Source: Flavobacterium filum DSM 17961 (GTDB lineage Bacteria; Bacteroidota; Bacteroidia; Flavobacteriales; Flavobacteriaceae). Taken from it: DNA of 64,000 nt. This document shows, in pieces, positions 1 to 64,000 of this stretch. The notes under the pieces were generated by a model. It had not been told where the DNA came from and searched no databases. It saw only the letters and a program-made list of their open reading frames with translations. The DNA is taken from assembly GCF_000425465.1 (NCBI RefSeq), contig NZ_AUDM01000005.1, forward strand, positions 62,001 through 126,000, written 5' to 3'. The position numbers and the translations under genes were made by a program. Position 1 is the first letter of the stretch. The number at the start of each line of letters is the position of its first letter.

Positions 1-753
1 GAATTGTTGGATAATATTAATGTATTATATGTTGCTTTAACGCGAGCAGAAGAACAGTTGCACGTAATTTCAAGAATGAATTTAAATAAGAATGGCGAGA
101 TGGTAAAAAGTAATATGACCACTTTTTTCTTGCAGTTTTTAGAAGATAATGGTGAATTTAATCCACAAAAATTAGTGTATGAATGGGGCTCACCTGAACG
201 CATTTCAGTGGAAAGTAAAAAAACAAAACAAACGAAAATTATTCCGGCGATACAAGCTTCTCTACCAATTGACGCCATTAAAATTGCAAAAAGAGAAAGT
301 CAAATGTGGGGAAGCACGACAAAAGAAGCAATTGAATATGGTAATGTGATTCATGCTATTGCGGCACAAATTAAGTCACATTTAGATGTCGTTAAAGCCA
401 CTGAAAAAGCATTAGAAGATGGTTTAATCTCCCTTCACCAAAAAGAAATGGTGTCTGCTGTCATCAAAGATTTAGTTACTCATCCGGAAATAAAAATGTT
501 TTTTGAGGAAAATGTCAAAATTTGGAATGAGCAAACTATTTTACGCAAAGGAATATCAGCCATAAAACCGGATCGCATTGTTTTGCAATCCAACAATAAA
601 GCAATGCTTTTGGATTATAAAACCGGTAAACCGGAACCCAAACATCATAAGCAATTAGCTGAATATGAGGCTACTCTAAAAGAAATGGGTTTTGAAGTGA
701 TAAAAAAGACTTTGGTTTACTTAGGTGATAAAGTTGAAATCGTAAATTTGTAA
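1..753 (+). CDS. AddA/RecB-like helicase-nuclease, C-terminal part (cut by window start)
   Basis: The reading frame is open from base 1, so only the last 250 residues of a larger protein are present. Near the start is [18 protein letters not shown], which is UvrD/RecB helicase motif VI. Later come GNVIHAI and DRIV...LLDYKTGK, the His and Asp...Asp-x-Lys elements of the RecB-family PD-(D/E)XK nuclease. This is the order expected at the end of an AddA-type subunit, which unwinds and trims double-strand DNA ends for recombination. A partner AddB-like protein lies at 3517-6273, separated by kbl and an ompA gene. kbl follows after 16 bp and probably shares the transcript. The N-terminal helicase domains cannot be assessed. 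Confidence 0.85.
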
Positions 754-769
754 AAATAAAAATAGAATC

Positions 770-1963
770 ATGTACGGCAAAATACAACAACATTTGCAAC
801 AAGAGTTGGCAACCATTCAACAAAACGGATTATTTAAAAAAGAACGCATCATCACTTCACCACAAGGAGCGGAAATCACGATTTCAACAGGAGAAAAAGT
901 GTTGAATTTCTGTGCGAACAATTATTTAGGTTTGTCCTCACACCCCGAAGTGATTAAAGCGGCAAAAGATGCTTTAGACACACATGGATTTGGAATGTCA
1001 TCGGTTCGATTTATTTGTGGAACACAAGACATACACAAAGAATTAGAAGCAAAAATTGCATCGTTTTATGGAACAGAAGACACCATTTTATATGCAGCAG
1101 CCTTTGATGCGAATGGTGGCGTTTTTGAACCGTTGTTAGGAGAAGAAGATGCCATTATTTCAGACAGTTTGAACCATGCTTCTATTATTGATGGTGTTCG
1201 TTTGTGTAAAGCAGCTCGCTATCGCTATGAAAACAATAACATGGTAGAATTGGAACAACAGTTAATTAAAGCTAATGAAGAAGGAAGACGTTTCAAATTA
1301 ATTGTAACCGATGGTGTATTTTCGATGGATGGTTTAGTAGCTCCTTTGGATAAAATTTGTGATTTGGCAGAACAATATGATGCAATGGTAATGGTAGATG
1401 AATGTCATGCTGCAGGATTTATCGGTGCTACCGGAAAAGGTACTATGGAAGCTAAAAAGGTAATGGGAAGAGTGGACATCATCACCGGAACATTAGGAAA
1501 AGCATTAGGAGGAGCTATGGGTGGCTACACAACTGCAAAAAAAGAAGTTATTGAAATTTTACGTCAACGTTCAAGACCTTATTTGTTTTCTAATTCGCTA
1601 GCACCATCAATAGTTGGGGCTTCGTTAAAGGTTTTTGAATTGCTAGAAAACGATCATTTTTTGCGAGACAAGTTAGAATGGAACACCGACTACTTTAAAA
1701 AAGGAATGAAAGCCGCCGGTTTTGATATTATTGACGGTGATTCTGCAATTGTTCCTGTGATGTTGTATGACGCAAAATTGTCGCAAACCATGGCAGATGA
1801 GTTGCTCAAAAAAGGGATTTATGTAATCGGATTCTTCTTTCCTGTAGTGCCAAAGGGTAAAGCAAGAATTAGGGTACAACTTTCAGCCGCCCATTCAAAA
1901 GAGCATTTAGATACAGCAATTGAAGCGTTCACTCAAGTAGGTAAAGAGTTGGGAGTAATATAG
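770..1963 (+). CDS. kbl: Glycine C-acetyltransferase (2-amino-3-ketobutyrate CoA ligase)
   Basis: This 397-residue protein has the length of Kbl, a PLP enzyme of the alpha-oxoamine synthase group that joins glycine and acetyl-CoA reversibly in threonine breakdown. Visible signs are [16 protein letters not shown] near the N-terminus, [13 protein letters not shown], the DECHAAG loop (PLP-binding Asp) and [10 protein letters not shown] with the Schiff-base lysine. It lies 16 bp after the AddA-like gene with no promoter of its own visible. No adjacent threonine dehydrogenase gene is present. AONS or KBL-like serine palmitoyltransferases share the fold, but the N-terminal pattern and length fit Kbl best. 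Confidence 0.93.
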
Positions 1964-2001
1964 TTTAGCAGTATTCTTATTAATATTTTTAACGTATTAT
2001 T

Positions 2002-2031
2002 TTGACATTTACGCAAAATCATGTACTTTTG
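2002..2031 (+). promoter_or_regulatory. Bacteroidota-type promoter for the OmpA gene
   Basis: TTG (2002-2004), a 19-bp spacer and TACTTTTG (2024-2031) match the TTG-N19-TAnnTTTG consensus of the primary sigma factor in Bacteroidota. The expected start site is near 2037, giving a leader of about 30 nt. Confidence 0.8.
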
Positions 2032-2069
2032 CCCCAATTAACAATGTATTGTAATAAAACAAAACAAGT

Positions 2070-3452
2070 ATGAAACATCTTAACAAATTTGTTGTAGCTG
2101 TCTTAATGTTTGCAGGATTAAGTTCTCAAGCACAAGATAAAAATAACCCTTGGGCTTTCTCCTTTGGGGTTAATGCTGTTGACGGTGGTAGAGTAAGTGC
2201 CGCTGAAAGTATTAAAAATCAGTTTTCTGAGTATTTTAATGCTAATGATAATTGGAGCGTTGTTCCTTCTGTATCCTATTTTGGTGTATCAAGATATGTA
2301 GGTGACAATTTCTCTTTTGGTGTAACAGGTTCATTTAACAAAATTGAAAAATTTGTTGGTCCTAAATTTGACGGTGACTATGTAGTAGCTAAAACAGATT
2401 TAGCTTATTATGGTATCGATGGGGTTATCAACTACAGTTTTGGAACTTTTGTTAAATATTTTGAGCCAACTGCTCACATTGGTGGAGGTTATACTTTCTT
2501 AGGTGATAACAGTGCCGGAACAGTTAATGGAGGTCTTGGTTTAAACATTTGGTTCTCTGAAACTGTTGGTTTGTCTTTACGTTCAACTTACAAACATTCG
2601 TTTGAAGATGACAGAACGGTTATGCCAACTCACATGCAACATTTTGCTGGTCTTACTTTCAAATTTGGAGGTAAAGATACAGACGGTGACGGAATTTATG
2701 ACAAAGATGATGCTTGTCCAGAAGTTCCTGGTTTAAAACAATACAATGGTTGTCCTGATACAGACGGTGACGGAATTATTGACGGTAACGACGCTTGTCC
2801 TGATACATTTGGTTTAGCTGAATTCCAAGGTTGTCCTGATACTGATGGTGACGGAATTGCTGATAAAGATGATGCTTGTCCAGAAGTTGCTGGTCCAAAA
2901 GCATTAAACGGATGTCCAGATAAAGATGGAGACGGAATTGCAGACAAAGATGATAACTGTCCAGAAGTAAAAGGACCTAAAGAAAATAAAGGTTGTCCAT
3001 GGCCAGATAGAGATGGAGACGGTGTGTTAGATAAAGATGACAAATGTCCAGACGTTAAAGGAACAGTTGCTAATAACGGTTGTCCAGAAGTAACTGAGGA
3101 AGTAGTGAAAAAATTAAATGATTTCGCTAAGTCAATCTTATTTGATACCGGAAAATCTACTATCAAAGCTTCTTCATTCGAAACGTTAGCATCAATTAAA
3201 AATGTAATGAATGAGTACCCAAGTGCTAAATTTAGAATTGAAGGTCACACAGACAATACAGGTAAATTAGCTACTAACGAAAGACTTTCCAAAGAAAGAG
3301 CTGCTGCAGTTAAAGATTATTTAATTGCTAACGGAGTTGATGCTTCAAGATTAGAGTCTGAAGGTTATGGTCCATCTAAACCAGTTGCAGATAACAAAAC
3401 TGCTGCTGGAAGAGCTCAAAACAGAAGAACTGAAGTTGTTGTGATTAAATAA
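2070..3452 (+). CDS. OmpA-family outer-membrane protein with TSP3 calcium-binding repeats
   Basis: This 460-residue protein has a signal peptide ending near SSQAQ, then a beta-rich N-terminal barrel (about residues 22-200) with alternating aromatic strands. From about 203 to 345 there are roughly six thrombospondin type-3-like repeats of the form DxDGDGIxDxxDxCP, which bind calcium in known members. The C-terminal OmpA domain (about 350-460) holds [11 protein letters not shown] and [11 protein letters not shown] and ends NRRTEVVV, the peptidoglycan-binding signature. It is likely an abundant protein tethering the outer membrane to the wall. It has a strong promoter and a strong terminator, so it is probably monocistronic. 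Confidence 0.93.
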
Positions 3453-3475
3453 CAAATTTCAAAAAATAAATACAG

Positions 3476-3508
3476 AAACGCTCCGAATTTTCGGAGCGTT
3501 TTTTTATT
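3476..3508 (+). terminator. Rho-independent terminator after the OmpA gene
   Basis: A 12-bp perfect stem (AAACGCTCCGAA with its complement) and a 2-nt loop are followed by a T run. It lies 23 bp after the stop codon. Confidence 0.92.
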
Positions 3509-3516
3509 TTTATAAC

Positions 3517-6273
3517 ATGAAGCCAAATTCTTTTATAGCACAAGTTGCCTCCTATATTTTAGAACATCATCTCGGTTCAACAGAAGAGCTGACAGTAGTT
3601 TTGCCAAACAAAAGAGCAAAAGTGTTTCTTTTGGAAGCCATTAAACAAAATACGGAGCAACCTATTTTTGCTCCAAATATTGTAAGTGTTGAGGAATTTG
3701 TTCAAGACTTGGCAGGCATTCGTTCTATTGATACTATTGCTTTGTTGTTTGAGTTTTATGAGGTTTACCTATCGTTAACACCTGAACAAGAACAGCAAAC
3801 CTTTGAACTTTTTTCCAACTGGGCTAAAACACTTTTACAGGATTTTAATGAAATTGATCGCTATTTAATTGAACCCAATCATGTTTTTTCCTATTTAAAA
3901 GAAATTGAAGCCATTAAAAGATGGAATTTAGAACCCAATAGCAAAACGACTTTAGTAGATAATTATCTTTTGTTTTGGGATAAAATGCCTATTTATTATG
4001 ATGCGTTTTACAAATTTCTGCTAAAAAAAGGAGTGGGTTACCAAGGCTTAATTTATAGAGAAGCGGTTGAAAATCTTCATCATTATACTAATTCATTTTC
4101 CGGGTTCTTATTATTTGCTGGATTTAATGCATTAAATCAAGCGGAAGAAAAAATAATCCAACATTTATTGGCTGAAAACAAAGCAAAAGTATTTTGGGAT
4201 ACTGATGTCACTTTTTTAAACGATCCGTTTCATGATGCAGGATTATTTGCCAGAAAAATTAAAAAGAATTGGTCATATTATCATTCGCATCCTTATGAAT
4301 GGTTGGTTGATGAGTTCTCAAAAACCAAAAACATAAATGTTATCGGCACGCCAAAAACAGTTGGTCAAGCTAAACTGGCCGGACATATCATTGAAAACAT
4401 TAGCAAAGAACAGCCAATTGATAAAATAGCGTTGGTTTTAGGAGACGAAAATGTGCTGATTCCTGCATTAAATGCTTTACCGGCTTCCGTTCGTCATTTG
4501 AATATCACTATGGGTTATTCTGCTGTAAATAATCCAATTCAATTGTTGATTTCAAGGTTGTTTAAAATGCATTTAAATGCTTTTCAACGAAGCGAATCAA
4601 ATTATGTTTTCTACTATAAAGATGTGATTGAAGTACTTCAAAACCCGTATGTTGAACCTTTTGCAAATGCCAAAAATGTTGCTGATAAAATCAACCGGAA
4701 CAATATTAGCTTTATTCCTTATACTAAGTTAATGACTTTAAAGAAACAAAGTAATCCCTATTTTGAGTTGTTATTTCAAAAATGGGATGTTTCTCCAGCC
4801 ATTATTTTAAATAGAATAACCGATATTTTATTAACTATTAAACAGTTATTATCGGAAACAGAAGAGAATAATTCCATTGCAAATGCATTTGTGTACGCAG
4901 TTTTTAAAGTGATTAATAAACTGAAATCGTATTGCCAAAATCATTCAACGGTTACCACCATTGAAGGTTTGTATGCTATTTATAAAGAAGTTATTGATTT
5001 AGCCGAAGTTTCTTTTGAAGGAGAACCATTGCAAGGCTTACAAATAATGGGCGTTTTAGAAAGCAGGGTCTTGGATTTTGATACCGTCATCATTACCTCG
5101 ATGAACGAAGGCGTCTTTCCTGCAGGAAAAACACAAAATTCCTATATTCCTTTAGATGTAAAAAGAGAATTAGGCTTACCAACACACAAAGAAAAAGACG
5201 CTATTTATACGTATCATTTTTATCATTTATTACTTCGGGCTAAAACCATTTATTTATTGTATAACACTGAATCAGATGGTTTAGACGGTGGAGAAAAAAG
5301 CCGATTCATCACTCAATTAGAGGTAGAAAAACAACCGAATCATCATCTAACGCACGAAATTTTTAATGCTTTTTTACCTGAAAAAGCTCATCAAGAACTA
5401 AGGATTGAAAAATCACCTTTGGTGATGAAAAGATTGTCTGAAATGGCGGAAAATGGTTTTTCGCCTTCCACATTGACTACTTACATTCGAAATCCAATCC
5501 AATTTTATTTTCAACGGATATTACGCATTTCGGAAGTGGATGAAGTTGAAGAGAATATTGCAGTAAATACGCTAGGAACGATTATTCATGGTGCATTAGA
5601 GCAACTTTATCGACCCTATTGTAATACGCTATTACATCACGCAGCAATTGATGAAATGTTGCAACGGTTGAATGATGAAGTAGTAGTACAATTCAAAAAA
5701 GAATACAAAGAAGGCGAAATTTCAAAAGGCAAAAACCTATTGGCTTTTGAAGTAGCAAAACGAAATATTTATAATTTTTTACAACTTGAAAAAAAATGTT
5801 TAAACGATGGTGATGAGGTGGAAGTTTTGTTTTTAGAACAAAATTTTGAACAATTGCTTGAAGATGAACGATTGCCGTTTCCGGTAAAAATTAAAGGAAA
5901 TGTAGACAGAATTGAGCGTAGAAACGGGATGCTCAGGATTATTGATTATAAAACCGGAAAAGTAGAACAACAAGGCGTTAGTATTTCTTCTTGGGACGGC
6001 TTAACGCAAGAGATTAAACACGATAAAATCATTCAATTATTGTGTTATGCGTTTATGGTGCAATCCGTCTTTCCGAATGAAGAAATGGAAGTCGGTATTC
6101 TTTCTTTTAAAAATCTTAAAAGTGGTTTCATGCCTTTTCAAATAAAAATTGGAAAAGATGTTATAGCAAATACAATAGATTCAACAATTTTAGACGAGTT
6201 TATCACGGAAATAATTCAGTTGCTGAATGAAATTTTAAATGTTGAATTATCTTTTGAAGAGAAAATTTTATAA
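3517..6273 (+). CDS. AddB-like PD-(D/E)XK nuclease
   Basis: This 918-residue protein begins TVVLPNKRAKVFLLEAI, the degenerate nucleotide-binding N-terminus of AddB-type subunits. The central part has the inactive helicase fold (VLESRVLDFDTVIITSMNEG...). The C-terminus carries the RecB-family nuclease: IIHGALEQLY, GNVDRIER and RIIDYKTGK. With the AddA-like protein at 1-753 it probably forms a double-strand-break resection complex. Bacillus AddB coordinates an iron-sulfur cluster whose first Cys lies in an SPSxLxxYxxCP motif. Here the motif reads SPSTLTTYIRNPIQF, with Asn instead of Cys, so the cluster is probably absent. The ATG lies 9 bp after the ompA terminator T run. The stop overlaps an A+T-rich palindrome (6267-6294) shared with the convergent hydrolase gene. 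Confidence 0.85.
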   Translation: MKPNSFIAQVASYILEHHLGSTEELTVVLPNKRAKVFLLEAIKQNTEQPIFAPNIVSVEEFVQDLAGIRSIDTIALLFEFYEVYLSLTPEQEQQTFELFSNWAKTLLQDFNEIDRYLIEPNHVFSYLKEIEAIKRWNLEPNSKTTLVDNYLLFWDKMPIYYDAFYKFLLKKGVGYQGLIYREAVENLHHYTNSFSGFLLFAGFNALNQAEEKIIQHLLAENKAKVFWDTDVTFLNDPFHDAGLFARKIKKNWSYYHSHPYEWLVDEFSKTKNINVIGTPKTVGQAKLAGHIIENISKEQPIDKIALVLGDENVLIPALNALPASVRHLNITMGYSAVNNPIQLLISRLFKMHLNAFQRSESNYVFYYKDVIEVLQNPYVEPFANAKNVADKINRNNISFIPYTKLMTLKKQSNPYFELLFQKWDVSPAIILNRITDILLTIKQLLSETEENNSIANAFVYAVFKVINKLKSYCQNHSTVTTIEGLYAIYKEVIDLAEVSFEGEPLQGLQIMGVLESRVLDFDTVIITSMNEGVFPAGKTQNSYIPLDVKRELGLPTHKEKDAIYTYHFYHLLLRAKTIYLLYNTESDGLDGGEKSRFITQLEVEKQPNHHLTHEIFNAFLPEKAHQELRIEKSPLVMKRLSEMAENGFSPSTLTTYIRNPIQFYFQRILRISEVDEVEENIAVNTLGTIIHGALEQLYRPYCNTLLHHAAIDEMLQRLNDEVVVQFKKEYKEGEISKGKNLLAFEVAKRNIYNFLQLEKKCLNDGDEVEVLFLEQNFEQLLEDERLPFPVKIKGNVDRIERRNGMLRIIDYKTGKVEQQGVSISSWDGLTQEIKHDKIIQLLCYAFMVQSVFPNEEMEVGILSFKNLKSGFMPFQIKIGKDVIANTIDSTILDEFITEIIQLLNEILNVELSFEEKIL

Positions 6274-6276
6274 AGA

Positions 6277-7059
6277 TTAGATTTTCTTTATAAATCCAAG
6301 TAAAATCGTTTTCAACTCTTTTTCATTTTCAATATGACTCATGTGTCCGTCCGGGAAAGTAACCAATTCTACTTTGGTGTTTTCAATTTGATCCAAACTG
6401 TCTTCATAGTTTAAAACCCCGTCTTTTTTTCCTAAAATCAACAGCATCGGATACGGAGCAAAATGAAGAATCACTTCTCTGTCTTTTCTGATTTTCATGC
6501 CCTCTAATGCGGCAACAATACCTTGAAGAGGTGTTTTTAATGCTTCTTCACGAACAGTTTCTATGATTTCTTCCAATCGTTCTCGGTTGTCTTCACTAAA
6601 TAAATTCCCGATAGACATGCGGACAAAAGCTGTATAATTTTGTTTTACTGCTGCAATCGCACGGTCTCTATTGGCTTTTCTTTCCTCACTATCTGCTCGT
6701 GAAGTAGAATTAAGTAAAACCAACCCTTTCATGCTCTCCGGATACAATTCGGAGAAAGCCAATGCCACATATCCACCCATTGAATGCCCGATAAAAATTG
6801 CTTTTCTGATTTTAAGGTCGTGTAAAACCGCATGTACCATGTCTGCTTGGTCTTCCATGGTGTGAATGTAACCTAAACATTCTGTTTCGCCGTGTCCTAG
6901 TAAATCAATTGCAATAACCCGGTGTTTTTTTGAAAATTCAGGAATATAGGTTTTCCACATCGATAGATTTTCTAAAAAACCATGCAACAAAACAATTGCC
7001 GTACCTTTTCCGGTATCAGTATAGTTGATTTTGGTGTTTTTGTAGAGGATGGTTTTCAA
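6277..7059 (-). CDS. Alpha/beta-fold hydrolase
   Basis: The 260 residues show the alpha/beta hydrolase order: the oxyanion-loop motif VLLHGFLENLSMW, the nucleophile elbow GHSMGG (Ser), a late acidic residue in LLILGKKDGVL, and the catalytic His in FPDGHMSHIENE. There is no signal peptide, so it is cytoplasmic. The family covers esterases, epoxide hydrolases and C-C hydrolases, and the substrate cannot be read from sequence. It is convergent with the AddB-like gene, with only 3 bp between the stops. Confidence 0.88.
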   Translation of the reverse strand: MKTILYKNTKINYTDTGKGTAIVLLHGFLENLSMWKTYIPEFSKKHRVIAIDLLGHGETECLGYIHTMEDQADMVHAVLHDLKIRKAIFIGHSMGGYVALAFSELYPESMKGLVLLNSTSRADSEERKANRDRAIAAVKQNYTAFVRMSIGNLFSEDNRERLEEIIETVREEALKTPLQGIVAALEGMKIRKDREVILHFAPYPMLLILGKKDGVLNYEDSLDQIENTKVELVTFPDGHMSHIENEKELKTILLGFIKKI

Positions 7060-7119
7060 TTTTGACTATTTGAATTGTATTTTAAACTAAAGTTAATTTG
7101 ATAGTTAAATTCAAAATCT

Positions 7120-8013
7120 TTAAATCTTAAAATTATTTAGTTTACTTGAAATGTTTTCTGGAATATGTGGATTGGATAGTATGTCGTTTTTCCAAATGTT
7201 AAATGTAGTATCAAATCTCTTAGGGTTTTTTTTAACAATTTCTATTGTGCTAATAATTAATTTTTCAAGTACCACACTAATATCTAAAAAACGAGGATTT
7301 ATTATTTTGGTATTTCCAACAACCAATCTATTTAACTCATTAAAATAAATATCCAAATGTATTGGATTTGTGTAAGCTGAATTATGAATTGACATTAGGT
7401 GTTGATATTCATTACTTTTAAACTTTTCATAATGAATTTCAACAGCTAAACGTGTTAAACTTAGAGTTAGAATTTCAGAACTAGTATTTCGAATGTTATT
7501 TTCAGCTAAAATTCTAATATATTTAGATTTACCTTCAAGATTTGGCTTCAGTTTTGTTATAGTTGATATGACTTCAGAATTTGTGTTTTGTAAAGTTTTA
7601 GAAAGTTCATCCTTTAAATAAATGCCATAGTTTTCCGCAAATCTTTCATCAAAAAAAGATTTGTTTTGGGGTAAGTAATCTTTTGGTATATTATCTTTTA
7701 TTGTCAAAGTTAATTTTTTGAAATTTCCATAATTGTCAATATCAATAAAATACACTATTTCATAGTTACTAATTTCAAATAATTTTCTCAAGGAATATTC
7801 TTTCATCAAATATTGATATAATTTTATAGGTTCTGTTTTAAATAGTAACCATCTATTATATTTAGAATCTTTATCCACCCACAACATCAAATAATCAGAA
7901 CCATTGTCGTCGTAAAAATGAGATAAAAAAGGGCCTTCAAAAACCAAAAAATCACCTTTTTTGTTTAATGTAAAATCAAGTTTTTCTATTGTTAATCCTT
8001 TTATTTTTTCCAT
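7120..8013 (-). CDS. Uncharacterised protein (second gene of a two-gene unit)
   Basis: This 297-residue soluble protein has no signal peptide or membrane segment. The N-terminal half (about 1-110) is beta-rich and contains GPFLSHFYDDNGSDYLMLW and NRWLLFKTEP. The second half (about 115-290) looks helical. I recall a similar N-terminal pattern in uncharacterised bacterial proteins (possibly the DUF6575 group), but that memory is weak. The gene starts 4 bp after the 139-residue gene upstream, so the two are almost certainly cotranscribed. Both are visibly more A+T-rich than the flanking genes, which suggests recent acquisition. No function is assigned. Confidence 0.75.
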   Translation of the reverse strand: MEKIKGLTIEKLDFTLNKKGDFLVFEGPFLSHFYDDNGSDYLMLWVDKDSKYNRWLLFKTEPIKLYQYLMKEYSLRKLFEISNYEIVYFIDIDNYGNFKKLTLTIKDNIPKDYLPQNKSFFDERFAENYGIYLKDELSKTLQNTNSEVISTITKLKPNLEGKSKYIRILAENNIRNTSSEILTLSLTRLAVEIHYEKFKSNEYQHLMSIHNSAYTNPIHLDIYFNELNRLVVGNTKIINPRFLDISVVLEKLIISTIEIVKKNPKRFDTTFNIWKNDILSNPHIPENISSKLNNFKI

Positions 8014-8017
8014 AAGT

Positions 8018-8437
8018 TTACAAAAGACTTATTATTTTAAATTTAAGTTGAAAATTATGATTTTTTACATGATGATAATTAAAATGTCCATTTTGATCAG
8101 TTAAACCACAAACACCATCATTTTCTTCTATATTTCCAAATGCAATATGTGTACCAAATCTTTTTTTAGCATTTTTAATAAATCCATTAAGATAGTTAAA
8201 ATGATTTCTGCTATTTTCTTCTGTATCATGGAAAGATAATGCAAAATATTCACATTTTTTAATGTCGGATTTATTATTCAAAATACTTGGATTTTTGTCA
8301 GCTTGTGCTTTAAAATTATTCTTATCATTAATGTTCTCAAAAACCCATCTATAACAATTAATTTTTTTGGAATAATAATCTAAAGGAGGGCAACTTTTTT
8401 CTAACAATTCAATTTCACTTTTATAATAAAAATCCAT
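8018..8437 (-). CDS. Uncharacterised small protein (first gene of a two-gene unit)
   Basis: This 139-residue protein has no signal peptide. Features are a CPPLDYY segment near residue 16, two NxxNF/KNP-like stretches, a central YFALSFHDTEENSRNHF segment, and a C-terminal VCGLTDQNGHFNYHH with several histidines. The Cys/His content hints at metal binding, but no known motif is complete. It is the promoter-proximal member of the pair with the gene at 7120-8013. No function is assigned. Confidence 0.72.
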   Translation of the reverse strand: MDFYYKSEIELLEKSCPPLDYYSKKINCYRWVFENINDKNNFKAQADKNPSILNNKSDIKKCEYFALSFHDTEENSRNHFNYLNGFIKNAKKRFGTHIAFGNIEENDGVCGLTDQNGHFNYHHVKNHNFQLKFKIISLL

Positions 8438-8500
8438 AATTTAAATTAAAAATATCCATAAAAATAATATTATACTTTTAAAACACCATTATAATTTATT

Positions 8501-9793
8501 TTATTTATTCATTAAAGATTCAATCTCTTCCACTTCAATCGGAATATTCCGCATCAAGTTAAAGGGTTCGCCTGTTTTTTGAATCACCATATCGTCTTCA
8601 ATACGAATACCAAAACCTTCTGCCGGAATATAAATTCCCGGTTCTACTGTAAAAACCATATTGGCTTGCATCGGTTCGTGCAACAATCCGTAGTCGTGCG
8701 TATCCAATCCCAAATGATGTGAAGTGCCGTGCATGAAATATTTTTTATAAGCCGGCCATTCCGGATTTTCGTTTTGCACATCAGCTTTATCTAAAAGGCC
8801 CAAACCTAACAATTCTGAAGTCATGATTTTCCCAACTTCCACATGGTATTCTTTCCATAATGTGCCGGGAACCAACATTTTTGTAGCTTCGTTTTTCACA
8901 CGTAAAACGGCATTATACACTTCTTTTTGTCTTTCGGTAAAACGACCGGAAACCGGAATCATTCGTGTCATATCACTAGAATAATTCGCATATTCGGCAC
9001 CTACATCTAACAAAATTAAATCGCCTGCTTTGCATTGTTGATTGTTTTCAATGTAATGCAACACGTTTGCATTGTTACCCGAAGCAATAATGGGTGTGTA
9101 AGCAAATCCTTTGGAACGATTGCGTAAAAATTCATGAGCAAATTCGGCTTCAATTTCATATTCCATTACGTTCGGTTTCACAAAAGACAACACTCTTCTG
9201 AACCCTTTTTCGGTAATATCACACGCTTTTTGCAGCAAATCAATTTCTTCGCTTTCCTTTACAGAACGTAAACGTTGTAAAATCGGATTGCTTTTTTCCA
9301 CTTTGTGAGCCGGATAGTTTTCTTTCCACCATTTGATAAAACGAGCTTCTCGTGTTTCAGTTTCAATAGTGGCTCGATAATGTTCATTGGTGTTGATATA
9401 CATGGTATCGGCATACGCCATCACTTCTTTTAAAACTTTATGAAAATCGGTCAACCAATACACGGTTTTGATGCCTGAAACTTCAAACGCACGTTCTTTG
9501 GTTAATTTTTCACCTTCCCAAACCGCAATGTGTTCGTTGGTTTCGCGTAGAAATAAAATTTCCTTTAAATGCTGATAAGGGGCATCAGGAAACAACAACA
9601 AAATGCTTTCTTCTTGATCAACACCAGATAAATAAAGAATATCTCGATGTTGAGCAAACGGCAAAGTAGTATCAGCACTCACCGGATAATTATCATTGGA
9701 ATTAAAAACTGCAACACTATTTGGCTTCATTTGAGCCGTGAATTTTGCTCTGTTTTTGATGTATAAATTGCGATCGATTGGATGGTATTTCAT
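8501..9793 (-). CDS. pepP: Xaa-Pro aminopeptidase (M24B family)
   Basis: With the start at MKYHPIDRNLY the protein is 430 residues. The upstream in-frame Met adds 12 unlikely residues. The N-terminal creatinase-like domain precedes an M24 'pita-bread' domain. Its dinuclear metal ligands are visible: Asp in LLDVGAEY, Asp in SSDMTRMIPVSG, His in GTSHHLGLDTHDYG, Glu in FTVEPGIYI and Glu in IRIEDDMVI. It removes N-terminal residues preceding proline in the cytoplasm. It is transcribed away from the BNR-repeat gene at 9916. Confidence 0.92.
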   Translation of the reverse strand: MKYHPIDRNLYIKNRAKFTAQMKPNSVAVFNSNDNYPVSADTTLPFAQHRDILYLSGVDQEESILLLFPDAPYQHLKEILFLRETNEHIAVWEGEKLTKERAFEVSGIKTVYWLTDFHKVLKEVMAYADTMYINTNEHYRATIETETREARFIKWWKENYPAHKVEKSNPILQRLRSVKESEEIDLLQKACDITEKGFRRVLSFVKPNVMEYEIEAEFAHEFLRNRSKGFAYTPIIASGNNANVLHYIENNQQCKAGDLILLDVGAEYANYSSDMTRMIPVSGRFTERQKEVYNAVLRVKNEATKMLVPGTLWKEYHVEVGKIMTSELLGLGLLDKADVQNENPEWPAYKKYFMHGTSHHLGLDTHDYGLLHEPMQANMVFTVEPGIYIPAEGFGIRIEDDMVIQKTGEPFNLMRNIPIEVEEIESLMNK

Positions 9794-9866
9794 GGTATGA
9801 AAATAAAAATTAGTTATCAAAAATAGCAAGAATCACCCAAACCGCTGTTAATCCTTTACTAAAATT

Positions 9867-9896
9867 TTGCGAACCGATTAGATATTGCTACATTTC
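9867..9896 (+). promoter_or_regulatory. Probable promoter for the BNR-repeat gene
   Basis: TTG (9867-9869), 19-bp spacer, TACATTTC (9889-9896). This is a good match to TTG-N19-TAnnTTTG except for the last base. The start codon follows 19 bp later. Confidence 0.5.
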
Positions 9897-9915
9897 CACT
9901 TTAAAATCTTCAAGG

Positions 9916-12720
9916 ATGAAAAATTTTTATATTGCTTTTGTTGGGTTGTTGTTTTTTTCAAATCTATCAGTAGCTCAGCAATCTTCTACTTCACTTGTTA
10001 AAAATGTAAAAATCGAAAACATTGGTCCAACTATCATGAGTGGAAGAGTGGTTGATGTGGATGTCAATCCAAACAAACCCACTGAATTTTATGTAGCGTA
10101 TGCATCCGGTGGCGTATGGTATTCAAACAATAACGGAATGAGTTTTCAACCTATCATGGATACTGCTCCAACCATCAATGTGGGTGAAATTGCCGTTGAT
10201 TGGAAAAACGGAATCATTTGGGTTGGAACCGGTGAACACAATGCTTCTCGTTCTTCCTATGCCGGAATAGGGGTTTTGAAATCAACTGATAAAGGCAAAA
10301 CGTGGATTAACACCGGATTAAAAGACAGTCATCATATCGGTAAAATCGAAATTAATCCGTCAAATCCCAATGAAGTAATTGTGGGCGTTACCGGACATTT
10401 GTATTCCAAAAATGCTGAAAGAGGCGTTTATAAAACCACCGATGGCGGACAAACGTGGAAGCAAACCTTGTTTATTGATGATGAAACCGGAATTATCGAT
10501 ATTTCAGTTTCGCCAAAAAATTTCAATATTCAATATGCTGCCGCTTGGAAAAAAGATAGAAAAGCATGGAATTTTTTAGGCAATGGAAAAACCTCCGGAA
10601 TTTATAAAAGTGAAGACGGCGGAAATTCTTGGACGTTAATTTCTACACCTGAAAGTGGTTTTCCAACCGGAGAAGGAGTCGGAAGAATAGGTTTAGCGGC
10701 TTTTGACAATCAAATCGTGTATGCCGTTTTGGACAATCAATTTAACCGACCAAAATCAGAGACCAAAAAAAGTACAATGCCGGAAATGTTTAGTGTTCCG
10801 GGAGATGTTTTCATGCAACTTTCAGATGTTGAAATCAATAATGTACTTAAAAAACACGGCTTAACAGAGAAATACAGAGCTCAAAATTTGAAAAACATGG
10901 TGAGTGATGGCGATGTAGTACCGGAAGAAGTCCAAATGATTATTTCTGATGCCAATAAAGCGTTGTTTGAAACAGAAGTAATTGGAGCAGAAGTCTATAA
11001 ATCGATTGACGGAGGAAAAACATGGAAAAAAACCCACGAAGTATTTATTGATGATTTTTATTATACGTATGGTTATTATTTTGGAAGAATTTCGGTTGAT
11101 TTATCCAATTCAGATAAAATTTATGTTTCCGGAGTGCCTTTAATTAAGTCAGATGATGGTGGAAAAACATTTGTTTCCATCAACCGTGAAAATGTGCATT
11201 TAGATCATCATATAGTTTGGGTAAATCCATCACAACCCGGTCATTTAATCAATGGAAATGATGGCGGTTTGAATATTTCCTACGATGATGGTGCTAATTG
11301 GACGAAGTGTAATCCGCATAGTGTGAGCCAGTTTTACTCCGTAAATGTTGATTATCAATCGAATTACAATGTTTATGGTGGTATGCAAGATAATGGAGTT
11401 TGGGTGGGCCCCAACAATTACAAATACGATGTAGAATGGCACCAAGAGGGCAAATATGCGTATGAAAGTTTGATGGGTGGCGATGGTATGCAAACCCAAA
11501 TTGACCGAAGAAATCCGAATATTGTTTTTACCGGATTTCAGTTTGGTAATTATTATCGAATTGACCGTGACAAAAAAGACATGAAATACATTTCGCCAAA
11601 AGCGAAGAAAGATGAAAAACCATTGCGTTTTAATTGGCAAACCCCGATTTTGTTGTCTTCCTACAATCAAGATGTTTTGTACATGGGATCACAATACCTT
11701 CATCGTTCCTTTAACCAAGGGGAAACATGGGAAAAAATTTCCGGTGATTTAACTCAAGGTGGAAAAGAAGGAAATGTAGCGTACGGAACCATTACTACTT
11801 TCAGTGAAAGTCCGTTTCAATTCGGGTTACTTTATGTAGGTAGCGATGATGGATTGGTTCATGTTTCCAAAGATGGAGGTGTTTCATGGCAGAACATTTC
11901 TACTACTTTTCCAAAAGATTTATGGGTGTCAAGAGTGGTAGCGTCTAAACACAAAAAAGAACGAGTGTATGTTACGCTTAACGGTTATCGTTGGGATGAT
12001 TTTAAACCCTACGTTTACCAATCGGATGATTACGGTCAAACATGGAAATCAATTGAACCAATTTTTGAATCTAATGCCGTAAATGTGATTGTGGAGGATA
12101 CTGTAAATCCGGAAATTTTATATTTAGGAACAGATAACGGATTGTATGTTTCCTTTCAGAATGGCAAAGACTGGCAACCTTTTATGAATGGTTTACCGCA
12201 GGTGGCCGTTCATGATTTGGTGATTCAATCAGAAGCAAAAGATTTGATTGTGGGCACGCACGGAAGATCTATCTACAAAGTAAATTTATCAGCGGTACAA
12301 CAGTTGAATAATGAAGTATTATCGGCCGCATTAAAAATATTTCCAATAGCAAATATTACACATTCCGACTATTGGGGTAATACGTGGAGTACTTGGCTTC
12401 CTACGTATGAGCCATCTGTTAAAATTGATTTTTATGCTTCATCAGTTGGTGAGGTAAACATTCAAGTTTTAAACGATAAAGGTCTAGTAATAAGACAAAT
12501 TACACAAAAAGTAGAAGCCGGAATCAATCAATGGGAATACGATTTGGAAATTGCTAAAGCGGTTCAAGACCTAATGACAAAAAAAGACAAGAAAATTGTT
12601 TTCAAACCTACCAGAAAAGGCAAAGTGTACCTTTCACCAGGGAAATATCAAATAAAAATAGCTAAAGAAAAGACAGTAGAAACAAGTTTTTTCGAAGTTA
12701 TTGAAAACAAACGTAATTAA
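9916..12720 (+). CDS. Secreted BNR/sortilin-type beta-propeller protein
   Basis: This 934-residue protein has a signal peptide ending near SVAQQ. It contains many BNR or Vps10-like repeats of the form S.DGG.TW (for example KSTDKGKTW, KTTDGGQTW, KSEDGGNSW, KSIDGGKTW, VSKDGGVSW, QSDDYGQTW), which build one or two beta-propellers over residues 30-780. The C-terminal 150 residues resemble a small beta-sandwich (VNIQVLNDKGLVIRQI), as in large periplasmic 'glycosyl hydrolase, BNR' proteins. No sialidase Asp-box catalytic set or T9SS tail is evident. The substrate or partner is unknown. The ChaN-like gene follows 8 bp downstream, so the two form a likely operon. Confidence 0.85.
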   Translation: MKNFYIAFVGLLFFSNLSVAQQSSTSLVKNVKIENIGPTIMSGRVVDVDVNPNKPTEFYVAYASGGVWYSNNNGMSFQPIMDTAPTINVGEIAVDWKNGIIWVGTGEHNASRSSYAGIGVLKSTDKGKTWINTGLKDSHHIGKIEINPSNPNEVIVGVTGHLYSKNAERGVYKTTDGGQTWKQTLFIDDETGIIDISVSPKNFNIQYAAAWKKDRKAWNFLGNGKTSGIYKSEDGGNSWTLISTPESGFPTGEGVGRIGLAAFDNQIVYAVLDNQFNRPKSETKKSTMPEMFSVPGDVFMQLSDVEINNVLKKHGLTEKYRAQNLKNMVSDGDVVPEEVQMIISDANKALFETEVIGAEVYKSIDGGKTWKKTHEVFIDDFYYTYGYYFGRISVDLSNSDKIYVSGVPLIKSDDGGKTFVSINRENVHLDHHIVWVNPSQPGHLINGNDGGLNISYDDGANWTKCNPHSVSQFYSVNVDYQSNYNVYGGMQDNGVWVGPNNYKYDVEWHQEGKYAYESLMGGDGMQTQIDRRNPNIVFTGFQFGNYYRIDRDKKDMKYISPKAKKDEKPLRFNWQTPILLSSYNQDVLYMGSQYLHRSFNQGETWEKISGDLTQGGKEGNVAYGTITTFSESPFQFGLLYVGSDDGLVHVSKDGGVSWQNISTTFPKDLWVSRVVASKHKKERVYVTLNGYRWDDFKPYVYQSDDYGQTWKSIEPIFESNAVNVIVEDTVNPEILYLGTDNGLYVSFQNGKDWQPFMNGLPQVAVHDLVIQSEAKDLIVGTHGRSIYKVNLSAVQQLNNEVLSAALKIFPIANITHSDYWGNTWSTWLPTYEPSVKIDFYASSVGEVNIQVLNDKGLVIRQITQKVEAGINQWEYDLEIAKAVQDLMTKKDKKIVFKPTRKGKVYLSPGKYQIKIAKEKTVETSFFEVIENKRN

Positions 12721-12728
12721 TATTTAAA

Positions 12729-13586
12729 ATGAAGATATCCTTTAGAATACTATTGTTATTAGGTTTTTATACTTCAATAACTTTTGCTCAAACTAAAATG
12801 CCTTATCAGGTTTTTACCAAAAACGGTAAAAAATCTTCGTATGAAAAAATGCTTAAAGCAGCTGAAAAAGCAGAACTTGTGTTGTTTGGAGAACACCATG
12901 ATAATTCTGTTGTGCATTGGTTGCAGCTTGAGTTGACAAAAGATTTAGCGGAAAAAAGAGCCTTAGTTTTGGGAGCAGAAATGATTGAAGCGGATAATCA
13001 AAAGCAATTGAATCAATATGTAAAAGGAGAAATCAACCAAAAACAATTTGATTCTACCGCACGTTTATGGAACAATTATAAAACAGATTACAAGCCTTTA
13101 GTTGATTTTGCCAAAGAAAAAAACTTCCCTTTTATTGCGACCAATGTGCCAAGGAAATATGCAAATGTGGTTTTCAGAAAAGATTTTGCCGGTTTGGATG
13201 AATTAACATCCGAAGAAAAAAGCTGGATGGCTCCTTTACCGATTCCGTTTGACATTTCTTTACCCGGTTATCAAAAAATGTTAGAAATGATGGGCGGTCA
13301 TGCCGGTGAAAAAATGCCGAAAGCTCAAGCGTTAAAAGATGCGACAATGGCATATTTTATTGTGCAAAATCTAAAGAACAATACTGTTTTTATACATTAC
13401 AACGGAACGTATCACAGTGATTTTTTTGAAGGAATCAATTGGTATGTAAATCAGTACCGAAAAAATACTTCAATTGTAACCATAGCTACCGTTGAACAAA
13501 AAGATATTTCTAAAGTAGAAGCAGAACATCTCAACAAAGCAGATTTTATTTTAGTGATAGATGAAGATGTGACTAAAACATATTGA
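12729..13586 (+). CDS. ChaN/Tiki-superfamily secreted protein
   Basis: This 285-residue protein has a signal peptide (cleavage near TFAQT). It carries the ChaN-family hallmarks LVLFGEHHDNSVVHW near residue 50, GAEMIEADNQ, and a late HYNGTYHSDFFEGI with conserved histidines. Family members bind haem iron or are related to Tiki-type metalloproteases through the GEHH motif. It follows the BNR gene by 8 bp and probably shares its transcript. Periplasmic location is inferred. The mature N-terminus lacks a lipobox Cys. Confidence 0.82.
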   Translation: MKISFRILLLLGFYTSITFAQTKMPYQVFTKNGKKSSYEKMLKAAEKAELVLFGEHHDNSVVHWLQLELTKDLAEKRALVLGAEMIEADNQKQLNQYVKGEINQKQFDSTARLWNNYKTDYKPLVDFAKEKNFPFIATNVPRKYANVVFRKDFAGLDELTSEEKSWMAPLPIPFDISLPGYQKMLEMMGGHAGEKMPKAQALKDATMAYFIVQNLKNNTVFIHYNGTYHSDFFEGINWYVNQYRKNTSIVTIATVEQKDISKVEAEHLNKADFILVIDEDVTKTY

Positions 13587-13698
13587 TTTTGAAAGGTCAA
13601 TTTTGTGTTTTTTAGCATGTTTTTCCAATTTTGATTAAAAAAATAATTCAACACATGTTAATCCTTCTTTAAAATCACTTTAAATTATAACGAAAAGG

Positions 13699-13729
13699 TT
13701 GTAGTTATTCCTAAATAACCATAAATTTG
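13699..13729 (+). promoter_or_regulatory. Promoter of the sdh operon
   Basis: TTG (13699-13701), a 20-bp spacer and TAAATTTG (13722-13729) match the Bacteroidota consensus. The expected start site is near 13736, after the spurious GTG at 13731, which supports translation starting at ATG 13764. Confidence 0.75.
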
Positions 13730-13763
13730 TGTGAAATTTTTAAAAATTTATTTACACAACGTT

Positions 13764-14645
13764 ATGGCAAAATCTGCACTTTTAAAGTCATCTATTGGAA
13801 AAAAATACTGGATGGCTCTTACGGGTTTATTTTTATGCTTGTTTTTAGCGGGTCATTTGGCTGGTAATTTACAATTATTGCTACCGGATAGTCAATTGCA
13901 ATTTAATCAATATGCATTGTTTATGACCACTAATCCAGCCGTAAAAATACTTTCTTATCTCACTTACATTTCTATTTTATTTCATGCCGTTGACGGTATT
14001 TTATTGGCAATTCAAAACAAGAAAGCCAGACCGATAGGATATGCTAAAAACAATCCGTCTGCAAATAGTAGTTTTGCATCCAGAAACATGGCAGTATTAG
14101 GTACATTAGTACTGGTTTTTATTGCTACTCACATGATTAATTTTTGGGCAAAGATGCATTTTGACGAAAAAATGCCGTTACAAACATTAATGATTAAGCA
14201 AGAACGTAAAGACCAATATACCGGAATGACAGTTAAAGATTCGGTTTTGGTTTTTACTTTAACTAGTGGAAACTACATTCCAACCGAGCAAGTAAAAGGT
14301 TATGGAGAAAGTGGAGATAATTCCCCTTATGAAATTGTAAATAGAGTTGAATTTTACAGAACAGGCTCTAATATGAAAGCCGGTGAAGGATATAAAGATT
14401 TGTATACTTTAACCATGGATTTCTTTAGAGATAAAAAATACGGGCTTGCATTTACGCTTTTTTATGTTTTTTCTATGATGGTTTTAGCATTTCACTTATG
14501 GCATGGATTCCAAAGTGCATTCCAATCTTTAGGGTTGAATAATCCAAAATGGACACCAACTATTAAATTTGTCGGAAAAGCATTTGCGGTAATTGTACCG
14601 ATTTTATTTGCCATCATCCCGTTATACATTCATTTTACTAAATAA
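13764..14645 (+). CDS. sdhC: Succinate dehydrogenase cytochrome b558 subunit
   Basis: From ATG 13764 ([21 protein letters not shown]) the protein is 293 residues. A GTG at 13731 would add 11 residues but sits on the predicted transcription start. It has five hydrophobic segments with histidines for haem b ([31 protein letters not shown]), typical of the single-subunit b558 type anchoring SdhAB in Bacteroidota. It passes electrons from succinate to menaquinone in the inner membrane. A 75-residue loop (about residues 130-205) lies between the helices. sdhA follows 17 bp later. Confidence 0.94.
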
Positions 14646-14662
14646 TCAACATCAGCTATATT

Positions 14663-16672
14663 ATGAAGTTAGATTCTAAAATACCGGAAGGTCCAATTGC
14701 TCACAAATGGACAAACCACAAAAATCATTTAAAATTAGTTGCTCCCAATAACCGTCCCAAAATTGATATAATTGTAGTAGGAACCGGATTAGCCGGAGCT
14801 TCTGCCGCTGCATCTTTTGGCGAAATGGGTTATAATGTGAGTGCTTTTTGTTTTCAAGATTCACCTCGTAGAGCTCACTCTATTGCGGCTCAAGGTGGAA
14901 TTAATGCTGCAAAAAATTATCAAAATGATGGTGATAGTGTTTACCGTCTTTTTTATGATACGATAAAAGGTGGCGACTACCGTGCTCGTGAAGCAAACGT
15001 TCACCGTTTAGCCGAAGTTTCAGGTAGCATCATCGACCAATGTGTAGCTCAAGGTGTTCCTTTTGCTCGTGAATATGGAGGAATGTTAGACAACCGTTCC
15101 TTTGGAGGAACTCAAGTACAACGTACGTTCTACGCAGCAGGTCAAACCGGACAACAATTGTTATTAGGAGCATACTCTGCTTTATCAAGACAAATCGGTT
15201 TAGGTCGTGTAAAAATGTACAACCGTCACGAAATGCTAGAAATAGTGAAAGTTGATGGTAAAGCTCGCGGAATTATTGCCAGAAACTTAATCACTGGAGA
15301 ATTAGAAAGACATTCTGCTCACGCTGTAATTATAGCATCAGGAGGTTACGGAAATGTTTATTTCCTTTCTACCAATGCCATGGGAAGTAACGTAACCGCT
15401 TCATGGAAAATTCACAAACAAGGAGCGTTATTTGCCAATCCTTGTTTTGTGCAAATTCACCCAACGTGTATTCCGGTTCACGGAACCAATCAGTCGAAAT
15501 TAACGTTAATGTCTGAATCATTGCGTAATTCCGGACGTATTTGGGTGCCTAAAAAGAAAGAAGATGCCGAAGCGATTCGTGCCGGAAAATTAAAACCAAC
15601 ACAAATTGCCGAAGAAGATAGAGATTATTTCTTAGAAAGAAGATATCCTGCGTTTGGTAACTTGGTGCCTCGTGACGTAGCTTCCAGAGCTGCCAAAGAG
15701 CGTTGTGATGCCGGTTATGGAATTGAAGCCAATGACACCAATGAAGGCGTTTATCTTGATTTCTCTACCGAAATTAAAAGTAAAGGAAAACAAGCTGCCT
15801 ATGCTCAAGGAAATCACAATCCTTCGGATGAAGAAATCATCAAATTAGGTAAAAAATGGTTGGAAGAAAAGTATGGAAACTTGTTCACCATGTACCAAAA
15901 AATTACCGATGAAAATCCATACGAAACCCCAATGAAAATTTATCCTGCCGTGCATTATACGATGGGTGGTGTTTGGGTAGATTATAATTTACAATCCACA
16001 ATTCCAGGGTGTTTTGTGGCTGGAGAAGCCAATTTCTCGGATCACGGAGCCAACCGATTAGGGGCTTCTGCTTTAATGCAAGGTTTAGCCGATGGGTATT
16101 TCGTATTACCTTACACCGTTTCCAACTATTTAGCCGATGAAATCAGAACCGGAAAAATCTCAACAGATTTGCCTGAATTTGCTGAAGCGGAAAGTAATGT
16201 TAAGAACCAAATTGATAAGTTTTTAAATAATAACGGTACCAAAACGGTTGACCATTTCCACAAACGTTTAGGATTAATCATGTGGAATAAAGTAGGAATG
16301 GCTCGTAACGAACAAGGTTTAAAACAAGCTATTTCCGAAATTGCTCAATTGAAAGAGGAATTCCATAATGAAGTATTTGTTCCGGGAAGTGCAGATGAGT
16401 TAAACCCTGAATTGGAAAAAGCTCTTCGCGTAGCCGATTTTATCGAACTCGGACAATTAATGGCAATGGATGCGTTGCAACGTAACGAATCATGTGGAGG
16501 TCATTTCCGCGAAGAATACCAAGATGCCGAAGGCGAAACACTTCGTGATGACGAAAACTTCAAATTTGTGGGAGCTTGGGAATATAAAGGTTCAGATATT
16601 TCTAAATCAGAGCTACATAAAGAAGAATTAAAATACGAAGAAATCAAAATTGCAGCTAGAAATTATAAATAA
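14663..16672 (+). CDS. sdhA: Succinate dehydrogenase/fumarate reductase flavoprotein subunit
   Basis: This 669-residue protein has the dinucleotide fold [19 protein letters not shown], the FAD-linking region [14 protein letters not shown], active-site HPTCIPVHG, and the C-terminal [21 protein letters not shown]. It oxidises succinate to fumarate and hands electrons to SdhB. Its length and the long insertions relative to E. coli SdhA fit the b558-type complexes of Bacteroidota. sdhB follows only after an inserted four-helix-bundle gene, so the sdhA-sdhB spacing is 446 bp instead of the usual few tens. Confidence 0.96.
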
Positions 16673-16675
16673 TAA

Positions 16676-16707
16676 AAGTAATTAGTGAATAGTAATTAGT
16701 AATTAGC
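16676..16707 (+). repeat. Left inverted repeat flanking the four-helix-bundle gene
   Basis: A 32-bp arm made of degenerate AATTAGTnA units. It matches the reverse complement of 17076-17107 at 26 of 32 positions. It begins 4 bp after the sdhA stop codon and ends 4 bp before the start codon at 16712. Confidence 0.75.
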
Positions 16708-16711
16708 AAGA

Positions 16712-17080
16712 ATGAGTGCAATCAAATCATATAAAGATTTATTAATTTGGCAAAAAGGATTTGACATCGTTATTTCAACCTATAAACTGTCAAAATCTTT
16801 TCCTCAAGAAGAGCTTTATGCTCTTACGAGTCAAATAAAAAGAGCTGCAATTTCAATACCTTCTAATATTGCAGAAGGTTACGGAAGAAATACGGATAAA
16901 TCATTTAGTCATTTTATCGATATTTCCAGAGGTTCTTTATATGAATTGGAAACTCAATTGCTTATTGCTAAAGAATTAGATTTTGTTCAAGATATAAATT
17001 TGTTTAACCATATAATTAGTTTGATTAATGAAGAAAGTAAAATGATTAATGCATTTTATAATTCGCTCTCTAAAGGCTAA
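16712..17080 (+). CDS. Four-helix-bundle protein (S23/23S-rRNA-IVS family)
   Basis: This 122-residue protein reads YKDLLIWQKGFDIVISTYKLSK...SQIKRAAISIPSNIAEGYGR and ends with amphipathic helices. This is the signature of the four-helix-bundle family first noted as ORFs in 23S rRNA intervening sequences and related to bAvd proteins of diversity-generating retroelements. Its function is unknown, and no reverse transcriptase or rRNA gene is nearby. It sits inside the sdh operon between imperfect 32-bp inverted repeats. Its first nine bases (ATGAGTGCA) are the same as those of sdhB, which may be an insertion footprint or coincidence. The downstream arm overlaps the last 5 bases of the gene. Confidence 0.88.
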   Translation: MSAIKSYKDLLIWQKGFDIVISTYKLSKSFPQEELYALTSQIKRAAISIPSNIAEGYGRNTDKSFSHFIDISRGSLYELETQLLIAKELDFVQDINLFNHIISLINEESKMINAFYNSLSKG

Positions 17081-17107
17081 TCACTAATCACTAATTACCA
17101 ATCACTT
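17076..17107 (-). repeat. Right inverted repeat flanking the four-helix-bundle gene
   Basis: A 32-bp arm, the imperfect reverse complement (26/32) of 16676-16707. It begins within the last codons of the four-helix gene and ends 11 bp before the sdhB start codon. Confidence 0.75.
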
Positions 17108-17118
17108 AAAATACAACT

Positions 17119-17877
17119 ATGAGTGCAGCTAAAAATATAAATATAACCTTGAAGATTTGGCGTCAAAAGAATGCCAAAACCAAAGGTGGAATCGAAACGT
17201 ACAAACTAGATAATGTTTCAACAGCGAGTTCGTTCTTGGAAATGCTAGACCAATTAAACGAACAATTAGTAAACGAAAGAAAAGAACCGGTTGCGTTCGA
17301 TCACGACTGTCGTGAGGGAATCTGCGGAAGCTGTTCGTTATACATCAACGGACGTGCTCACGGACCGGATACCGGAATCACCACTTGTCAATTGCATATG
17401 CGTATGTTCAACGACGGCGATACCATTTATGTTGAACCATGGAGAAGTAAAGCGTTCCCGGTAATCAAAGATTTGGTGGTAGACAGAAGTGCCTTTGACC
17501 GTATCCAACAAGCCGGTGGTTTCGTATCGGTAAACACTTCTGGAAGAACGATCGATGCCAACTCACTTCCTGTTCCAAAAGACGACGCAGACAAAGCCTT
17601 CATGGCGGCCGCTTGTATCGGTTGTGGAGCTTGTGTGGCCACTTGTAAAAACGGTTCTGCGATGTTATTCGTTGGAGCTAAAGTGTCGCAATATGCTCTT
17701 TTACCACAAGGAAAAGTTGAAGCTACCGAGCGTGTTTTAAACATGGTGCGTCAAATGGACGAAGAAGGTTTCGGAAACTGTACCAACACTGGTGCTTGTG
17801 AAATCGAATGTCCAAAAGGCATTTCGTTAGAAAATATCGCCCGCATGAACCGCGAATATTTAAAAGCGAGTTTATAA
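17119..17877 (+). CDS. sdhB: Succinate dehydrogenase iron-sulfur subunit
   Basis: This 252-residue protein carries the [2Fe-2S] ligands in [16 protein letters not shown] and a following TTC. It also has a [17 protein letters not shown] cluster motif and [16 protein letters not shown], which together bind the [4Fe-4S] and [3Fe-4S] clusters. It links the flavoprotein to the cytochrome subunit. It must be expressed either by read-through across the inserted four-helix gene or from a new promoter in the insert. A terminator follows at 17936. Confidence 0.96.
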
Positions 17878-17935
17878 AACACACATAACCCACGAATGAA
17901 TTTGTGAAAATTCGTGTAATTCGTGGCAAAAACAT

Positions 17936-17968
17936 AAAGCATTCAGCAATAGTTGAATGCTTTTTTTT
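17936..17968 (+). terminator. Terminator of the sdh operon
   Basis: A 10-bp perfect stem (AAAGCATTCA with its complement) and an 8-nt loop, followed by a run of T. Just upstream (17889-17927) are inverted AATTCGTG-type repeats that also occur at 36435-36462. Confidence 0.88.
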
Positions 17969-17970
17969 GT

Positions 17971-18124
17971 GGGCGTTTACGGGCTTTCCGTTACAAGTCC
18001 TCACCCAAAAACGCAATTTTCTAAAGGCACAAAAGAGCTTCCGTTGGTCGCTTTTTGTGCCCAAGAAAATTTGCATTTTTGAGCTCCGGGCTTTTCACTA
18101 CAATCCCTAACGCAAATCCTGCTC
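17971..18124 (+). repeat. Dispersed repeat element, copy 1
   Basis: This element begins GGGCGTT, contains a CGGGCTTTCCG block and an internal imperfect stem-loop (GCACAAAA...TTTTTGTGC), and ends with ATCCCTAACGCAAATCCTGC. Copy 2 at 41348-41452 has the same beginning, a CGGGCTGTCCG block, a different internal stem-loop and the same 22-bp end with one mismatch. In both places a perfect palindrome follows about 45-50 bp downstream. I see no coding potential. It fills most of the 342-bp sdhB-GH92 gap. Confidence 0.65.
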
Positions 18125-18167
18125 AACAAGAAATTTTAGTATATTTGAAGAACAAATATTTCAAATT

Positions 18168-18200
18168 ACACCTGACAGGTTTTTAAAACCTGTCAGGTGT
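18168..18200. repeat. Perfect 33-bp palindrome (CCTGACAGG family), copy 1
   Basis: Two 16-bp arms (ACACCTGACAGGTTTT and complement) surround a single T. The core recurs at 41504-41538. It lies 19 bp before the GH92 start codon, so in RNA it would form a strong hairpin in the 5' leader. A TATATTTG -7-like element lies just upstream at 18140-18147. Confidence 0.8.
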
Positions 18201-18219
18201 AACGTTAAATCAACAAATA

Positions 18220-21021
18220 ATGCGACAATTCATTCTATCAGTATTTCTTTTCATTAGCGGACTAACATTCAGTCAAAACTACCAACAATACGTCAACCCC
18301 TTCATCGGAACCGGCGGAACCGGACACACCTTTCCCGGAGCCACAGTGCCCTATGGAATGGTACAACTTTCCCCAGACACAAGAATTGACGGCAGTTGGG
18401 AAGGCTGTTCCGGTTATCATTATTCCGATAATCGCATTTATGGTTTCTCGCACACGCATCTCAACGGAACCGGTGTTTCCGATTATGGTGATATTTTATT
18501 AATGCCCACCATGGGCGAACCTTCGTTTGACAACAAAATCTATTCTTCCACATTTTCACATGCTAACGAAAAAGCTTCTGCCGGATTTTATGCCGTTAAA
18601 TTAGATAAACATAATATTGATGTGCGATTAACAACATCAACTCGAGTAGGTTTTCACGAATATACGTTCAATGAAAGCGGTTTAGCAAATATTATCTTGG
18701 ATTTAAACCATCGAGATAAGTTATTAGAAGGTAAAATCCGAGTTATTAATGACAAAACCATAGAAGTTCTAAGACGAAGTGAAGCATGGGCAAGTAATCA
18801 ATATGTATATGCACGAATAGAGTTTAATCAAAAAATGGTTGTTTCAAAGTTGAATAAATCAAATTCAGAAAAACTTGAAATAATAGGTATGAGTTTCTCC
18901 AAAAAAGTCAAAAAAGGCGAAAAAATACTCGTAAAAGTAGCTCTTTCACCCACAGGATATGACGGAGCACAACTCAACAGCACCGAAATCTCACATTGGG
19001 ATTTCAATAAAGTCAAAAAAGCAGCAGAAGAAATGTGGAACAAAGAATTGTCTAAAATTGAAGTCACTTCTTCCGATAAAAACAAATTGACTATTCTTTA
19101 TACAGCTTTGTATCACACCATGATGCAACCCAATATTGCTCAAGATTTAGACGGAAAATACCGCGGTCGCGACAACAAAATCCACCAAGCCGAAGGATTT
19201 GATTATTACACCGTTTTTTCCCTTTGGGATACGTTTCGAGCCGCTCATCCGCTCTACACTTTGATTGATAAAAAACGAACAGCTGATTACATCAATACCT
19301 TTATCAAACAATTTGAACAAGGCGGTCGCTTACCCGTTTGGGAACTCGCTTCCAACGAAACCGATTGCATGATTGGCTACCATTCCGTTTCCGTGATTGC
19401 CGATGCCATGGTGAAAGGGATTGAAGGTTTTGATTACGAAAAAGCGTATCAAGCCGCCAAACATTCGGCCATGTTGGATCATTTAGGATTGGAGGCCTAT
19501 AAAAAACAAGGGTTTATTTCCATTGATGATGAACATGAAAGTGTTTCCAAAACGTTGGAATATGCCTATGACGATTGGTGCATCGCACAAATGGCTCAAT
19601 TATTAGACAAAAAAGAAGATTACCAATATTTTATGCTGCGTTCCCAAAATTGGAAAAACCTTTTTAATTGGGAAACCGGATTCATTCAACCTAAGAAAAA
19701 TGGCGGTTGGGATAAACCATTCGACCCAAAAGAAGTGAACAACAATTACACCGAAGCCAACGGTTGGCAATACACGTTTTTTGTACCTCAAGATATATTA
19801 GGTTTAGCAGATGCAATAGGTGGGCCGACACATTTAGAACTTAAACTAGACGAAATGTTTAACAGTGTTAGCGAAACGTCTGGTCGTCATCAAGTCGATA
19901 TTACCGGATTAATCGGGCAATATGCTCACGGAAACGAACCAAGTCATCATGTGGCGTATTTGTATAGTTTCTTAGGGTCACCAGAAAAAACAACTGAAAA
20001 AGTACATTTCATTTTAGATAACTTTTACAAAAACGATCCTGACGGCTTAATTGGCAATGAAGATTGTGGCCAAATGAGTGCGTGGTATGTGTTGAGTTCG
20101 ATGGGAATGTATAATATAACTCCGGGACAATCTGATTGGACTTTATCAAAACCTTATTTTGAAAATATAAAAGTCCATTTTGAAAATGGTGAATATGGAG
20201 AAAAAAGCAGCAACAAAGAACATGATTCAGATCGTTTTTTTGGTTTTTGGAATAATTATCGAATTCAAAATGATTACAAGTATAAAGAATTAATTACAGT
20301 CCCTGTTATACAAGCTGAAAGTAAAACTTTTAAGGATAAAATGACAATTAAAATTCAATCGAATGAAGCTGAAGCTAAAATCTACTATTTAATTAATGAA
20401 CAAGGAGTAGATTATAGTACATTTAAAAGAACGTTTATTGAATATACAAAACCAATTGAAATTGATAAAACAGCTGAAGTACACACCTATAACAAAAAGG
20501 AAGAAAACCAAAGCAATACTGTCTCCGCCACCTTCTTCAAAAAACCAAACAATTTCACCATCGACATCCAATCAACCTACAATCCGCAATACCACGCCGG
20601 TGGTCCGGAAGGCTTGATTGACGGTATTTTTGGTACAGAAAACTGGCGAAAAGGGGATTGGCAAGGCTATCAAACGCAAGATTTTGAAGCGGTGATTGAT
20701 ATGCAATCCACCCTTGAAATCAATCAAATTACGGCCAATTTTTTACAAGACACCCGCTCCTGGATTTTGATGCCCACCAAAGTGGAGTATTATGTTTCCG
20801 ATGACAACGTGAATTTCACCCTTTTTGACACGCAAAACAACACGATTGACCCGAAAGAGTACAAATCCGTCATCAAAGGATTTAAAAGCGTTAAAAAGAC
20901 TGTAAAAGCTCGCTATGTAAAAGTAAAGTCGACTAACTTTGGCAAGCTACCGGAATGGCACCAAGGTTTTCCGTTTAATGGAGAAGCGTTTATGTTTGTG
21001 GATGAGATTACGGTGGAGTAA
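18220..21021 (+). CDS. GH92 family alpha-mannosidase, secreted
   Basis: This 933-residue protein has a signal peptide ending near LTFSQN. The N-terminal GH92 domain opens with YVNPFIGTGGTGHTFPG and VPYGMVQLSPDTR. The (alpha/alpha)6 catalytic part contains FSLWDTFRAAHPL, and later GNEDCGQMSAWYVLSSMG with catalytic acids. Known GH92 enzymes are calcium-dependent exo-alpha-mannosidases. Residues about 680-760 look like a chitobiase/FN3-like beta domain, and about 790-930 like an F5/8-type C (discoidin) carbohydrate-binding domain. It is periplasmic or surface-exposed. No SusCD pair adjoins it. Linkage specificity cannot be read. Confidence 0.93.
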   Translation: MRQFILSVFLFISGLTFSQNYQQYVNPFIGTGGTGHTFPGATVPYGMVQLSPDTRIDGSWEGCSGYHYSDNRIYGFSHTHLNGTGVSDYGDILLMPTMGEPSFDNKIYSSTFSHANEKASAGFYAVKLDKHNIDVRLTTSTRVGFHEYTFNESGLANIILDLNHRDKLLEGKIRVINDKTIEVLRRSEAWASNQYVYARIEFNQKMVVSKLNKSNSEKLEIIGMSFSKKVKKGEKILVKVALSPTGYDGAQLNSTEISHWDFNKVKKAAEEMWNKELSKIEVTSSDKNKLTILYTALYHTMMQPNIAQDLDGKYRGRDNKIHQAEGFDYYTVFSLWDTFRAAHPLYTLIDKKRTADYINTFIKQFEQGGRLPVWELASNETDCMIGYHSVSVIADAMVKGIEGFDYEKAYQAAKHSAMLDHLGLEAYKKQGFISIDDEHESVSKTLEYAYDDWCIAQMAQLLDKKEDYQYFMLRSQNWKNLFNWETGFIQPKKNGGWDKPFDPKEVNNNYTEANGWQYTFFVPQDILGLADAIGGPTHLELKLDEMFNSVSETSGRHQVDITGLIGQYAHGNEPSHHVAYLYSFLGSPEKTTEKVHFILDNFYKNDPDGLIGNEDCGQMSAWYVLSSMGMYNITPGQSDWTLSKPYFENIKVHFENGEYGEKSSNKEHDSDRFFGFWNNYRIQNDYKYKELITVPVIQAESKTFKDKMTIKIQSNEAEAKIYYLINEQGVDYSTFKRTFIEYTKPIEIDKTAEVHTYNKKEENQSNTVSATFFKKPNNFTIDIQSTYNPQYHAGGPEGLIDGIFGTENWRKGDWQGYQTQDFEAVIDMQSTLEINQITANFLQDTRSWILMPTKVEYYVSDDNVNFTLFDTQNNTIDPKEYKSVIKGFKSVKKTVKARYVKVKSTNFGKLPEWHQGFPFNGEAFMFVDEITVE

Positions 21022-21025
21022 AGAA

Positions 21026-21077
21026 AGTTGTCAGTTGTCAGTTGTAAGTTTTCAGTCGCAGTCTCAGTCTCAGTTTT
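21026..21077. repeat. Degenerate short tandem repeat (CAGTTGT/CAGTCTC)
   Basis: Irregular 7-8-bp units (AGTTGTC, AGTCTC) fill the short gap between the convergent GH92 gene and the 186-residue secreted protein. It resembles the CTCAG run at 39492-39523 and the AATTAGT arms around the four-helix gene. Confidence 0.55.
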
Positions 21078-21086
21078 CGTAAACAG

Positions 21087-21647
21087 CTATTCTTTCCAAC
21101 CCCATGGGGAATCAGAACATTCAACGGGTTTACTCAAATCAAACGAAACCGAAAAAACCCTATCCGTTCCTAATCGTCGAAGATTATAGGTAAAGGTTTT
21201 TTCATCCAGCGTAATCCACCACACATTGGTAGATGCGTTGGGCAATAAATCACTTGTTTGTTGGTCCGCAGGAAAAATTTGAATTCCCGATAAACCGGTA
21301 TTAGAAGAAGTTCCGCCGTATTGATTAATTTTATCCGGTGAGCCGTCTTCGTGACGATGATCGTGCTTGAGGGTAATAAGTCCTTTTTCGTATGTCAGCA
21401 CCCAAGTTCTGGATTTATTTTCCCCTACATAAAACGGGATGCGAATTTGATTGGGTTCACAACTTTTTACTTGCATTACCAATTTTTTACCTCGAAAAGA
21501 ATCATTTTCAGGAGCTTCTGTAATTTTACCTTCAAAGGATTTATTGCATAAAACTTTTAATTTTTCCCAAAATTCTTCGGCTCCCGTTTGAGCTTGAACG
21601 GTTGATAAAAAGGTGGTTAAAACAAAAAGTAAACTAATTTTTTTCAT
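21087..21647 (-). CDS. Secreted protein of unknown function
   Basis: From MKKISLLFVLTTFLSTVQAQ (a clear signal peptide; the in-frame Met four codons earlier is less likely) this is 186 residues. The mature part has two cysteines in the first half (LCNKSF, KSCEPN), then an HDHRHEDGSPD segment and a YNLRRLGTDRVFSVSFDL beta-strand region. It looks like a small globular beta protein of the periplasm. I recognise no named family. It is convergent with the GH92 gene. Confidence 0.75.
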   Translation of the reverse strand: MKKISLLFVLTTFLSTVQAQTGAEEFWEKLKVLCNKSFEGKITEAPENDSFRGKKLVMQVKSCEPNQIRIPFYVGENKSRTWVLTYEKGLITLKHDHRHEDGSPDKINQYGGTSSNTGLSGIQIFPADQQTSDLLPNASTNVWWITLDEKTFTYNLRRLGTDRVFSVSFDLSKPVECSDSPWGWKE

Positions 21648-21756
21648 CTGAGTTAACAATATGATTTTGGTAAAGTTAGCTCTTTTTTCTGTTTTTTCAT
21701 TTAAAAAGTAAGATAAAAATGATGTATTTTTATATCTTTATCACAAAACAGTTGAT

Positions 21757-22569
21757 ATGGTTATTTCAGTAATACAGGCTCCTTTGGTTTGGGAAAATCC
21801 CATCGCCAATATGCTGTATTTTCATGAGAAATTCAAAGCCGTCAATCCACGAACTGACTTAGTGGTGCTACCGGAAATGTTTACAACCGGTTTTTCGATG
21901 AATCCTTTTTTAACTGCAGAAACGATGCAAGGCGATACGGTTCGTTGGATGCAAACAGCTGCTATGCAATTTCAATTTGCGATTACGGGAAGCATTATTG
22001 TTTTTGAAAATAAGCAATTCTACAACCGTATGGTGTTTGTTCACCCAAATGGGAAAATTGATTATTATGATAAGCGACATTTGTTCACTTTAGCGGGAGA
22101 AGATCAAGTATATTCACCTGGTTCAGAAAAAGTGATTGTAGAATATAAGTTTTGGAAAATTTGCCTTCAGGTATGTTATGATTTGCGTTTTCCTGTATTT
22201 TCCAGAAATGTAGAGAATTATGATGTGTTGATTTATGTAGCCAACTGGCCAAGTGTTCGTATTAAAGCATGGGATGCATTGCTTCGAGCCAGAGCTATCG
22301 AAAATATGTGTTATGTTATTGGAGTTAATCGAGTAGGAACAGACAAAAATAAACACGAATACGTTGGTCATTCACAAGGCATAGATTTTTTTGGGGATTA
22401 TCTACTTGAACCTCAAACCGAAGAAGGAATTTTTGAAGTGATGGTATATAAAGCTCCTTTAAAAACGGCTCGAAAAGAACTTAATTTTCTAAATGACCGT
22501 GATGAGTTTATCATTCACCCCAAAAAAAGCGATAACGACCATCAACTACCCGAAAACTTAAGTGTTTGA
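21757..22569 (+). CDS. Omega-amidase (nitrilase superfamily)
   Basis: This 270-residue protein has the nitrilase-fold catalytic triad: Glu40 in VVLPEMFTTGFSM, Lys in YDKRHLF and Cys in QVCYDLRFPVF. The GFSMNP loop and length fit the YafV/Nit2 omega-amidase branch, which hydrolyses alpha-keto amides such as 2-oxoglutaramate. The last 28 bp overlap the convergent Ig-like lipoprotein gene. A -7-like TATCTTTA lies at 21733-21740, but no clear -33 element is seen. Confidence 0.88.
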   Translation: MVISVIQAPLVWENPIANMLYFHEKFKAVNPRTDLVVLPEMFTTGFSMNPFLTAETMQGDTVRWMQTAAMQFQFAITGSIIVFENKQFYNRMVFVHPNGKIDYYDKRHLFTLAGEDQVYSPGSEKVIVEYKFWKICLQVCYDLRFPVFSRNVENYDVLIYVANWPSVRIKAWDALLRARAIENMCYVIGVNRVGTDKNKHEYVGHSQGIDFFGDYLLEPQTEEGIFEVMVYKAPLKTARKELNFLNDRDEFIIHPKKSDNDHQLPENLSV

Positions 22570-24137
22570 TCTACATCCCAATTGGATCGCACATCAATTG
22601 GCGTAGGGAAGTAACGAACTTCTTCCGATTGTCTTTTTTCTAAAAAATTTCCTGTATCCCAAACTTTATTTTGATTGGTATCATAAATGATGCGAACAGT
22701 ATATTTTCGCGGTAGCAACAAATTGAATTCAATCGGTTGATTGTTGGTTAAATAACTTGTGGCTAGCGTTTCTCCTTTTTCATCCGTTAAATCTACAATT
22801 ACCGGATACGACGTAAGTCCTTCCAATTGAAGTTTTAAATTACCATATTCACTTATACTTTTAGTAGAAACCTGAAATTGTAGCGAGTCACTACTGCGTT
22901 CTAAAACATCTGTAAATGCACCTTTTTGAATAATCAGTTTGTATTTTTCTTCCGGTTCTTTTTTAAAATCGAGTTCTAATTGCTGTTCATTATCTAAATA
23001 GCGAGTAGTGAATGCAACACTAGAAGAATCTCTTTTAATGAGTTTCAATTTGGTTTCGTCAATATTTTTCAACGGAACGCTACTGCTCAATTTATAGGTT
23101 TCTCTAAAATGTAAAACACCCATTTGAACCGCATTTATTTTGAGCGAATCTGCTTTTTGGTTGCGGTATTTAAAAGTAAAGTCTTTTTCTACCTTATCTT
23201 GTTTTACATTTAGCTTAAGTGAGTCAACATCCTTCATCGGTTTAAACCAAATTTGTAGGGAATCCTTTTTGGGAAAAGGAGTTACAACAGTGGGAATAAC
23301 TTCGTTGCCGTTTTTCAAAGTGATTTTTGTATCGGATGCTTTTCCTTCATAACCCAATACAATTCTGTTGCTGGCTTGCTGACTTGGTTTTAAAGGTTTA
23401 AAAGGCAAAATTTCTTTGAACAATTCCAATTCATAAATCGTATCGTTCGGTATAGTGATGGTTTTTTGGTAAAAACCAATTTTTTCTTTTTTAGGGTCAA
23501 ATTTGTTGTTTTTGATGTCGTCTTTTATGGCGACCAAAAGATAATTTCCGGCTTTTAAATTTTCTAAGGTAAAAGTTGTCAAACTGTCCAACGTATTGGT
23601 AATATAGCGAGGCACTTCTTTGTACACAATAGAATCATAAAAGGTTTCATTTTTTTCATACAACATCACCGAAACAAAATTGTCGGTTTTTTGTAAATAA
23701 GCATCTTTTATTTTTCCTTTCAATTGCAAAGAATCGATATAATCGCCGGTTGAAAAAATATATTTGAATTGCGGATACGGATTCCCTTCGTTGTTATCCT
23801 GAATACTTTGACCGAAATTAAAACTGTACGTTGTATTGGGTAAAAGCGTGTCTTTTATGCGAATCGTCAGTGTTTTTGTGGCGTTTGAAGGTAAAATTTC
23901 CGGTTGATTTTTCATCGGTGGAGAAACAATCAACTGTTTGTTGAGGTCTTTTAGTTTGATGTACTCGTCAAAATGAAGTTTGATTTCATTTCCTTTGAAT
24001 TGGGTAGAAAAATTTTTCGGTTCACTCAACCGCAATACCGGTGGAATGGTGTCTTTCAGACCACCCGTTATGAATCCTCTTTTGGCACAACCGGTAAAAA
24101 GTAGTACAATCAAAAAGAAATAAAGTATTCGCTTCAT
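22542..24137 (-). CDS. Lipoprotein with an N-terminal Ig-like (SbsA type) domain
   Basis: This 531-residue protein has a lipoprotein signal peptide (LLFTGC, Cys17). The N-terminal module about 30-110 (DTIPPVLRLSEPKN...IKLHFDEYIKL...LIVSPPM) is the bacterial Ig-like fold often annotated 'Ig-like domain-containing' in Bacteroidota. The rest is repeated beta-sandwich sequence with regular SLKL/TIRI strands. It is probably anchored to the outer membrane. Its role is unknown. Its 3' end overlaps the convergent omega-amidase gene by 28 bp, which constrains both C-termini. Confidence 0.82.
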   Translation of the reverse strand: MKRILYFFLIVLLFTGCAKRGFITGGLKDTIPPVLRLSEPKNFSTQFKGNEIKLHFDEYIKLKDLNKQLIVSPPMKNQPEILPSNATKTLTIRIKDTLLPNTTYSFNFGQSIQDNNEGNPYPQFKYIFSTGDYIDSLQLKGKIKDAYLQKTDNFVSVMLYEKNETFYDSIVYKEVPRYITNTLDSLTTFTLENLKAGNYLLVAIKDDIKNNKFDPKKEKIGFYQKTITIPNDTIYELELFKEILPFKPLKPSQQASNRIVLGYEGKASDTKITLKNGNEVIPTVVTPFPKKDSLQIWFKPMKDVDSLKLNVKQDKVEKDFTFKYRNQKADSLKINAVQMGVLHFRETYKLSSSVPLKNIDETKLKLIKRDSSSVAFTTRYLDNEQQLELDFKKEPEEKYKLIIQKGAFTDVLERSSDSLQFQVSTKSISEYGNLKLQLEGLTSYPVIVDLTDEKGETLATSYLTNNQPIEFNLLLPRKYTVRIIYDTNQNKVWDTGNFLEKRQSEEVRYFPTPIDVRSNWDVDQTLKFSGS

Positions 24138-24219
24138 TTGGACAAATATTCAAATCGAGCTACAAATTAACAATTATATTTAGTGTAAATAAAATGTTTT
24201 AGGTTTTCTTTTACTTCTA

Positions 24220-24900
24220 TTAGTGTGTGTAAGCCAGACAAGCAATACTAATTTTGGTTCCCGGAATCGATAAAAGAGCTTTTCCACACTGTTCAAGGGT
24301 GGCTCCGGTGGTCATGACATCATCAATGAGTAAAAAATGTTTGTTGTGATCAGATTCAGAAAAAGTAACGGTGAATTTTGTTTTAGGGTCATCAATGCGT
24401 TCAAAAAAACTCTTCTTGGTTTGGGTTACGGCATAACTTTCTCGGCGTAAAATAGTTTCATAAAAGGGTAGTTGAAGTGTTTTTGAGAGTGCTTGACCAA
24501 AAGTAGTCAATTGATTGTAGCCGCGTTCCCGCATTCTCTTTTGATGCAAAGGAACGGGAATTATTCCGTCAAAACGGTGGTGTTGATGAACGGCTTTTAA
24601 TTCTTCAGCATACCATTCGCCTAAAAAAGTGCCTATTTCTTGCTTGTCTTTGTACTTTAAGTGGTGAATCAATTCTTGTACAATTCCTTTTTTATGAAAA
24701 TACAACAAAGCAGAAGCATGTTCTACCGGCAACTTGCCATAAAATTTTTTCAACATTTCATTGTTTTCCATTTCCGTGTGTTGCGTGAGCGGAAAAGCAT
24801 GCCTACATTCGGTGCAAACTACGGTCTCGCTTTCCACAAACGGGGAACGGCAAGCGTAACATACTTTTGGAAAAAAAATATCGATAATGGAGTTGAGCAT
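24220..24900 (-). CDS. comF: ComF-family phosphoribosyltransferase-like protein
   Basis: This 226-residue protein has an N-terminal zinc ribbon with Cys14, Cys17, Cys29 and Cys32. The C-terminal PRTase domain carries the PRPP loop FLLIDDVMTTGATL. Family markers GIIPVPLHQKRMRERGYNQ are in the middle. ComF proteins are linked to DNA uptake in naturally competent bacteria, but the gene is widely kept in Bacteroidota without proven competence. It is transcribed away from the lipoprotein cassettes starting at 24934. Confidence 0.92.
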   Translation of the reverse strand: MLNSIIDIFFPKVCYACRSPFVESETVVCTECRHAFPLTQHTEMENNEMLKKFYGKLPVEHASALLYFHKKGIVQELIHHLKYKDKQEIGTFLGEWYAEELKAVHQHHRFDGIIPVPLHQKRMRERGYNQLTTFGQALSKTLQLPFYETILRRESYAVTQTKKSFFERIDDPKTKFTVTFSESDHNKHFLLIDDVMTTGATLEQCGKALLSIPGTKISIACLAYTH

Positions 24901-24933
24901 GTCTTTATATTGAGAAATAAAGTTAACAATCTA

Positions 24934-25486
24934 CTTGTTAAAATATTGTTAAATATTAACTATTTTTTACCAAAATTGTTTTTTTTTTTTTGCAAATTTG
25001 AATCAGTTAAACGAAAACCACATTGTTTTAACAACTCTTCCAAAATCACTTTTCCTTTTGAAGTTAGCCATTTTACGCGACAAATTCTAAACCTAACCAA
25101 TATGAAACACAAATTAAAAATGGGAGGCATTCTTGCCTTGGCTTTATTTTTGGTGTATCTTTATGGATGCCAAAAAGAGGAATTGAAAATCGAACAACCC
25201 ATTCCAACAAAAGGAATTCCTTTTAAAGTAGAAGTTCCTCAAGTAGAATCTTATTTTGTAGCTGAGAGCTCAAAAGGAAAAGTAATAGATAAACTTTTTA
25301 AAGCATTAGGATACGCCACCCGAACCGGTGGAAATGTTACAGAGAGTTATGAAACCGGAATAGGCACTATCTTAACCGATGAAATTTTAGCCGTTCAGGA
25401 TGTTTTTGGCACAAAATATACCTTTAAACTGGACCATCCGGAAAAAGATTTTTATACTTTTTTTAATTTGGTGATGGTGGATAAGG
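24934..25486 (+). repeat. Constant 5' block of lipoprotein cassette 1
   Basis: These 553 bp recur at 27345-27898 with about a dozen substitutions and one indel in a T run. The block covers 168 bp of leader and the first 128 codons of the lipoprotein gene. Identity stops sharply after GTGGATAAGG. The leader holds a poly-T tract (T13 here, T14 in copy 2). Confidence 0.95.
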
Positions 25487-26676
25487 GAGAAGAAGTTGTA
25501 GTGTTGTTGAAGAAATATATCATGACAGAGGAGTTTGCCAATTTGTATAGAAGTGACCAAAAAACAGTTGATGATTTTGATGGATCAGTTGCAACTACGC
25601 TTCTTACGAACCCTTGTTTGTGTGAATTTCCAAATGAAGGTGAGCCAGAAATCGTTTATCCGGGAGATTATACACCAGGAGGTTCTGGTGGTAGCGGTAC
25701 TGTTGCGGGTACTGGACCATCAGGAATAGGGCCGGGAAGTGATTCAAGTGGTTCTAGCGGCTCAGGTGGAAGTGGATCAACTTATTGCTTCTTAATTTCC
25801 TTTACAATAGATTTTTCTTCTGTTAATCCTGATGGATCTATTCATGAAAAAATAAAACGTTATACACTAGATACTTGCACTGGAATAATAACACAATTAA
25901 ATAAAGGTAAAAAAACTTCTAAAAACAATAACAACCAAACCGAAACTTACAATGAAAATGGCTGTTGTTCATTTGGAGCAATTGGGATAATGGATGATAA
26001 TAAAGAAGACCCTTGTTTAAAATTAAAAAATTTAACAAATGATACATTAACTAACATTAAACCCAGAATAGATTATCTGAAAACAAAACTTTCTGAAAGT
26101 GCAGAATTTGGCAGAGATTTCAAAAGAGTAGGGAATAATTACACTAGTTATGCTTCTACTCAACCTCAAGATAATTTGACCATAGAGCATTCAACAGGTG
26201 GTTTTTACTATGGTGCTGCACATACTCATCCAATATCTGGTTATTCAATGTTTTCTTGGGGTGATGTAAAAGTTTTATCTGATTTATATCAAGATACTGC
26301 TCCATCAACAAAAGACATAGTGTTTTATGCATTAGTGTGCTATGTAAAAGTTGGATTTTCATGGGAACCTAAAACGTATGTTATAAAAATCAATAAACCG
26401 GATGTACTAAAAAATAAAATTATCAATGATTTAGCAAATGCCCCCGGAAATAATGAAGGTGAAAAAATTGATAATATACATGTAGGATTAGGAAAATATT
26501 TTAAAGCCAATTTAAATGATTTAGAAAAAGCTTTTTTAGAATATTTTAAAGATTATGGTATTTCTTTGTACGATAGTAATGATGATTTAAGTCAGTGGAA
26601 TGAAATAAAATTAGTTAATAATAATGATGACCCAATCTTTCCGTCATCTTCAAAAACAAAAATACCCTGTAATTAA
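25102..26676 (+). CDS. Variable lipoprotein of cassette 1, with JAMM-like motif
   Basis: The frame stays open upstream on the comF antisense strand, but the duplicated leader and the lipoprotein signal peptide (VYLYGC, Cys23) set the start at ATG 25102, giving 524 residues. The first 128 residues are almost identical to the paralog at 27514. A Cys pair (NPCLCEF) and a Gly/Ser-rich linker (about 190-225) follow. A conserved island NQTETYNENGCCSFGAIGIM comes next, then a divergent C-terminal domain. That domain has H374-T-H-P...S385-W-G-D388, which resembles the HxH...SxxD zinc site of JAMM/MPN+ isopeptidases. The spacing between H and S is one residue longer than the usual form. Surface or periplasmic location is inferred. 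A small secreted protein is encoded 17 bp downstream. Confidence 0.85.
   Translation: MKHKLKMGGILALALFLVYLYGCQKEELKIEQPIPTKGIPFKVEVPQVESYFVAESSKGKVIDKLFKALGYATRTGGNVTESYETGIGTILTDEILAVQDVFGTKYTFKLDHPEKDFYTFFNLVMVDKGEEVVVLLKKYIMTEEFANLYRSDQKTVDDFDGSVATTLLTNPCLCEFPNEGEPEIVYPGDYTPGGSGGSGTVAGTGPSGIGPGSDSSGSSGSGGSGSTYCFLISFTIDFSSVNPDGSIHEKIKRYTLDTCTGIITQLNKGKKTSKNNNNQTETYNENGCCSFGAIGIMDDNKEDPCLKLKNLTNDTLTNIKPRIDYLKTKLSESAEFGRDFKRVGNNYTSYASTQPQDNLTIEHSTGGFYYGAAHTHPISGYSMFSWGDVKVLSDLYQDTAPSTKDIVFYALVCYVKVGFSWEPKTYVIKINKPDVLKNKIINDLANAPGNNEGEKIDNIHVGLGKYFKANLNDLEKAFLEYFKDYGISLYDSNDDLSQWNEIKLVNNNDDPIFPSSSKTKIPCN
25933..26001 (+). repeat. Conserved 69-bp island inside lipoprotein 1
   Basis: It matches 28336-28404 in lipoprotein 2 with only two differences, although the sequences on both sides have diverged. 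It encodes a Cys-Cys-containing segment. Confidence 0.9.
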
Positions 26677-26693
26677 CCTTAAAAATTATCAAA

Positions 26694-27293
26694 ATGAAAT
26701 ATTTATTTTTTATTTTAATTGTGTTTTTATCATCATTTAATGCATATTCACAGTATCCAGTTTTGGATTTGGATGACAACAAAGGAAATCCTCAAAATGG
26801 GGCTTACTATCAGGACACAAATTCACTTTTAGACCCATTTACGGGTACTTATCTACTAAATTCAAATGGAGTTTATTTTAAAATAGTACTTCAAAAAACA
26901 GTAATGGCCTTTAACGGGAAGTATTATGAAGATTTACTTATTGGTGAATATGAATATTCCGATCAAAACGGCAATCAAATTAATACTTTACCAAATTTTA
27001 ATCAAACATTGCAATATAAATGGCAACATAACATTGATGGCAATTCAATAATTGATAGTAATATTTCTCCTCGTTGTGATGAGTGCTTGCCAAACGAAAT
27101 AAGATTAAGAGTTGGTTTAAATGATCCTATAACTGGTTATACAAGTGCTGTATTTATCAGAAGGATTACAGTAAATAATCAAGAAGCTTTAAAATTATTT
27201 ATTCACGGATATTCTACAACTAGGAAAGAAGGTTCTCCACCTAATCCAAAGCCAACCGTTCCACATGGTACTTATATTTTACTCAAACAATAA
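26694..27293 (+). CDS. Small secreted partner protein of cassette 1 (DUF6705-like)
   Basis: This 199-residue protein has a signal peptide ending near NAYSQ. The core (SLLDPFTGTYLLNSNGVYFKIVLQK..., YYEDLLIGEYEYSDQNG) reads as a small beta-barrel or lipocalin-like fold. It aligns loosely with the partner at 29156, especially in the D.NxxLxxxxGxW and Y.D..VG.Y.Y positions. I associate this pattern with the DUF6705 group of Bacteroidota, from memory only. It lies 17 bp after lipoprotein 1 and before a terminator, so the two are cotranscribed. Whether it binds or neutralises the lipoprotein is unknown. Confidence 0.78.
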   Translation: MKYLFFILIVFLSSFNAYSQYPVLDLDDNKGNPQNGAYYQDTNSLLDPFTGTYLLNSNGVYFKIVLQKTVMAFNGKYYEDLLIGEYEYSDQNGNQINTLPNFNQTLQYKWQHNIDGNSIIDSNISPRCDECLPNEIRLRVGLNDPITGYTSAVFIRRITVNNQEALKLFIHGYSTTRKEGSPPNPKPTVPHGTYILLKQ

Positions 27294-27326
27294 TCCAAAA
27301 CTGCCTTTCGGGGCAGTTTTTTTGTT
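27274..27326 (+). terminator. 53-bp constant 3' block with terminator, cassette 1
   Basis: The block is identical to 29793-29845. It includes the last six codons and stop of the partner gene, plus a terminator (27297-27326): stem AAAACTGCC with its complement, then seven T. Confidence 0.9.
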
Positions 27327-27344
27327 TAATAAAAAAACATCCTT

Positions 27345-27898
27345 CTTGTTAAAATATTGTTAAATATTAACTATTTTTTACCAAAATCGTTTTTTTTTTT
27401 TTTGCAAATTTGAATCAGTTAAACGAAAACCACATTGTTTTAACAACTCTTCCAAAATCACTTTTCCTTTTGAAGTTAGCCATTTTACGCGACTAATTTT
27501 AAACCTAATCAATATGAAACACAAATTAAAAACGGGAGGCATTTTTGCCTTGGCTTTATTTTTGGTGTATCTTTATGGATGCCAAAAAGAGGAATTGGAA
27601 ATCGAACAATCAATTTCAACAAAAGGAATTCCTTTTAAAGTAGAAGTTCCTCAAGTAGAATCGTATTTTGTAGCTGAGAGCTCAAAAGGAAAAGTAATAG
27701 ATAAACTTTTTAAAGCATTAGGATACGCCACCCGAACAGGTGGAAATGTTACAGAGAGTTATGAAACCGGAATAGGCACCATCTTAACCGATGAAATTTT
27801 AGCCGTTCAGGATGTTTTTGGCACAAAATATACCTTTAAACTGGACCATCCGGAAAAAGATTTTTATACTTTTTTTAATTTGGTGATGGTGGATAAGG
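27345..27898 (+). repeat. Constant 5' block of lipoprotein cassette 2
   Basis: 554-bp near-identical copy of 24934-25486, including the leader and the first 128 codons. Most substitutions are silent, in the leader, or clustered at codons 33-36. Confidence 0.95.
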
Positions 27899-29145
27899 TT
27901 GACAAAACCATAGTTCAGTTAATAAAATATAAAATGGCACCTGAGTTTGCAGTATTATATAGAAGCGGTCAGAAACAATTAGACAGTTTTCATGGTACAA
28001 CTACCAGTTATGTTTTGTCTAATCCTTGTTTATGTGAATTTCCAAATGATGGTGTGGAATTAGATGTTATACCGGGTGATTATACTGAAACTCCTGGTGG
28101 AGGTACAGTAAGTAGTGATTCAGGTTTTGGTAATGATCCAGGTGGAAGTTCTGGAGGAGGTTCTGGTCATATTTTAGAAGATGGAGAACCTTGTGGCGTG
28201 GTTGTTTTTTCTGTACCAGGATATATGACAACTCCATCAGGAACACATTTAAAGAATTTTGTTTTTACATTGAATACTTGTACAGGTGAATTTGATTGGA
28301 GTACTGCAAGTAATAGAAAAATAAATAAGGATTTAAACCAAACCGAAACTTACAATGAAAATGGTTGTTGTTCATTTGGTGCAATTGGGATAATGGATGA
28401 TAATGAAAGTCAAAATAATCCATGTAAAAAACTAAAGAAAAGATTAAATGATACTTCATTTACTGATAAAGTTAATGAGTTAAATAATGCTTCCAATATA
28501 TTACCTCCAAATACAAGAAATGAAATAGGAGTTTTAATGAAAGATGTTAATCCTACTAATACTAATTATAACACTCAATTCACTCAATTTAGTTCACCGC
28601 CAAACACTTTACAAATCACATTTAATTTAGAACCAAACTCAAAGTTTAATGGTTTTATGCATAACCATTTTTTTAATTTTGGTTTGAATTGGATGATTGG
28701 GGGAATTCCAGTAACTCAGCCCCAACCAATACAAAATTCAATTAATATGTTTTCTGATGCAGATATATTTACATTATGGACAATGTTAAAAAATAACCAT
28801 GTTCAAGAGTATGACAGCTTCTTGTTTATTATGGTTTATCAAGGAAAGATGTTTCAATTACAAATTACAAATAAAAACAGCTTTATTGATTTTGGAAATA
28901 TATTATTTATAAATCAACAGTCTGGTGAATATGAATTAGGTGAAACATTAGCACATGAATACAAACAAGATATGTCAAATATAACTTTTGCAAATTCTCA
29001 AAATTTAAATAGAGATAATTTTGCAAAAATGTTAAAAAAACACAATGTAGCATTAGAATTATACGAGTCTAATGTTTTAAATCCAAAATGGAGAAAAGTT
29101 CAAGTAAATAATAACAATACAATTCAATTGGTGGATTGTAATTAA
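27514..29145 (+). CDS. Variable lipoprotein of cassette 2, paralog of cassette 1
   Basis: This 543-residue paralog of the 25102 protein has the same lipobox (Cys23) and first 128 residues. Similarity drops after VMVDK but stays detectable through NPCLCEFPN, followed by a Gly/Ser-rich linker. The NQTETYNENGCCSFGAIGIM island is kept. The C-terminal domain differs but has H383-N-H385 and, after about 28 residues, S414-D-A-D417. The HxH...MFSxxD pattern is therefore conserved with a longer insert. Pro after the second His is replaced by Phe. Its partner gene begins 10 bp after the stop. Confidence 0.85.
   Translation: MKHKLKTGGIFALALFLVYLYGCQKEELEIEQSISTKGIPFKVEVPQVESYFVAESSKGKVIDKLFKALGYATRTGGNVTESYETGIGTILTDEILAVQDVFGTKYTFKLDHPEKDFYTFFNLVMVDKVDKTIVQLIKYKMAPEFAVLYRSGQKQLDSFHGTTTSYVLSNPCLCEFPNDGVELDVIPGDYTETPGGGTVSSDSGFGNDPGGSSGGGSGHILEDGEPCGVVVFSVPGYMTTPSGTHLKNFVFTLNTCTGEFDWSTASNRKINKDLNQTETYNENGCCSFGAIGIMDDNESQNNPCKKLKKRLNDTSFTDKVNELNNASNILPPNTRNEIGVLMKDVNPTNTNYNTQFTQFSSPPNTLQITFNLEPNSKFNGFMHNHFFNFGLNWMIGGIPVTQPQPIQNSINMFSDADIFTLWTMLKNNHVQEYDSFLFIMVYQGKMFQLQITNKNSFIDFGNILFINQQSGEYELGETLAHEYKQDMSNITFANSQNLNRDNFAKMLKKHNVALELYESNVLNPKWRKVQVNNNNTIQLVDCN
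28336..28404 (+). repeat. Conserved 69-bp island inside lipoprotein 2
   Basis: Counterpart of 25933-26001 (two differences), flanked on both sides by diverged sequence. Confidence 0.9.
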
Positions 29146-29155
29146 AATTTAAAAC

Positions 29156-29791
29156 ATGAAAAAAGTTATAATTTTATGCTTCCTTGTAAACTTTTGTAAT
29201 GCACAATTTACAATCGTACCATTAGAACAATATGGAAGTGAAAGAAAAGATAAATATTTTAAAGATGTCAACAATATTTTAGAGGATTATGCCGGTATAT
29301 GGAGATGGCATGATGGTAACGGTAGAGAATTATTCATTTATTTATACAAACAAGAAGGTGTAAATCAAAAAACCTTAGGAGGAGATGCTTATAAAAGAGA
29401 CGTTATTGTTGGATATTATATTTACAAAGAAAATAACATTGAGTTACTTAATACAAGAATAAAACTAATTGAAAATTTTAATTCAATTAGTTTTAGTGTT
29501 GCAGTTGGAGGTATAGGCATGACACCAACAAAACCAATTAGTCAACATGAGCCAACATCTATGTTTTTTAGAGATTTTTCTAGAATAGTATGTTTTCATG
29601 ACCAATTAAAACCTGCAATGGGTACTGCTTGTGAGTTTGTTTCCGTTAGTAATAATTTAGCTGCTGTGGCATTGTGTACAAATGGATTAATAATGAATAC
29701 ATGTGGCGTTCAGGAAGTTGTTCCAAATTTTCCTAGGAATATAGGTTTGGGTATAGAAAGAATTTCAACTGTAGCACCACCATTAGATTAA
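29156..29791 (+). CDS. Small secreted partner protein of cassette 2 (DUF6705-like)
   Basis: This 211-residue protein has a signal peptide ending near FCNAQ. It shares scattered positions with the 26694 protein (NNILEDYAGIWRWHDGNGRELFIYL, RDVIVGYYIYKENN...NT). The C-terminal half is cysteine-containing and different. The stop at 29789 lies just before the 53-bp constant 3' block, so the final codons of the cassette 1 partner survive here as untranslated DNA. Likely cotranscribed with the lipoprotein 10 bp upstream. Function unknown. Confidence 0.78.
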   Translation: MKKVIILCFLVNFCNAQFTIVPLEQYGSERKDKYFKDVNNILEDYAGIWRWHDGNGRELFIYLYKQEGVNQKTLGGDAYKRDVIVGYYIYKENNIELLNTRIKLIENFNSISFSVAVGGIGMTPTKPISQHEPTSMFFRDFSRIVCFHDQLKPAMGTACEFVSVSNNLAAVALCTNGLIMNTCGVQEVVPNFPRNIGLGIERISTVAPPLD

Positions 29792-29792
29792 A

Positions 29793-29845
29793 ATATTTTA
29801 CTCAAACAATAATCCAAAACTGCCTTTCGGGGCAGTTTTTTTGTT
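29793..29845 (+). terminator. 53-bp constant 3' block with terminator, cassette 2
   Basis: Identical to 27274-27326. The terminator occupies 29816-29845. The first part corresponds to coding sequence in cassette 1 but lies after the stop codon here. Confidence 0.9.
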
Positions 29846-29888
29846 CCGCCTCCCGCCAATCTAATCTTTTTTATATTTTTGCACCATT

Positions 29889-31430
29889 ATGGCAAAACAA
29901 GAAGATAATTTTAAGAATGTAATTTCACACGCAAAGGAGTACGGATTTATTTTTCCGTCGAGTGAAATTTATGACGGTTTGAGTGCCGTTTATGATTATG
30001 CCCAAAACGGTGCAGAATTAAAGAAAAACATTAGAGAATATTGGTGGAAATCAATGGTACAAATGCATGAAAACATCGTGGGAATTGATGCTGCGATTTT
30101 TATGCACCCCACCACTTGGAAAGCTTCCGGTCACGTGGATGCGTTTAACGACCCGTTGATTGACAACAAAGATTCGAAAAAAAGATACCGTGCCGACGTT
30201 TTAATTGAGGATTATGCCGAAAAATTAAATCAAAAAGCACAAAAAGAAATCGACAAAGCCAGAGAACGTTTTGGCGATGCGTTTGACGAAGGACAATTTG
30301 TGACTACTAATGCTCGTGTAATGGAATACAAAGCCAAACAACGCGAGATTTTGGAAAGAATGGCTCGTTCGTTAGGCAATGAAGATTTGGCCGATGTAAA
30401 GGCGTTAATTGAAGAATTAGAAATCGCTTGTCCCGAATCCGGTTCTCGCAATTGGACGGAAGTGCGTCAGTTTAACTTGATGTTCGGCACCAAATTAGGA
30501 GCTTCTGCTGATTCTGCGATGGATTTGTACTTGCGTCCGGAAACGGCACAAGGAATTTTCGTGAATTTCTTAAACGTACAAAAATCAGGTCGTATGAAGA
30601 TTCCGTTCGGAATTGCTCAAACCGGAAAAGCCTTCAGAAACGAGATTGTAGCTCGTCAGTTCATCTTCCGTATGCGTGAATTTGAACAAATGGAAATGCA
30701 ATTTTTCGTAAAACCGGGTGAAGAAATGAAATGGTACGAATACTGGAAAGAAACCCGTTTAAAATGGCATTTATCACTGGGTTTAGGCAAAGAAAATTAC
30801 CGTTTTCACGACCACGAAAAATTAGCTCATTATGCCAATGCAGCAGCGGATATTGAATTTAATTTCCCATTTGGTTTCAAAGAATTAGAAGGAATTCACT
30901 CGCGTACTGATTTCGATTTGAAAGCTCACGAACAATATTCCGGTAAAAAATTGCAATACTTTGATACAGAGGAAAATAGAAATTATGTACCGTATGTAGT
31001 AGAAACTTCGGTTGGTTTAGATCGTATGTTTTTGGCTGTTTTCTCCAATTCGTTAGTGGAAGAAACCTTAGAAGACGGTTCAACTCGCACCGTTTTGCGT
31101 TTGCCATCTGTTTTGGCACCCACTAAAGCGGCTATTTTACCTTTGGTAAAGAAAGATGGTTTACCGGAAATTTCAAGAAAAATAGTAGAAGAATTAAAAT
31201 GGGATTTCAACGTAGCGTATGACGAAAAAGATGCGGTAGGGCGACGTTACAGAAGACAAGATGCGTTAGGAACTCCTTTTTGCATCACGGTAGATCATCA
31301 AACTGCAGAAGATGAAACCGTAACCATTCGTCACAGAGATTCAATGCAACAAGATCGCGTAAAGATTTCGGAACTAAGAGACATTATTGCTAATGATGTT
31401 TCGATGCGAAATTGGTTAATGAAAATGTAA
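29889..31430 (+). CDS. glyS: Glycyl-tRNA synthetase (class II, single-chain type)
   Basis: This 513-residue protein charges tRNA-Gly. It shows class II features: the motif 2 region AFRNEIVARQFIFRMREFEQMEMQ, motif 3 VVETSVGLDRMFLAV, and the C-terminal anticodon-binding domain (LAPTKAAILPLVKKDGLPE). DLYLRPETAQGIFVNF is characteristic of the alpha2 glycine enzyme. A TATTTTTG -7 element at 29874-29881 lies close to the start codon, but no -33 TTG is at the right distance. A terminator follows at 31456. Confidence 0.96.
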   Translation: MAKQEDNFKNVISHAKEYGFIFPSSEIYDGLSAVYDYAQNGAELKKNIREYWWKSMVQMHENIVGIDAAIFMHPTTWKASGHVDAFNDPLIDNKDSKKRYRADVLIEDYAEKLNQKAQKEIDKARERFGDAFDEGQFVTTNARVMEYKAKQREILERMARSLGNEDLADVKALIEELEIACPESGSRNWTEVRQFNLMFGTKLGASADSAMDLYLRPETAQGIFVNFLNVQKSGRMKIPFGIAQTGKAFRNEIVARQFIFRMREFEQMEMQFFVKPGEEMKWYEYWKETRLKWHLSLGLGKENYRFHDHEKLAHYANAAADIEFNFPFGFKELEGIHSRTDFDLKAHEQYSGKKLQYFDTEENRNYVPYVVETSVGLDRMFLAVFSNSLVEETLEDGSTRTVLRLPSVLAPTKAAILPLVKKDGLPEISRKIVEELKWDFNVAYDEKDAVGRRYRRQDALGTPFCITVDHQTAEDETVTIRHRDSMQQDRVKISELRDIIANDVSMRNWLMKM

Positions 31431-31455
31431 ACGGAATACATTTACAAGTATAAAT

Positions 31456-31490
31456 AGCCCAAGTACCATTAAAATTGTACTTGGGCTTTG
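31456..31490 (+). terminator. Terminator after glyS
   Basis: An 11-bp perfect stem (AGCCCAAGTAC with its complement) and a 10-nt loop, followed by a weak T-rich tract. Confidence 0.75.
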
Positions 31491-31735
31491 TTATTAAACG
31501 AGATTTTTTACACCTTATCGAAAGGTTTGTCAGTTGTTTTTTTTCGAATATTTTTTAACTTATGTTTGTTAATAATTATAAAAAACGGAATCATTTTCCT
31601 TTGTTTATTATAATTAACATTGCAGTGTACTAAAACCGCCCTGTTTTATACATTTTAACCTACAAATCATATTTTTTTAACGATTCAAGTACAGGATTTT
31701 TTTCCTTAACGTAATTGGTTTGGTTTTGTAGTGTT
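31491..31735. other. Intergenic A+T-rich region upstream of the LytTR gene
   Basis: The glyS-LytTR gap is 305 bp in all. Beyond the terminator I see only A+T-rich sequence with several T runs. There is no RNA gene or ACCGTA box, and no promoter with good spacing. Confidence 0.6.
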
Positions 31736-32833
31736 ATGATGTACACCTACCTCATTTTAGATGACGACAGCAAAAGCGTGTTGAAGATTCAGTCGATTAT
31801 GGCTGAATTTTCCAATTTTCAGCTTTTGGCAACGGCATCAACGTATGAGGATGGGTTAAATGCCGTCTTAACGTACCAACCTGATTTTATCTTCCTGGAA
31901 ATTAATCCGTTATCAACTTCATCTCAACTTTCTTTGTCATTGATCAATGAGTTACATCGTTATTTAAAAAAAGTACCTCAAATTATTGCAATTTCACACG
32001 ATTCAACCAAAGCTGTTGAAGCGGTGAAATATGATGTGTTAGATTTTTTGGTAAAACCTTTTTCCGCTAATGACATTCGGAAATTATTGTTTCGTTTTCA
32101 AAAAAACCACGAAGTGCCGGTTATTCGCTTGAATCCGGAACTAAGAAAAGTGGCACCGGTTCAAGAAGCAGAAGCAAAAACAGAACAAACAGTAGTTACA
32201 GAAGAAATAGTAAATCCTCCGATTATTCAGCCAATTGCTCATCATGATGGATTTAAGGAATTGATTGAACTGTTGAAAATGGAACTAACTTCCTTGAAAG
32301 AAGCCATTTTGGAAAAACAAACGATAGAAACACCAATTATAGATACCGCTGAAATAACGAACCAATTAGTGGCTGTTATTTCAGATAGACTACCACAAAC
32401 GACTACTTTTTCTGTTGAACCTATTATTGAGGAATTGAAAAAGGTAAATAGTCATTCTATAACAGAGCCGAAAGAAGGTGTACACCGCAATTTAATTTGT
32501 ATAAAATCCTACGGTGATTATCGTTTTTTAGAATTGGATGAGATTGCTTACTTAAAAGCGGACAACAATTCGACCGACATTACTTTATATAATGGAGAAT
32601 CGGTTACAGCATTTAAAACCCTAAAATATTTTGAAGAAAACCTGCCTCACAATTTTTTCAGAATACATAATAGTTACATGGTGAACAAAAATTTTGTTTC
32701 AAGAGTCCATACCGGAAATGCGGTTTTTTATATCAAAAATTCCAAAACGCAGGTGCCATTTTCCAAAAGTTATAAAGAAAATGTGGAATTAATCCTTTCT
32801 CAACTCGCCGGAATCGATTTTAAAGACATTTAA
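31736..32833 (+). CDS. LytTR-type transcription regulator with a pseudo-receiver domain
   Basis: From ATG 31736 (MMYTYLILDDD) this is 365 residues. A TTG seven codons earlier is less plausible. Residues 1-125 form a receiver domain with an acidic triplet (D9-D11) and Lys in DFLVKPFS, but the phospho-acceptor position reads FIFLE55IN, Glu instead of Asp. Residues about 140-255 are a Glu/Thr-rich, partly helical linker. Residues about 260-365 are a LytTR DNA-binding domain (FLELDEIAYLKADNNSTDITLYNG, FFRIHNSYMVNKNFV). Known LytTR domains bind direct repeats about 21-22 bp apart, which are present at 36602-36628 and 36936-36962. The next genes are a secreted repeat peptide and a histidine kinase. 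Confidence 0.88.
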   Translation: MMYTYLILDDDSKSVLKIQSIMAEFSNFQLLATASTYEDGLNAVLTYQPDFIFLEINPLSTSSQLSLSLINELHRYLKKVPQIIAISHDSTKAVEAVKYDVLDFLVKPFSANDIRKLLFRFQKNHEVPVIRLNPELRKVAPVQEAEAKTEQTVVTEEIVNPPIIQPIAHHDGFKELIELLKMELTSLKEAILEKQTIETPIIDTAEITNQLVAVISDRLPQTTTFSVEPIIEELKKVNSHSITEPKEGVHRNLICIKSYGDYRFLELDEIAYLKADNNSTDITLYNGESVTAFKTLKYFEENLPHNFFRIHNSYMVNKNFVSRVHTGNAVFYIKNSKTQVPFSKSYKENVELILSQLAGIDFKDI

Positions 32834-32871
32834 AAGCGATTCATCCACCTTTATAATTTATTAATCCACAC

Positions 32872-32940
32872 TCAAACGAATACATTCTACTTCAAACCCC
32901 TTGATTTCATTGGTGGTAAGGGAGCATCATACTACTTTTA
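32872..32940 (+). promoter_or_regulatory. Possible promoter/operator of the repeat-peptide gene
   Basis: CATTCT (32883), AAACC (32894) and CTTTTACATC with -7-like TACTTTTA (32933-32940) occur in the same order as in the operators of the RNA units at 36571 and 36905. The CATTCT-AAACC distance is the same (11 bp), but the distance to the -7 element is 8 bp longer. TCAAAC is repeated 20 bp apart (32872, 32892). No exact ACCGTA box is present. The match is weak. Confidence 0.35.
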
Positions 32941-33064
32941 CATCGTGAATGAAAGGTGTCCACGTTCGGTTCATTTCATTTTACATCCGAGTCAAACATA
33001 TAGTATATTAAATGAGCGACTCAACCAAATTCAACTTAAAATAACTTACAAAAATAAAAATACC

Positions 33065-33256
33065 ATGAAAACAATTTTCGCATTATTAGGATTATTTATG
33101 TTTACTTCAGTTTCTTCTACAGATTTTACTGCACCAGTTGAAAATGGTGATGGTGGATCATTAGGAGGAGGAAGAAAAGTTTTGGTTATCCAAGTTTCTG
33201 AAAACGGAGATGGTGGATCATTAGGAGGAGGAAGAAAAGTATTGGTTATTCAATAA
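33065..33256 (+). CDS. Secreted 63-residue peptide with a duplicated 18-residue unit
   Basis: The start is set at ATG 33065, where a signal peptide begins (MKTIFALLGLFMFTSVSS). The frame is open 40 codons further upstream but that part looks non-coding. The mature part has two exact copies of an 18-residue unit, beginning ENGDGGSLGGG and ending RKVLVIQ, with V-S between them. The second copy is followed directly by the stop. The DNA copies (33140-33193, 33200-33253) differ at four positions, all synonymous, which implies selection on the peptide. There are no cysteines. It could be a precursor of short signalling or antimicrobial peptides, cut at the Gly-Gly or Arg-Lys positions. That is inference. 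It lies between the LytTR gene and the kinase gene. Confidence 0.7.
   Translation: MKTIFALLGLFMFTSVSSTDFTAPVENGDGGSLGGGRKVLVIQVSENGDGGSLGGGRKVLVIQ
33140..33253 (+). repeat. Tandem 54-bp coding repeat (period 60 bp) in the peptide gene
   Basis: Two 54-bp units are separated by 6 bp and differ at four wobble positions. Both encode the same 18 residues. Confidence 0.9.
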
Positions 33257-33330
33257 TTCTTATAGACAAAGTTTAAAACTTTATTATATTTTAAATCTTT
33301 TTAATACTTTTGATGTAAATATCAGAAGTA

Positions 33331-35364
33331 TTGAAAAGATTTTTTTTGTTTTTATTTTGTTTAGTGTTGTTGTCATGTGAAAATCATTCTTTTATTAAAG
33401 AAAAGAATAAGAGTTTACAAGACAGCATAAGTTTGTTTATTGAAAAAGCGAACAACTATGAATTACCAGAAGCTAAAGCATTAGAGCATTTAGTTAAAGC
33501 AGAAAGTCTTGTTAATGTTTTACCGAAAGACTCATTGTATTTTAAGAACAAAGTTTATGTTGGTTTTATTTACTATAATTTAGGAAATAAAGAAAAATAT
33601 AAAACCATATCTTTTGAATTAATTAATGATGCCATTGAAGCTAAAGATTCTTTTTATTTAGCAAGAGCTTACAGTTATATAGGGGATTACTACACTGATA
33701 AAGTTGTATTGGATAGTGCTGTTATTTATTATCAAAATGCTGAAAAAGTTTATTTTGGTATAAAAGATAATATTGGTATTGGTAGGATGCATGTAAAAAT
33801 GGCAACCGCTAAATTTCGTGCCAGAGATTACCTTGGTAGTGAAAAGTCTGCCGTAATGGCTTTAACCTATATCCGTCTAGCTAATAATAAATTATTGGAA
33901 TATGAGGCAAACAGTACTTTAGGACTAGCTTGTGTTGAAACGAAAGACTATGAAAAAGCAGATGAATATTTTCAAAAAGCATACAAGATAGCAAGAGAGG
34001 AAAATTTAGAAAATCTTGGACAATATCAATCAAAAGCTATTTCTTTAAATAATTTAGGATTTTTAAATTTAAAATCCGGTAAATACAAAGAGGCATTAAA
34101 CTATTTTAATCAAGCTAATCAAGATTCGAATTTGAAAATTGAATTTCCGGAACTTTATGCTACCATTTTAGACAACAAAGCAAAAGCAAAATTAAAACTT
34201 GGTGATTTTTCTGGTTTACCTGGAGATTTTTTAGAACCTTTAAAAATCAGAAAAAATTTCAATCTTACTCCTGAAATTGTAAATAGTAAAATCAATTTAT
34301 CCGAATATTATCAAGCCAAAGGCATTCCAGATAGTGCTAAATATTATGCTCAAGCAGCATATGATTTAGCCAGAAAAACGAATATTTTAAATCTTCGATT
34401 AACTTCAGTTCAACAATTGAGCAAAGTAGATCCTGATAATGAGAGTTCACTTTCAAAAGAGCAGATTAATTTGACGGATAGTTTATTACAAGCGGAACGA
34501 CAAGTTTCAGAAAAATTTGCTCGTATCGCATACGAAACCGACGAATTCAAACGCCAAAAAGAGCGGTTGTCGGCACAAAATCAAAACATTATTGTATTTT
34601 CTTTGTTAGGTTTTTTGTTGATTATTTTATTGTATGTTGTAAAGGATCAGCGAAGCCGCAATTACCAATTTAAATTAAAAGAGTCTCAGCAGCGGGCCAA
34701 TGAAGAAATTTTTGCCTTGATGCTTTCCCAACAAAAAATGATGGATGAAAGTGTGCAAAAAGAAAAGCAACGCATAGGTCAAGAATTGCATGATGGTGTA
34801 TTAGGGCGTTTGTTTGGAGCTCGATTAAACCTGGATAGTGCCAACAGACGTGATGACGAGAAAGGCATCGAAATTAGAAACCACTATATTAATGAGTTGA
34901 AATACATTGAACAGGATATTCGTGAAATTTCGCATGAATTGAACCGCGAACGTTTTGCGTTGATTAACAATTTCGTGGCGATTATTACCAATTTATTTGA
35001 AGAACAAAAACTGCTAAAAGACACCGTTTATTTTTCTTATACCATTGACAGTGTCATCAATTGGGATAGCGTTCCCAACAATATCAAAATTAACGTGTAC
35101 CGTATTATTCAGGAAGCATTGCAAAATATAAATAAATATGCGGAGGCCAAAAACGTATCGGTAGCGATTGTAAAAGATGCAGAAAACATTCATGTTTCCG
35201 TTATTGATGATGGAGTTGGGTTTGATACTTCAAGAAAAAGCAAAGGCATCGGCCTTCAAAACATAGAATCTCGTGTAAAAACCTGTAAAGGAAAACTTGA
35301 AATCAAATCTAAAAAAGGCAAAGGAACGAGTATTAGTATTGATTTGCCTATACATGGTAGTTAA
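33331..35364 (+). CDS. TPR-containing sensor histidine kinase lipoprotein
   Basis: The reading starts at TTG 33331, because the residues that follow form a textbook lipoprotein signal (KRFFLFLFCLVLLSC) and no ATG alternative keeps it. It is 677 residues. Residues about 40-400 hold tetratricopeptide repeats (for example AIYYQNAEKVYF, ADEYFQKAYKIA, ALNYFNQANQD). A single membrane helix (NIIVFSLLGFLLIILLYVV) precedes a HisKA_3 dimerisation helix with H487 in GQELHDGVLGRL. A HATPase_c domain follows (IDDGVGFD, KGIGLQNIESRV). The TPR part faces outside the cytoplasm and probably senses a peptide or protein. A TACTTTTG -7-like element lies at 33305-33312. The paired regulator is at 35464. Confidence 0.9.
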   Translation: MKRFFLFLFCLVLLSCENHSFIKEKNKSLQDSISLFIEKANNYELPEAKALEHLVKAESLVNVLPKDSLYFKNKVYVGFIYYNLGNKEKYKTISFELINDAIEAKDSFYLARAYSYIGDYYTDKVVLDSAVIYYQNAEKVYFGIKDNIGIGRMHVKMATAKFRARDYLGSEKSAVMALTYIRLANNKLLEYEANSTLGLACVETKDYEKADEYFQKAYKIAREENLENLGQYQSKAISLNNLGFLNLKSGKYKEALNYFNQANQDSNLKIEFPELYATILDNKAKAKLKLGDFSGLPGDFLEPLKIRKNFNLTPEIVNSKINLSEYYQAKGIPDSAKYYAQAAYDLARKTNILNLRLTSVQQLSKVDPDNESSLSKEQINLTDSLLQAERQVSEKFARIAYETDEFKRQKERLSAQNQNIIVFSLLGFLLIILLYVVKDQRSRNYQFKLKESQQRANEEIFALMLSQQKMMDESVQKEKQRIGQELHDGVLGRLFGARLNLDSANRRDDEKGIEIRNHYINELKYIEQDIREISHELNRERFALINNFVAIITNLFEEQKLLKDTVYFSYTIDSVINWDSVPNNIKINVYRIIQEALQNINKYAEAKNVSVAIVKDAENIHVSVIDDGVGFDTSRKSKGIGLQNIESRVKTCKGKLEIKSKKGKGTSISIDLPIHGS

Positions 35365-35463
35365 AAAAACTGTTAATATATTTTTGAAACATATCTTTTT
35401 GAGGTGGTATAAAAGTGTTTTTCTTTTTTATATTTGACTGAAATTAACTCATTCTTGCAAATC

Positions 35464-36129
35464 ATGTCAAAGAACTACCAGATTATTATTGTTGATGACC
35501 ATCCTTTTATTATTGAAGCCTATAAAAACGCTTTAAAGAGCTACAGCGTAAATAATTTTGATTACACCACTACGCAAGCCAACAATTGTAAAACGGCTTA
35601 TGAAACCATCATGAATGCAACTCAAGCATTTGATATTGCGTTTCTAGACATTAGCATGCCGGCTTATGAGGAAAAAAACATCATGTCGGGAGAAGATTTG
35701 GCCAAACTGCTTCGCAAACACATGCCGGATTGTAAAATCATATTGCTAACCATGCATACAGAGTTGATAAAAATCAATTCTATCATCAAAGAAATTAATC
35801 CGAATGGGTTAATTATCAAAAACGATTTAACTTTTGATGAATTGTTGAATGCATTTGACAGAATATTGAAAAACGACAATTATTACAGCCAAACGGTCGT
35901 AAAATTTGTCAGTCAATCACAATATGAAAACCTTCAAGTAGATGAATTTGATAAACAAATTCTGTTTCATTTGTCAAAAGGAGTAAAAACTAAAGATTTA
36001 CCGGGGTTTGTTCCACTTTCGCTAAGTGCGATAGAAAAACGAAAATTGAATTTAAAGGAAACCCTTAGTGTGAAAGGCGGCAGTGATGTTGAATTGATTA
36101 CAGAAGCCAAAAACAAAGGGCTCATTTAA
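35464..36129 (+). CDS. Response regulator with LuxR-like C-terminus
   Basis: From ATG 35464 (MSKNYQIIIVDDHPF) this is 221 residues. The TTG 10 codons upstream overlaps the -7 element and is rejected. The receiver domain has D11-D12, phospho-acceptor D62 in AFLDISMPA, Thr in ILLTMH and Lys in GLIIKND. A short extra loop (YEEKNIMSGED) follows D62. The C-terminal 60 residues resemble a degenerate LuxR/FixJ helix-turn-helix (FDKQILFHLSKGVKTKDLPGFVPLSLSAIEKRKLNL). It is the natural partner of the HisKA_3 kinase 100 bp upstream. A TATATTTG -7 element sits at 35429-35436. The three RNA-like units start right after it. Confidence 0.88.
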   Translation: MSKNYQIIIVDDHPFIIEAYKNALKSYSVNNFDYTTTQANNCKTAYETIMNATQAFDIAFLDISMPAYEEKNIMSGEDLAKLLRKHMPDCKIILLTMHTELIKINSIIKEINPNGLIIKNDLTFDELLNAFDRILKNDNYYSQTVVKFVSQSQYENLQVDEFDKQILFHLSKGVKTKDLPGFVPLSLSAIEKRKLNLKETLSVKGGSDVELITEAKNKGLI

Positions 36130-36147
36130 ACCCAAAACGACTCAAAA

Positions 36148-36226
36148 CCGTAAACAAATCGGTATAAAACCACACAAAAAAATACGGTTAACCGTAACTA
36201 ATTGTCTGACAATCAATTTACTTTTG
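36148..36226 (+). promoter_or_regulatory. ACCGTA boxes and promoter of RNA-like unit 1
   Basis: CCGTA at 36148-36152 and 36192-36196 and the inverted form TACGGT at 36183-36188 precede a -7 element TACTTTTG (36219-36226). The 22-bp-spaced second box is degenerate here. This copy is the most diverged of the three. Confidence 0.5.
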
Positions 36227-36232
36227 TCATGA

Positions 36233-36380
36233 GTTAGTTTATTAACCGAATTTCCTTTATATGGAAATAGGAATCAAGAGTCATCCGTTGCCACCCTTTT
36301 ATAAGTCCCCTTTGGCTTAACCTACACACCGGAAGCTCAAGAAATCAAAAAGCGATAGTCCCCAAGCTATTGCTTTTTTT
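36233..36380 (+). ncRNA. Putative small RNA unit 1
   Basis: The predicted transcript is about 148 nt, from 6-7 nt after the -7 element to the terminator T run (stem 36351-36358 with 36367-36374). It holds a small TTTCC/GGAAA hairpin, a GCCACCCTTTT...AGTCCCC C-rich stretch (from 36290), and a terminator loop containing CCCC. There is no open reading frame with a plausible start. Its relation to units 2 and 3 rests on the boxes, the CCACCCTTTT stretch and the terminator. Confidence 0.5.
36347..36380 (+). terminator. Terminator of RNA-like unit 1
   Basis: An 8-bp stem (AGCGATAG/CTATTGCT, one G-T pair), extended by A-T pairs, with loop TCCCCAAG and then a T run. Confidence 0.8.
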
Positions 36381-36495
36381 GTTGAATAAAGTGGTAGGTG
36401 TTGCTACAAAGTACATCGGCTGTTTTTTTTCTAGCCACGAATTTCACTAATTATCACGAATTTTGAATGAACTTGCTCCCCTCTCCTTTGGAGAG

Positions 36496-36513
36496 TCCCG
36501 ATAGCTATCGGGA
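36496..36513. repeat. 18-bp palindrome TCCCGATAGCTATCGGGA, copy 1
   Basis: A perfect palindrome within a wider CTCCCCTCTCCTTTGGAGAG...GGAGGGG context. An identical copy is at 41392-41409, inside the second dispersed element. Confidence 0.8.
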
Positions 36514-36570
36514 GGGGTGAGGTTGAAAAAATTAAAAATCAAACAACGAATCTTCAGTCAGAATCAATAT

Positions 36571-36659
36571 TACGGTAAACCACAACAAAAAAGGGTGAAA
36601 CCCGTAACGCATTCTGTGTAAAACCGTATTTAGATATCAAGTGGGTCGATATATCTTTA
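36571..36659 (+). promoter_or_regulatory. LytTR-like operator and promoter of RNA-like unit 2
   Basis: An inverted box TACGGT (36571) is followed by CCGTA at 36602-36606 and 36624-36628, exactly 22 bp apart. Then, after 23 bp, comes a -7-like TATCTTTA (36652-36659). All these distances are identical in the copy at 36905. Published LytTR sites are direct repeats of a 9-mer separated by 12-13 bp, which fits this geometry. The base match to the published motif is partial. Confidence 0.6.
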
Positions 36660-36665
36660 CATCAT

Positions 36666-36840
36666 CAAAAACAAGGTAATTATTCATCAAAAAAATACTA
36701 ACCCAAGAACGTAATAAGTAGCTAATCGAAAAAGAAATACCACCCTTTTGCCCCAACGAAAGATCTTATTCAAAAACAAACGCTACTTACTTACAAAAAC
36801 AAAAGAAAAAGCAATGCACCCCAAGGCATTGCTTTTTTTT
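36666..36840 (+). ncRNA. Putative small RNA unit 2
   Basis: The predicted transcript is about 175 nt. It shares long blocks with unit 3: ACAAGGTAATTATTCAT, an ACCCAAG..ACGT block, GTAGCTAA.TCGAA and CCACCCTTTTGCCCCAAC (36740-36757). An 8-bp helix (36715-36722 with 36782-36789) would close a loop that displays the C-rich stretch. Unit 3 can form a helix at the same place with shifted pairing. No ORF is visible. Confidence 0.6.
36806..36840 (+). terminator. Terminator of RNA-like unit 2
   Basis: A 12-bp stem (AAAAAGCAATGC with its complement) with loop ACCCCAAG and eight T. Confidence 0.9.
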
Positions 36841-36904
36841 ATTTGCATGAAGTTGGTTGAAATTACCACAAATATATTCAGTGAATTTGTAGCTCAGTTA
36901 GGTT

Positions 36905-36993
36905 TACGGTAAACCACAACAACAAAGGGTGAAACCCGTAACACATTCTGAGTAAAACCGTATTTAAATATCTAGTAGGTAGCTATATCTTTA
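36905..36993 (+). promoter_or_regulatory. LytTR-like operator and promoter of RNA-like unit 3
   Basis: TACGGT (36905), CCGTA at 36936-36940 and 36958-36962 (22 bp apart) and TATCTTTA (36986-36993), in the same spacing as unit 2. The sequence between the boxes is also nearly the same (CATTCTGAGTAAAA). Confidence 0.6.
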
Positions 36994-36999
36994 CATCAT

Positions 37000-37172
37000 C
37001 AATAACAAGGTAATTATTCATAATTAAAGATATTGACCCAAGGACGTTCAGAGTAGCTAAATCGAATTAAAATACCACCCTTTTGCCCCAACAAAGGTTT
37101 ATTTCATAAAAGAGCTACTGTTTTTTAAAGGTTTAGATAAAAAAAGCGATAGCCCCAACTATCGCTTTTTTT
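37000..37172 (+). ncRNA. Putative small RNA unit 3
   Basis: The predicted transcript is about 170 nt, a close relative of unit 2. The C-rich stretch is at 37075-37092. A 7-bp helix AGTAGCT/AGCTACT (37052-37058 with 37113-37119) replaces the AAGTAGC/GCTACTT-type pairing of unit 2. The RNA ends one base from the thiL stop codon on the other strand. Confidence 0.6.
37139..37172. terminator. Bidirectional terminator of RNA-like unit 3 and thiL
   Basis: A 12-bp perfect stem (AAAAAGCGATAG with its complement) and loop CCCCAA, with T runs on both strands. It can end unit 3 and the convergent thiL transcript. Confidence 0.88.
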
Positions 37173-37173
37173 A

Positions 37174-38220
37174 TTATTCTGCTAAGGCATTCCAGCCTCT
37201 GGCTTTGAGTTCTATTTTTTGATTGGCTCGCGTTACCAAATGTTTGCCTTCACTTTCTTTCACCATGTGACCAATTACGGTTAAATTAGGATTTCCTTTG
37301 ATTTTATCATAGTCTTCCAAAGCAATCGTAAATAACAATTCGTAATCTTCGCCGCCGTTAATAGCGACTGTAGTGCTATCGATATTGAATTCTTCGCAAA
37401 CAGCAATTAATTGTGGGTCGAGCGGAAGTTTCTCTTCGTAAATCGTGCAACCTACATTAGATTGTTTACAAAGATGCATGATTTCAGAGGAAAGTCCGTC
37501 GGAAATATCAATCATCGAAGTAGGTTTTACTTCCAGTTTTTCTAACAATTCTTTGATATCTTTTCGAGCTTCAGGCTTCAATTGACGTTCGATTAAATAC
37601 GTATAATTATCTAAATCCGGTTGGTTGTTGGGATTGACTTGAAAGACTTGTTTTTCGCGTTCAAGCACTTGCAAACCCATATATGCCGCACCGATATCGC
37701 CGGTAACTACTAACAAGTCATTCGCTGCGGCTCCACTTCGATATACGATATCTTCTGCAATTGCTTCGCCTAATGCCGTGATAGAAATAATTAATCCTTT
37801 TTGAGAAGAAGTGGTATCGCCACCAATCACATCTACGTTATAATGTTTTGAAGCAAGCGTAATTCCGGCAAACAATTCTTCCAACGCTTCGAGTGGAAAA
37901 CGATTAGAAACCGCAATGGAAACGGTGATTTGGGTTGGAGTTGCATTCATCGCACAAATGTCAGATACATTCGCCACCACAGCTTTGTAACCCAAATGTT
38001 TTAACGGCATATACGCCAAATCAAAATGCACCCCTTCAATTAATAAATCGGTAGAAACAACGGTTTTTTTATCCTTGAAATCTAAAACTGCGGCGTCATC
38101 ACCAATTCCTTTAATAGTGGATGACTGATTGATTTCAAAAACCTTCGTTAAATGGTCAATTAAGCCAAATTCGCCCAATTGAGCGATGGAAGTGCGTTGG
38201 GGTGATTTTTCTTCTAACAT
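37174..38220 (-). CDS. thiL: Thiamine-monophosphate kinase
   Basis: This 348-residue protein has ThiL/PurM-fold motifs: GIGDDAAVLDF, STDLLIEGVHFDLAYM, GYKAVVANVSDICAMNATP, VIGGDTTSS and SMIDISDGLSSE. It phosphorylates thiamine monophosphate to the pyrophosphate cofactor in the cytoplasm. Its 3' end abuts the third RNA-like unit. No TPP riboswitch is visible in the 5' region (38221-38465). Confidence 0.95.
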   Translation of the reverse strand: MLEEKSPQRTSIAQLGEFGLIDHLTKVFEINQSSTIKGIGDDAAVLDFKDKKTVVSTDLLIEGVHFDLAYMPLKHLGYKAVVANVSDICAMNATPTQITVSIAVSNRFPLEALEELFAGITLASKHYNVDVIGGDTTSSQKGLIISITALGEAIAEDIVYRSGAAANDLLVVTGDIGAAYMGLQVLEREKQVFQVNPNNQPDLDNYTYLIERQLKPEARKDIKELLEKLEVKPTSMIDISDGLSSEIMHLCKQSNVGCTIYEEKLPLDPQLIAVCEEFNIDSTTVAINGGEDYELLFTIALEDYDKIKGNPNLTVIGHMVKESEGKHLVTRANQKIELKARGWNALAE

Positions 38221-38465
38221 AGTGTTTTTATGAAGGGCAAAGGTAGGAAGATTTTAGGAAAGATGTAAATCCGATTAATTTGAACGCACATTAATGGAAG
38301 GATTTCATAGTCTTTTTGTATTGCTATTAAATAAAACAGCAGTTATATTTTTTGCTGACTTGAGTTTTATCAGGTATAGAATATGATTTATTCATGAAGT
38401 GAAATTTATTGTTAAAGTAAAAAACAATATTTTTTTGCACCTTTACATTACTTAATTTTTTTACG

Positions 38466-39394
38466 ATGAAAGCACACGTCATTACCACACTTACCATCAA
38501 TCCGTCTTTGGATAAATCTACACATTTTACAGGACTGATTCCTGAAAAGAAAATTCGATGTGAAACACCACGGTATGATGCGGGTGGAGGCGGAATCAAT
38601 GTTTCTAAAGCCATTTCTAAATTGGGTGGGAATTCGCTTTGTGTGTTTACTTCTGGGGGTTCGTCGGGAGCATTATTAGAAGAATTACTGGCTAATCAAA
38701 AAATTGAAAGTTATATCATAAAAACCAAAAATTGGACTCGAGAAAATTTTATTGCTTTTGAAAATGTAAGCAAAGCTCAATATCGATTCGGATTTCCGGG
38801 CAATGCTTTTTTAGAAGAAGAAAAACAGAAAATATTGTCTACAATTAGCGAATTAAACACCTCTTATTTAGTCATTAGTGGAAGTTTGAATGAAGGATTA
38901 GAGTCAGATTTTTATCAGAAAATTATTGAGATTGCAAAGAAATCAAATGTAAAAGTAATTATGGATACATCTGGAGAAGCGTTGGTTAAATGTTGGAAAC
39001 CGGTGTATATTTAATCAAACCCAATATTGGTGAATTAGCCAAATTAATTGAAGTGGAACGATTAGAATTACCAGAAGTAGAACAAGCAGCCCAACATTTG
39101 ATTGCAAAAGGGAGTGTAGAAATTGTTGTTGTTTCATTAGGAGCAGAAGGAGCCATTTTGGTAACAAAAGACGAAACGCATTTTGTTAAAGCTCCTTTAG
39201 TAGAAAAGAAAAGCACTGTTGGTGCTGGTGATAGTATGGTTGGTGGAATAGTTTATGCGTTATCCCAAAATAAAACGTTCAAAGAAGTCATTCAATTTGG
39301 CGTTAGTTGTGGAACAGCCGCTACGATGAACGAAGGCACACAACTTTTCAGAAAGGAAGATGTAGAAAAACTATTTAAAGAATTACAGGCATAA
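38466..39394 (+). pseudogene. PfkB-family sugar-phosphate kinase split by a frameshift
   Basis: Two overlapping frames together make one kinase of about 309 residues. The first (38466-39014) begins TLTINPSLDKSTHF and has YDAGGGGINVSKAISKLGG, ending MDTSGEALVK before the break. The second continues ETGVYLIKPNIGELAKLIEVE and carries the catalytic GAGDSMVGG. This is the 1-phosphofructokinase/tagatose-6-phosphate kinase branch. One missing base near 38990 (GTTAAATGTTGG; an extra G after GTTAAA restores the expected K-V-L-E) explains the split. Both halves keep all motifs, so the lesion is recent or a sequencing error. Confidence 0.85.
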
Positions 39395-39443
39395 TATTTT
39401 TCATACATGAAATGAAAAATGAAACTATTTAAAGAGGTAGAAT

Positions 39444-39480
39444 TCAAAAGAAAAACCCAACAACTCTCGTCATTGGGTTC
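39444..39480 (-). terminator. Probable lepA terminator (minus strand)
   Basis: Read on the minus strand, a 7-bp stem AACCCAA/TTGGGTT with a 12-nt loop is followed by TTTTTCTTTT. It lies about 50 bp after the lepA stop. Confidence 0.6.
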
Positions 39481-39491
39481 TCCTATATTTT

Positions 39492-39523
39492 CTCAGCCAC
39501 TCAGCATCTCAGTAACTCAGCAC
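39492..39523. repeat. Short degenerate CTCAG tandem repeat
   Basis: Four CTCAGYN3-type units in the gap downstream of lepA, like the run at 21026-21077. Confidence 0.5.
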
Positions 39524-39528
39524 CTTTC

Positions 39529-41325
39529 CTAATCATTCAACTTCAACACCGCCATAAACGCCTCTTGTGGAATCTCTACATTACCAACCTGACGCATTCT
39601 CTTTTTACCTTTTTTCTGTTTTTCCAACAGTTTTCGCTTACGGGAAATATCTCCACCGTAACATTTAGCAGTCACGTCTTTACGCAAGGCTTTAATTGTT
39701 TCGCGAGCAATGATTTTGGCACCAATAGCGGCCTGAATCGGAATGTCAAACTGTTGTCTCGGAATCAATTCACGCAGTTTTTCACACATTTTCTTACCAA
39801 TATTATACGCATTGTCTTCGTGAATCAAAGCCGACAAAGCATCCACTTGGTTGGCATTCAACAGTACATCTAATTTTACCAATTTTGAAGCACGCAAACC
39901 AATTGGGTGGTAATCAAACGAAGCATATCCTTTAGAAACCGTTTTCAAACGATCATAAAAATCAAATACAATTTCTGCCAATGGCATATCAAAATTCAAC
40001 TCTACTCGTTCTGTCGTTAAATAAGTTTGATTGGTAATTACACCACGTTTTTCGATACACAAACTCATTACATTCCCTACAAAATCCGATTTAGTAATGA
40101 TGGTGGCTTTAATGAATGGCTCTTCCACACGGTCTAATTTAGAAGGTTCCGGCAAGTCCGAAGGATTGTTTACAATAATCGCTGTATCCGGTTCTTTTTT
40201 GGTATAAGCCAAATACGAAACGTTAGGAACCGTTGTAATCACCGTCATGTCGAATTCACGCTCCAAACGTTCCTGAATAATCTCCAAATGCAACATTCCT
40301 AAGAATCCACAACGGAAACCAAAACCCAAAGCAGCCGAACTTTCAGGAGCAAAAACCAACGAAGCATCGTTTAGTTGCAATTTCTCCATCGAAGCTCTCA
40401 AATCTTCAAAATCTTCGGTATCCACCGGATAAATTCCGGCAAAAACCATCGGTTTTACGTTTTCAAAACCGGTAATCATATTGGTCGTTGGGTTTTTGGC
40501 ATCGGTAATCGTGTCACCCACTTTTACCTCTTTGGCTTCCTTAATTCCGGAAATCAAATAACCAACATCACCCGTAGAAATCACGTCTTTTGGAACTTGA
40601 TTTAACTTCAACGTACCTACTTCATCGGCAAAATATTCTTTACCGGTGGCCATAAATTTAATTTTTTGACCTTTTCGAATCTCTCCGTTTTTCACTCGGA
40701 AAATAACTTCAATACCACGAAACGGATTGTAATGCGAGTCAAAAATCAACGCCTGCAACGGTTCTTCTTTTTCACCTTTTGGTGGCGGAATTTTATCAAT
40801 AATCGCAGCCAAGATATTCTCCACTCCAAAACCGGTTTTACCCGAAGCGTGAATAATATCTTCTAAATCACAACCCAATAAATCAATAATATCATCACTC
40901 ACTTCTTCCGGATTAGCACTAGGCAAATCCACTTTGTTCAACACCGGAATAATTTCCAAGTCGTTTTCCAAAGCCAAATATAAATTGGAAATCGTTTGAG
41001 CCTGAATACTTTGAGCCGCATCCACAATCAACAAAGCCCCTTCACAAGCGGCAATTGAACGCGATACTTCATACGAAAAATCTACGTGACCGGGCGTATC
41101 AATCAAATTCAAAATATATTTCTCGCCTTTGTACATATATTCCATCTGAATCGCGTGACTCTTAATCGTAATCCCACGTTCACGCTCCAAATCCATGTTA
41201 TCCAGCAACTGTGCCTTTTCCTCACGAGCCGTCACAGTCTGAGTAGCACTCAGCAATCGGTCGGCCAGTGTACTTTTCCCATGGTCAATGTGAGCAATAA
41301 TGCAAAAATTTCGTATGTTCTTCAT
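39529..41325 (-). CDS. lepA: Elongation factor 4 (back-translocating GTPase)
   Basis: This 598-residue protein has the usual LepA length. GTPase motifs are [27 protein letters not shown] and [11 protein letters not shown]. Domain 3/5 and LepA-specific C-terminal sequence follow ([31 protein letters not shown]). It acts on ribosomes. It is transcribed away from the dispersed element at 41348. Confidence 0.97.
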
Positions 41326-41347
41326 CTTCGTTTAATTCAAATTTTTT

Positions 41348-41452
41348 GGGCGTTACCACAAGGGTCGGGCTGTCCGCTATATCTTTTGTTCTCCCGATAG
41401 CTATCGGGACTATAAAAGGATGCCGCTCCCATCCCTAACGCAAACCCTGCTC
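41348..41452 (+). repeat. Dispersed repeat element, copy 2, with internal palindrome
   Basis: It starts GGGCGTT, has CGGGCTGTCCG, and ends ATCCCTAACGCAAACCCTGC, matching the ends of copy 1 (17971-18124). The internal stem is the palindrome TCCCGATAGCTATCGGGA (41392-41409). It lies between lepA and dus, a gap of 272 bp. Confidence 0.65.
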
Positions 41453-41503
41453 CTAAGAGAATTGTGTGCAAATATAAAGCAAAGTTTTGGATTTTAAAGG
41501 GGT

Positions 41504-41538
41504 TAAACCTGACAGGTTTTCAAAACCTGTCAGGTTTA
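41504..41538. repeat. Perfect 35-bp palindrome (CCTGACAGG family), copy 2
   Basis: Two 17-bp arms (TAAACCTGACAGGTTTT and complement) around one C. It shares its core with 18168-18200. It lies just upstream of the dus promoter. Confidence 0.8.
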
Positions 41539-41551
41539 GATTTATCCCATT

Positions 41552-41581
41552 TTGCAAACCTCACCCGTTTCCCTATCTTTG
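41552..41581 (+). promoter_or_regulatory. Promoter of the dus gene
   Basis: TTG (41552-41554), 19-bp spacer, TATCTTTG (41574-41581): a full consensus match. Transcription would start near 41588, about 10 nt before ATG 41598, which rules out the longer upstream reading frame. Confidence 0.82.
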
Positions 41582-41597
41582 CAAAAAAAAAAATTCA

Positions 41598-42596
41598 ATG
41601 CCAACAATCGGAAATATCATCTTACCCGACTTTCCCTTACTTCTTGCTCCGATGGAAGACGTGAGTGATCCGCCGTTTCGTCGCTTGTGCAAATTGCACG
41701 GAGCTGATTTGATGTATTCTGAATTTATTTCGTCCGAAGGCTTGATTAGGGATGCCATAAAAAGCAAACAAAAACTCGATATTTTTGATTACGAACGTCC
41801 GGTTGGCATCCAAATTTTTGGAGGTGACGAAGAAGCAATGGAAATGTCTTCCCGCATTGTAGATGCTGTTCAACCCGATTTAGTGGATATTAATTTTGGT
41901 TGTCCGGTGAAGAAAGTGGTGTGCAAAGGTGCCGGTGCCGGTGTTTTAAAAGATGTTGATTTAATGATTCGTTTAACCAAAGCAGTAATTAAGGGTACTA
42001 ATCTTCCGGTAACGGTAAAAACCCGTTTGGGTTGGGATGAAAATTCCATTAATATTGATGAGGTTGCCGAACGTTTACAAGACATTGGTGTGCAAGCACT
42101 AACGGTTCACGCACGAACTCGTGCTCAAATGTACAAAGGTCATTCCGATTGGTCGCATATTGCTCGTGTAAAAAATAATCCTAGAATTACGATGCCTATT
42201 TTTGGGAATGGTGATATTGATTCGCCCGAAAAAGCGTTAGAATACAAAAATAAATATGGTTTGGATGGCATGATGATTGGTCGTGCTGCCATTGGTTATC
42301 CGTGGATTTTTAACGAAGTCAAACATTATTTCAGAACCGGAGAACATTTACCGGAACCTACGATGAAAGACCGCATCGAAGCGGCTCGAAATCATTTAAT
42401 TTGGTCCATGGAATGGAAAGGAGAACGCGTTGGAATTTTCGAAATGCGTCGTCACTACACCAATTATTTCAAAGGTATTCATGGTTTTAAAGACTACAAA
42501 CAAAAATTAGTTACCACCGACGGAGCTATGGCTTTGATGGATGTTTTTGACGAAATTACTCAGGTGTATGCTGATTATCAAATAGTCAAAACTTAA
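41598..42596 (+). CDS. dusB: tRNA-dihydrouridine synthase
   Basis: From ATG 41598 (MPTIGNIILPDF) this is 332 residues. The frame is open 37 codons further upstream, but the promoter lies inside that part. FMN-barrel motifs are LLAPMEDVSDPPFRRLC, DINFGCPVKKVVCKGAGAGVL with the catalytic Cys, TVKTRLGWD, LTVHARTRAQMYKG and GNGDIDS. It reduces specific uridines in tRNA. Assignment to the B subfamily is probable. Its last 4 bp overlap the convergent permease gene. Confidence 0.93.
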   Translation: MPTIGNIILPDFPLLLAPMEDVSDPPFRRLCKLHGADLMYSEFISSEGLIRDAIKSKQKLDIFDYERPVGIQIFGGDEEAMEMSSRIVDAVQPDLVDINFGCPVKKVVCKGAGAGVLKDVDLMIRLTKAVIKGTNLPVTVKTRLGWDENSINIDEVAERLQDIGVQALTVHARTRAQMYKGHSDWSHIARVKNNPRITMPIFGNGDIDSPEKALEYKNKYGLDGMMIGRAAIGYPWIFNEVKHYFRTGEHLPEPTMKDRIEAARNHLIWSMEWKGERVGIFEMRRHYTNYFKGIHGFKDYKQKLVTTDGAMALMDVFDEITQVYADYQIVKT

Positions 42597-43795
42597 TTGT
42601 CGAATAATTTTTTATTCACTCGGTTGCTAGCTATCCATGAAGCAAAAAACCCTAAAGCAGAAATGGTTAGCAATACAATAAATAAATTAGCAAAAGTAAA
42701 TCGAACCGGATAAGGCATGCTTTGGTTAATCATGATGAATCCAAATTTTTGTTGTAATAAGGTAACAACTATACCTAAAATCAATCCAATTATCCCACCA
42801 ATTATACAAATTAAAAATCCTTGAAGAAGGAATATTTTACGTAAACTAGCTACTTCTGCTCCTAAATTAAGTAGCGTCTTTAAATTGGATTTTTTTTCAA
42901 TGATAATCATGATTATCGCACCGATTAGCGTGAACAAAGTCACTACAATTACCAATGAAAAGATAAGGTATAAAATCAAGTTTTCGGTATTCAACATACG
43001 GTATAGCGATTCGTTGAGTTGCGTTCTGTTTTTTAGTGTAATGGCACCTTTGAAAACACCTTCTAACTTTTCCATTACTTCACTTTCATCAGCATCAGGA
43101 GTAAGTTTAAATTCGATTCCGGAAATTTGATTCGGTTGATAATCCAATAATTCTTGCACAATACTTAAATTGGTAAAAACATATTTCTGATTCAAATCTT
43201 CATTGATAAAATAAAATCCAACCGGCACTAAAACAGAACGATTAAAAGCTCCTTCAGGCGAATCGATTGTTCCTTTTCCGGGTTTAGGAACAAAGGTTTC
43301 AAACACATTCACCAAATCAAATAGACCCATCGAAAGTTTTTGGCTAATGCCATAACCCACTACAACTTGCTCGGTATCTTCTTCTATCCATTGCCCTTGA
43401 AAAATGGTTTTTTCTACTTGATTGACCAAGTGAAAATTTTTATCTACACCTTTGATGTTAGATAGTTGGTCTTTTCCGTTAAAAGTAAAAAGGGCACGCT
43501 CTTCTATAATTTTACTGTAATGAGCAATACCTTCTATAGTATTGATTTCCGCTTCTTGTTGAGGTGTAATGAGAATCGTTTTTCCTTCTTTAGCAAAAGC
43601 TTTTATATCAGGATCAAAATCATTAGTAAAAGAAAGACTAAAATCTTTTAATCCGCTAAAAACTGACATTACTACAAACAGAGCCATGGTTCCCACTATA
43701 ATTCCAACGGAAGCAATAATGGTAATGATATTTATAGCAGTATTTTTACTACCGCTAAACAAATAACGTTTGGCTATGTAAAGCGGAAATTTCAC
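42593..43795 (-). CDS. ABC transporter permease of the FtsX/LolC-E type
   Basis: This 400-residue protein has one N-terminal membrane helix (IITIIASVGIIVGTMALFVVMSVFSG), a periplasmic MacB-like domain of about 200 residues, and three C-terminal helices with the FtsX-domain pattern. LolC/E proteins extract lipoproteins from the inner membrane with LolD. No ATPase gene is adjacent. It lies 1 bp after rbfA on the same strand, so the two are cotranscribed. Confidence 0.88.
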   Translation of the reverse strand: MKFPLYIAKRYLFSGSKNTAINIITIIASVGIIVGTMALFVVMSVFSGLKDFSLSFTNDFDPDIKAFAKEGKTILITPQQEAEINTIEGIAHYSKIIEERALFTFNGKDQLSNIKGVDKNFHLVNQVEKTIFQGQWIEEDTEQVVVGYGISQKLSMGLFDLVNVFETFVPKPGKGTIDSPEGAFNRSVLVPVGFYFINEDLNQKYVFTNLSIVQELLDYQPNQISGIEFKLTPDADESEVMEKLEGVFKGAITLKNRTQLNESLYRMLNTENLILYLIFSLVIVVTLFTLIGAIIMIIIEKKSNLKTLLNLGAEVASLRKIFLLQGFLICIIGGIIGLILGIVVTLLQQKFGFIMINQSMPYPVRFTFANLFIVLLTISALGFFASWIASNRVNKKLFDN

Positions 43796-43796
43796 C

Positions 43797-44189
43797 TTAC
43801 GATTTTTTTCTCTTGATTAAAAGTTCCGGATTTTCAATTGGGTTTTCATTTCCGGATAATGCTTTGTCAATTTTTTCGATATAGTCCAAAGAATCATCAA
43901 TATAGAAGGATAAGTTGGGCACTTTTCGCAACTGAAGTTTCACGCGTTGGGATAAATCATGTTTAATCAACGGGGTGTTTGATTTAATCGCCGCTAAAAG
44001 TTCAGGACCTTTTTCAGGTGGAAAAATACTTAAATATACTTTAGCAATGGATAAATCGGTAGTTACCGATACTTTTGAAACGGAAATAATCAAATTAGTG
44101 ATTCCGTTTTTACGCACTTCTCCTTGCAAAATATCAACCAAATCATTTTGCAAAACGGTTCCTATTTTCTTTTGTCTGTTTGTTTCCAT
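43797..44189 (-). CDS. rbfA: Ribosome-binding factor A
   Basis: This 130-residue protein has the KH-like RbfA pattern: METNRQKKIGTVLQNDLVDIL, LIISVSKVSVTTDLSIAKVYLSIFP and LRKVPNLSFYIDDSLDY. It assists maturation of the 30S subunit. It is the first gene of a two-gene unit with the permease. Confidence 0.93.
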   Translation of the reverse strand: METNRQKKIGTVLQNDLVDILQGEVRKNGITNLIISVSKVSVTTDLSIAKVYLSIFPPEKGPELLAAIKSNTPLIKHDLSQRVKLQLRKVPNLSFYIDDSLDYIEKIDKALSGNENPIENPELLIKRKKS

Positions 44190-44323
44190 CTTGCAAAAGT
44201 AAAGATTTTTGTGCGATTTTGAATTTTAAATGAATTGGAAACAACTATTTTATCGAATCTTTAGGAATAGGTTCGAAAATTTATAATGGCTAACTTCTTA
44301 TCTTTGCACAAATATTTTTATTT

Positions 44324-45469
44324 ATGAAATTCAATACAAAAGTAATACATGGTAATCAACACCACGATCCAAGTACGGGAGCAGTAATGCCACCGGTGTA
44401 TAACACATCAACATTTGCTCAAAAAAGTCCGGGTGTGCCCATTAATCATTACGAATATAGCAGAGCAGCAAATCCAACTCGTCAAGCATTAGAAGATGCC
44501 TTAGCAAGTATCGAAAATGGTGTTCGTGGATTAGCTTTTGCTTCCGGATTGGCGGCAACGGATTCTGTTTTAAAATTGCTTAAACCCGGCGACGAAGTAA
44601 TTGCTATGGACGATTTATATGGTGGAACCTACCGTATGTTCTCCCGTATTTATCAAGATTTTGGCATTAAGTTCCATTTTGTTGATATGAATAATTTGGA
44701 AAAATTTCAGTCGTTGATCAATGCTAACACAAAATTGGTATGGGTGGAAACGCCAACCAATCCATTGATGAAATTGGCAGATATTGCTGCGATTGCCAAG
44801 ATTACAAATGAAAAGAAATTATTATTTGCCGTTGACAATACCTTTGCAACACCTTATCTTCAAAAACCATTGGATTTAGGTGCTGATATCGTAATGCATT
44901 CGGCAACCAAATATTTAGGCGGACATTCGGATGTAATTGCCGGAGCTTTGGTTGTAAAAGATACTGAATTAGGCGAAAGATTACACTTTGCACAATTTGC
45001 AACAGGTGGAACTTTAGGACCACAAGATAGTTATATGGTGTTGAGAGGAATCAAAACCCTACATCTTAGAGTGCAAAGACATTGCGAAAACGGAATGAAA
45101 GTTGCCGAGTTTTTGAGCAATCACCCGGATGTTGATAAAGTGTTTTATCCGGGATTACCGGATCATCCTTTTCATGCCATTGCTAAAAAACAAATGATAG
45201 GAGGCTTTGGAGGAATGGTTTCGTTTACCTTCAAATCAGGTAAAAAAGCGGATGCTATTTCCTTTTTAGAAAAAGTAAAAGTATTCACGTTAGCCGAGTC
45301 ATTAGGCGGAGTTGAATCGTTAGCCAATCATCCGGCTTTGATGACACATGCATCGATTCCGGAAGAAAAACGTAAAGAAATTGGAATTTCAGACGACTTG
45401 GTTCGATTGAGTGTAGGAGTAGAAGACATTGATGATTTATTGGCTGATATTGAACAGGCTTTCAGATAA
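44324..45469 (+). CDS. metB: Cystathionine gamma-synthase-type PLP enzyme
   Basis: This 381-residue protein belongs to the Cys/Met metabolism PLP family. Visible are YEYSRAANPTRQALEDALAS, MDDLYGGTYRMF, VETPTNPLMKL, VDNTFATPYLQKPLDLGAD, and the PLP lysine in MHSATKYLGGHSD. The C-terminal part (GGVESLANHPALMTHASIP) is typical. Cystathionine gamma-synthase is most likely. Gamma-lyase is the main alternative and cannot be excluded by eye. A TATCTTTG -7 element is at 44299-44306. I see no SAM riboswitch in the leader. Confidence 0.88.
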   Translation: MKFNTKVIHGNQHHDPSTGAVMPPVYNTSTFAQKSPGVPINHYEYSRAANPTRQALEDALASIENGVRGLAFASGLAATDSVLKLLKPGDEVIAMDDLYGGTYRMFSRIYQDFGIKFHFVDMNNLEKFQSLINANTKLVWVETPTNPLMKLADIAAIAKITNEKKLLFAVDNTFATPYLQKPLDLGADIVMHSATKYLGGHSDVIAGALVVKDTELGERLHFAQFATGGTLGPQDSYMVLRGIKTLHLRVQRHCENGMKVAEFLSNHPDVDKVFYPGLPDHPFHAIAKKQMIGGFGGMVSFTFKSGKKADAISFLEKVKVFTLAESLGGVESLANHPALMTHASIPEEKRKEIGISDDLVRLSVGVEDIDDLLADIEQAFR

Positions 45470-45472
45470 AAT

Positions 45473-45514
45473 AAAAAATCCCGTCAAACGATAAATGAGT
45501 TGACGGGATTTTTT
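45473..45514. terminator. Strong terminator between metB and the convergent porin-like gene
   Basis: A 15-bp perfect stem (AAAAAATCCCGTCAA with its complement) with a 12-nt loop. T runs on both strands make it bidirectional. Confidence 0.92.
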
Positions 45515-45529
45515 CTTATTTAAGGTAGA

Positions 45530-46321
45530 TTAATCTAAGTAGTAAATATAACCGAAGTTAAGCCAAACAAGCCAATCGTTTGCTCTGTTTTCCTTGTACA
45601 CATCTGGGTTTGGATTCAAACCATCTACCCAATTGGAAAAATAGTATTGCCAACGTAAATCAATCATTAAATCTGATAAAACAGTTAATTTGTAACGAGT
45701 TCCAATACTTCCTACAACCGACCAAACGGTTCCGCCGTCATTGCTTACACCATCAATATACTTTACAGGTGTAACATCCAATAATTCTCCAAGTCCAGGA
45801 CCTAGAGTTGAATAGGCTTTTGGATTATAATAACTAAATTGAGCTCCTAAACTCACAAAAGGCCCCAATGCACCAGGTGTAGCAGAAAATTCACGGATAC
45901 TGTAAGGAAAATATTCCAATTGCATTCCTAAATTAGTGACCGAAGTACTTCCTTTCATTCCTCTGAGTTGTTGAGCAATAATGGAATTTTTCTTTGAGTC
46001 AACCCATTTTCCGTAGTGTTCTAAATTGGTTTTATTATATGAGAGTTCACTTCTTAATTTAAAGTGGTCATTAAAATAAGTAGGTGTAGCATAACAATTA
46101 CAATCAGCTCGATAAGAAAAGTTCATGTAATGAATTAATCCAATCCCAAAACCGGTATTACCAAAATTAGTTGCTGCATCTCCTCTGACACCATAGTCAG
46201 ACTGAAAAGCTACAGGACCAGTAATTGCTCCCACTTCATGAGAAAAACCGAATTGTGCATTCGCTAAATTGGTAAAACCAAATAATAACAAAGTATAAAT
46301 TAGATATTTGGGCATTTGCAT
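45530..46321 (-). CDS. Outer-membrane beta-barrel protein (THC0290_0291-like)
   Basis: Taken from MQMPKYLIYTLLLFG (a Met 13 codons upstream precedes no signal-like sequence) this is 263 residues. The signal peptide ends at ANAQ. The mature part begins FGFSHEVGAITGPVAFQSDYG and consists of alternating strands, ending in an aromatic-rich NFGYIYYLD typical of barrel proteins. I recall this N-terminal pattern from the 'THC0290_0291' family of Flavobacteriaceae. The function is unknown. Confidence 0.78.
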   Translation of the reverse strand: MQMPKYLIYTLLLFGFTNLANAQFGFSHEVGAITGPVAFQSDYGVRGDAATNFGNTGFGIGLIHYMNFSYRADCNCYATPTYFNDHFKLRSELSYNKTNLEHYGKWVDSKKNSIIAQQLRGMKGSTSVTNLGMQLEYFPYSIREFSATPGALGPFVSLGAQFSYYNPKAYSTLGPGLGELLDVTPVKYIDGVSNDGGTVWSVVGSIGTRYKLTVLSDLMIDLRWQYYFSNWVDGLNPNPDVYKENRANDWLVWLNFGYIYYLD

Positions 46322-46575
46322 AGATTTTAAATTCAATTCTCGACAAATATATAAAAACATAATTCACTTGTAAAATAAAATGAATAAATACTTCTATATA
46401 TACGAAAAAAACTAAAAAATGTTTTAAAACGTATTGATAATTTTTGAAAATATTGATTTATCTTAAAAAAAGCATAATTCTACTGATAAATTAAAAAAAA
46501 TTATACCTATATTTTAATAAAATGTATATTTGTCGCAACAAACGAAAACGTTTTCTTAACGTATCTAAATTTTAA

Positions 46576-47922
<1,347 letters not shown>

Positions 47923-47941
47923 TAACTATCTTATTTCATAT

Positions 47942-47973
47942 AAAAGCCGTCAATATATTATTGGCGGCTTTTC
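47942..47973 (+). terminator. Terminator after gdhA
   Basis: A 12-bp stem (AAAAGCCGTCAA, one G-T pair) with a 7-nt loop, then a short T run. Confidence 0.8.
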
Positions 47974-48033
47974 CATTTATATTAAAATTGAAAATTATAC
48001 GTTTTAACTATATTTGTAAGATATTAAAAGGGT

Positions 48034-50328
48034 ATGAGAAAAACAGCTTATTTTATATTGGTTTTTTGTGGTTTTTGGTTTTGTAAAGCTCAAAATCAAC
48101 TTTGGAAAGGTTATTTTTCTTATAGCGATGTTCGGGATTTAGCAGAATCTGAAACTAGAATTTATGCTGCTTGTGAGACGGCAGTTTTTTCTAAACACTT
48201 ATCTACAAACGAAATAAAAACGATGAATACAGTTGACGGATTATCCGGTCAAGTAATATCATCTATATTTCATAGTACTTCAACCAACAGAACGTTTATT
48301 GGTCATGAAAACGGATTGTTAATCATGATCAATGAGCAAACCGGTGCACTCAGCTTATTGGTAGGAATTCGTGATCAAACCGGTGGAATACCACCCAATA
48401 AAAAGAAAATTAATGACATTTATGAATTCAACCAAAAATTATACATCTCTTGTGATTTTGGTTTAGTTGAATTTAAATTAACTGATTTCACATTTGGTGA
48501 CACTTTTTATATTTCGCCCACAGGGAGTCAGACAGAAGTTTTGCAAACAACTGTTTTGGACAATCAACTTTATGCTGTAACCAAAAATTTCGGAATTAGA
48601 AAAGGTGATTTATCTAATCCTAATTTAATTAATTTTAACGCTTGGCAAACTTTTGATGGTGGGTTTTGGTCAAAAATTACAACTTTCAACAATCAATTGG
48701 TGGCTATCAATACTAATAATGTGGTATATAGGTTTAATGGAAACGTTCCGGTTCAAGTTGTTGCTCTCGGTCAGCCGGGAATTGACATTAGAGGCAGAAA
48801 TGCAAATCTAATAATTACTACAAATAATAGAGTTTATGTGTTTAATGAATCATTTGGTCAAACCGCTTTAATTGCTCAAAATCAAATTCAAGAAATTGAT
48901 TCAAATTTTACAAGTGCTACCATTATTAATTCTACTATATTTATTGGAACAGAAAACAATGGAGTAGTTGAGGTTTCTATTTCAAATTTGTCACAACAAA
49001 CGATTTTATTGCCTCAAGGCCCATCAAGAAACAATATTTTTTCGATAAATATTGCTCCTTCCGGAACATTATGGGCGGTCTACGGAGATTATAATCAGTT
49101 TAATAATCCTTATCCATTAGATAGTTATGGAATAAGTAAATTTTCGAATGAGGAATGGCTGAATATACCTTATGAAGAATTATTAGGAGCAAAATCAATT
49201 GTTAGAATAACGGTAAATCCAAATGATGAAAATCAAGTTTATGCCAGTTCTTATTTTTCTGGTTTATTGAAGTTAGAAAATGATGTTGTTACTACTTTGT
49301 ATAACAATTCAAATAGTGGTTTAGAATCGTTAGTTATACCCGGTAATCCTGCTTATGGTCCTGATATTCGTGTTGAACAATCTGCTTTTGATAAAAATGG
49401 AAATTTATGGGTTTCAAATGGTTTAATAGCCAAAATGATTAAGGTTTTAAAAGCAAATGGCGAATGGCAATCGTATGACGTAAGTTCTGTTTTGAGTGGA
49501 TTTACCAGCAATAATAGAATGAGTGTCGATAAAAACGGAACAAAATGGCTAGCTACACTGGACGAAGGAGTCATAGCATTTAATGAAAATTATAACAATA
49601 AAGTACTTAAAATTGCCGAAGGACAGAATGAAGGTAATTTACCCTCAAATGCAGCTCAAGCAGTTACCATTGATAATAGAAATCAACTTTGGATTGGTAC
49701 AAGAAGAGGTCTGAGAATTTTGTCCTCTGTAGATCGTTTCATAAATCAAGATGAATTGACTACTTCATCTATTATTATTAACGATGAAGGATTGGCTCAA
49801 GAATTACTTTTCGGTCAATTTATTACGGATATTGCTGTAGATGGTTCCAATAATAAATGGGTTGGAACAGCTGATTCCGGTGTGTTTTTGTTTTCTTCTA
49901 ATGGTCAACAAACTATTTATCGATTTACAACCTCTAACTCGCCATTACCAAGTAATACTATAAATGATATAGAAATTAATGGTATTACTGGAGAAGTTTT
50001 TATTGCAACGGCAAAAGGGATGGTTTCTTTTAAAGGGACATCTACAAAGCCAAAAGATAATTTAAAAGATGTATATGTCTATCCAAATCCTGTTCGACCG
50101 GGCTTTGAAGGAACAGTAAAAGTATCCGGATTAACAAGTAAAGCAAACGTAAAAATAACTGATATTGAAGGAAACTTAGTTCATGAAGTTATTTCACAAG
50201 GCGGAACCATTGAATGGGATACGAAAGCTTTTGGTAAATATAAAGTAGCTTCAGGTGTTTACATGATATTTATTTCTACAGATGATGCTTTAGATACAAC
50301 GGTAAAAAAAGTAATGATAATTCGATAG
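48034..50328 (+). CDS. porZ: Type IX secretion protein PorZ
   Basis: This 764-residue protein has a signal peptide ending near FCKAQ. Two regulator-type beta-propellers follow: residues 22-670 contain repeats such as TFIGHENGLLIMI, NLWVSNGLIAKM, NQLWIGTRRGLRIL and NKWVGTADSGVFLF. The C-terminal 85 residues (DVYVYPNPVRPGFEG...IEWDTKAFGKYKVASGVYMIF...VKKVMIIR) form a type A T9SS sorting domain. PorZ belongs to the surface attachment complex that transfers anionic LPS to cargo. It shows that a type IX system is present, although its other genes are outside the window. Confidence 0.9.
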   Translation: MRKTAYFILVFCGFWFCKAQNQLWKGYFSYSDVRDLAESETRIYAACETAVFSKHLSTNEIKTMNTVDGLSGQVISSIFHSTSTNRTFIGHENGLLIMINEQTGALSLLVGIRDQTGGIPPNKKKINDIYEFNQKLYISCDFGLVEFKLTDFTFGDTFYISPTGSQTEVLQTTVLDNQLYAVTKNFGIRKGDLSNPNLINFNAWQTFDGGFWSKITTFNNQLVAINTNNVVYRFNGNVPVQVVALGQPGIDIRGRNANLIITTNNRVYVFNESFGQTALIAQNQIQEIDSNFTSATIINSTIFIGTENNGVVEVSISNLSQQTILLPQGPSRNNIFSINIAPSGTLWAVYGDYNQFNNPYPLDSYGISKFSNEEWLNIPYEELLGAKSIVRITVNPNDENQVYASSYFSGLLKLENDVVTTLYNNSNSGLESLVIPGNPAYGPDIRVEQSAFDKNGNLWVSNGLIAKMIKVLKANGEWQSYDVSSVLSGFTSNNRMSVDKNGTKWLATLDEGVIAFNENYNNKVLKIAEGQNEGNLPSNAAQAVTIDNRNQLWIGTRRGLRILSSVDRFINQDELTTSSIIINDEGLAQELLFGQFITDIAVDGSNNKWVGTADSGVFLFSSNGQQTIYRFTTSNSPLPSNTINDIEINGITGEVFIATAKGMVSFKGTSTKPKDNLKDVYVYPNPVRPGFEGTVKVSGLTSKANVKITDIEGNLVHEVISQGGTIEWDTKAFGKYKVASGVYMIFISTDDALDTTVKKVMIIR

Positions 50329-50660
50329 ATATAGTTAAAAAAGAGGTAAAATTTAAATTTTAATACTTTTTAAAACTCTTTAATTACCTTTACATTTCCT
50401 ATACGAAATCGTTGTATTCGTAATTTTACTTATTTTTTTTAAATTTAAAAAGGCACATAAAAAATTGATATTCAGTTTTTTATGAGCTTTTTTATTTTTT
50501 TTGTTGTTGTATAGTTTCTTTAGACACAAAAAAAATGGACTGATATTAATATTGGTTAATTTTACATATATCAGTTTAAAGTGCAAATTTTTATCATTTC
50601 AATAAAAAATGACTAATAAATTTACAGATTATGTTTTATTTAACCAATTCTAATTTCAAT
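50329..50660. other. Intergenic region with a possible hairpin/terminator
   Basis: 332 bp between porZ and the glucan locus. A TACCTTTA -7-like element (near 50385), an ACGAAAT...ATTCGT inverted repeat, and an imperfect A+T-rich hairpin (50447-50496) followed by T runs are present. These could be a porZ terminator or a short RNA of about 100 nt. The rest (50500-50660) is A+T-rich and should hold the promoter of the glucan genes. I cannot place it. Confidence 0.35.
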
Positions 50661-53600
50661 ATGAAAAGATGGCTTTTATCAATTAGTTTCTTCTTTTGTT
50701 TTTCTGTTTCCTTTTCCCAATCAGATAAGGTTGTGGTAGAAAATAGTGCAAATGGAGCAAAAATTTTAGTAAACAACAAACTGTTATTTATTAATGGTAT
50801 GAATTGGGATTATTTTCCCATAGGTACCAATTACAGTTATAGTTTTTGGAGTCAACCGGATGACTTCATCAAAAGTGCTCTAGACAATGAAATGGCTCTT
50901 TTGCAAAATATGGGGGTAAATTCTATTCGGGTTTACTCCGGAATTCCAAAAAAATGGATTGAATATATCCATGATCAATATGGAATTTACACCATGTTAA
51001 ATCATTCTTTTGGAAGGTATGGTTTAACCATTAATGGACGTTGGGTGGCTAATACTGAATATTCAGATGCCAACACAAGAAGCTTGTTGTTAAAGGAAGT
51101 AAAAGAATTAGCAACCGAATACAAAGACACACGAGGTTTGTTATTATTTTTATTAGGAAACGAAAACAATTATGGTCTGTTTTGGGATGGTGCAGAAACA
51201 GAAAACATTCCAATGGCAGACAGAAAATCTACCATTAGAGCCAATTCAATGTATAAACTTTTCAACGAAGCGGCATTGGAGATGAAAGCAATTGATAAAA
51301 ATCACCCGGTTGCCTTGTGTAATGGTGATTTATTGTTTTTAGACATCATTGCTAAAGAATGTAAAGATGTAGATATTTTCGGAACCAATGTTTATCGAGG
51401 AGTTTCCTTTGGTGATTTATTTGAGCGTGTAAAAAAGGAATACGGAAAACCCGTGTTGTTTACCGAATTTGGTTCAGATGCATTTAATGCTAAAACTAAT
51501 GAAGAAGACGGAAATGCTCAAGCCTTTTATTTAAAAGGAAATTGGAAAGAAATTTATGAAAATGCTCAAGGACTTGGTAAATCAGGTAATTGTTTGGGTG
51601 GTTACACTTTCCAATTTAGCGATGGCTGGTGGAAATATGGTCAAACAAAAAATTTAGAAGTTCATGATAGCAATGCTTCTTGGTCAAATGGCGGTTACCA
51701 ATTTGATTTTGAAGAAGGTAAAAACAACATGAACGAAGAATGGTTTGGAATTTGTGCAAAAGGGCCAACCAACGCCAAAGGTTTTTATCAATTGTATCCA
51801 AGAACTTCCTATTATATGTTGAAAGAAGTTCATCAATTAAATCCTTATGCATCTGGAATGAACTTATTAGAAATTGAGGCTCATTTTAAAAAGACAAGTA
51901 TTGCTGATGCTGGGTTAAGAGCTAGAGGAGACAAAGCTGCATTAGGTGGAAATGATACTCAAATTTTAAAAATCAGTAACTTAAGAGCTGAATTTACTAC
52001 ATTCACTACTGGCGGGACACTGTTAACTACTCCCAAAAATGACGATCCTGACACAAATGGTTATCCAAATAGAACCGGTTTTGACCACATGGAGTCTTAT
52101 TTTATTGGAGTGGAAGGAAATCCAACTGCCAATATGAAAGCGAATGTAAATGTGAACATTTTGGGTCGTGTGGCAGAAAATCCTATCAATGAAATTTTCT
52201 ACGAAAACAGAGGTAGAGCTCAACAAGTGCAAACGAATGAAGGTTTACAGTTGTCTAATGATGTCAACCGTGTTCAAATTTATAATGCTTCCTATAGTTG
52301 GAATGCAGAAGATTTTGAATTAAGAGGTTTTTATAGAACCGGTCATTATCATTGGGGATACGAAGGCGATTTTTTCGGATTGTATCCAGAAGCTAATTAT
52401 GGTCCTAATTTAGATATTTATAATGGCGAAACAGCCGGTTTTGAAATCGATGGAAAAAGAGCATTAAGTGGATTAAAAGCCGCTTTCGGTCCTCAACTTT
52501 GGTGGGGAGCTAACCCAGCATATTTATTAAAATATGGTAGAAAACTTGGTAAAGTAGATGCGACTATAGTTTATCATGAAGATGTTTCTAGTGCTGCTCA
52601 AGCAGTAACTTCGATTTTTATTCCTCAACCAAAAACCAGAAGAGCAACAATTCATTTCAAAACAGCTTTTGGTGCTTTCGGAATTGAGGCAGGTGGAATT
52701 TGGGCCGGTCAACCCTTAAACGGAAGAGAATTCCAAATGATGGATGGAGATGTAGTAAAAGTGGATAAAGTAAACTCAAGCGATAATTGGGGAGGAAAGG
52801 CAAAATTAACCTTTTCAAAAGGAAGAGTAAATGCATATATGCAAGGTGCTGTTCAAGGTTTAGTGGCCAATGGTGGTGCAGATTTAACGCAAACTTTTAC
52901 TGGTTGGAGATTGAAAGACACAGGTAGTGGTAATCAAATGAATTTCTTAACTGGTTTTACTTACAATGTCAATACCAATTTACAAATTGCTCCTAACTTT
53001 TTGTGGCAAAAACCTCTAGTGGAAGCAATGCCAAATGGTGTAGATGCTCCAGGAAGATTACGTAACATCTTAGACGATCCATTTATTGTAAGAGCTAACC
53101 GCGAAACAGTTGGTGGAGAACTTTTGGTAACCTTTGACCCAACACCGGGAACTTGGATGTATGAGTGGAATAATGATATGGTGGAAGATGCAAAATTTGC
53201 TTTTAGTACTGGTTTTGTTTTCCGTCATTTACCAACAACTCAGGATGCAGCAATCGGATTTTTAGCCGATCGTTCACCATTTGCGTTTGAAAAGTCTGCT
53301 CCTGCTCAAGATTTATGGGAATCAAACACAAGAATTGTTTCTAAATTAACACCAGACTTTGGTTTGATTGCAAATATTTATTTCGGAAATGGCCAAGCGA
53401 ATGGTGATTCTGAAAGAACAATCAATAGAGTAGGTGGTGATGTAAGAGCAATTTACAGAAAAGTAAAAGTAGTTTCTTCCTTGAAATTTAATGATTGGGG
53501 ACCATTTGACTACCACAGAGATTTTAACTTAACGTATCCATTACAAAGTTCAATCGATATTTCAACTTCAGTTGGAAAACCAAGTTGGTTTATTTTACCG

Positions 53601-53780
53601 GATACCCGAATCGGAATCATGGGTATTTGGCGATCACTTGACCAATATTCTCCTCGTTACTTACCAACGTTTGTACCTGAAAATACTTTCCCTGCAGTAC
53701 CACCATTAAGCCCAACCGGTTTTGGTAATGGTTCTGAATGGGAAATTAGAACATACATTCATATAAATATTGGAAAATAA
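50661..53780 (+). CDS. Clan GH-A glycosidase fused to an outer-membrane-like beta-barrel
   Basis: From the second Met (MKRWLLSISFFFCFSVSFSQ, a clear signal peptide) this is 1039 residues. Residues 25-400 form a TIM barrel of the GH2/GH5 type (INGMNWDYFPIGTNYSY, GVNSIRVYSG). Its acid/base Glu168 lies in LLGNENNYG and its likely nucleophile Glu269 in VLFTEFGSDAF. From about 470 to the end the sequence alternates aromatic and polar residues in long strands, like a porin-sized barrel. It is the first gene of a beta-glucan locus. Surface display through its own barrel is inferred. The exact GH family and linkage are not settled. Confidence 0.78.
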   Translation: MKRWLLSISFFFCFSVSFSQSDKVVVENSANGAKILVNNKLLFINGMNWDYFPIGTNYSYSFWSQPDDFIKSALDNEMALLQNMGVNSIRVYSGIPKKWIEYIHDQYGIYTMLNHSFGRYGLTINGRWVANTEYSDANTRSLLLKEVKELATEYKDTRGLLLFLLGNENNYGLFWDGAETENIPMADRKSTIRANSMYKLFNEAALEMKAIDKNHPVALCNGDLLFLDIIAKECKDVDIFGTNVYRGVSFGDLFERVKKEYGKPVLFTEFGSDAFNAKTNEEDGNAQAFYLKGNWKEIYENAQGLGKSGNCLGGYTFQFSDGWWKYGQTKNLEVHDSNASWSNGGYQFDFEEGKNNMNEEWFGICAKGPTNAKGFYQLYPRTSYYMLKEVHQLNPYASGMNLLEIEAHFKKTSIADAGLRARGDKAALGGNDTQILKISNLRAEFTTFTTGGTLLTTPKNDDPDTNGYPNRTGFDHMESYFIGVEGNPTANMKANVNVNILGRVAENPINEIFYENRGRAQQVQTNEGLQLSNDVNRVQIYNASYSWNAEDFELRGFYRTGHYHWGYEGDFFGLYPEANYGPNLDIYNGETAGFEIDGKRALSGLKAAFGPQLWWGANPAYLLKYGRKLGKVDATIVYHEDVSSAAQAVTSIFIPQPKTRRATIHFKTAFGAFGIEAGGIWAGQPLNGREFQMMDGDVVKVDKVNSSDNWGGKAKLTFSKGRVNAYMQGAVQGLVANGGADLTQTFTGWRLKDTGSGNQMNFLTGFTYNVNTNLQIAPNFLWQKPLVEAMPNGVDAPGRLRNILDDPFIVRANRETVGGELLVTFDPTPGTWMYEWNNDMVEDAKFAFSTGFVFRHLPTTQDAAIGFLADRSPFAFEKSAPAQDLWESNTRIVSKLTPDFGLIANIYFGNGQANGDSERTINRVGGDVRAIYRKVKVVSSLKFNDWGPFDYHRDFNLTYPLQSSIDISTSVGKPSWFILPDTRIGIMGIWRSLDQYSPRYLPTFVPENTFPAVPPLSPTGFGNGSEWEIRTYIHINIGK

Positions 53781-53798
53781 TTTTAAAAAATTGAAAAA

Positions 53799-55214
53799 AT
53801 GAAAAATAGTAAAATGAATTTTTTAGTAAAGACCTTTCTTTTCGGATTGGTGTTCATGACTTTTCTAAGTTGTGAAAGAGATTTGTCTGATGAAGCAACA
53901 GATGCTACATTTTCAAAAACAGGAGCTATATTTTTAGATGCTCCAGTAGAAATGGGAAGTGATTTTTATTTTCCTTACGGTGGATCTAAGCCAAACGCTT
54001 GGTCTGTGGATGACCAAGTAAGTTACAAAGGATCTGCTTCAATGCGTTTTGATGTTCCAAACGCAAATGATCCAGAAGGTTCTTATGCCGGAGCAATTTT
54101 TAGAACTGAAGGTGCCGGAAGAAATTTAACGGATTATGATGCTCTTACATTCTATGTTAAAGCTTCACAAGGTGTTGTGATTGGTGAATTTGGTTTTGGA
54201 GAAGATTTTATTGATAATAAGTATATAGCTACTATCAGAAATGTTAGTATTGGTACAAATTGGACAAAAATAATTATTCCAATTCCAGATGCTTCAAAGT
54301 TGGTAAAAGAGAGAGGAATGTTTAGATATGCGGCCGGAAGTCAAGGAACAAATGGTTTTGGTTATACTTTCTGGATTGATGAACTTAAATTTGAAAAGTT
54401 AGGTAATATTTTGAATGGTCAAGCTTCTATCATGAACGGACAAAATGTAACACAAAACACCTTTGTGAATGTGACGTCAACAGTTGATAACGTAGTAGTA
54501 AATTTTAATCTTCCAACCGGAATAAATCAAGCAGTATTTGTTAGTCCGGCTTATATGAATTTTTCATCATCAGATACTACTGTAGCGACAGTAAATGATG
54601 CCGGTGTAGTTACCTCTTTGAGTGCAGGAACAGCGGTTATCACAGCCACTTTTAACGGTGTGCAAGCTACTGGTAGTTTAACGATAAATTGTGCAGGTAC
54701 TTTTGTAAATGCACCTGTTCCAACGAGAAACCAGGCCAACGTAATTTCTATTTTCTCCGATGCTTACTCTAACGTTCCGGTGAATTATTACAATGGTTAT
54801 TGGCAACCATGGCAAACAACCGTTTCAAATGATTTTAGTGTAAATGGCGATAATATTTTAAATTATACCATTTTTAATTTCGTTGGAATTGAATTTAGTA
54901 GTCCAACAGTAAATGCTACCAATATGACCCATTTTCATGCCGATTTCTTTTTCCCTGGCCCAATTGCTCCTGGAAGACAGTTGCGGGTTATTGTGGTAGA
55001 TTTTGGTCCAAATGGAGTATTTAGTGGTGGTGATGATACAAGACACTCTACAACATTTACCGCCCCAACGTTAGTTTCTAATAGTTGGGTTTCTATTGAC
55101 ATTCCTTTCTCTGCAATGCCTGGTTTAGCCAGCAGACAAAATTTAGCTCAAATTATTTTTGAGGGTGGAGATGGTTCCATTATGTATGTTGACAATGTTT
55201 ATTTCTACAATTAA
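53799..55214 (+). CDS. Surface glycan-binding lipoprotein with Big_2 domain
   Basis: This 471-residue protein has a lipobox MTFLSC (Cys25). Residues about 40-200 form a jelly-roll carbohydrate-binding module (ASMRFDVPNANDPEGSYAGAIFR, TFWIDELKFE). Residues about 225-300 are a bacterial Ig-like (Big_2) domain (FSSSDTTVATVNDAGVVTSL). Residues about 305-471 form a second jelly-roll often found in laminarinases (ISIFSDAYSNVPV...TNMTHFHADFFF). No catalytic signature is present. By position, between two glucan enzymes, it is probably the glycan-capturing surface protein of the locus. Confidence 0.78.
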   Translation: MKNSKMNFLVKTFLFGLVFMTFLSCERDLSDEATDATFSKTGAIFLDAPVEMGSDFYFPYGGSKPNAWSVDDQVSYKGSASMRFDVPNANDPEGSYAGAIFRTEGAGRNLTDYDALTFYVKASQGVVIGEFGFGEDFIDNKYIATIRNVSIGTNWTKIIIPIPDASKLVKERGMFRYAAGSQGTNGFGYTFWIDELKFEKLGNILNGQASIMNGQNVTQNTFVNVTSTVDNVVVNFNLPTGINQAVFVSPAYMNFSSSDTTVATVNDAGVVTSLSAGTAVITATFNGVQATGSLTINCAGTFVNAPVPTRNQANVISIFSDAYSNVPVNYYNGYWQPWQTTVSNDFSVNGDNILNYTIFNFVGIEFSSPTVNATNMTHFHADFFFPGPIAPGRQLRVIVVDFGPNGVFSGGDDTRHSTTFTAPTLVSNSWVSIDIPFSAMPGLASRQNLAQIIFEGGDGSIMYVDNVYFYN

Positions 55215-55242
55215 TCTTTATTGATATTTTAAAAATATAAAA

Positions 55243-56055
55243 ATGAAAATCATAAATAAATCCCTTTTTAAAAGTGTTTTTATACTTAGCACCGTTCTGT
55301 TTTTAGGTTGCTCAGAAGATGAAAAACAAACAGTAATTACCAAAACCAGATTGGTAATGCAAGAAGAGTTTGATGTAAACGGTGCTCCTAATCCGGAATT
55401 GTGGAATTTTGATATTGGAACCGGAAATAACGGGTGGGGTAATAACGAACAACAATTTTACACAGACCGTCCAGAAAATATTATTGTGGAAGGTGGTATG
55501 TTGAAAATTACAGCAAGAAGAGAACTTTATCTTGGTTCTTCTTTCACTTCGGCTAGAATTACTTCAAAAGGAAAGTATGAAAAAAAATATGGTAGAATTG
55601 AAGCCCGCATCAAAATGCCTTTGGGTAGAGGTTTATGGCCTGCTTTTTGGATGTTAGGAGCTAATATTGATGAGGTGAGTTGGCCACAATGTGGTGAAAT
55701 TGATATTGTTGAGTATTTAGGAAGCAATCCAATTAGTATGTTTGGTACCGTTCATGGCCCAGGGTATTTTGGTGGTGAATCTATTTCTAAAAATTATACG
55801 TTAAAAACAGGTCGTTTTGATAACGAGTTTCATGTGTATGGCATCGAATGGGGAGAAAATTATATCAATTTCTATGTAGATGATGCTTTATATCACCGTG
55901 TAACACCAAGTGATGTTCCGGGCGAGTGGGTGTTTAATCAGCCTTATTTTATGATTTTAAACATGGCAGTTGGGGGTAATTTACCGGGTTCTCCAAATGA
56001 TCAAACCGCATTTCCACAAACTATGTGGGTAGATTACATCAGAGTGTACGAATAA
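55243..56055 (+). CDS. GH16 family endo-beta-1,3-glucanase (laminarinase), lipoprotein
   Basis: This 270-residue protein has a lipobox LFLGC (Cys23). The GH16 fold has the active-site motif GE152ID154IVE157YLG, with Glu152 as nucleophile and Glu157 as acid/base. GLWPAFWML lies before it and the C-terminal NMAVGGNLPG...MWVDYIRVYE follows. The extra residue in the EIDIVE motif fits the laminarinase branch. It cuts beta-1,3-glucan internally at the cell surface. Neighbours upstream and downstream are co-directional with short gaps. Confidence 0.92.
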   Translation: MKIINKSLFKSVFILSTVLFLGCSEDEKQTVITKTRLVMQEEFDVNGAPNPELWNFDIGTGNNGWGNNEQQFYTDRPENIIVEGGMLKITARRELYLGSSFTSARITSKGKYEKKYGRIEARIKMPLGRGLWPAFWMLGANIDEVSWPQCGEIDIVEYLGSNPISMFGTVHGPGYFGGESISKNYTLKTGRFDNEFHVYGIEWGENYINFYVDDALYHRVTPSDVPGEWVFNQPYFMILNMAVGGNLPGSPNDQTAFPQTMWVDYIRVYE

Positions 56056-56127
56056 ATAAAAGTTGATAAGAATTCCTAGTAAATAATGTATATAAGCACG
56101 ATCAATCCTCTTGTAGAAAAGAATAAA

Positions 56128-59100
56128 ATGGAAAACAAAATTGTAAATATGGAAACGGTTACGGTCTTTGGTGAAAAATATGCCAAAATAACCAATGCAG
56201 ATGCTATTCGGCCTTTTTTCATGAGTATTGTAAGCGATTCCGATCATTGGATGTTTATTTCCAGTAACGGAGGGTTATCTGCCGGAAGAAAAAATGCTGA
56301 GTTTTCCCTTTTTCCTTATTATACAGATGATAAAATAACGGAATCTGCCGAAATCACTGGTAGCAAATCTATTTTTCGAATTAAAAAAGAAGGAAAGATA
56401 ATTATCTGGGAACCATTTTCGATTCGTCAAGATGGGAGGTTTTCCACTACCAGAAACGTTTACAAAAATGTATATGGTAACAAAGTTGTTTTTGAGGAAA
56501 TCAACAATGACTTAGGTTTAACTTTTCGTTATCAATGGAGTTCTTCTAATCTTTTTGGTTTTGTAAAAACATCTGAATTAATCAATCATTCCGGAATGGA
56601 AATTTCAGTTGAATTGATTGATGGTTTACAAAATATTTTACCTGCCGCTGTGGGTAGCGATTTACAACGAGCCAGCAGTAATTTGGTTGATGCGTACAAG
56701 CGAAGTGAATTACACGCGTCAACCGGTTTAGGAATTTTTGCCTTAAGTGCCATTATTGTTGATAAAGCGGAACCTAGTGAGGCCTTAAAAGCAAATATCA
56801 CGTGGTCAATGGGTTTAAACAATCCTTCTTATTTGGTTTCTTCTTTGCAGTTAGATCAATTCAGAAAAGGAAATGATATCCATCAAGAAATAGATGTAAA
56901 AGGTGAAAAAGGTGCTTATTTTGTGCATACAACCGTATCACTTGCCAACAATGAAACAAAATCTTGGCAGCTGATTTCTAATGTAAACCTCAATCAAAAT
57001 CAAGTGATTGAAGTGATCGATGCTATAGAATCCAATCAACAATTAAAAGCACGAGTACAAGAAGATATTGAAGTAGGAACGCAAAATTTAATTCGCTTGA
57101 ATGCCACAGCAGATGGTTTACAGTTCTCCAATGATCATCTGAAAGACACACGTCATTTTTCAAATACGCTTTTCAATATCATGCGAGGCGGAATTTTTGA
57201 TTTTAACTATCAAATTGAGAAAACTGACTTTGTCAATTATATCAAAAAAGCAAATGCAAATGTGTATAAAGCTGATGTTGCTTTTTTCAATCAATTGCCC
57301 GAAGCGTTTGATTTTTCTTTCTTAAAAAATCAGTTGCAGTCGGTTAGTGATGCTAATTTGCAACGTTTAGCTTCAGAATATCTTCCTTTAAAATTTAGTA
57401 GAAGACACGGCGACCCGAGTCGACCTTGGAATAAATTTTCCATCAATACCCGAAATGAAACCGATGGATCTAAAATTTTAGATTACGAAGGAAATTGGCG
57501 TGATATTTTTCAAAATTGGGAAGCCTTAGCTCATTCTTTTCCGTTATTTCTGGAAGGAATGTTGTTTAAATTTTTAAACGCCACAACTTTTGATGGTTAT
57601 AATCCATATCGCATCACTAAAGGTGGTTTTGATTGGGAAACTATCGAACCCGATGATCCATGGTCGTATATTGGCTATTGGGGAGACCATCAAATCATTT
57701 ATTTATTGAAATTTTTAGAATTTACCGAGCACTATTTTCCCGGAAAAATTCAACAGTTATTAGATAGTGAAGTGTTTGTGTATGCCGCAGTTCCTTACCG
57801 AATTAAAGCCTATCAGGATATTTTACAAAACCCAAAAGATACCATTGATTTTGACCATCATTGGGATGCCGACATTCGAAAAGAACGAGAATTAATTGGT
57901 GCAGATGGTGCGTTGTTAAAAACAGGTGAAGGTCAGATTTATCAGGTCAATTTTATTGAGAAAATTATGGCCACTGTTTTGTCAAAAATGTCCAATTTGA
58001 TTCCAGAAGGCGGAATCTGGATGAACACCCAACGTCCGGAATGGAATGATGCAAACAATGCGTTAGTAGGCAACGGTGTTTCGATGGTGACCTTGTATTA
58101 TTTGCGTCGATTCTTGAAATGGATGGAAATGGTTTTGGAACAATCCAATTTAGAAAATATTAAAATTTCTAATGAAATGGTAGAATTTTACCATGCCATT
58201 AGAGAAGTATTAGAAGAAAATCAATCGGCACTTTCCGGAACAATTAGCAATGCTAAACGCAAATCCATTATGGATGCGTTAGGAAAAGCAGCTTCTGATT
58301 ATCGTTTGCATATTTATCAAAACGGATTTTGGGGTAAAAAACGTACCGTTTCACTTGAAGGATTAAAGCGTTTTACCAAAGTAAGTCTTCTCTTTTTAGA
58401 ACAATCTATTCGTCATAACGAACGAACGGATCATTTATACCATGCTTATAATTTAATGTCGGTTGACAACAATGAAGTTAAGATAAGTTATTTAAGTGAA
58501 ATGTTAGAAGGCCAAGTAGCGGTTTTAACTTCTGAATATTTATCGTCAAAACAAGCTTTACAAGTGTTAGATGCACTAAAAAGCAGTGCTCTTTTCCGTC
58601 CTGACCAATATAGTTATTTACTTTATCCAAATAAAGCGTTAGCCGGCTTTTTAGAGCGAAATAATATTCCGGAATCTTTAATCATGTCATCTGATTTGTT
58701 GAAAATGCTTTTGCAACAACAAAATAAACAAATCATTTTGAAAGATGTGAAAGGTGGTTATCATTTTCATGGAAATTTCAAAAACGGAAATGACTTAGCG
58801 GCTGCTTTAGATGAATTAGAGACAACTTATGGTGAATTAGTTAAAAAAGACCGCACTTTAGTGCTTTCTATTTTTGAAAAAGTATTCCATCACAAAGCGT
58901 TTACCGGACGTTCAGGAACTTTTTATGCCTATGAAGGATTGGGTTCTATCTATTGGCACATGGTTTCTAAATTGCTTTTAGCCGTTACAGAATGTTGTTT
59001 AAAAGCCATAGAAGATGGCGAAAGTGATGAACTAATTGGTAAGTTATTAGACCATTATTATGAAATTCAAGCCGGAATCGGTGTACACAAATCTCCTGAA

Positions 59101-59553
59101 TTATATGGAGCTTTCCCAACTGATCCGTATTCGCATACGCCTTGGCACAAAGGGGCTCAACAACCCGGAATGACCGGTCAAGTAAAAGAAGATTTGTTAT
59201 CCAGAATGGGCGAATTGGGTATTATCATCAAAAAAGGTTTGGTTCATTTTGAGCCTAAATTTTTACGTATAGTTGATTTTATCAAGCAAAGTCAAACCAT
59301 TGAGTATGTCAAATTGAATGGGTCTTTTCAAACCATGGAATTGCCGGCTCAAAGTTTGTTTTTCACGTATTGTCAAGTGCCAATAATGTATCAAGTTTCA
59401 GATAAAAATCAACTAATTTTAAAAGTAAATGGTGCCGTTCAAACACTTGAAAGTCATCATTTGACAAGTGATTTAAGTCAAAAATTATTCGGCAGAACCG
59501 ATGAAATTGAGTCCATTACGGTTTGTATCACACGTGATCGACTAAAAAATTAA
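56128..59553 (+). CDS. Beta-1,3-oligoglucan phosphorylase-like protein (GH149/GH94 type)
   Basis: Taken from MENKIVNMETVTVFG, the protein is 1141 residues. A Met 14 codons earlier is possible. There is no signal peptide, so it is cytoplasmic. The N-terminal third is a beta-sandwich (HWMFISSNGGLSAGRKNAEFSLFPYYTDD). The middle is an (alpha/alpha)6 barrel (DPWSYIGYWGDHQIIYLLKFLE). The C-terminal TPWHKGAQQPGMTGQVKED resembles the phosphate-binding region of glycoside phosphorylases. Size and context, between GH16 and GH17, point to GH149, which phosphorolyses beta-1,3-oligoglucans to glucose 1-phosphate. GH94 is the alternative. It ends 5 bp before the GH17 gene. Confidence 0.72.
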   Translation: MENKIVNMETVTVFGEKYAKITNADAIRPFFMSIVSDSDHWMFISSNGGLSAGRKNAEFSLFPYYTDDKITESAEITGSKSIFRIKKEGKIIIWEPFSIRQDGRFSTTRNVYKNVYGNKVVFEEINNDLGLTFRYQWSSSNLFGFVKTSELINHSGMEISVELIDGLQNILPAAVGSDLQRASSNLVDAYKRSELHASTGLGIFALSAIIVDKAEPSEALKANITWSMGLNNPSYLVSSLQLDQFRKGNDIHQEIDVKGEKGAYFVHTTVSLANNETKSWQLISNVNLNQNQVIEVIDAIESNQQLKARVQEDIEVGTQNLIRLNATADGLQFSNDHLKDTRHFSNTLFNIMRGGIFDFNYQIEKTDFVNYIKKANANVYKADVAFFNQLPEAFDFSFLKNQLQSVSDANLQRLASEYLPLKFSRRHGDPSRPWNKFSINTRNETDGSKILDYEGNWRDIFQNWEALAHSFPLFLEGMLFKFLNATTFDGYNPYRITKGGFDWETIEPDDPWSYIGYWGDHQIIYLLKFLEFTEHYFPGKIQQLLDSEVFVYAAVPYRIKAYQDILQNPKDTIDFDHHWDADIRKERELIGADGALLKTGEGQIYQVNFIEKIMATVLSKMSNLIPEGGIWMNTQRPEWNDANNALVGNGVSMVTLYYLRRFLKWMEMVLEQSNLENIKISNEMVEFYHAIREVLEENQSALSGTISNAKRKSIMDALGKAASDYRLHIYQNGFWGKKRTVSLEGLKRFTKVSLLFLEQSIRHNERTDHLYHAYNLMSVDNNEVKISYLSEMLEGQVAVLTSEYLSSKQALQVLDALKSSALFRPDQYSYLLYPNKALAGFLERNNIPESLIMSSDLLKMLLQQQNKQIILKDVKGGYHFHGNFKNGNDLAAALDELETTYGELVKKDRTLVLSIFEKVFHHKAFTGRSGTFYAYEGLGSIYWHMVSKLLLAVTECCLKAIEDGESDELIGKLLDHYYEIQAGIGVHKSPELYGAFPTDPYSHTPWHKGAQQPGMTGQVKEDLLSRMGELGIIIKKGLVHFEPKFLRIVDFIKQSQTIEYVKLNGSFQTMELPAQSLFFTYCQVPIMYQVSDKNQLILKVNGAVQTLESHHLTSDLSQKLFGRTDEIESITVCITRDRLKN

Positions 59554-59558
59554 CTTAA

Positions 59559-60821
59559 ATGTTTAGCCGAATTGTATTCATATTATTTCTTTTTCTCATG
59601 AGTTTAGTTTCGTGTCATTCTTCCCATTCGCCAAAAAGCAAAACCGCCGCTGAAATTTTAGGCAATCCAAATTTTCAAGCTATTTGTTATAGTGGTTATC
59701 GTCAAAATACAAGAGAAATCACGCCAACTTTAGAACAAGTAAAAGAAGATTTGAGCATATTATCGGCTATGAATATCAAAATCATTCGAACGTATAATGT
59801 TCATTTGCCTGAGGTTGAAGTGATTTTAAAAGCAATTACAGCATTACAAAAAGAACAACCGGAATTTGAAATGTATGTAATGCTCGGAGCTTGGATAGAT
59901 TGCAAAAATGCTTGGACCAATCAACCGGTTGACCATTTTCAGGAAAGTGAACGCAATGAAAAAGAAATTGCAGAAGCCGTTCGATTGACACAATTGTATC
60001 CTGATATTATCAAAATTATTGCTGTTGGAAACGAAGCAATGGTAAAATGGGCAACGAGTTATTACGTTCAACCCGAAGTGATTTTAAAATGGGTGAATCA
60101 TTTACAAGCGTTAAAGAAATCAGGAAAACTTCCAAAAGAGTTGTGGATTACCAGCTCTGATAATTTTGCTTCTTGGGGCGGAGGAACTCCGGATTATCAT
60201 ACGAATGCTTTAAATGAATTAATTAAAGCTGTAGATTATATTTCAGTGCATACCTATCCGATGCATGACACCCATTATAATCCTGCTTTTTGGGGAATAC
60301 TTGAGGAAGAACAATCACTTTCTGAGAAACAACAGATTGAAAAAGCGATGTTACGGGCCAGAGATTATGCCATCAATCAAGTGGAAGCCGTTCAAAAATA
60401 CATGCAATCAATTGGTGTAGAAAAAACCATTCATATTGGCGAAACCGGTTGGGCAACTAGTTGTCATCATTTTTATGGTAAAAATGGTTCTAAAGCAACA
60501 GATGAATATAAATCGGCAATTTATTATAAAATGATCACAAAGTGGTGTGACCAAAATAAAATGAGTTGTTTTTATTTTGAAGCGTTTGATGAATCATGGA
60601 AAGACGCTCAACATCCTGAAGGTTCTGAAAATCATTTTGGATTAATCAATTTACAATCAGAAGCAAAATATGCTCTTTGGGATATGGTGGATAAAGGAAT
60701 TTTCAAAGGGTTAACTCGTGATGGAAAACCCATTACCAAAACATTCGGAGGGAATGAAAGTGAACTTTTAAAAAATGTGCAATTACCAGCAAAATTGCAT
60801 CAAGCAACATTAACACAATGA
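59559..60821 (+). CDS. GH17 family beta-1,3-glucosidase/glucanase, lipoprotein
   Basis: This 420-residue protein has a lipobox SLVSC (Cys19). The GH17 barrel shows NFQAICYSGYR near the start, acid/base Glu159 in IIAVGNEAMVKW, and nucleophile Glu295 in IHIGETGWAT. The GH17 family acts on beta-1,3-glucans, and bacterial members release glucose or oligosaccharides in the periplasm. The stop overlaps the start of the GH30 gene (ATGA), which indicates translational coupling. Confidence 0.9.
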   Translation: MFSRIVFILFLFLMSLVSCHSSHSPKSKTAAEILGNPNFQAICYSGYRQNTREITPTLEQVKEDLSILSAMNIKIIRTYNVHLPEVEVILKAITALQKEQPEFEMYVMLGAWIDCKNAWTNQPVDHFQESERNEKEIAEAVRLTQLYPDIIKIIAVGNEAMVKWATSYYVQPEVILKWVNHLQALKKSGKLPKELWITSSDNFASWGGGTPDYHTNALNELIKAVDYISVHTYPMHDTHYNPAFWGILEEEQSLSEKQQIEKAMLRARDYAINQVEAVQKYMQSIGVEKTIHIGETGWATSCHHFYGKNGSKATDEYKSAIYYKMITKWCDQNKMSCFYFEAFDESWKDAQHPEGSENHFGLINLQSEAKYALWDMVDKGIFKGLTRDGKPITKTFGGNESELLKNVQLPAKLHQATLTQ

Positions 60822-62296
60822 GGAATTACCATTACATAGCGATTTTGCTTTTGAGCATCATAAGTTGCCAATCTGAAAAAGAAATGGAAATAGAAGTATA
60901 TGAAACATCTGCTGCCGGAAATAAATTAACCCGTTTAGAATCGTTTGAAAAGGCAGAGAATACAATTCAAATCAGCATCAATCCGGAAGAAAAATTTCAA
61001 ACCATTACAGGTTTTGGAGGCTCTTTTACAGAAGCTTCTGCCTATTTACTCAATCGATTGAGTAAAGAAAACAGAAAGAAAGTTTTGGAGGCTTATTTTG
61101 GTGAAGAAGGAGCAAACTATTCGTTAACCCGAACACATATTGCCTCTTGCGATTTTTCCTTAAGCAATTATACGTATGCAAAAGTGGAAAATGATTTGTT
61201 AATGGAACATTTCACTATTGATGACGACAAAGATGATTTAATCCCAATGATTTTAGAAGCAAAAGCAATATCAAAAGACGGGTTTAAAATCATATCATCG
61301 CCTTGGTCTTGTCCGCCTTGGATGAAAGATAATAAACATTATGTTGGCGGAAAATTATTACCGGAATTCAACGATGCATTTGCGTTGTATTTTTCAAAAT
61401 ATTTAGAGGCTTATAAAAAAGAAGGTATTGATATTTGGGGTGTTACGGTCATTAATGAACCGCACGGAAACGGAAATAATTGGGAAAGCACTCATTTTTC
61501 TCCGGAAGAAATGACTTTGTTTGTGCAAAATCATCTCGGACCAAAATTAGAAAAAGACGGATGGGGAGAAGTAAAAATTTTCGGTTACGACCAAAATAGA
61601 GCCGGTTTACCGGAATGGGTAGATGCGATGTATAAAAACGAAGCAACTTCAAAATACTTTGACGGAACTGCCATTCATTGGTATGAAAGTACGTACGACT
61701 TTTTTCCTGATGCCCTACAATATGCACACCAAAAAGCACCCAATAAATATTTAATTGAAACGGAAGGTTGTATTGATGCTGAAGTTCCACATTGGCAAGA
61801 TGATGCGTGGTACTGGAAAAAAGAAGCCACCGATTGGGGTTGGGATTGGGCAAGTGAAAAAGACAAACATTTACACCCAAAATATGCACCGGTGAATCGC
61901 TACGCAACCGATATGATCGGCTGTTTAAATAATTGGGTTGACGGTTGGATCGATTGGAACATGGTTTTAGACCGTCAAGGTGGCCCAAATTGGTTTAAAA
62001 ATTGGTGTACAGCACCGGTTATTGTGGATCCTGAAAAAGATGAGGTTTATTTTACCCCCTTGTACTATGTGATGGCACATTTCAGCAAATTCATGCGTCC
62101 TGGTGCCGTTAAAATAGGTTGTGAAATAAATAATAAAGAGGTGATGACAACAGCAGTAAAAAATCCGGATGGAACAATTGCGGTTGCGATTTTTAATCCT
62201 TCTGATAAGAAATATGCTGTTGAAATTAAGCTAAATGAGAAACTAACCACTATTACAATTCCGGCAAAAGCATTGCAAACAGTTGTAATTAAATAA
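60818..62296 (+). CDS. GH30 family beta-glucosidase/beta-1,6-glucanase, lipoprotein
   Basis: This 492-residue protein has a lipobox SIISC (Cys17). The (beta/alpha)8 barrel starts with FQTITGFGGSFTEASAYLL. Acid/base Glu214 is in VINEPHGNG and nucleophile Glu316 in YLIETEGCI. A C-terminal beta domain follows (about 415-492). The GH30_1/GH30_3 type acts on beta-1,3- or beta-1,6-glucosyl bonds. In laminarin loci it removes beta-1,6 branches, which is its likely role here. Confidence 0.92.
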   Translation: MRNYHYIAILLLSIISCQSEKEMEIEVYETSAAGNKLTRLESFEKAENTIQISINPEEKFQTITGFGGSFTEASAYLLNRLSKENRKKVLEAYFGEEGANYSLTRTHIASCDFSLSNYTYAKVENDLLMEHFTIDDDKDDLIPMILEAKAISKDGFKIISSPWSCPPWMKDNKHYVGGKLLPEFNDAFALYFSKYLEAYKKEGIDIWGVTVINEPHGNGNNWESTHFSPEEMTLFVQNHLGPKLEKDGWGEVKIFGYDQNRAGLPEWVDAMYKNEATSKYFDGTAIHWYESTYDFFPDALQYAHQKAPNKYLIETEGCIDAEVPHWQDDAWYWKKEATDWGWDWASEKDKHLHPKYAPVNRYATDMIGCLNNWVDGWIDWNMVLDRQGGPNWFKNWCTAPVIVDPEKDEVYFTPLYYVMAHFSKFMRPGAVKIGCEINNKEVMTTAVKNPDGTIAVAIFNPSDKKYAVEIKLNEKLTTITIPAKALQTVVIK

Positions 62297-62307
62297 AAAT
62301 ATACATT

Positions 62308-64000
62308 ATGCAAAATACGGTACCATTTAGTCAAAAACTAGCATTTGGTCTTGGTATGCTTGCCAATCAATTGTTTCCGGCTATGCTTGGAATTTTTATT
62401 GTGATATTAATTGACAAATTAGGATTTCCGGGTTGGATGCTTAGTGCGATTTATTTTGTGCCTAAGTTGTTTGATGCCATTACAGACCCAATTATGGGTT
62501 TCATTACCGATAATACCAAATCGAAATGGGGGCGAAGAAGGCAGTATGTAATTATTGGAGCTTTGATTACCGGTATTTCATTTGCGTTTATGTGGCAGTT
62601 GTATGCAGATGATTCTGTAAATTACAATTTTTACTATTTTATGATTGTTTCTCTATTTTTCTACTTAGGGATAACTATTTTTAGTGTGCCTTTTGTTGCG
62701 ATGGGATATGAAATGAGCGATGATTTTCATGAAAGAACCAGCATCATGGCCACCTCGCAATTAATTGGACAATTAGCTTGGGTTTTTGCTCCTTGGCTTT
62801 GGGTGATTATGTATGACGTTACTTTTTTCCCTTCGGCAGAAGAAGCAACGAGAACATTGGCTGTTTATGCGGCGATATTTTGTACCATACTTGCTATAAT
62901 TCCTGGAATTTTCATTAAAAGTAAATCAACTTTACATGAAAATTACGAACCCTTAAATTTAAAAAATGCTAGTAGAAGTTTTGACTTGATTATTCAAGGA
63001 TTTAAAGAAGCATTACAAATAGTTCCCTTTAGAAAATTATGTATAGCTACTTTTTTTATTTTTAATGCTTTTAATACGACGGCAGGTTTTTCATTTTTCA
63101 TTATCAAATATTACTTATTCAATGGTGATGGGCAAGGTATTTGGCCTACTTTATTTGGTTGTGTAGGAGCTTTATTTACCACTTTCTTAATTATACCCAT
63201 CGTGGCAAGAATGTCGAGAGTAATGGGGAAAAAGAAAGCTTTTATTTGGTCGCAAGGGTTGTCAATTATTGGTTATGTTTCTTTGTTATTCTTATTTGTG
63301 CCAGGTAAGCCTTACTTATTTTTATTTGCATTACCCTTTATTTCTTTTGGAATTGGGAGTTTATTTACCTTAATGATGTCCATGACTTCAGATGTAATTG
63401 ACATTGATGAATTGAACACCGGAAAACGCAGAGAAGGTATTTTCGGAGCTATTTATTGGTGGATGGTTAAATTTGGTTTAGCGATTGCCGGTTTATTGAG
63501 TGGTTTAATTTTGTCATTCATTGATTTTAAATCAGGAGCACCTACTCAAACCTATGAAACCATGTTTGAATTGCGATTGTTTTTCTCCGCCATTCCAATG
63601 ATTGGTACTTTGATAGCTATTTGGGTAATGAGTGATTATAGTGTTGATGAAGCAAAAGCAAGAGAAATAAGTGCTGAACTTGCCAAGAGAAAAGCACAAA
63701 AAAGTATGGAATCATCTTCTTATGAAACAGGAAAGCTAAAATCTTTAGTACAAAATATACACTTAAATGGATATAAACTTCCAGAAAAAACCGAAGATGA
63801 GTTAAAGTTGCTTTATTCTGAAACATTATCAAAAGGACTTCATGGGTTGTGTTTTAGTCCGTATATTGAAGGTCAAGACGTGGGAGATATTTTGTCAGCC
63901 AACCAAATTAAAAGAAGATTAGACATCATTTCACCGCACACTAATTGGATTCGTTCCTTTTCATGTACGGAAGGGAATGAATTAATTCCGGAAATTGCTC
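62308..64000 (+). CDS. GPH-type MFS sugar transporter fused to a GH17-like domain (cut by window end)
   Basis: The frame starts at ATG 62308, 11 bp after the GH30 stop, and is open to base 64000 (at least 564 residues). Residues 1-455 form a 12-helix glycoside-pentoside-hexuronide type transporter (FDAITDPIMGFITDNTKSKWGRRR, VPFVAMGYEMSDDFHERT, DIDELNTGKRREG). After a charged linker the frame continues at about residue 511 with LHGLCFSPYIEGQDVGD and WIRSFSCTEGNELIPEIA, which is the opening of a GH17 catalytic domain. No stop occurs between them. The fusion would put import and a glucanase-like domain in one protein. Because the C-terminus is cytoplasmic in a 12-helix transporter, the domain may act on imported oligosaccharide. 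Confidence 0.82.
   Translation, partial: MQNTVPFSQKLAFGLGMLANQLFPAMLGIFIVILIDKLGFPGWMLSAIYFVPKLFDAITDPIMGFITDNTKSKWGRRRQYVIIGALITGISFAFMWQLYADDSVNYNFYYFMIVSLFFYLGITIFSVPFVAMGYEMSDDFHERTSIMATSQLIGQLAWVFAPWLWVIMYDVTFFPSAEEATRTLAVYAAIFCTILAIIPGIFIKSKSTLHENYEPLNLKNASRSFDLIIQGFKEALQIVPFRKLCIATFFIFNAFNTTAGFSFFIIKYYLFNGDGQGIWPTLFGCVGALFTTFLIIPIVARMSRVMGKKKAFIWSQGLSIIGYVSLLFLFVPGKPYLFLFALPFISFGIGSLFTLMMSMTSDVIDIDELNTGKRREGIFGAIYWWMVKFGLAIAGLLSGLILSFIDFKSGAPTQTYETMFELRLFFSAIPMIGTLIAIWVMSDYSVDEAKAREISAELAKRKAQKSMESSSYETGKLKSLVQNIHLNGYKLPEKTEDELKLLYSETLSKGLHGLCFSPYIEGQDVGDILSANQIKRRLDIISPHTNWIRSFSCTEGNELIPEIA

Follow-up and report, generated by a model that had tools for sequence, protein, structure and literature searches.

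The window analysed here is the whole stretch of 64,000 nt, corresponding to positions 62001-126000 of contig C4 (label G000:C4) of the 3.19-Mb genome of Flavobacterium filum. The locus of interest begins with glyS (29889-31430) and continues with a LytTR-type regulator that carries a receiver domain (31736-32833, + strand; Pfam LytTR, 8e-16; Response_reg, 1e-7), an ORF of 63 aa (33065-33256, +), a sensor histidine kinase (33331-35364, +; Pfam TPR_12, HisKA_3 and HATPase_c), a response regulator (35464-36129, +; Pfam Response_reg, 7e-14) and three tandem RNA units, and it ends with thiL (37174-38220), which follows unit 3 directly on the strand opposite to the units. The TPR sensor occupies approximately residues 1-420 of the kinase, and by eye the N-terminus of this protein has a lipobox-like sequence and one membrane segment. 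In the response regulator, Pfam shows the receiver only, and the C-terminal part is LuxR-like by eye. Homologs of the response regulator were found in 37 of 60 relatives (E<=1e-10), and a 100% identical copy is present in the MAG Flavobacteriales bacterium UWPOB_FLAVO1. We gathered 58 orthologous loci for comparison, and the named relatives with this locus are Flavobacterium. The LytTR regulator can be identified in many of these loci, though not in all. In the window, its receiver has a Glu (FIFLEINP) where we would expect the phospho-accepting Asp, which suggests a pseudo-receiver.

A candidate repeat-bearing precursor and the adjacent sensor

The 63-aa ORF encodes a candidate pheromone precursor with a signal peptide, as judged by eye, and two copies of ENGDGGSLGGGRKVLVIQ, and it had no match in Pfam or NCBIfam. 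Orthologous loci encode the same kind of leader with other repeats, such as ENGDGSAVTGGKRALVIQ in F. piscinae, TSDGTIGGAKRGMIITYE in F. lacus and ETGGRTPGGMGYT in F. buctense. The gene was present in 45 of the 58 loci, all entered in the covariation table, as well as in L204 and L238; the table holds 49 loci, with W, G386, G357 and G376 coming from outside the 58. Upstream sequence was incomplete in L183, L190, L198, L214 and L221, and no such gene was recognised in six loci with enough upstream sequence (L191, L193, L195, L197, L206 and L239). A second related kinase/regulator pair, or a regulator, stands just upstream of the kinase, at the place expected for the peptide gene, in G134 (L104:749-7185), L191, L193, L195 and L197.

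Peptide similarity correlated with sensor identity at r = 0.768, with kinase core identity at 0.600 and with regulator identity at 0.532. When the kinase core and the regulator were both accounted for in a partial Mantel analysis of the 49 loci, the correlation of repeat and sensor was 0.587 and 0 of 2000 permutations were as high, the repeats having been typed by hand, one per locus, and being imperfect in several loci (e.g. L215-L219). Individual pairs of loci show the same pattern. L188 and G386 are 98% identical in the kinase core, 100% in the regulator and 97% in the LytTR protein, and their sensors are 69% identical and their repeats differ; L185 and L186 are 92% identical in the kinase core, 99% in the regulator and 52% in the sensor, again with different repeats. 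L185 and L188 have the same repeat, and their sensors are 94% identical. The locus thus holds a small putative precursor (its export judged by eye) beside the candidate receptor gene, and the types of the two covary beyond the rest of the locus, as expected of a pheromone and its receptor; the two genes are adjacent, and a single recombination could transfer both without a functional match. On this evidence the peptide is likely to be the signal.

The promoter region of the peptide gene (32840-32947, +) has repeats at 32843, 32863 and 32884 and a -7 element, TACTTTTA, from 32933. Direct repeats with a period of 20-21 bp before the -7 element are conserved in 46 aligned upstream regions. A period of 20-21 bp is the pattern expected of a LytTR site, and the LytTR protein may bind there and control peptide production.

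Three tandem RNA units behind the response regulator

The interval between the response regulator and thiL (36130-37173) had been described in a sequence-only reading as a 1-kb stretch without coding potential that holds three units of shared layout, each with ACCGTA-type boxes, a -7 element and a terminator. This description was borne out. The interval is intergenic and has no ORF of 60 aa or more; among ORFs of at least 20 aa, the longest one overlapping the unit stretch has 54 aa, a TTG start, and crosses the terminator of unit 2. All three units lie on the + strand. Unit 1 has a control region at 36147-36226, with a box at 36147, the dyad TACGGTTAACCGTA at 36183-36196 and the -7 element TACTTTTG at 36219-36226, and a predicted RNA of about 150 nt at 36231-36380, with a putative anti-partner site at 36291-36325 and a terminator at 36347-36380. 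The control region of unit 2 (36570-36659) has boxes from 36570, 36598 and 36620 and the -7 element TATCTTTA at 36652-36659; its RNA, about 177 nt from the predicted start (36664-36840), contains the stem AGTAGC/GCTACT, an anti-partner core at 36737-36757 and a terminator at 36806-36839. Unit 3 repeats this arrangement, with a control region at 36904-36993 (boxes from 36904, 36932 and 36954; TATCTTTA at 36986-36993) and a predicted RNA of about 175 nt at 36998-37172 (anti-partner core 37072-37092; terminator 37139-37172). The terminator hairpin folds in each of the three units, and a generic terminator scan reported 0 of the 3 on the + strand. A generic sigma-70 scan gave 4 promoter-like sites for 3.5 expected, which is no excess. 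The -7 elements of the units, identified by eye, have the form TAnnTTT(A/G); in F. psychrophilum, the sigma-A -7 box is TAnnTTTG (PMC9723704).

Units 2 and 3 had also been called duplicates with identical spacing. They are indeed duplicates (90% identity over 125 nt and 77% over the following 70 nt), and their spacing is the same to within 3 nt rather than identical, with the ten elements offset by 334, 334, 334, 334, 334, 335, 335, 335, 332 and 333 nt. Unit 1 has the same layout and is different in most of its sequence. No Rfam family reached its cut-off in the unit stretch. A Flavo-1 RNA (RF01705) lies at 41359-41444 (-) in the window, and the genome has 10 copies of it above cut-off; we rejected it as the identity of the units or of the partner RNA described below, as it is a different element. 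Between units 1 and 2 (36420-36540) there is an intergenic repeat with the palindrome CCCGATAGCTATCGGG (36497-36512) and CACGAATTTCAC-type phrases, similar ones of which occur between units in G205 and G386.

We built a covariance model (R1) from six units, including unit 2 of the window, and used it to search 398 genomes of the genus. In the window it scored 40.8 bits at unit 1, 116.6 bits at unit 2, which is part of the training set, and 82.3 bits at unit 3. Matches at E<1e-6, on the rough scale of a purpose-built model, were found in 12 of the 398 genomes (G000, G134, G150, G205, G278, G279, G340, G357, G374, G375, G376 and G386), among them F. piscinae, F. lacus and F. orientale. In all 12 genomes the matches lie behind the same response regulator, and in 11 of the 12 thiL is on the far side; in G374 the contig ends before the thiL position. 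At least two matches with E<1e-5 were present at the locus in 11 of the 12 genomes, and G279 had one. The blocks are not scattered without promoters, which the sequence-only reading had named as a contrary sign: the E<1e-6 matches are at the locus except for one additional boxed copy about 30 kb off in F. piscinae (G278). At E<=0.01, 207 of the 398 genomes had matches, 195 of them weaker ones only; the one examined among these 195, in G267 (L106), and a weak extra one in G205 (L107) are both away from the locus. A DNA search with units 2 and 3 listed 23 genomes at E<=0.001, of which G000, G278, G205, G279 and G150 were taken forward; the other 18 were judged, mostly from query position alone, to be A-rich or terminator matches, and G134, one of these 18, was recovered by R1, as were G376-type loci, which are absent from the DNA-search list.

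The structure of the units is conserved. Among six sequences, 88.2% of cells pair, compared with 36.4-63.8% when the structure is slid along the alignment. Five pairs show double changes (6 of 500 shuffles reach that), and the covariation score was matched by 0 of 500 shuffles, while the number of further pair types was not elevated (478 of 500 shuffles). Compensating changes are found in the outer stem AGTAGC/GCTACT and in the terminator stem, and the small inner helix pairs in 63% of cells only. From their anatomy and conservation, the units are almost certainly sRNA genes.

Each of the three units is preceded by TACGG/CCGTA boxes and a TAnnTTT(A/G) -7 element. In 32 of the 58 loci, the expression [TG][AG]CGGN2-5ACCG[TC]A has a match in the first 400 nt after the regulator, compared with 0 occurrences in 455,345 nt of their flanks, a count that excludes the 1.5 kb behind the regulator. 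Among the 26 loci without such a box, 25 show no unit by eye; L188 carries units, and the expression therefore misses some boxes. Within the F. filum genome, ACGGN2-4ACCGTA had 12 matches and its reversed control 11, so that there is no excess; its sole intergenic site is unit 1, and all matches except two at unit 1 lie within ORFs. Conservation, boxes and synteny together make it well supported that the adjacent kinase/regulator pair drives these tandem sRNA genes. The units are very probably under the control of the adjacent response regulator, which is presumed to bind the boxes as an activator.

What lies behind the regulator differs among clades. In most of the F. buctense/F. paronense-type loci (L199-L213, L236 and L240), we found a different boxed short RNA-like unit (e.g. 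L202:5664-5860) with the layout ..CAGGGTTAGTATTTGTAGAATT..ACTACT..TTAGGGGGAAGCGATAC.., and F. chilense-type loci have the peptide gene, kinase and regulator with no unit seen behind the regulator. In G357 (L103) and G134 (L104), a tiny lipoprotein-like ORF lies amid the units with the same boxes upstream, and the regulon may include this small protein.

A putative genus-wide partner RNA and its predicted targets

We found the partner RNA by searching the F. filum genome for the complement of the unit core. Its elements are intergenic, two of them in tandem at C4:58.5-58.8 kb, about 3.4 kb before the window, and one at C3:205.4 kb. They resemble an RNA gene of about 75 nt with a TACATTTG-type -7 element, a hairpin ACCATA..TATGGT whose loop holds GUAGGUUAAG (GGUUAAG in one copy), the single strand GAUUUGGGGC and a terminator. 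A covariance model of the partner, again with rough E-values, had matches at E<=1e-6 in 335 of the 398 genomes, with one to six copies among the matches listed. Among the 12 genomes with units, 11 have the partner, the exception being G374, which is 70% complete. The partner was below every cut-off in Rfam 15. Its distribution makes it a strong candidate for a core sRNA of the genus, and it is presumably expressed. When the search for the core complement allowed up to 3 mismatches, it had 17 matches in the F. filum genome and its control 16, so that the count as a whole shows no excess. A 1-mismatch complement of the unit core (GGGGCAAAAGGGCGGT) is also found outside any partner RNA, at C8:49036-49051 (L123).

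Two further identities were considered and rejected. The partner scored 22.6 and 20.1 bits as FopS (Rfam RF04319), compared with a gathering cut-off of 56, and its alignment to the FopS seed, as published, was not significant (106-700 of 2000 FopS shuffles were as good). The L199/L202-type units do not appear to be partner-like RNAs, since between 8 and 341 of 500 shuffles scored as high in the 14 loci compared, and the scores of 19-29 bits that model R2 gave at these units look terminator-driven.

The sequence CTTAACCTAC occurs at 6 sites in the F. filum genome, with 36 for the reversed control. Two of the sites are partner antisense, one is in unit 1, one begins 75 nt before a start codon and two lie 4 nt before an ATG, at C13:14418 (a CAP-domain lipoprotein) and C3:41251 (a DUF4832/DUF4874 protein with a secretion tail). 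The pattern CTTAACCTACTAN1-10ATG was matched in 82 of 121 genomes of the genus; among the matches listed, most sites read CTAATGYTATG-like and are partner antisense, and those of the CTTAACCTACTA[CT]TATG type are mRNA leaders. Among 14 stretches that we fetched, the leaders are CAP-type in 12, one of which has two such leaders, and the other two stretches encode the DUF4832 type. Three of these proteins were compared with Pfam and the rest were named by likeness; L279 and L280, which are cut at 22 aa, were named from their start. The pairs L277/L278, L279/L280 and L283/L284 repeat the same leader. In the CAP leaders, TTTGCCCCACATCTA or a close variant of it, complementary to the second segment of the partner, also occurs once or twice, and TTTGCCCCACATCTA-type sites are poor or absent in the DUF4832 leaders. 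For 11 of the 12 distinct leaders (10 of the 12 being CAP), the predicted duplex with the partner was better than all 200 shuffles, and for L287 2 of 200 shuffles were as good.

We then compared the units with the partner using duplex energies, which disregard structure and accessibility, the partner itself having been found by a complement search. Among the 28 units of the window group, 21 were better than all 200 dinucleotide shuffles, six were matched by 1-6 of 200 and one by 13 of 200. The complementarity lies mostly in two blocks, which are in the right order in many units. For units 2 and 3, the duplex with each of the three partner copies was better than those of all 5024 75-nt segments of the window; unit 1 was not exceptional, with 12, 35 and 64 of the 5024 segments as good for the three copies and 6 of 200 shuffles. 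The L206 and L198 units had 0 of 200 shuffles as good. F. selenitireducens, F. agri and two MAGs (L191, L193, L195 and L197) have another, shorter unit; its hairpin loop, AGCTTAACCTACTA, includes CTTAACCTACTA, the complement of the loop in most partner copies seen; by whole-unit energy, 2, 67, 10 and 0 of 200 shuffles were as good in these four loci. The four units tested of the L199/L202 (F. buctense-type) group gave no pairing signal, with 14, 192, 161 and 142 of 200 shuffles as good. We regard the predicted pairing of units with the partner, judged by these complementarities, as having a high probability.

The units are thus complementary to a conserved sRNA gene and resemble its predicted target site, units 2 and 3 strongly and unit 1 weakly. 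They carry the same sense as the target mRNA and not the antisense, and therefore look like target mimics (RNA sponges) of the partner. This putative sponge is clade-specific and not a universal output, because F. chilense-type loci show no unit and the L199/L202 group has another kind of unit.

A proposed signalling pathway and its alternatives

Taken together, these results point to the following pathway. A peptide that is specific to the species would be released from a short secreted precursor, which carries it in tandem copies, and would be detected by the TPR sensor of the kinase encoded next to it. The kinase would then phosphorylate the regulator, and the regulator would bind TACGG(n)CCGTA dyads and switch on transcription of the three sRNA genes that follow the regulator gene. 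Every sRNA would display the mRNA-recognition site of the partner, CCACCC-UUUU-GCCCC and CUUAACCUAC, the latter in many units including unit 1. The units would titrate the partner and so release its targets, among them the mRNA of the CAP-domain lipoprotein, which has the same site at its start-codon region; tandem copies fit such a titration device. Repression is the expected effect of partner pairing immediately upstream of the start codon: FopS-10 of Bacteroides thetaiotaomicron blocks translation in vitro by pairing beside the start codon and is counteracted by the protein RbpB (PMC11697453). The sponge should therefore derepress. Drawing on anatomy, synteny, box specificity, covariation, complementarity and target-site conservation, we favour with reasonable confidence a peptide-responsive two-component pathway with a tandem decoy sRNA output. 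That the units titrate the partner, rather than the reverse, is in our judgement probable. More broadly, we lean slightly towards a peptide communication of Flavobacterium that is diversified into pherotypes and acts, in one clade, via dedicated tandem decoy RNAs built like the target site of a core sRNA.

Several other explanations were weighed. The direction could be reversed, so that the regulator-driven units have their own mRNA targets and are restrained by the genus-wide partner, given that the complementarity of unit and partner is symmetric and that the long 5' parts of the units have an additional conserved motif, ACCCAAGAACG(T), which the partner does not explain. However, the partner is found in 335 of 398 genomes and the units in 12, and the sense sequence of the units recurs in mRNA leaders, which fits a hub role of the partner with units that mimic its target; we consider this direction decidedly unlikely. 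It is also quite improbable that the units are ordinary mRNA-regulating sRNAs in the manner of Qrr and that their complementarity to the partner is secondary or coincidental. Here, the boxed units of L199-L213, L236 and L240, four of which were tested and lack partner complementarity, indicate a link of regulator and sRNA that is independent of complementarity, but the two ordered blocks in many units, the loop complement in the second group of loci and the 21 of 28 units that beat every shuffle all speak for pairing.

The small repeat protein might instead have a role other than signalling, such as that of a secreted surface peptide subject to diversifying selection, and the kinase would then sense something else. 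Six loci (L191, L193, L195, L197, L206 and L239) showed no such gene, and adjacency could yield covariation, but the repeats change with the sensor in L185/L186 and L188/G386 while kinase core, regulator and LytTR protein stay 90-100% identical, and 0 of 2000 permutations reach the observed covariation, which leaves this explanation unlikely. Finally, it is hardly credible that these sequences form an intergenic repeat array that has terminator hairpins but lacks function and RNA genes: an intergenic repeat does lie between units 1 and 2 and the sigma-70 scan showed no excess, but the array has a fixed place behind one regulator in 12 genomes, its boxes are specific and its stems show compensating changes.

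We compared the proposed pathway, in which units act as decoys for the partner, with known systems. Qrr sRNAs of Vibrio quorum sensing are several similar sRNAs under one signalling regulator, with a sigma-54 promoter under LuxO. The sequence-only reading had likened the units to them, and the likeness holds for the layout, in which a probable pathway of cell-cell signalling ends in several similar tandem sRNAs controlled by one signalling regulator; it does not extend to kinship, as no Qrr model was among the 10 Rfam matches up to E=1. Unlike Qrr, the locus has a candidate peptide signal, a TAnnTTT(A/G)-type -7 element beside regulator dyads, an array at the signalling locus itself and decoy-like sequence. 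In agr/RNAIII and similar systems, a peptide precursor, a histidine kinase and a regulator lead to an RNA output, and peptide and receptor types covary; all of these features, with a LytTR regulator in the locus, have counterparts here. In contrast to agr, the precursor has a signal peptide and tandem linear repeats, the sensor is a TPR domain, the annotated neighbours include no AgrB-like gene, the output RNAs appear to target another sRNA, and the regulator next to them is distinct from the LytTR protein. RRNPP receptors are cytoplasmic TPR proteins that bind an imported peptide, whereas the TPRs here are part of a histidine kinase with, by eye, a lipobox-like N-terminus and a membrane segment. 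RNA sponges or target mimics of other phyla resemble the target site of an sRNA and are expected to titrate that sRNA; unlike those, the putative sponge genes here are dedicated, in tandem and behind a two-component regulator in Bacteroidota. To our knowledge, no peptide pheromone system of this kind is known in Bacteroidota.

Among the matches listed in a search of the open-access literature, which most subscription papers lie outside, there was no description of the locus, the peptide family or the partner RNA. The partner is like the FopS/GibS sRNAs (PMC11697453) in its size (~65-75 nt), in being often multicopy and in its predicted pairing beside start codons, and it differs from FopS in the Rfam scores and seed alignment given above. 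Rfp18 of F. psychrophilum (PMC9723704) affects mRNAs of metalloproteases and has a third stem-loop, through which it is predicted to pair, whereas the partner folds into two hairpins; compared by description only, the two may be the same RNA. New here are the complementarity of the units to a genus-wide sRNA of about 75 nt and a tiny, presumably secreted protein with hypervariable repeats that covary with the TPR sensor of the kinase. The sequence-only reading had been silent on the peptide gene before the kinase and on decoy-like sRNAs for a genus-wide sRNA.

If true, the proposed pathway would be a new style of communication circuit for the phylum, in which cell-cell signalling enters post-transcriptional control via sponging. 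The hypervariable repeat and covarying sensor would provide pherotypes that occur naturally. For every step from the peptide to the mRNA target, through receptor, regulator, output RNAs and sponged RNA, a candidate can be named, which makes each link testable in cultured species. In addition, the motif ACCCAAGAACGT(TC) in the unit leaders (36700-36712 and 37035-37047) resembles ACCAAATCA..ACGTTC near the presumed 5' end of the CAP mRNA (L277-L289); the part of the mRNA leader copied by the units may extend beyond the pairing site, or a protein site may be common to both.
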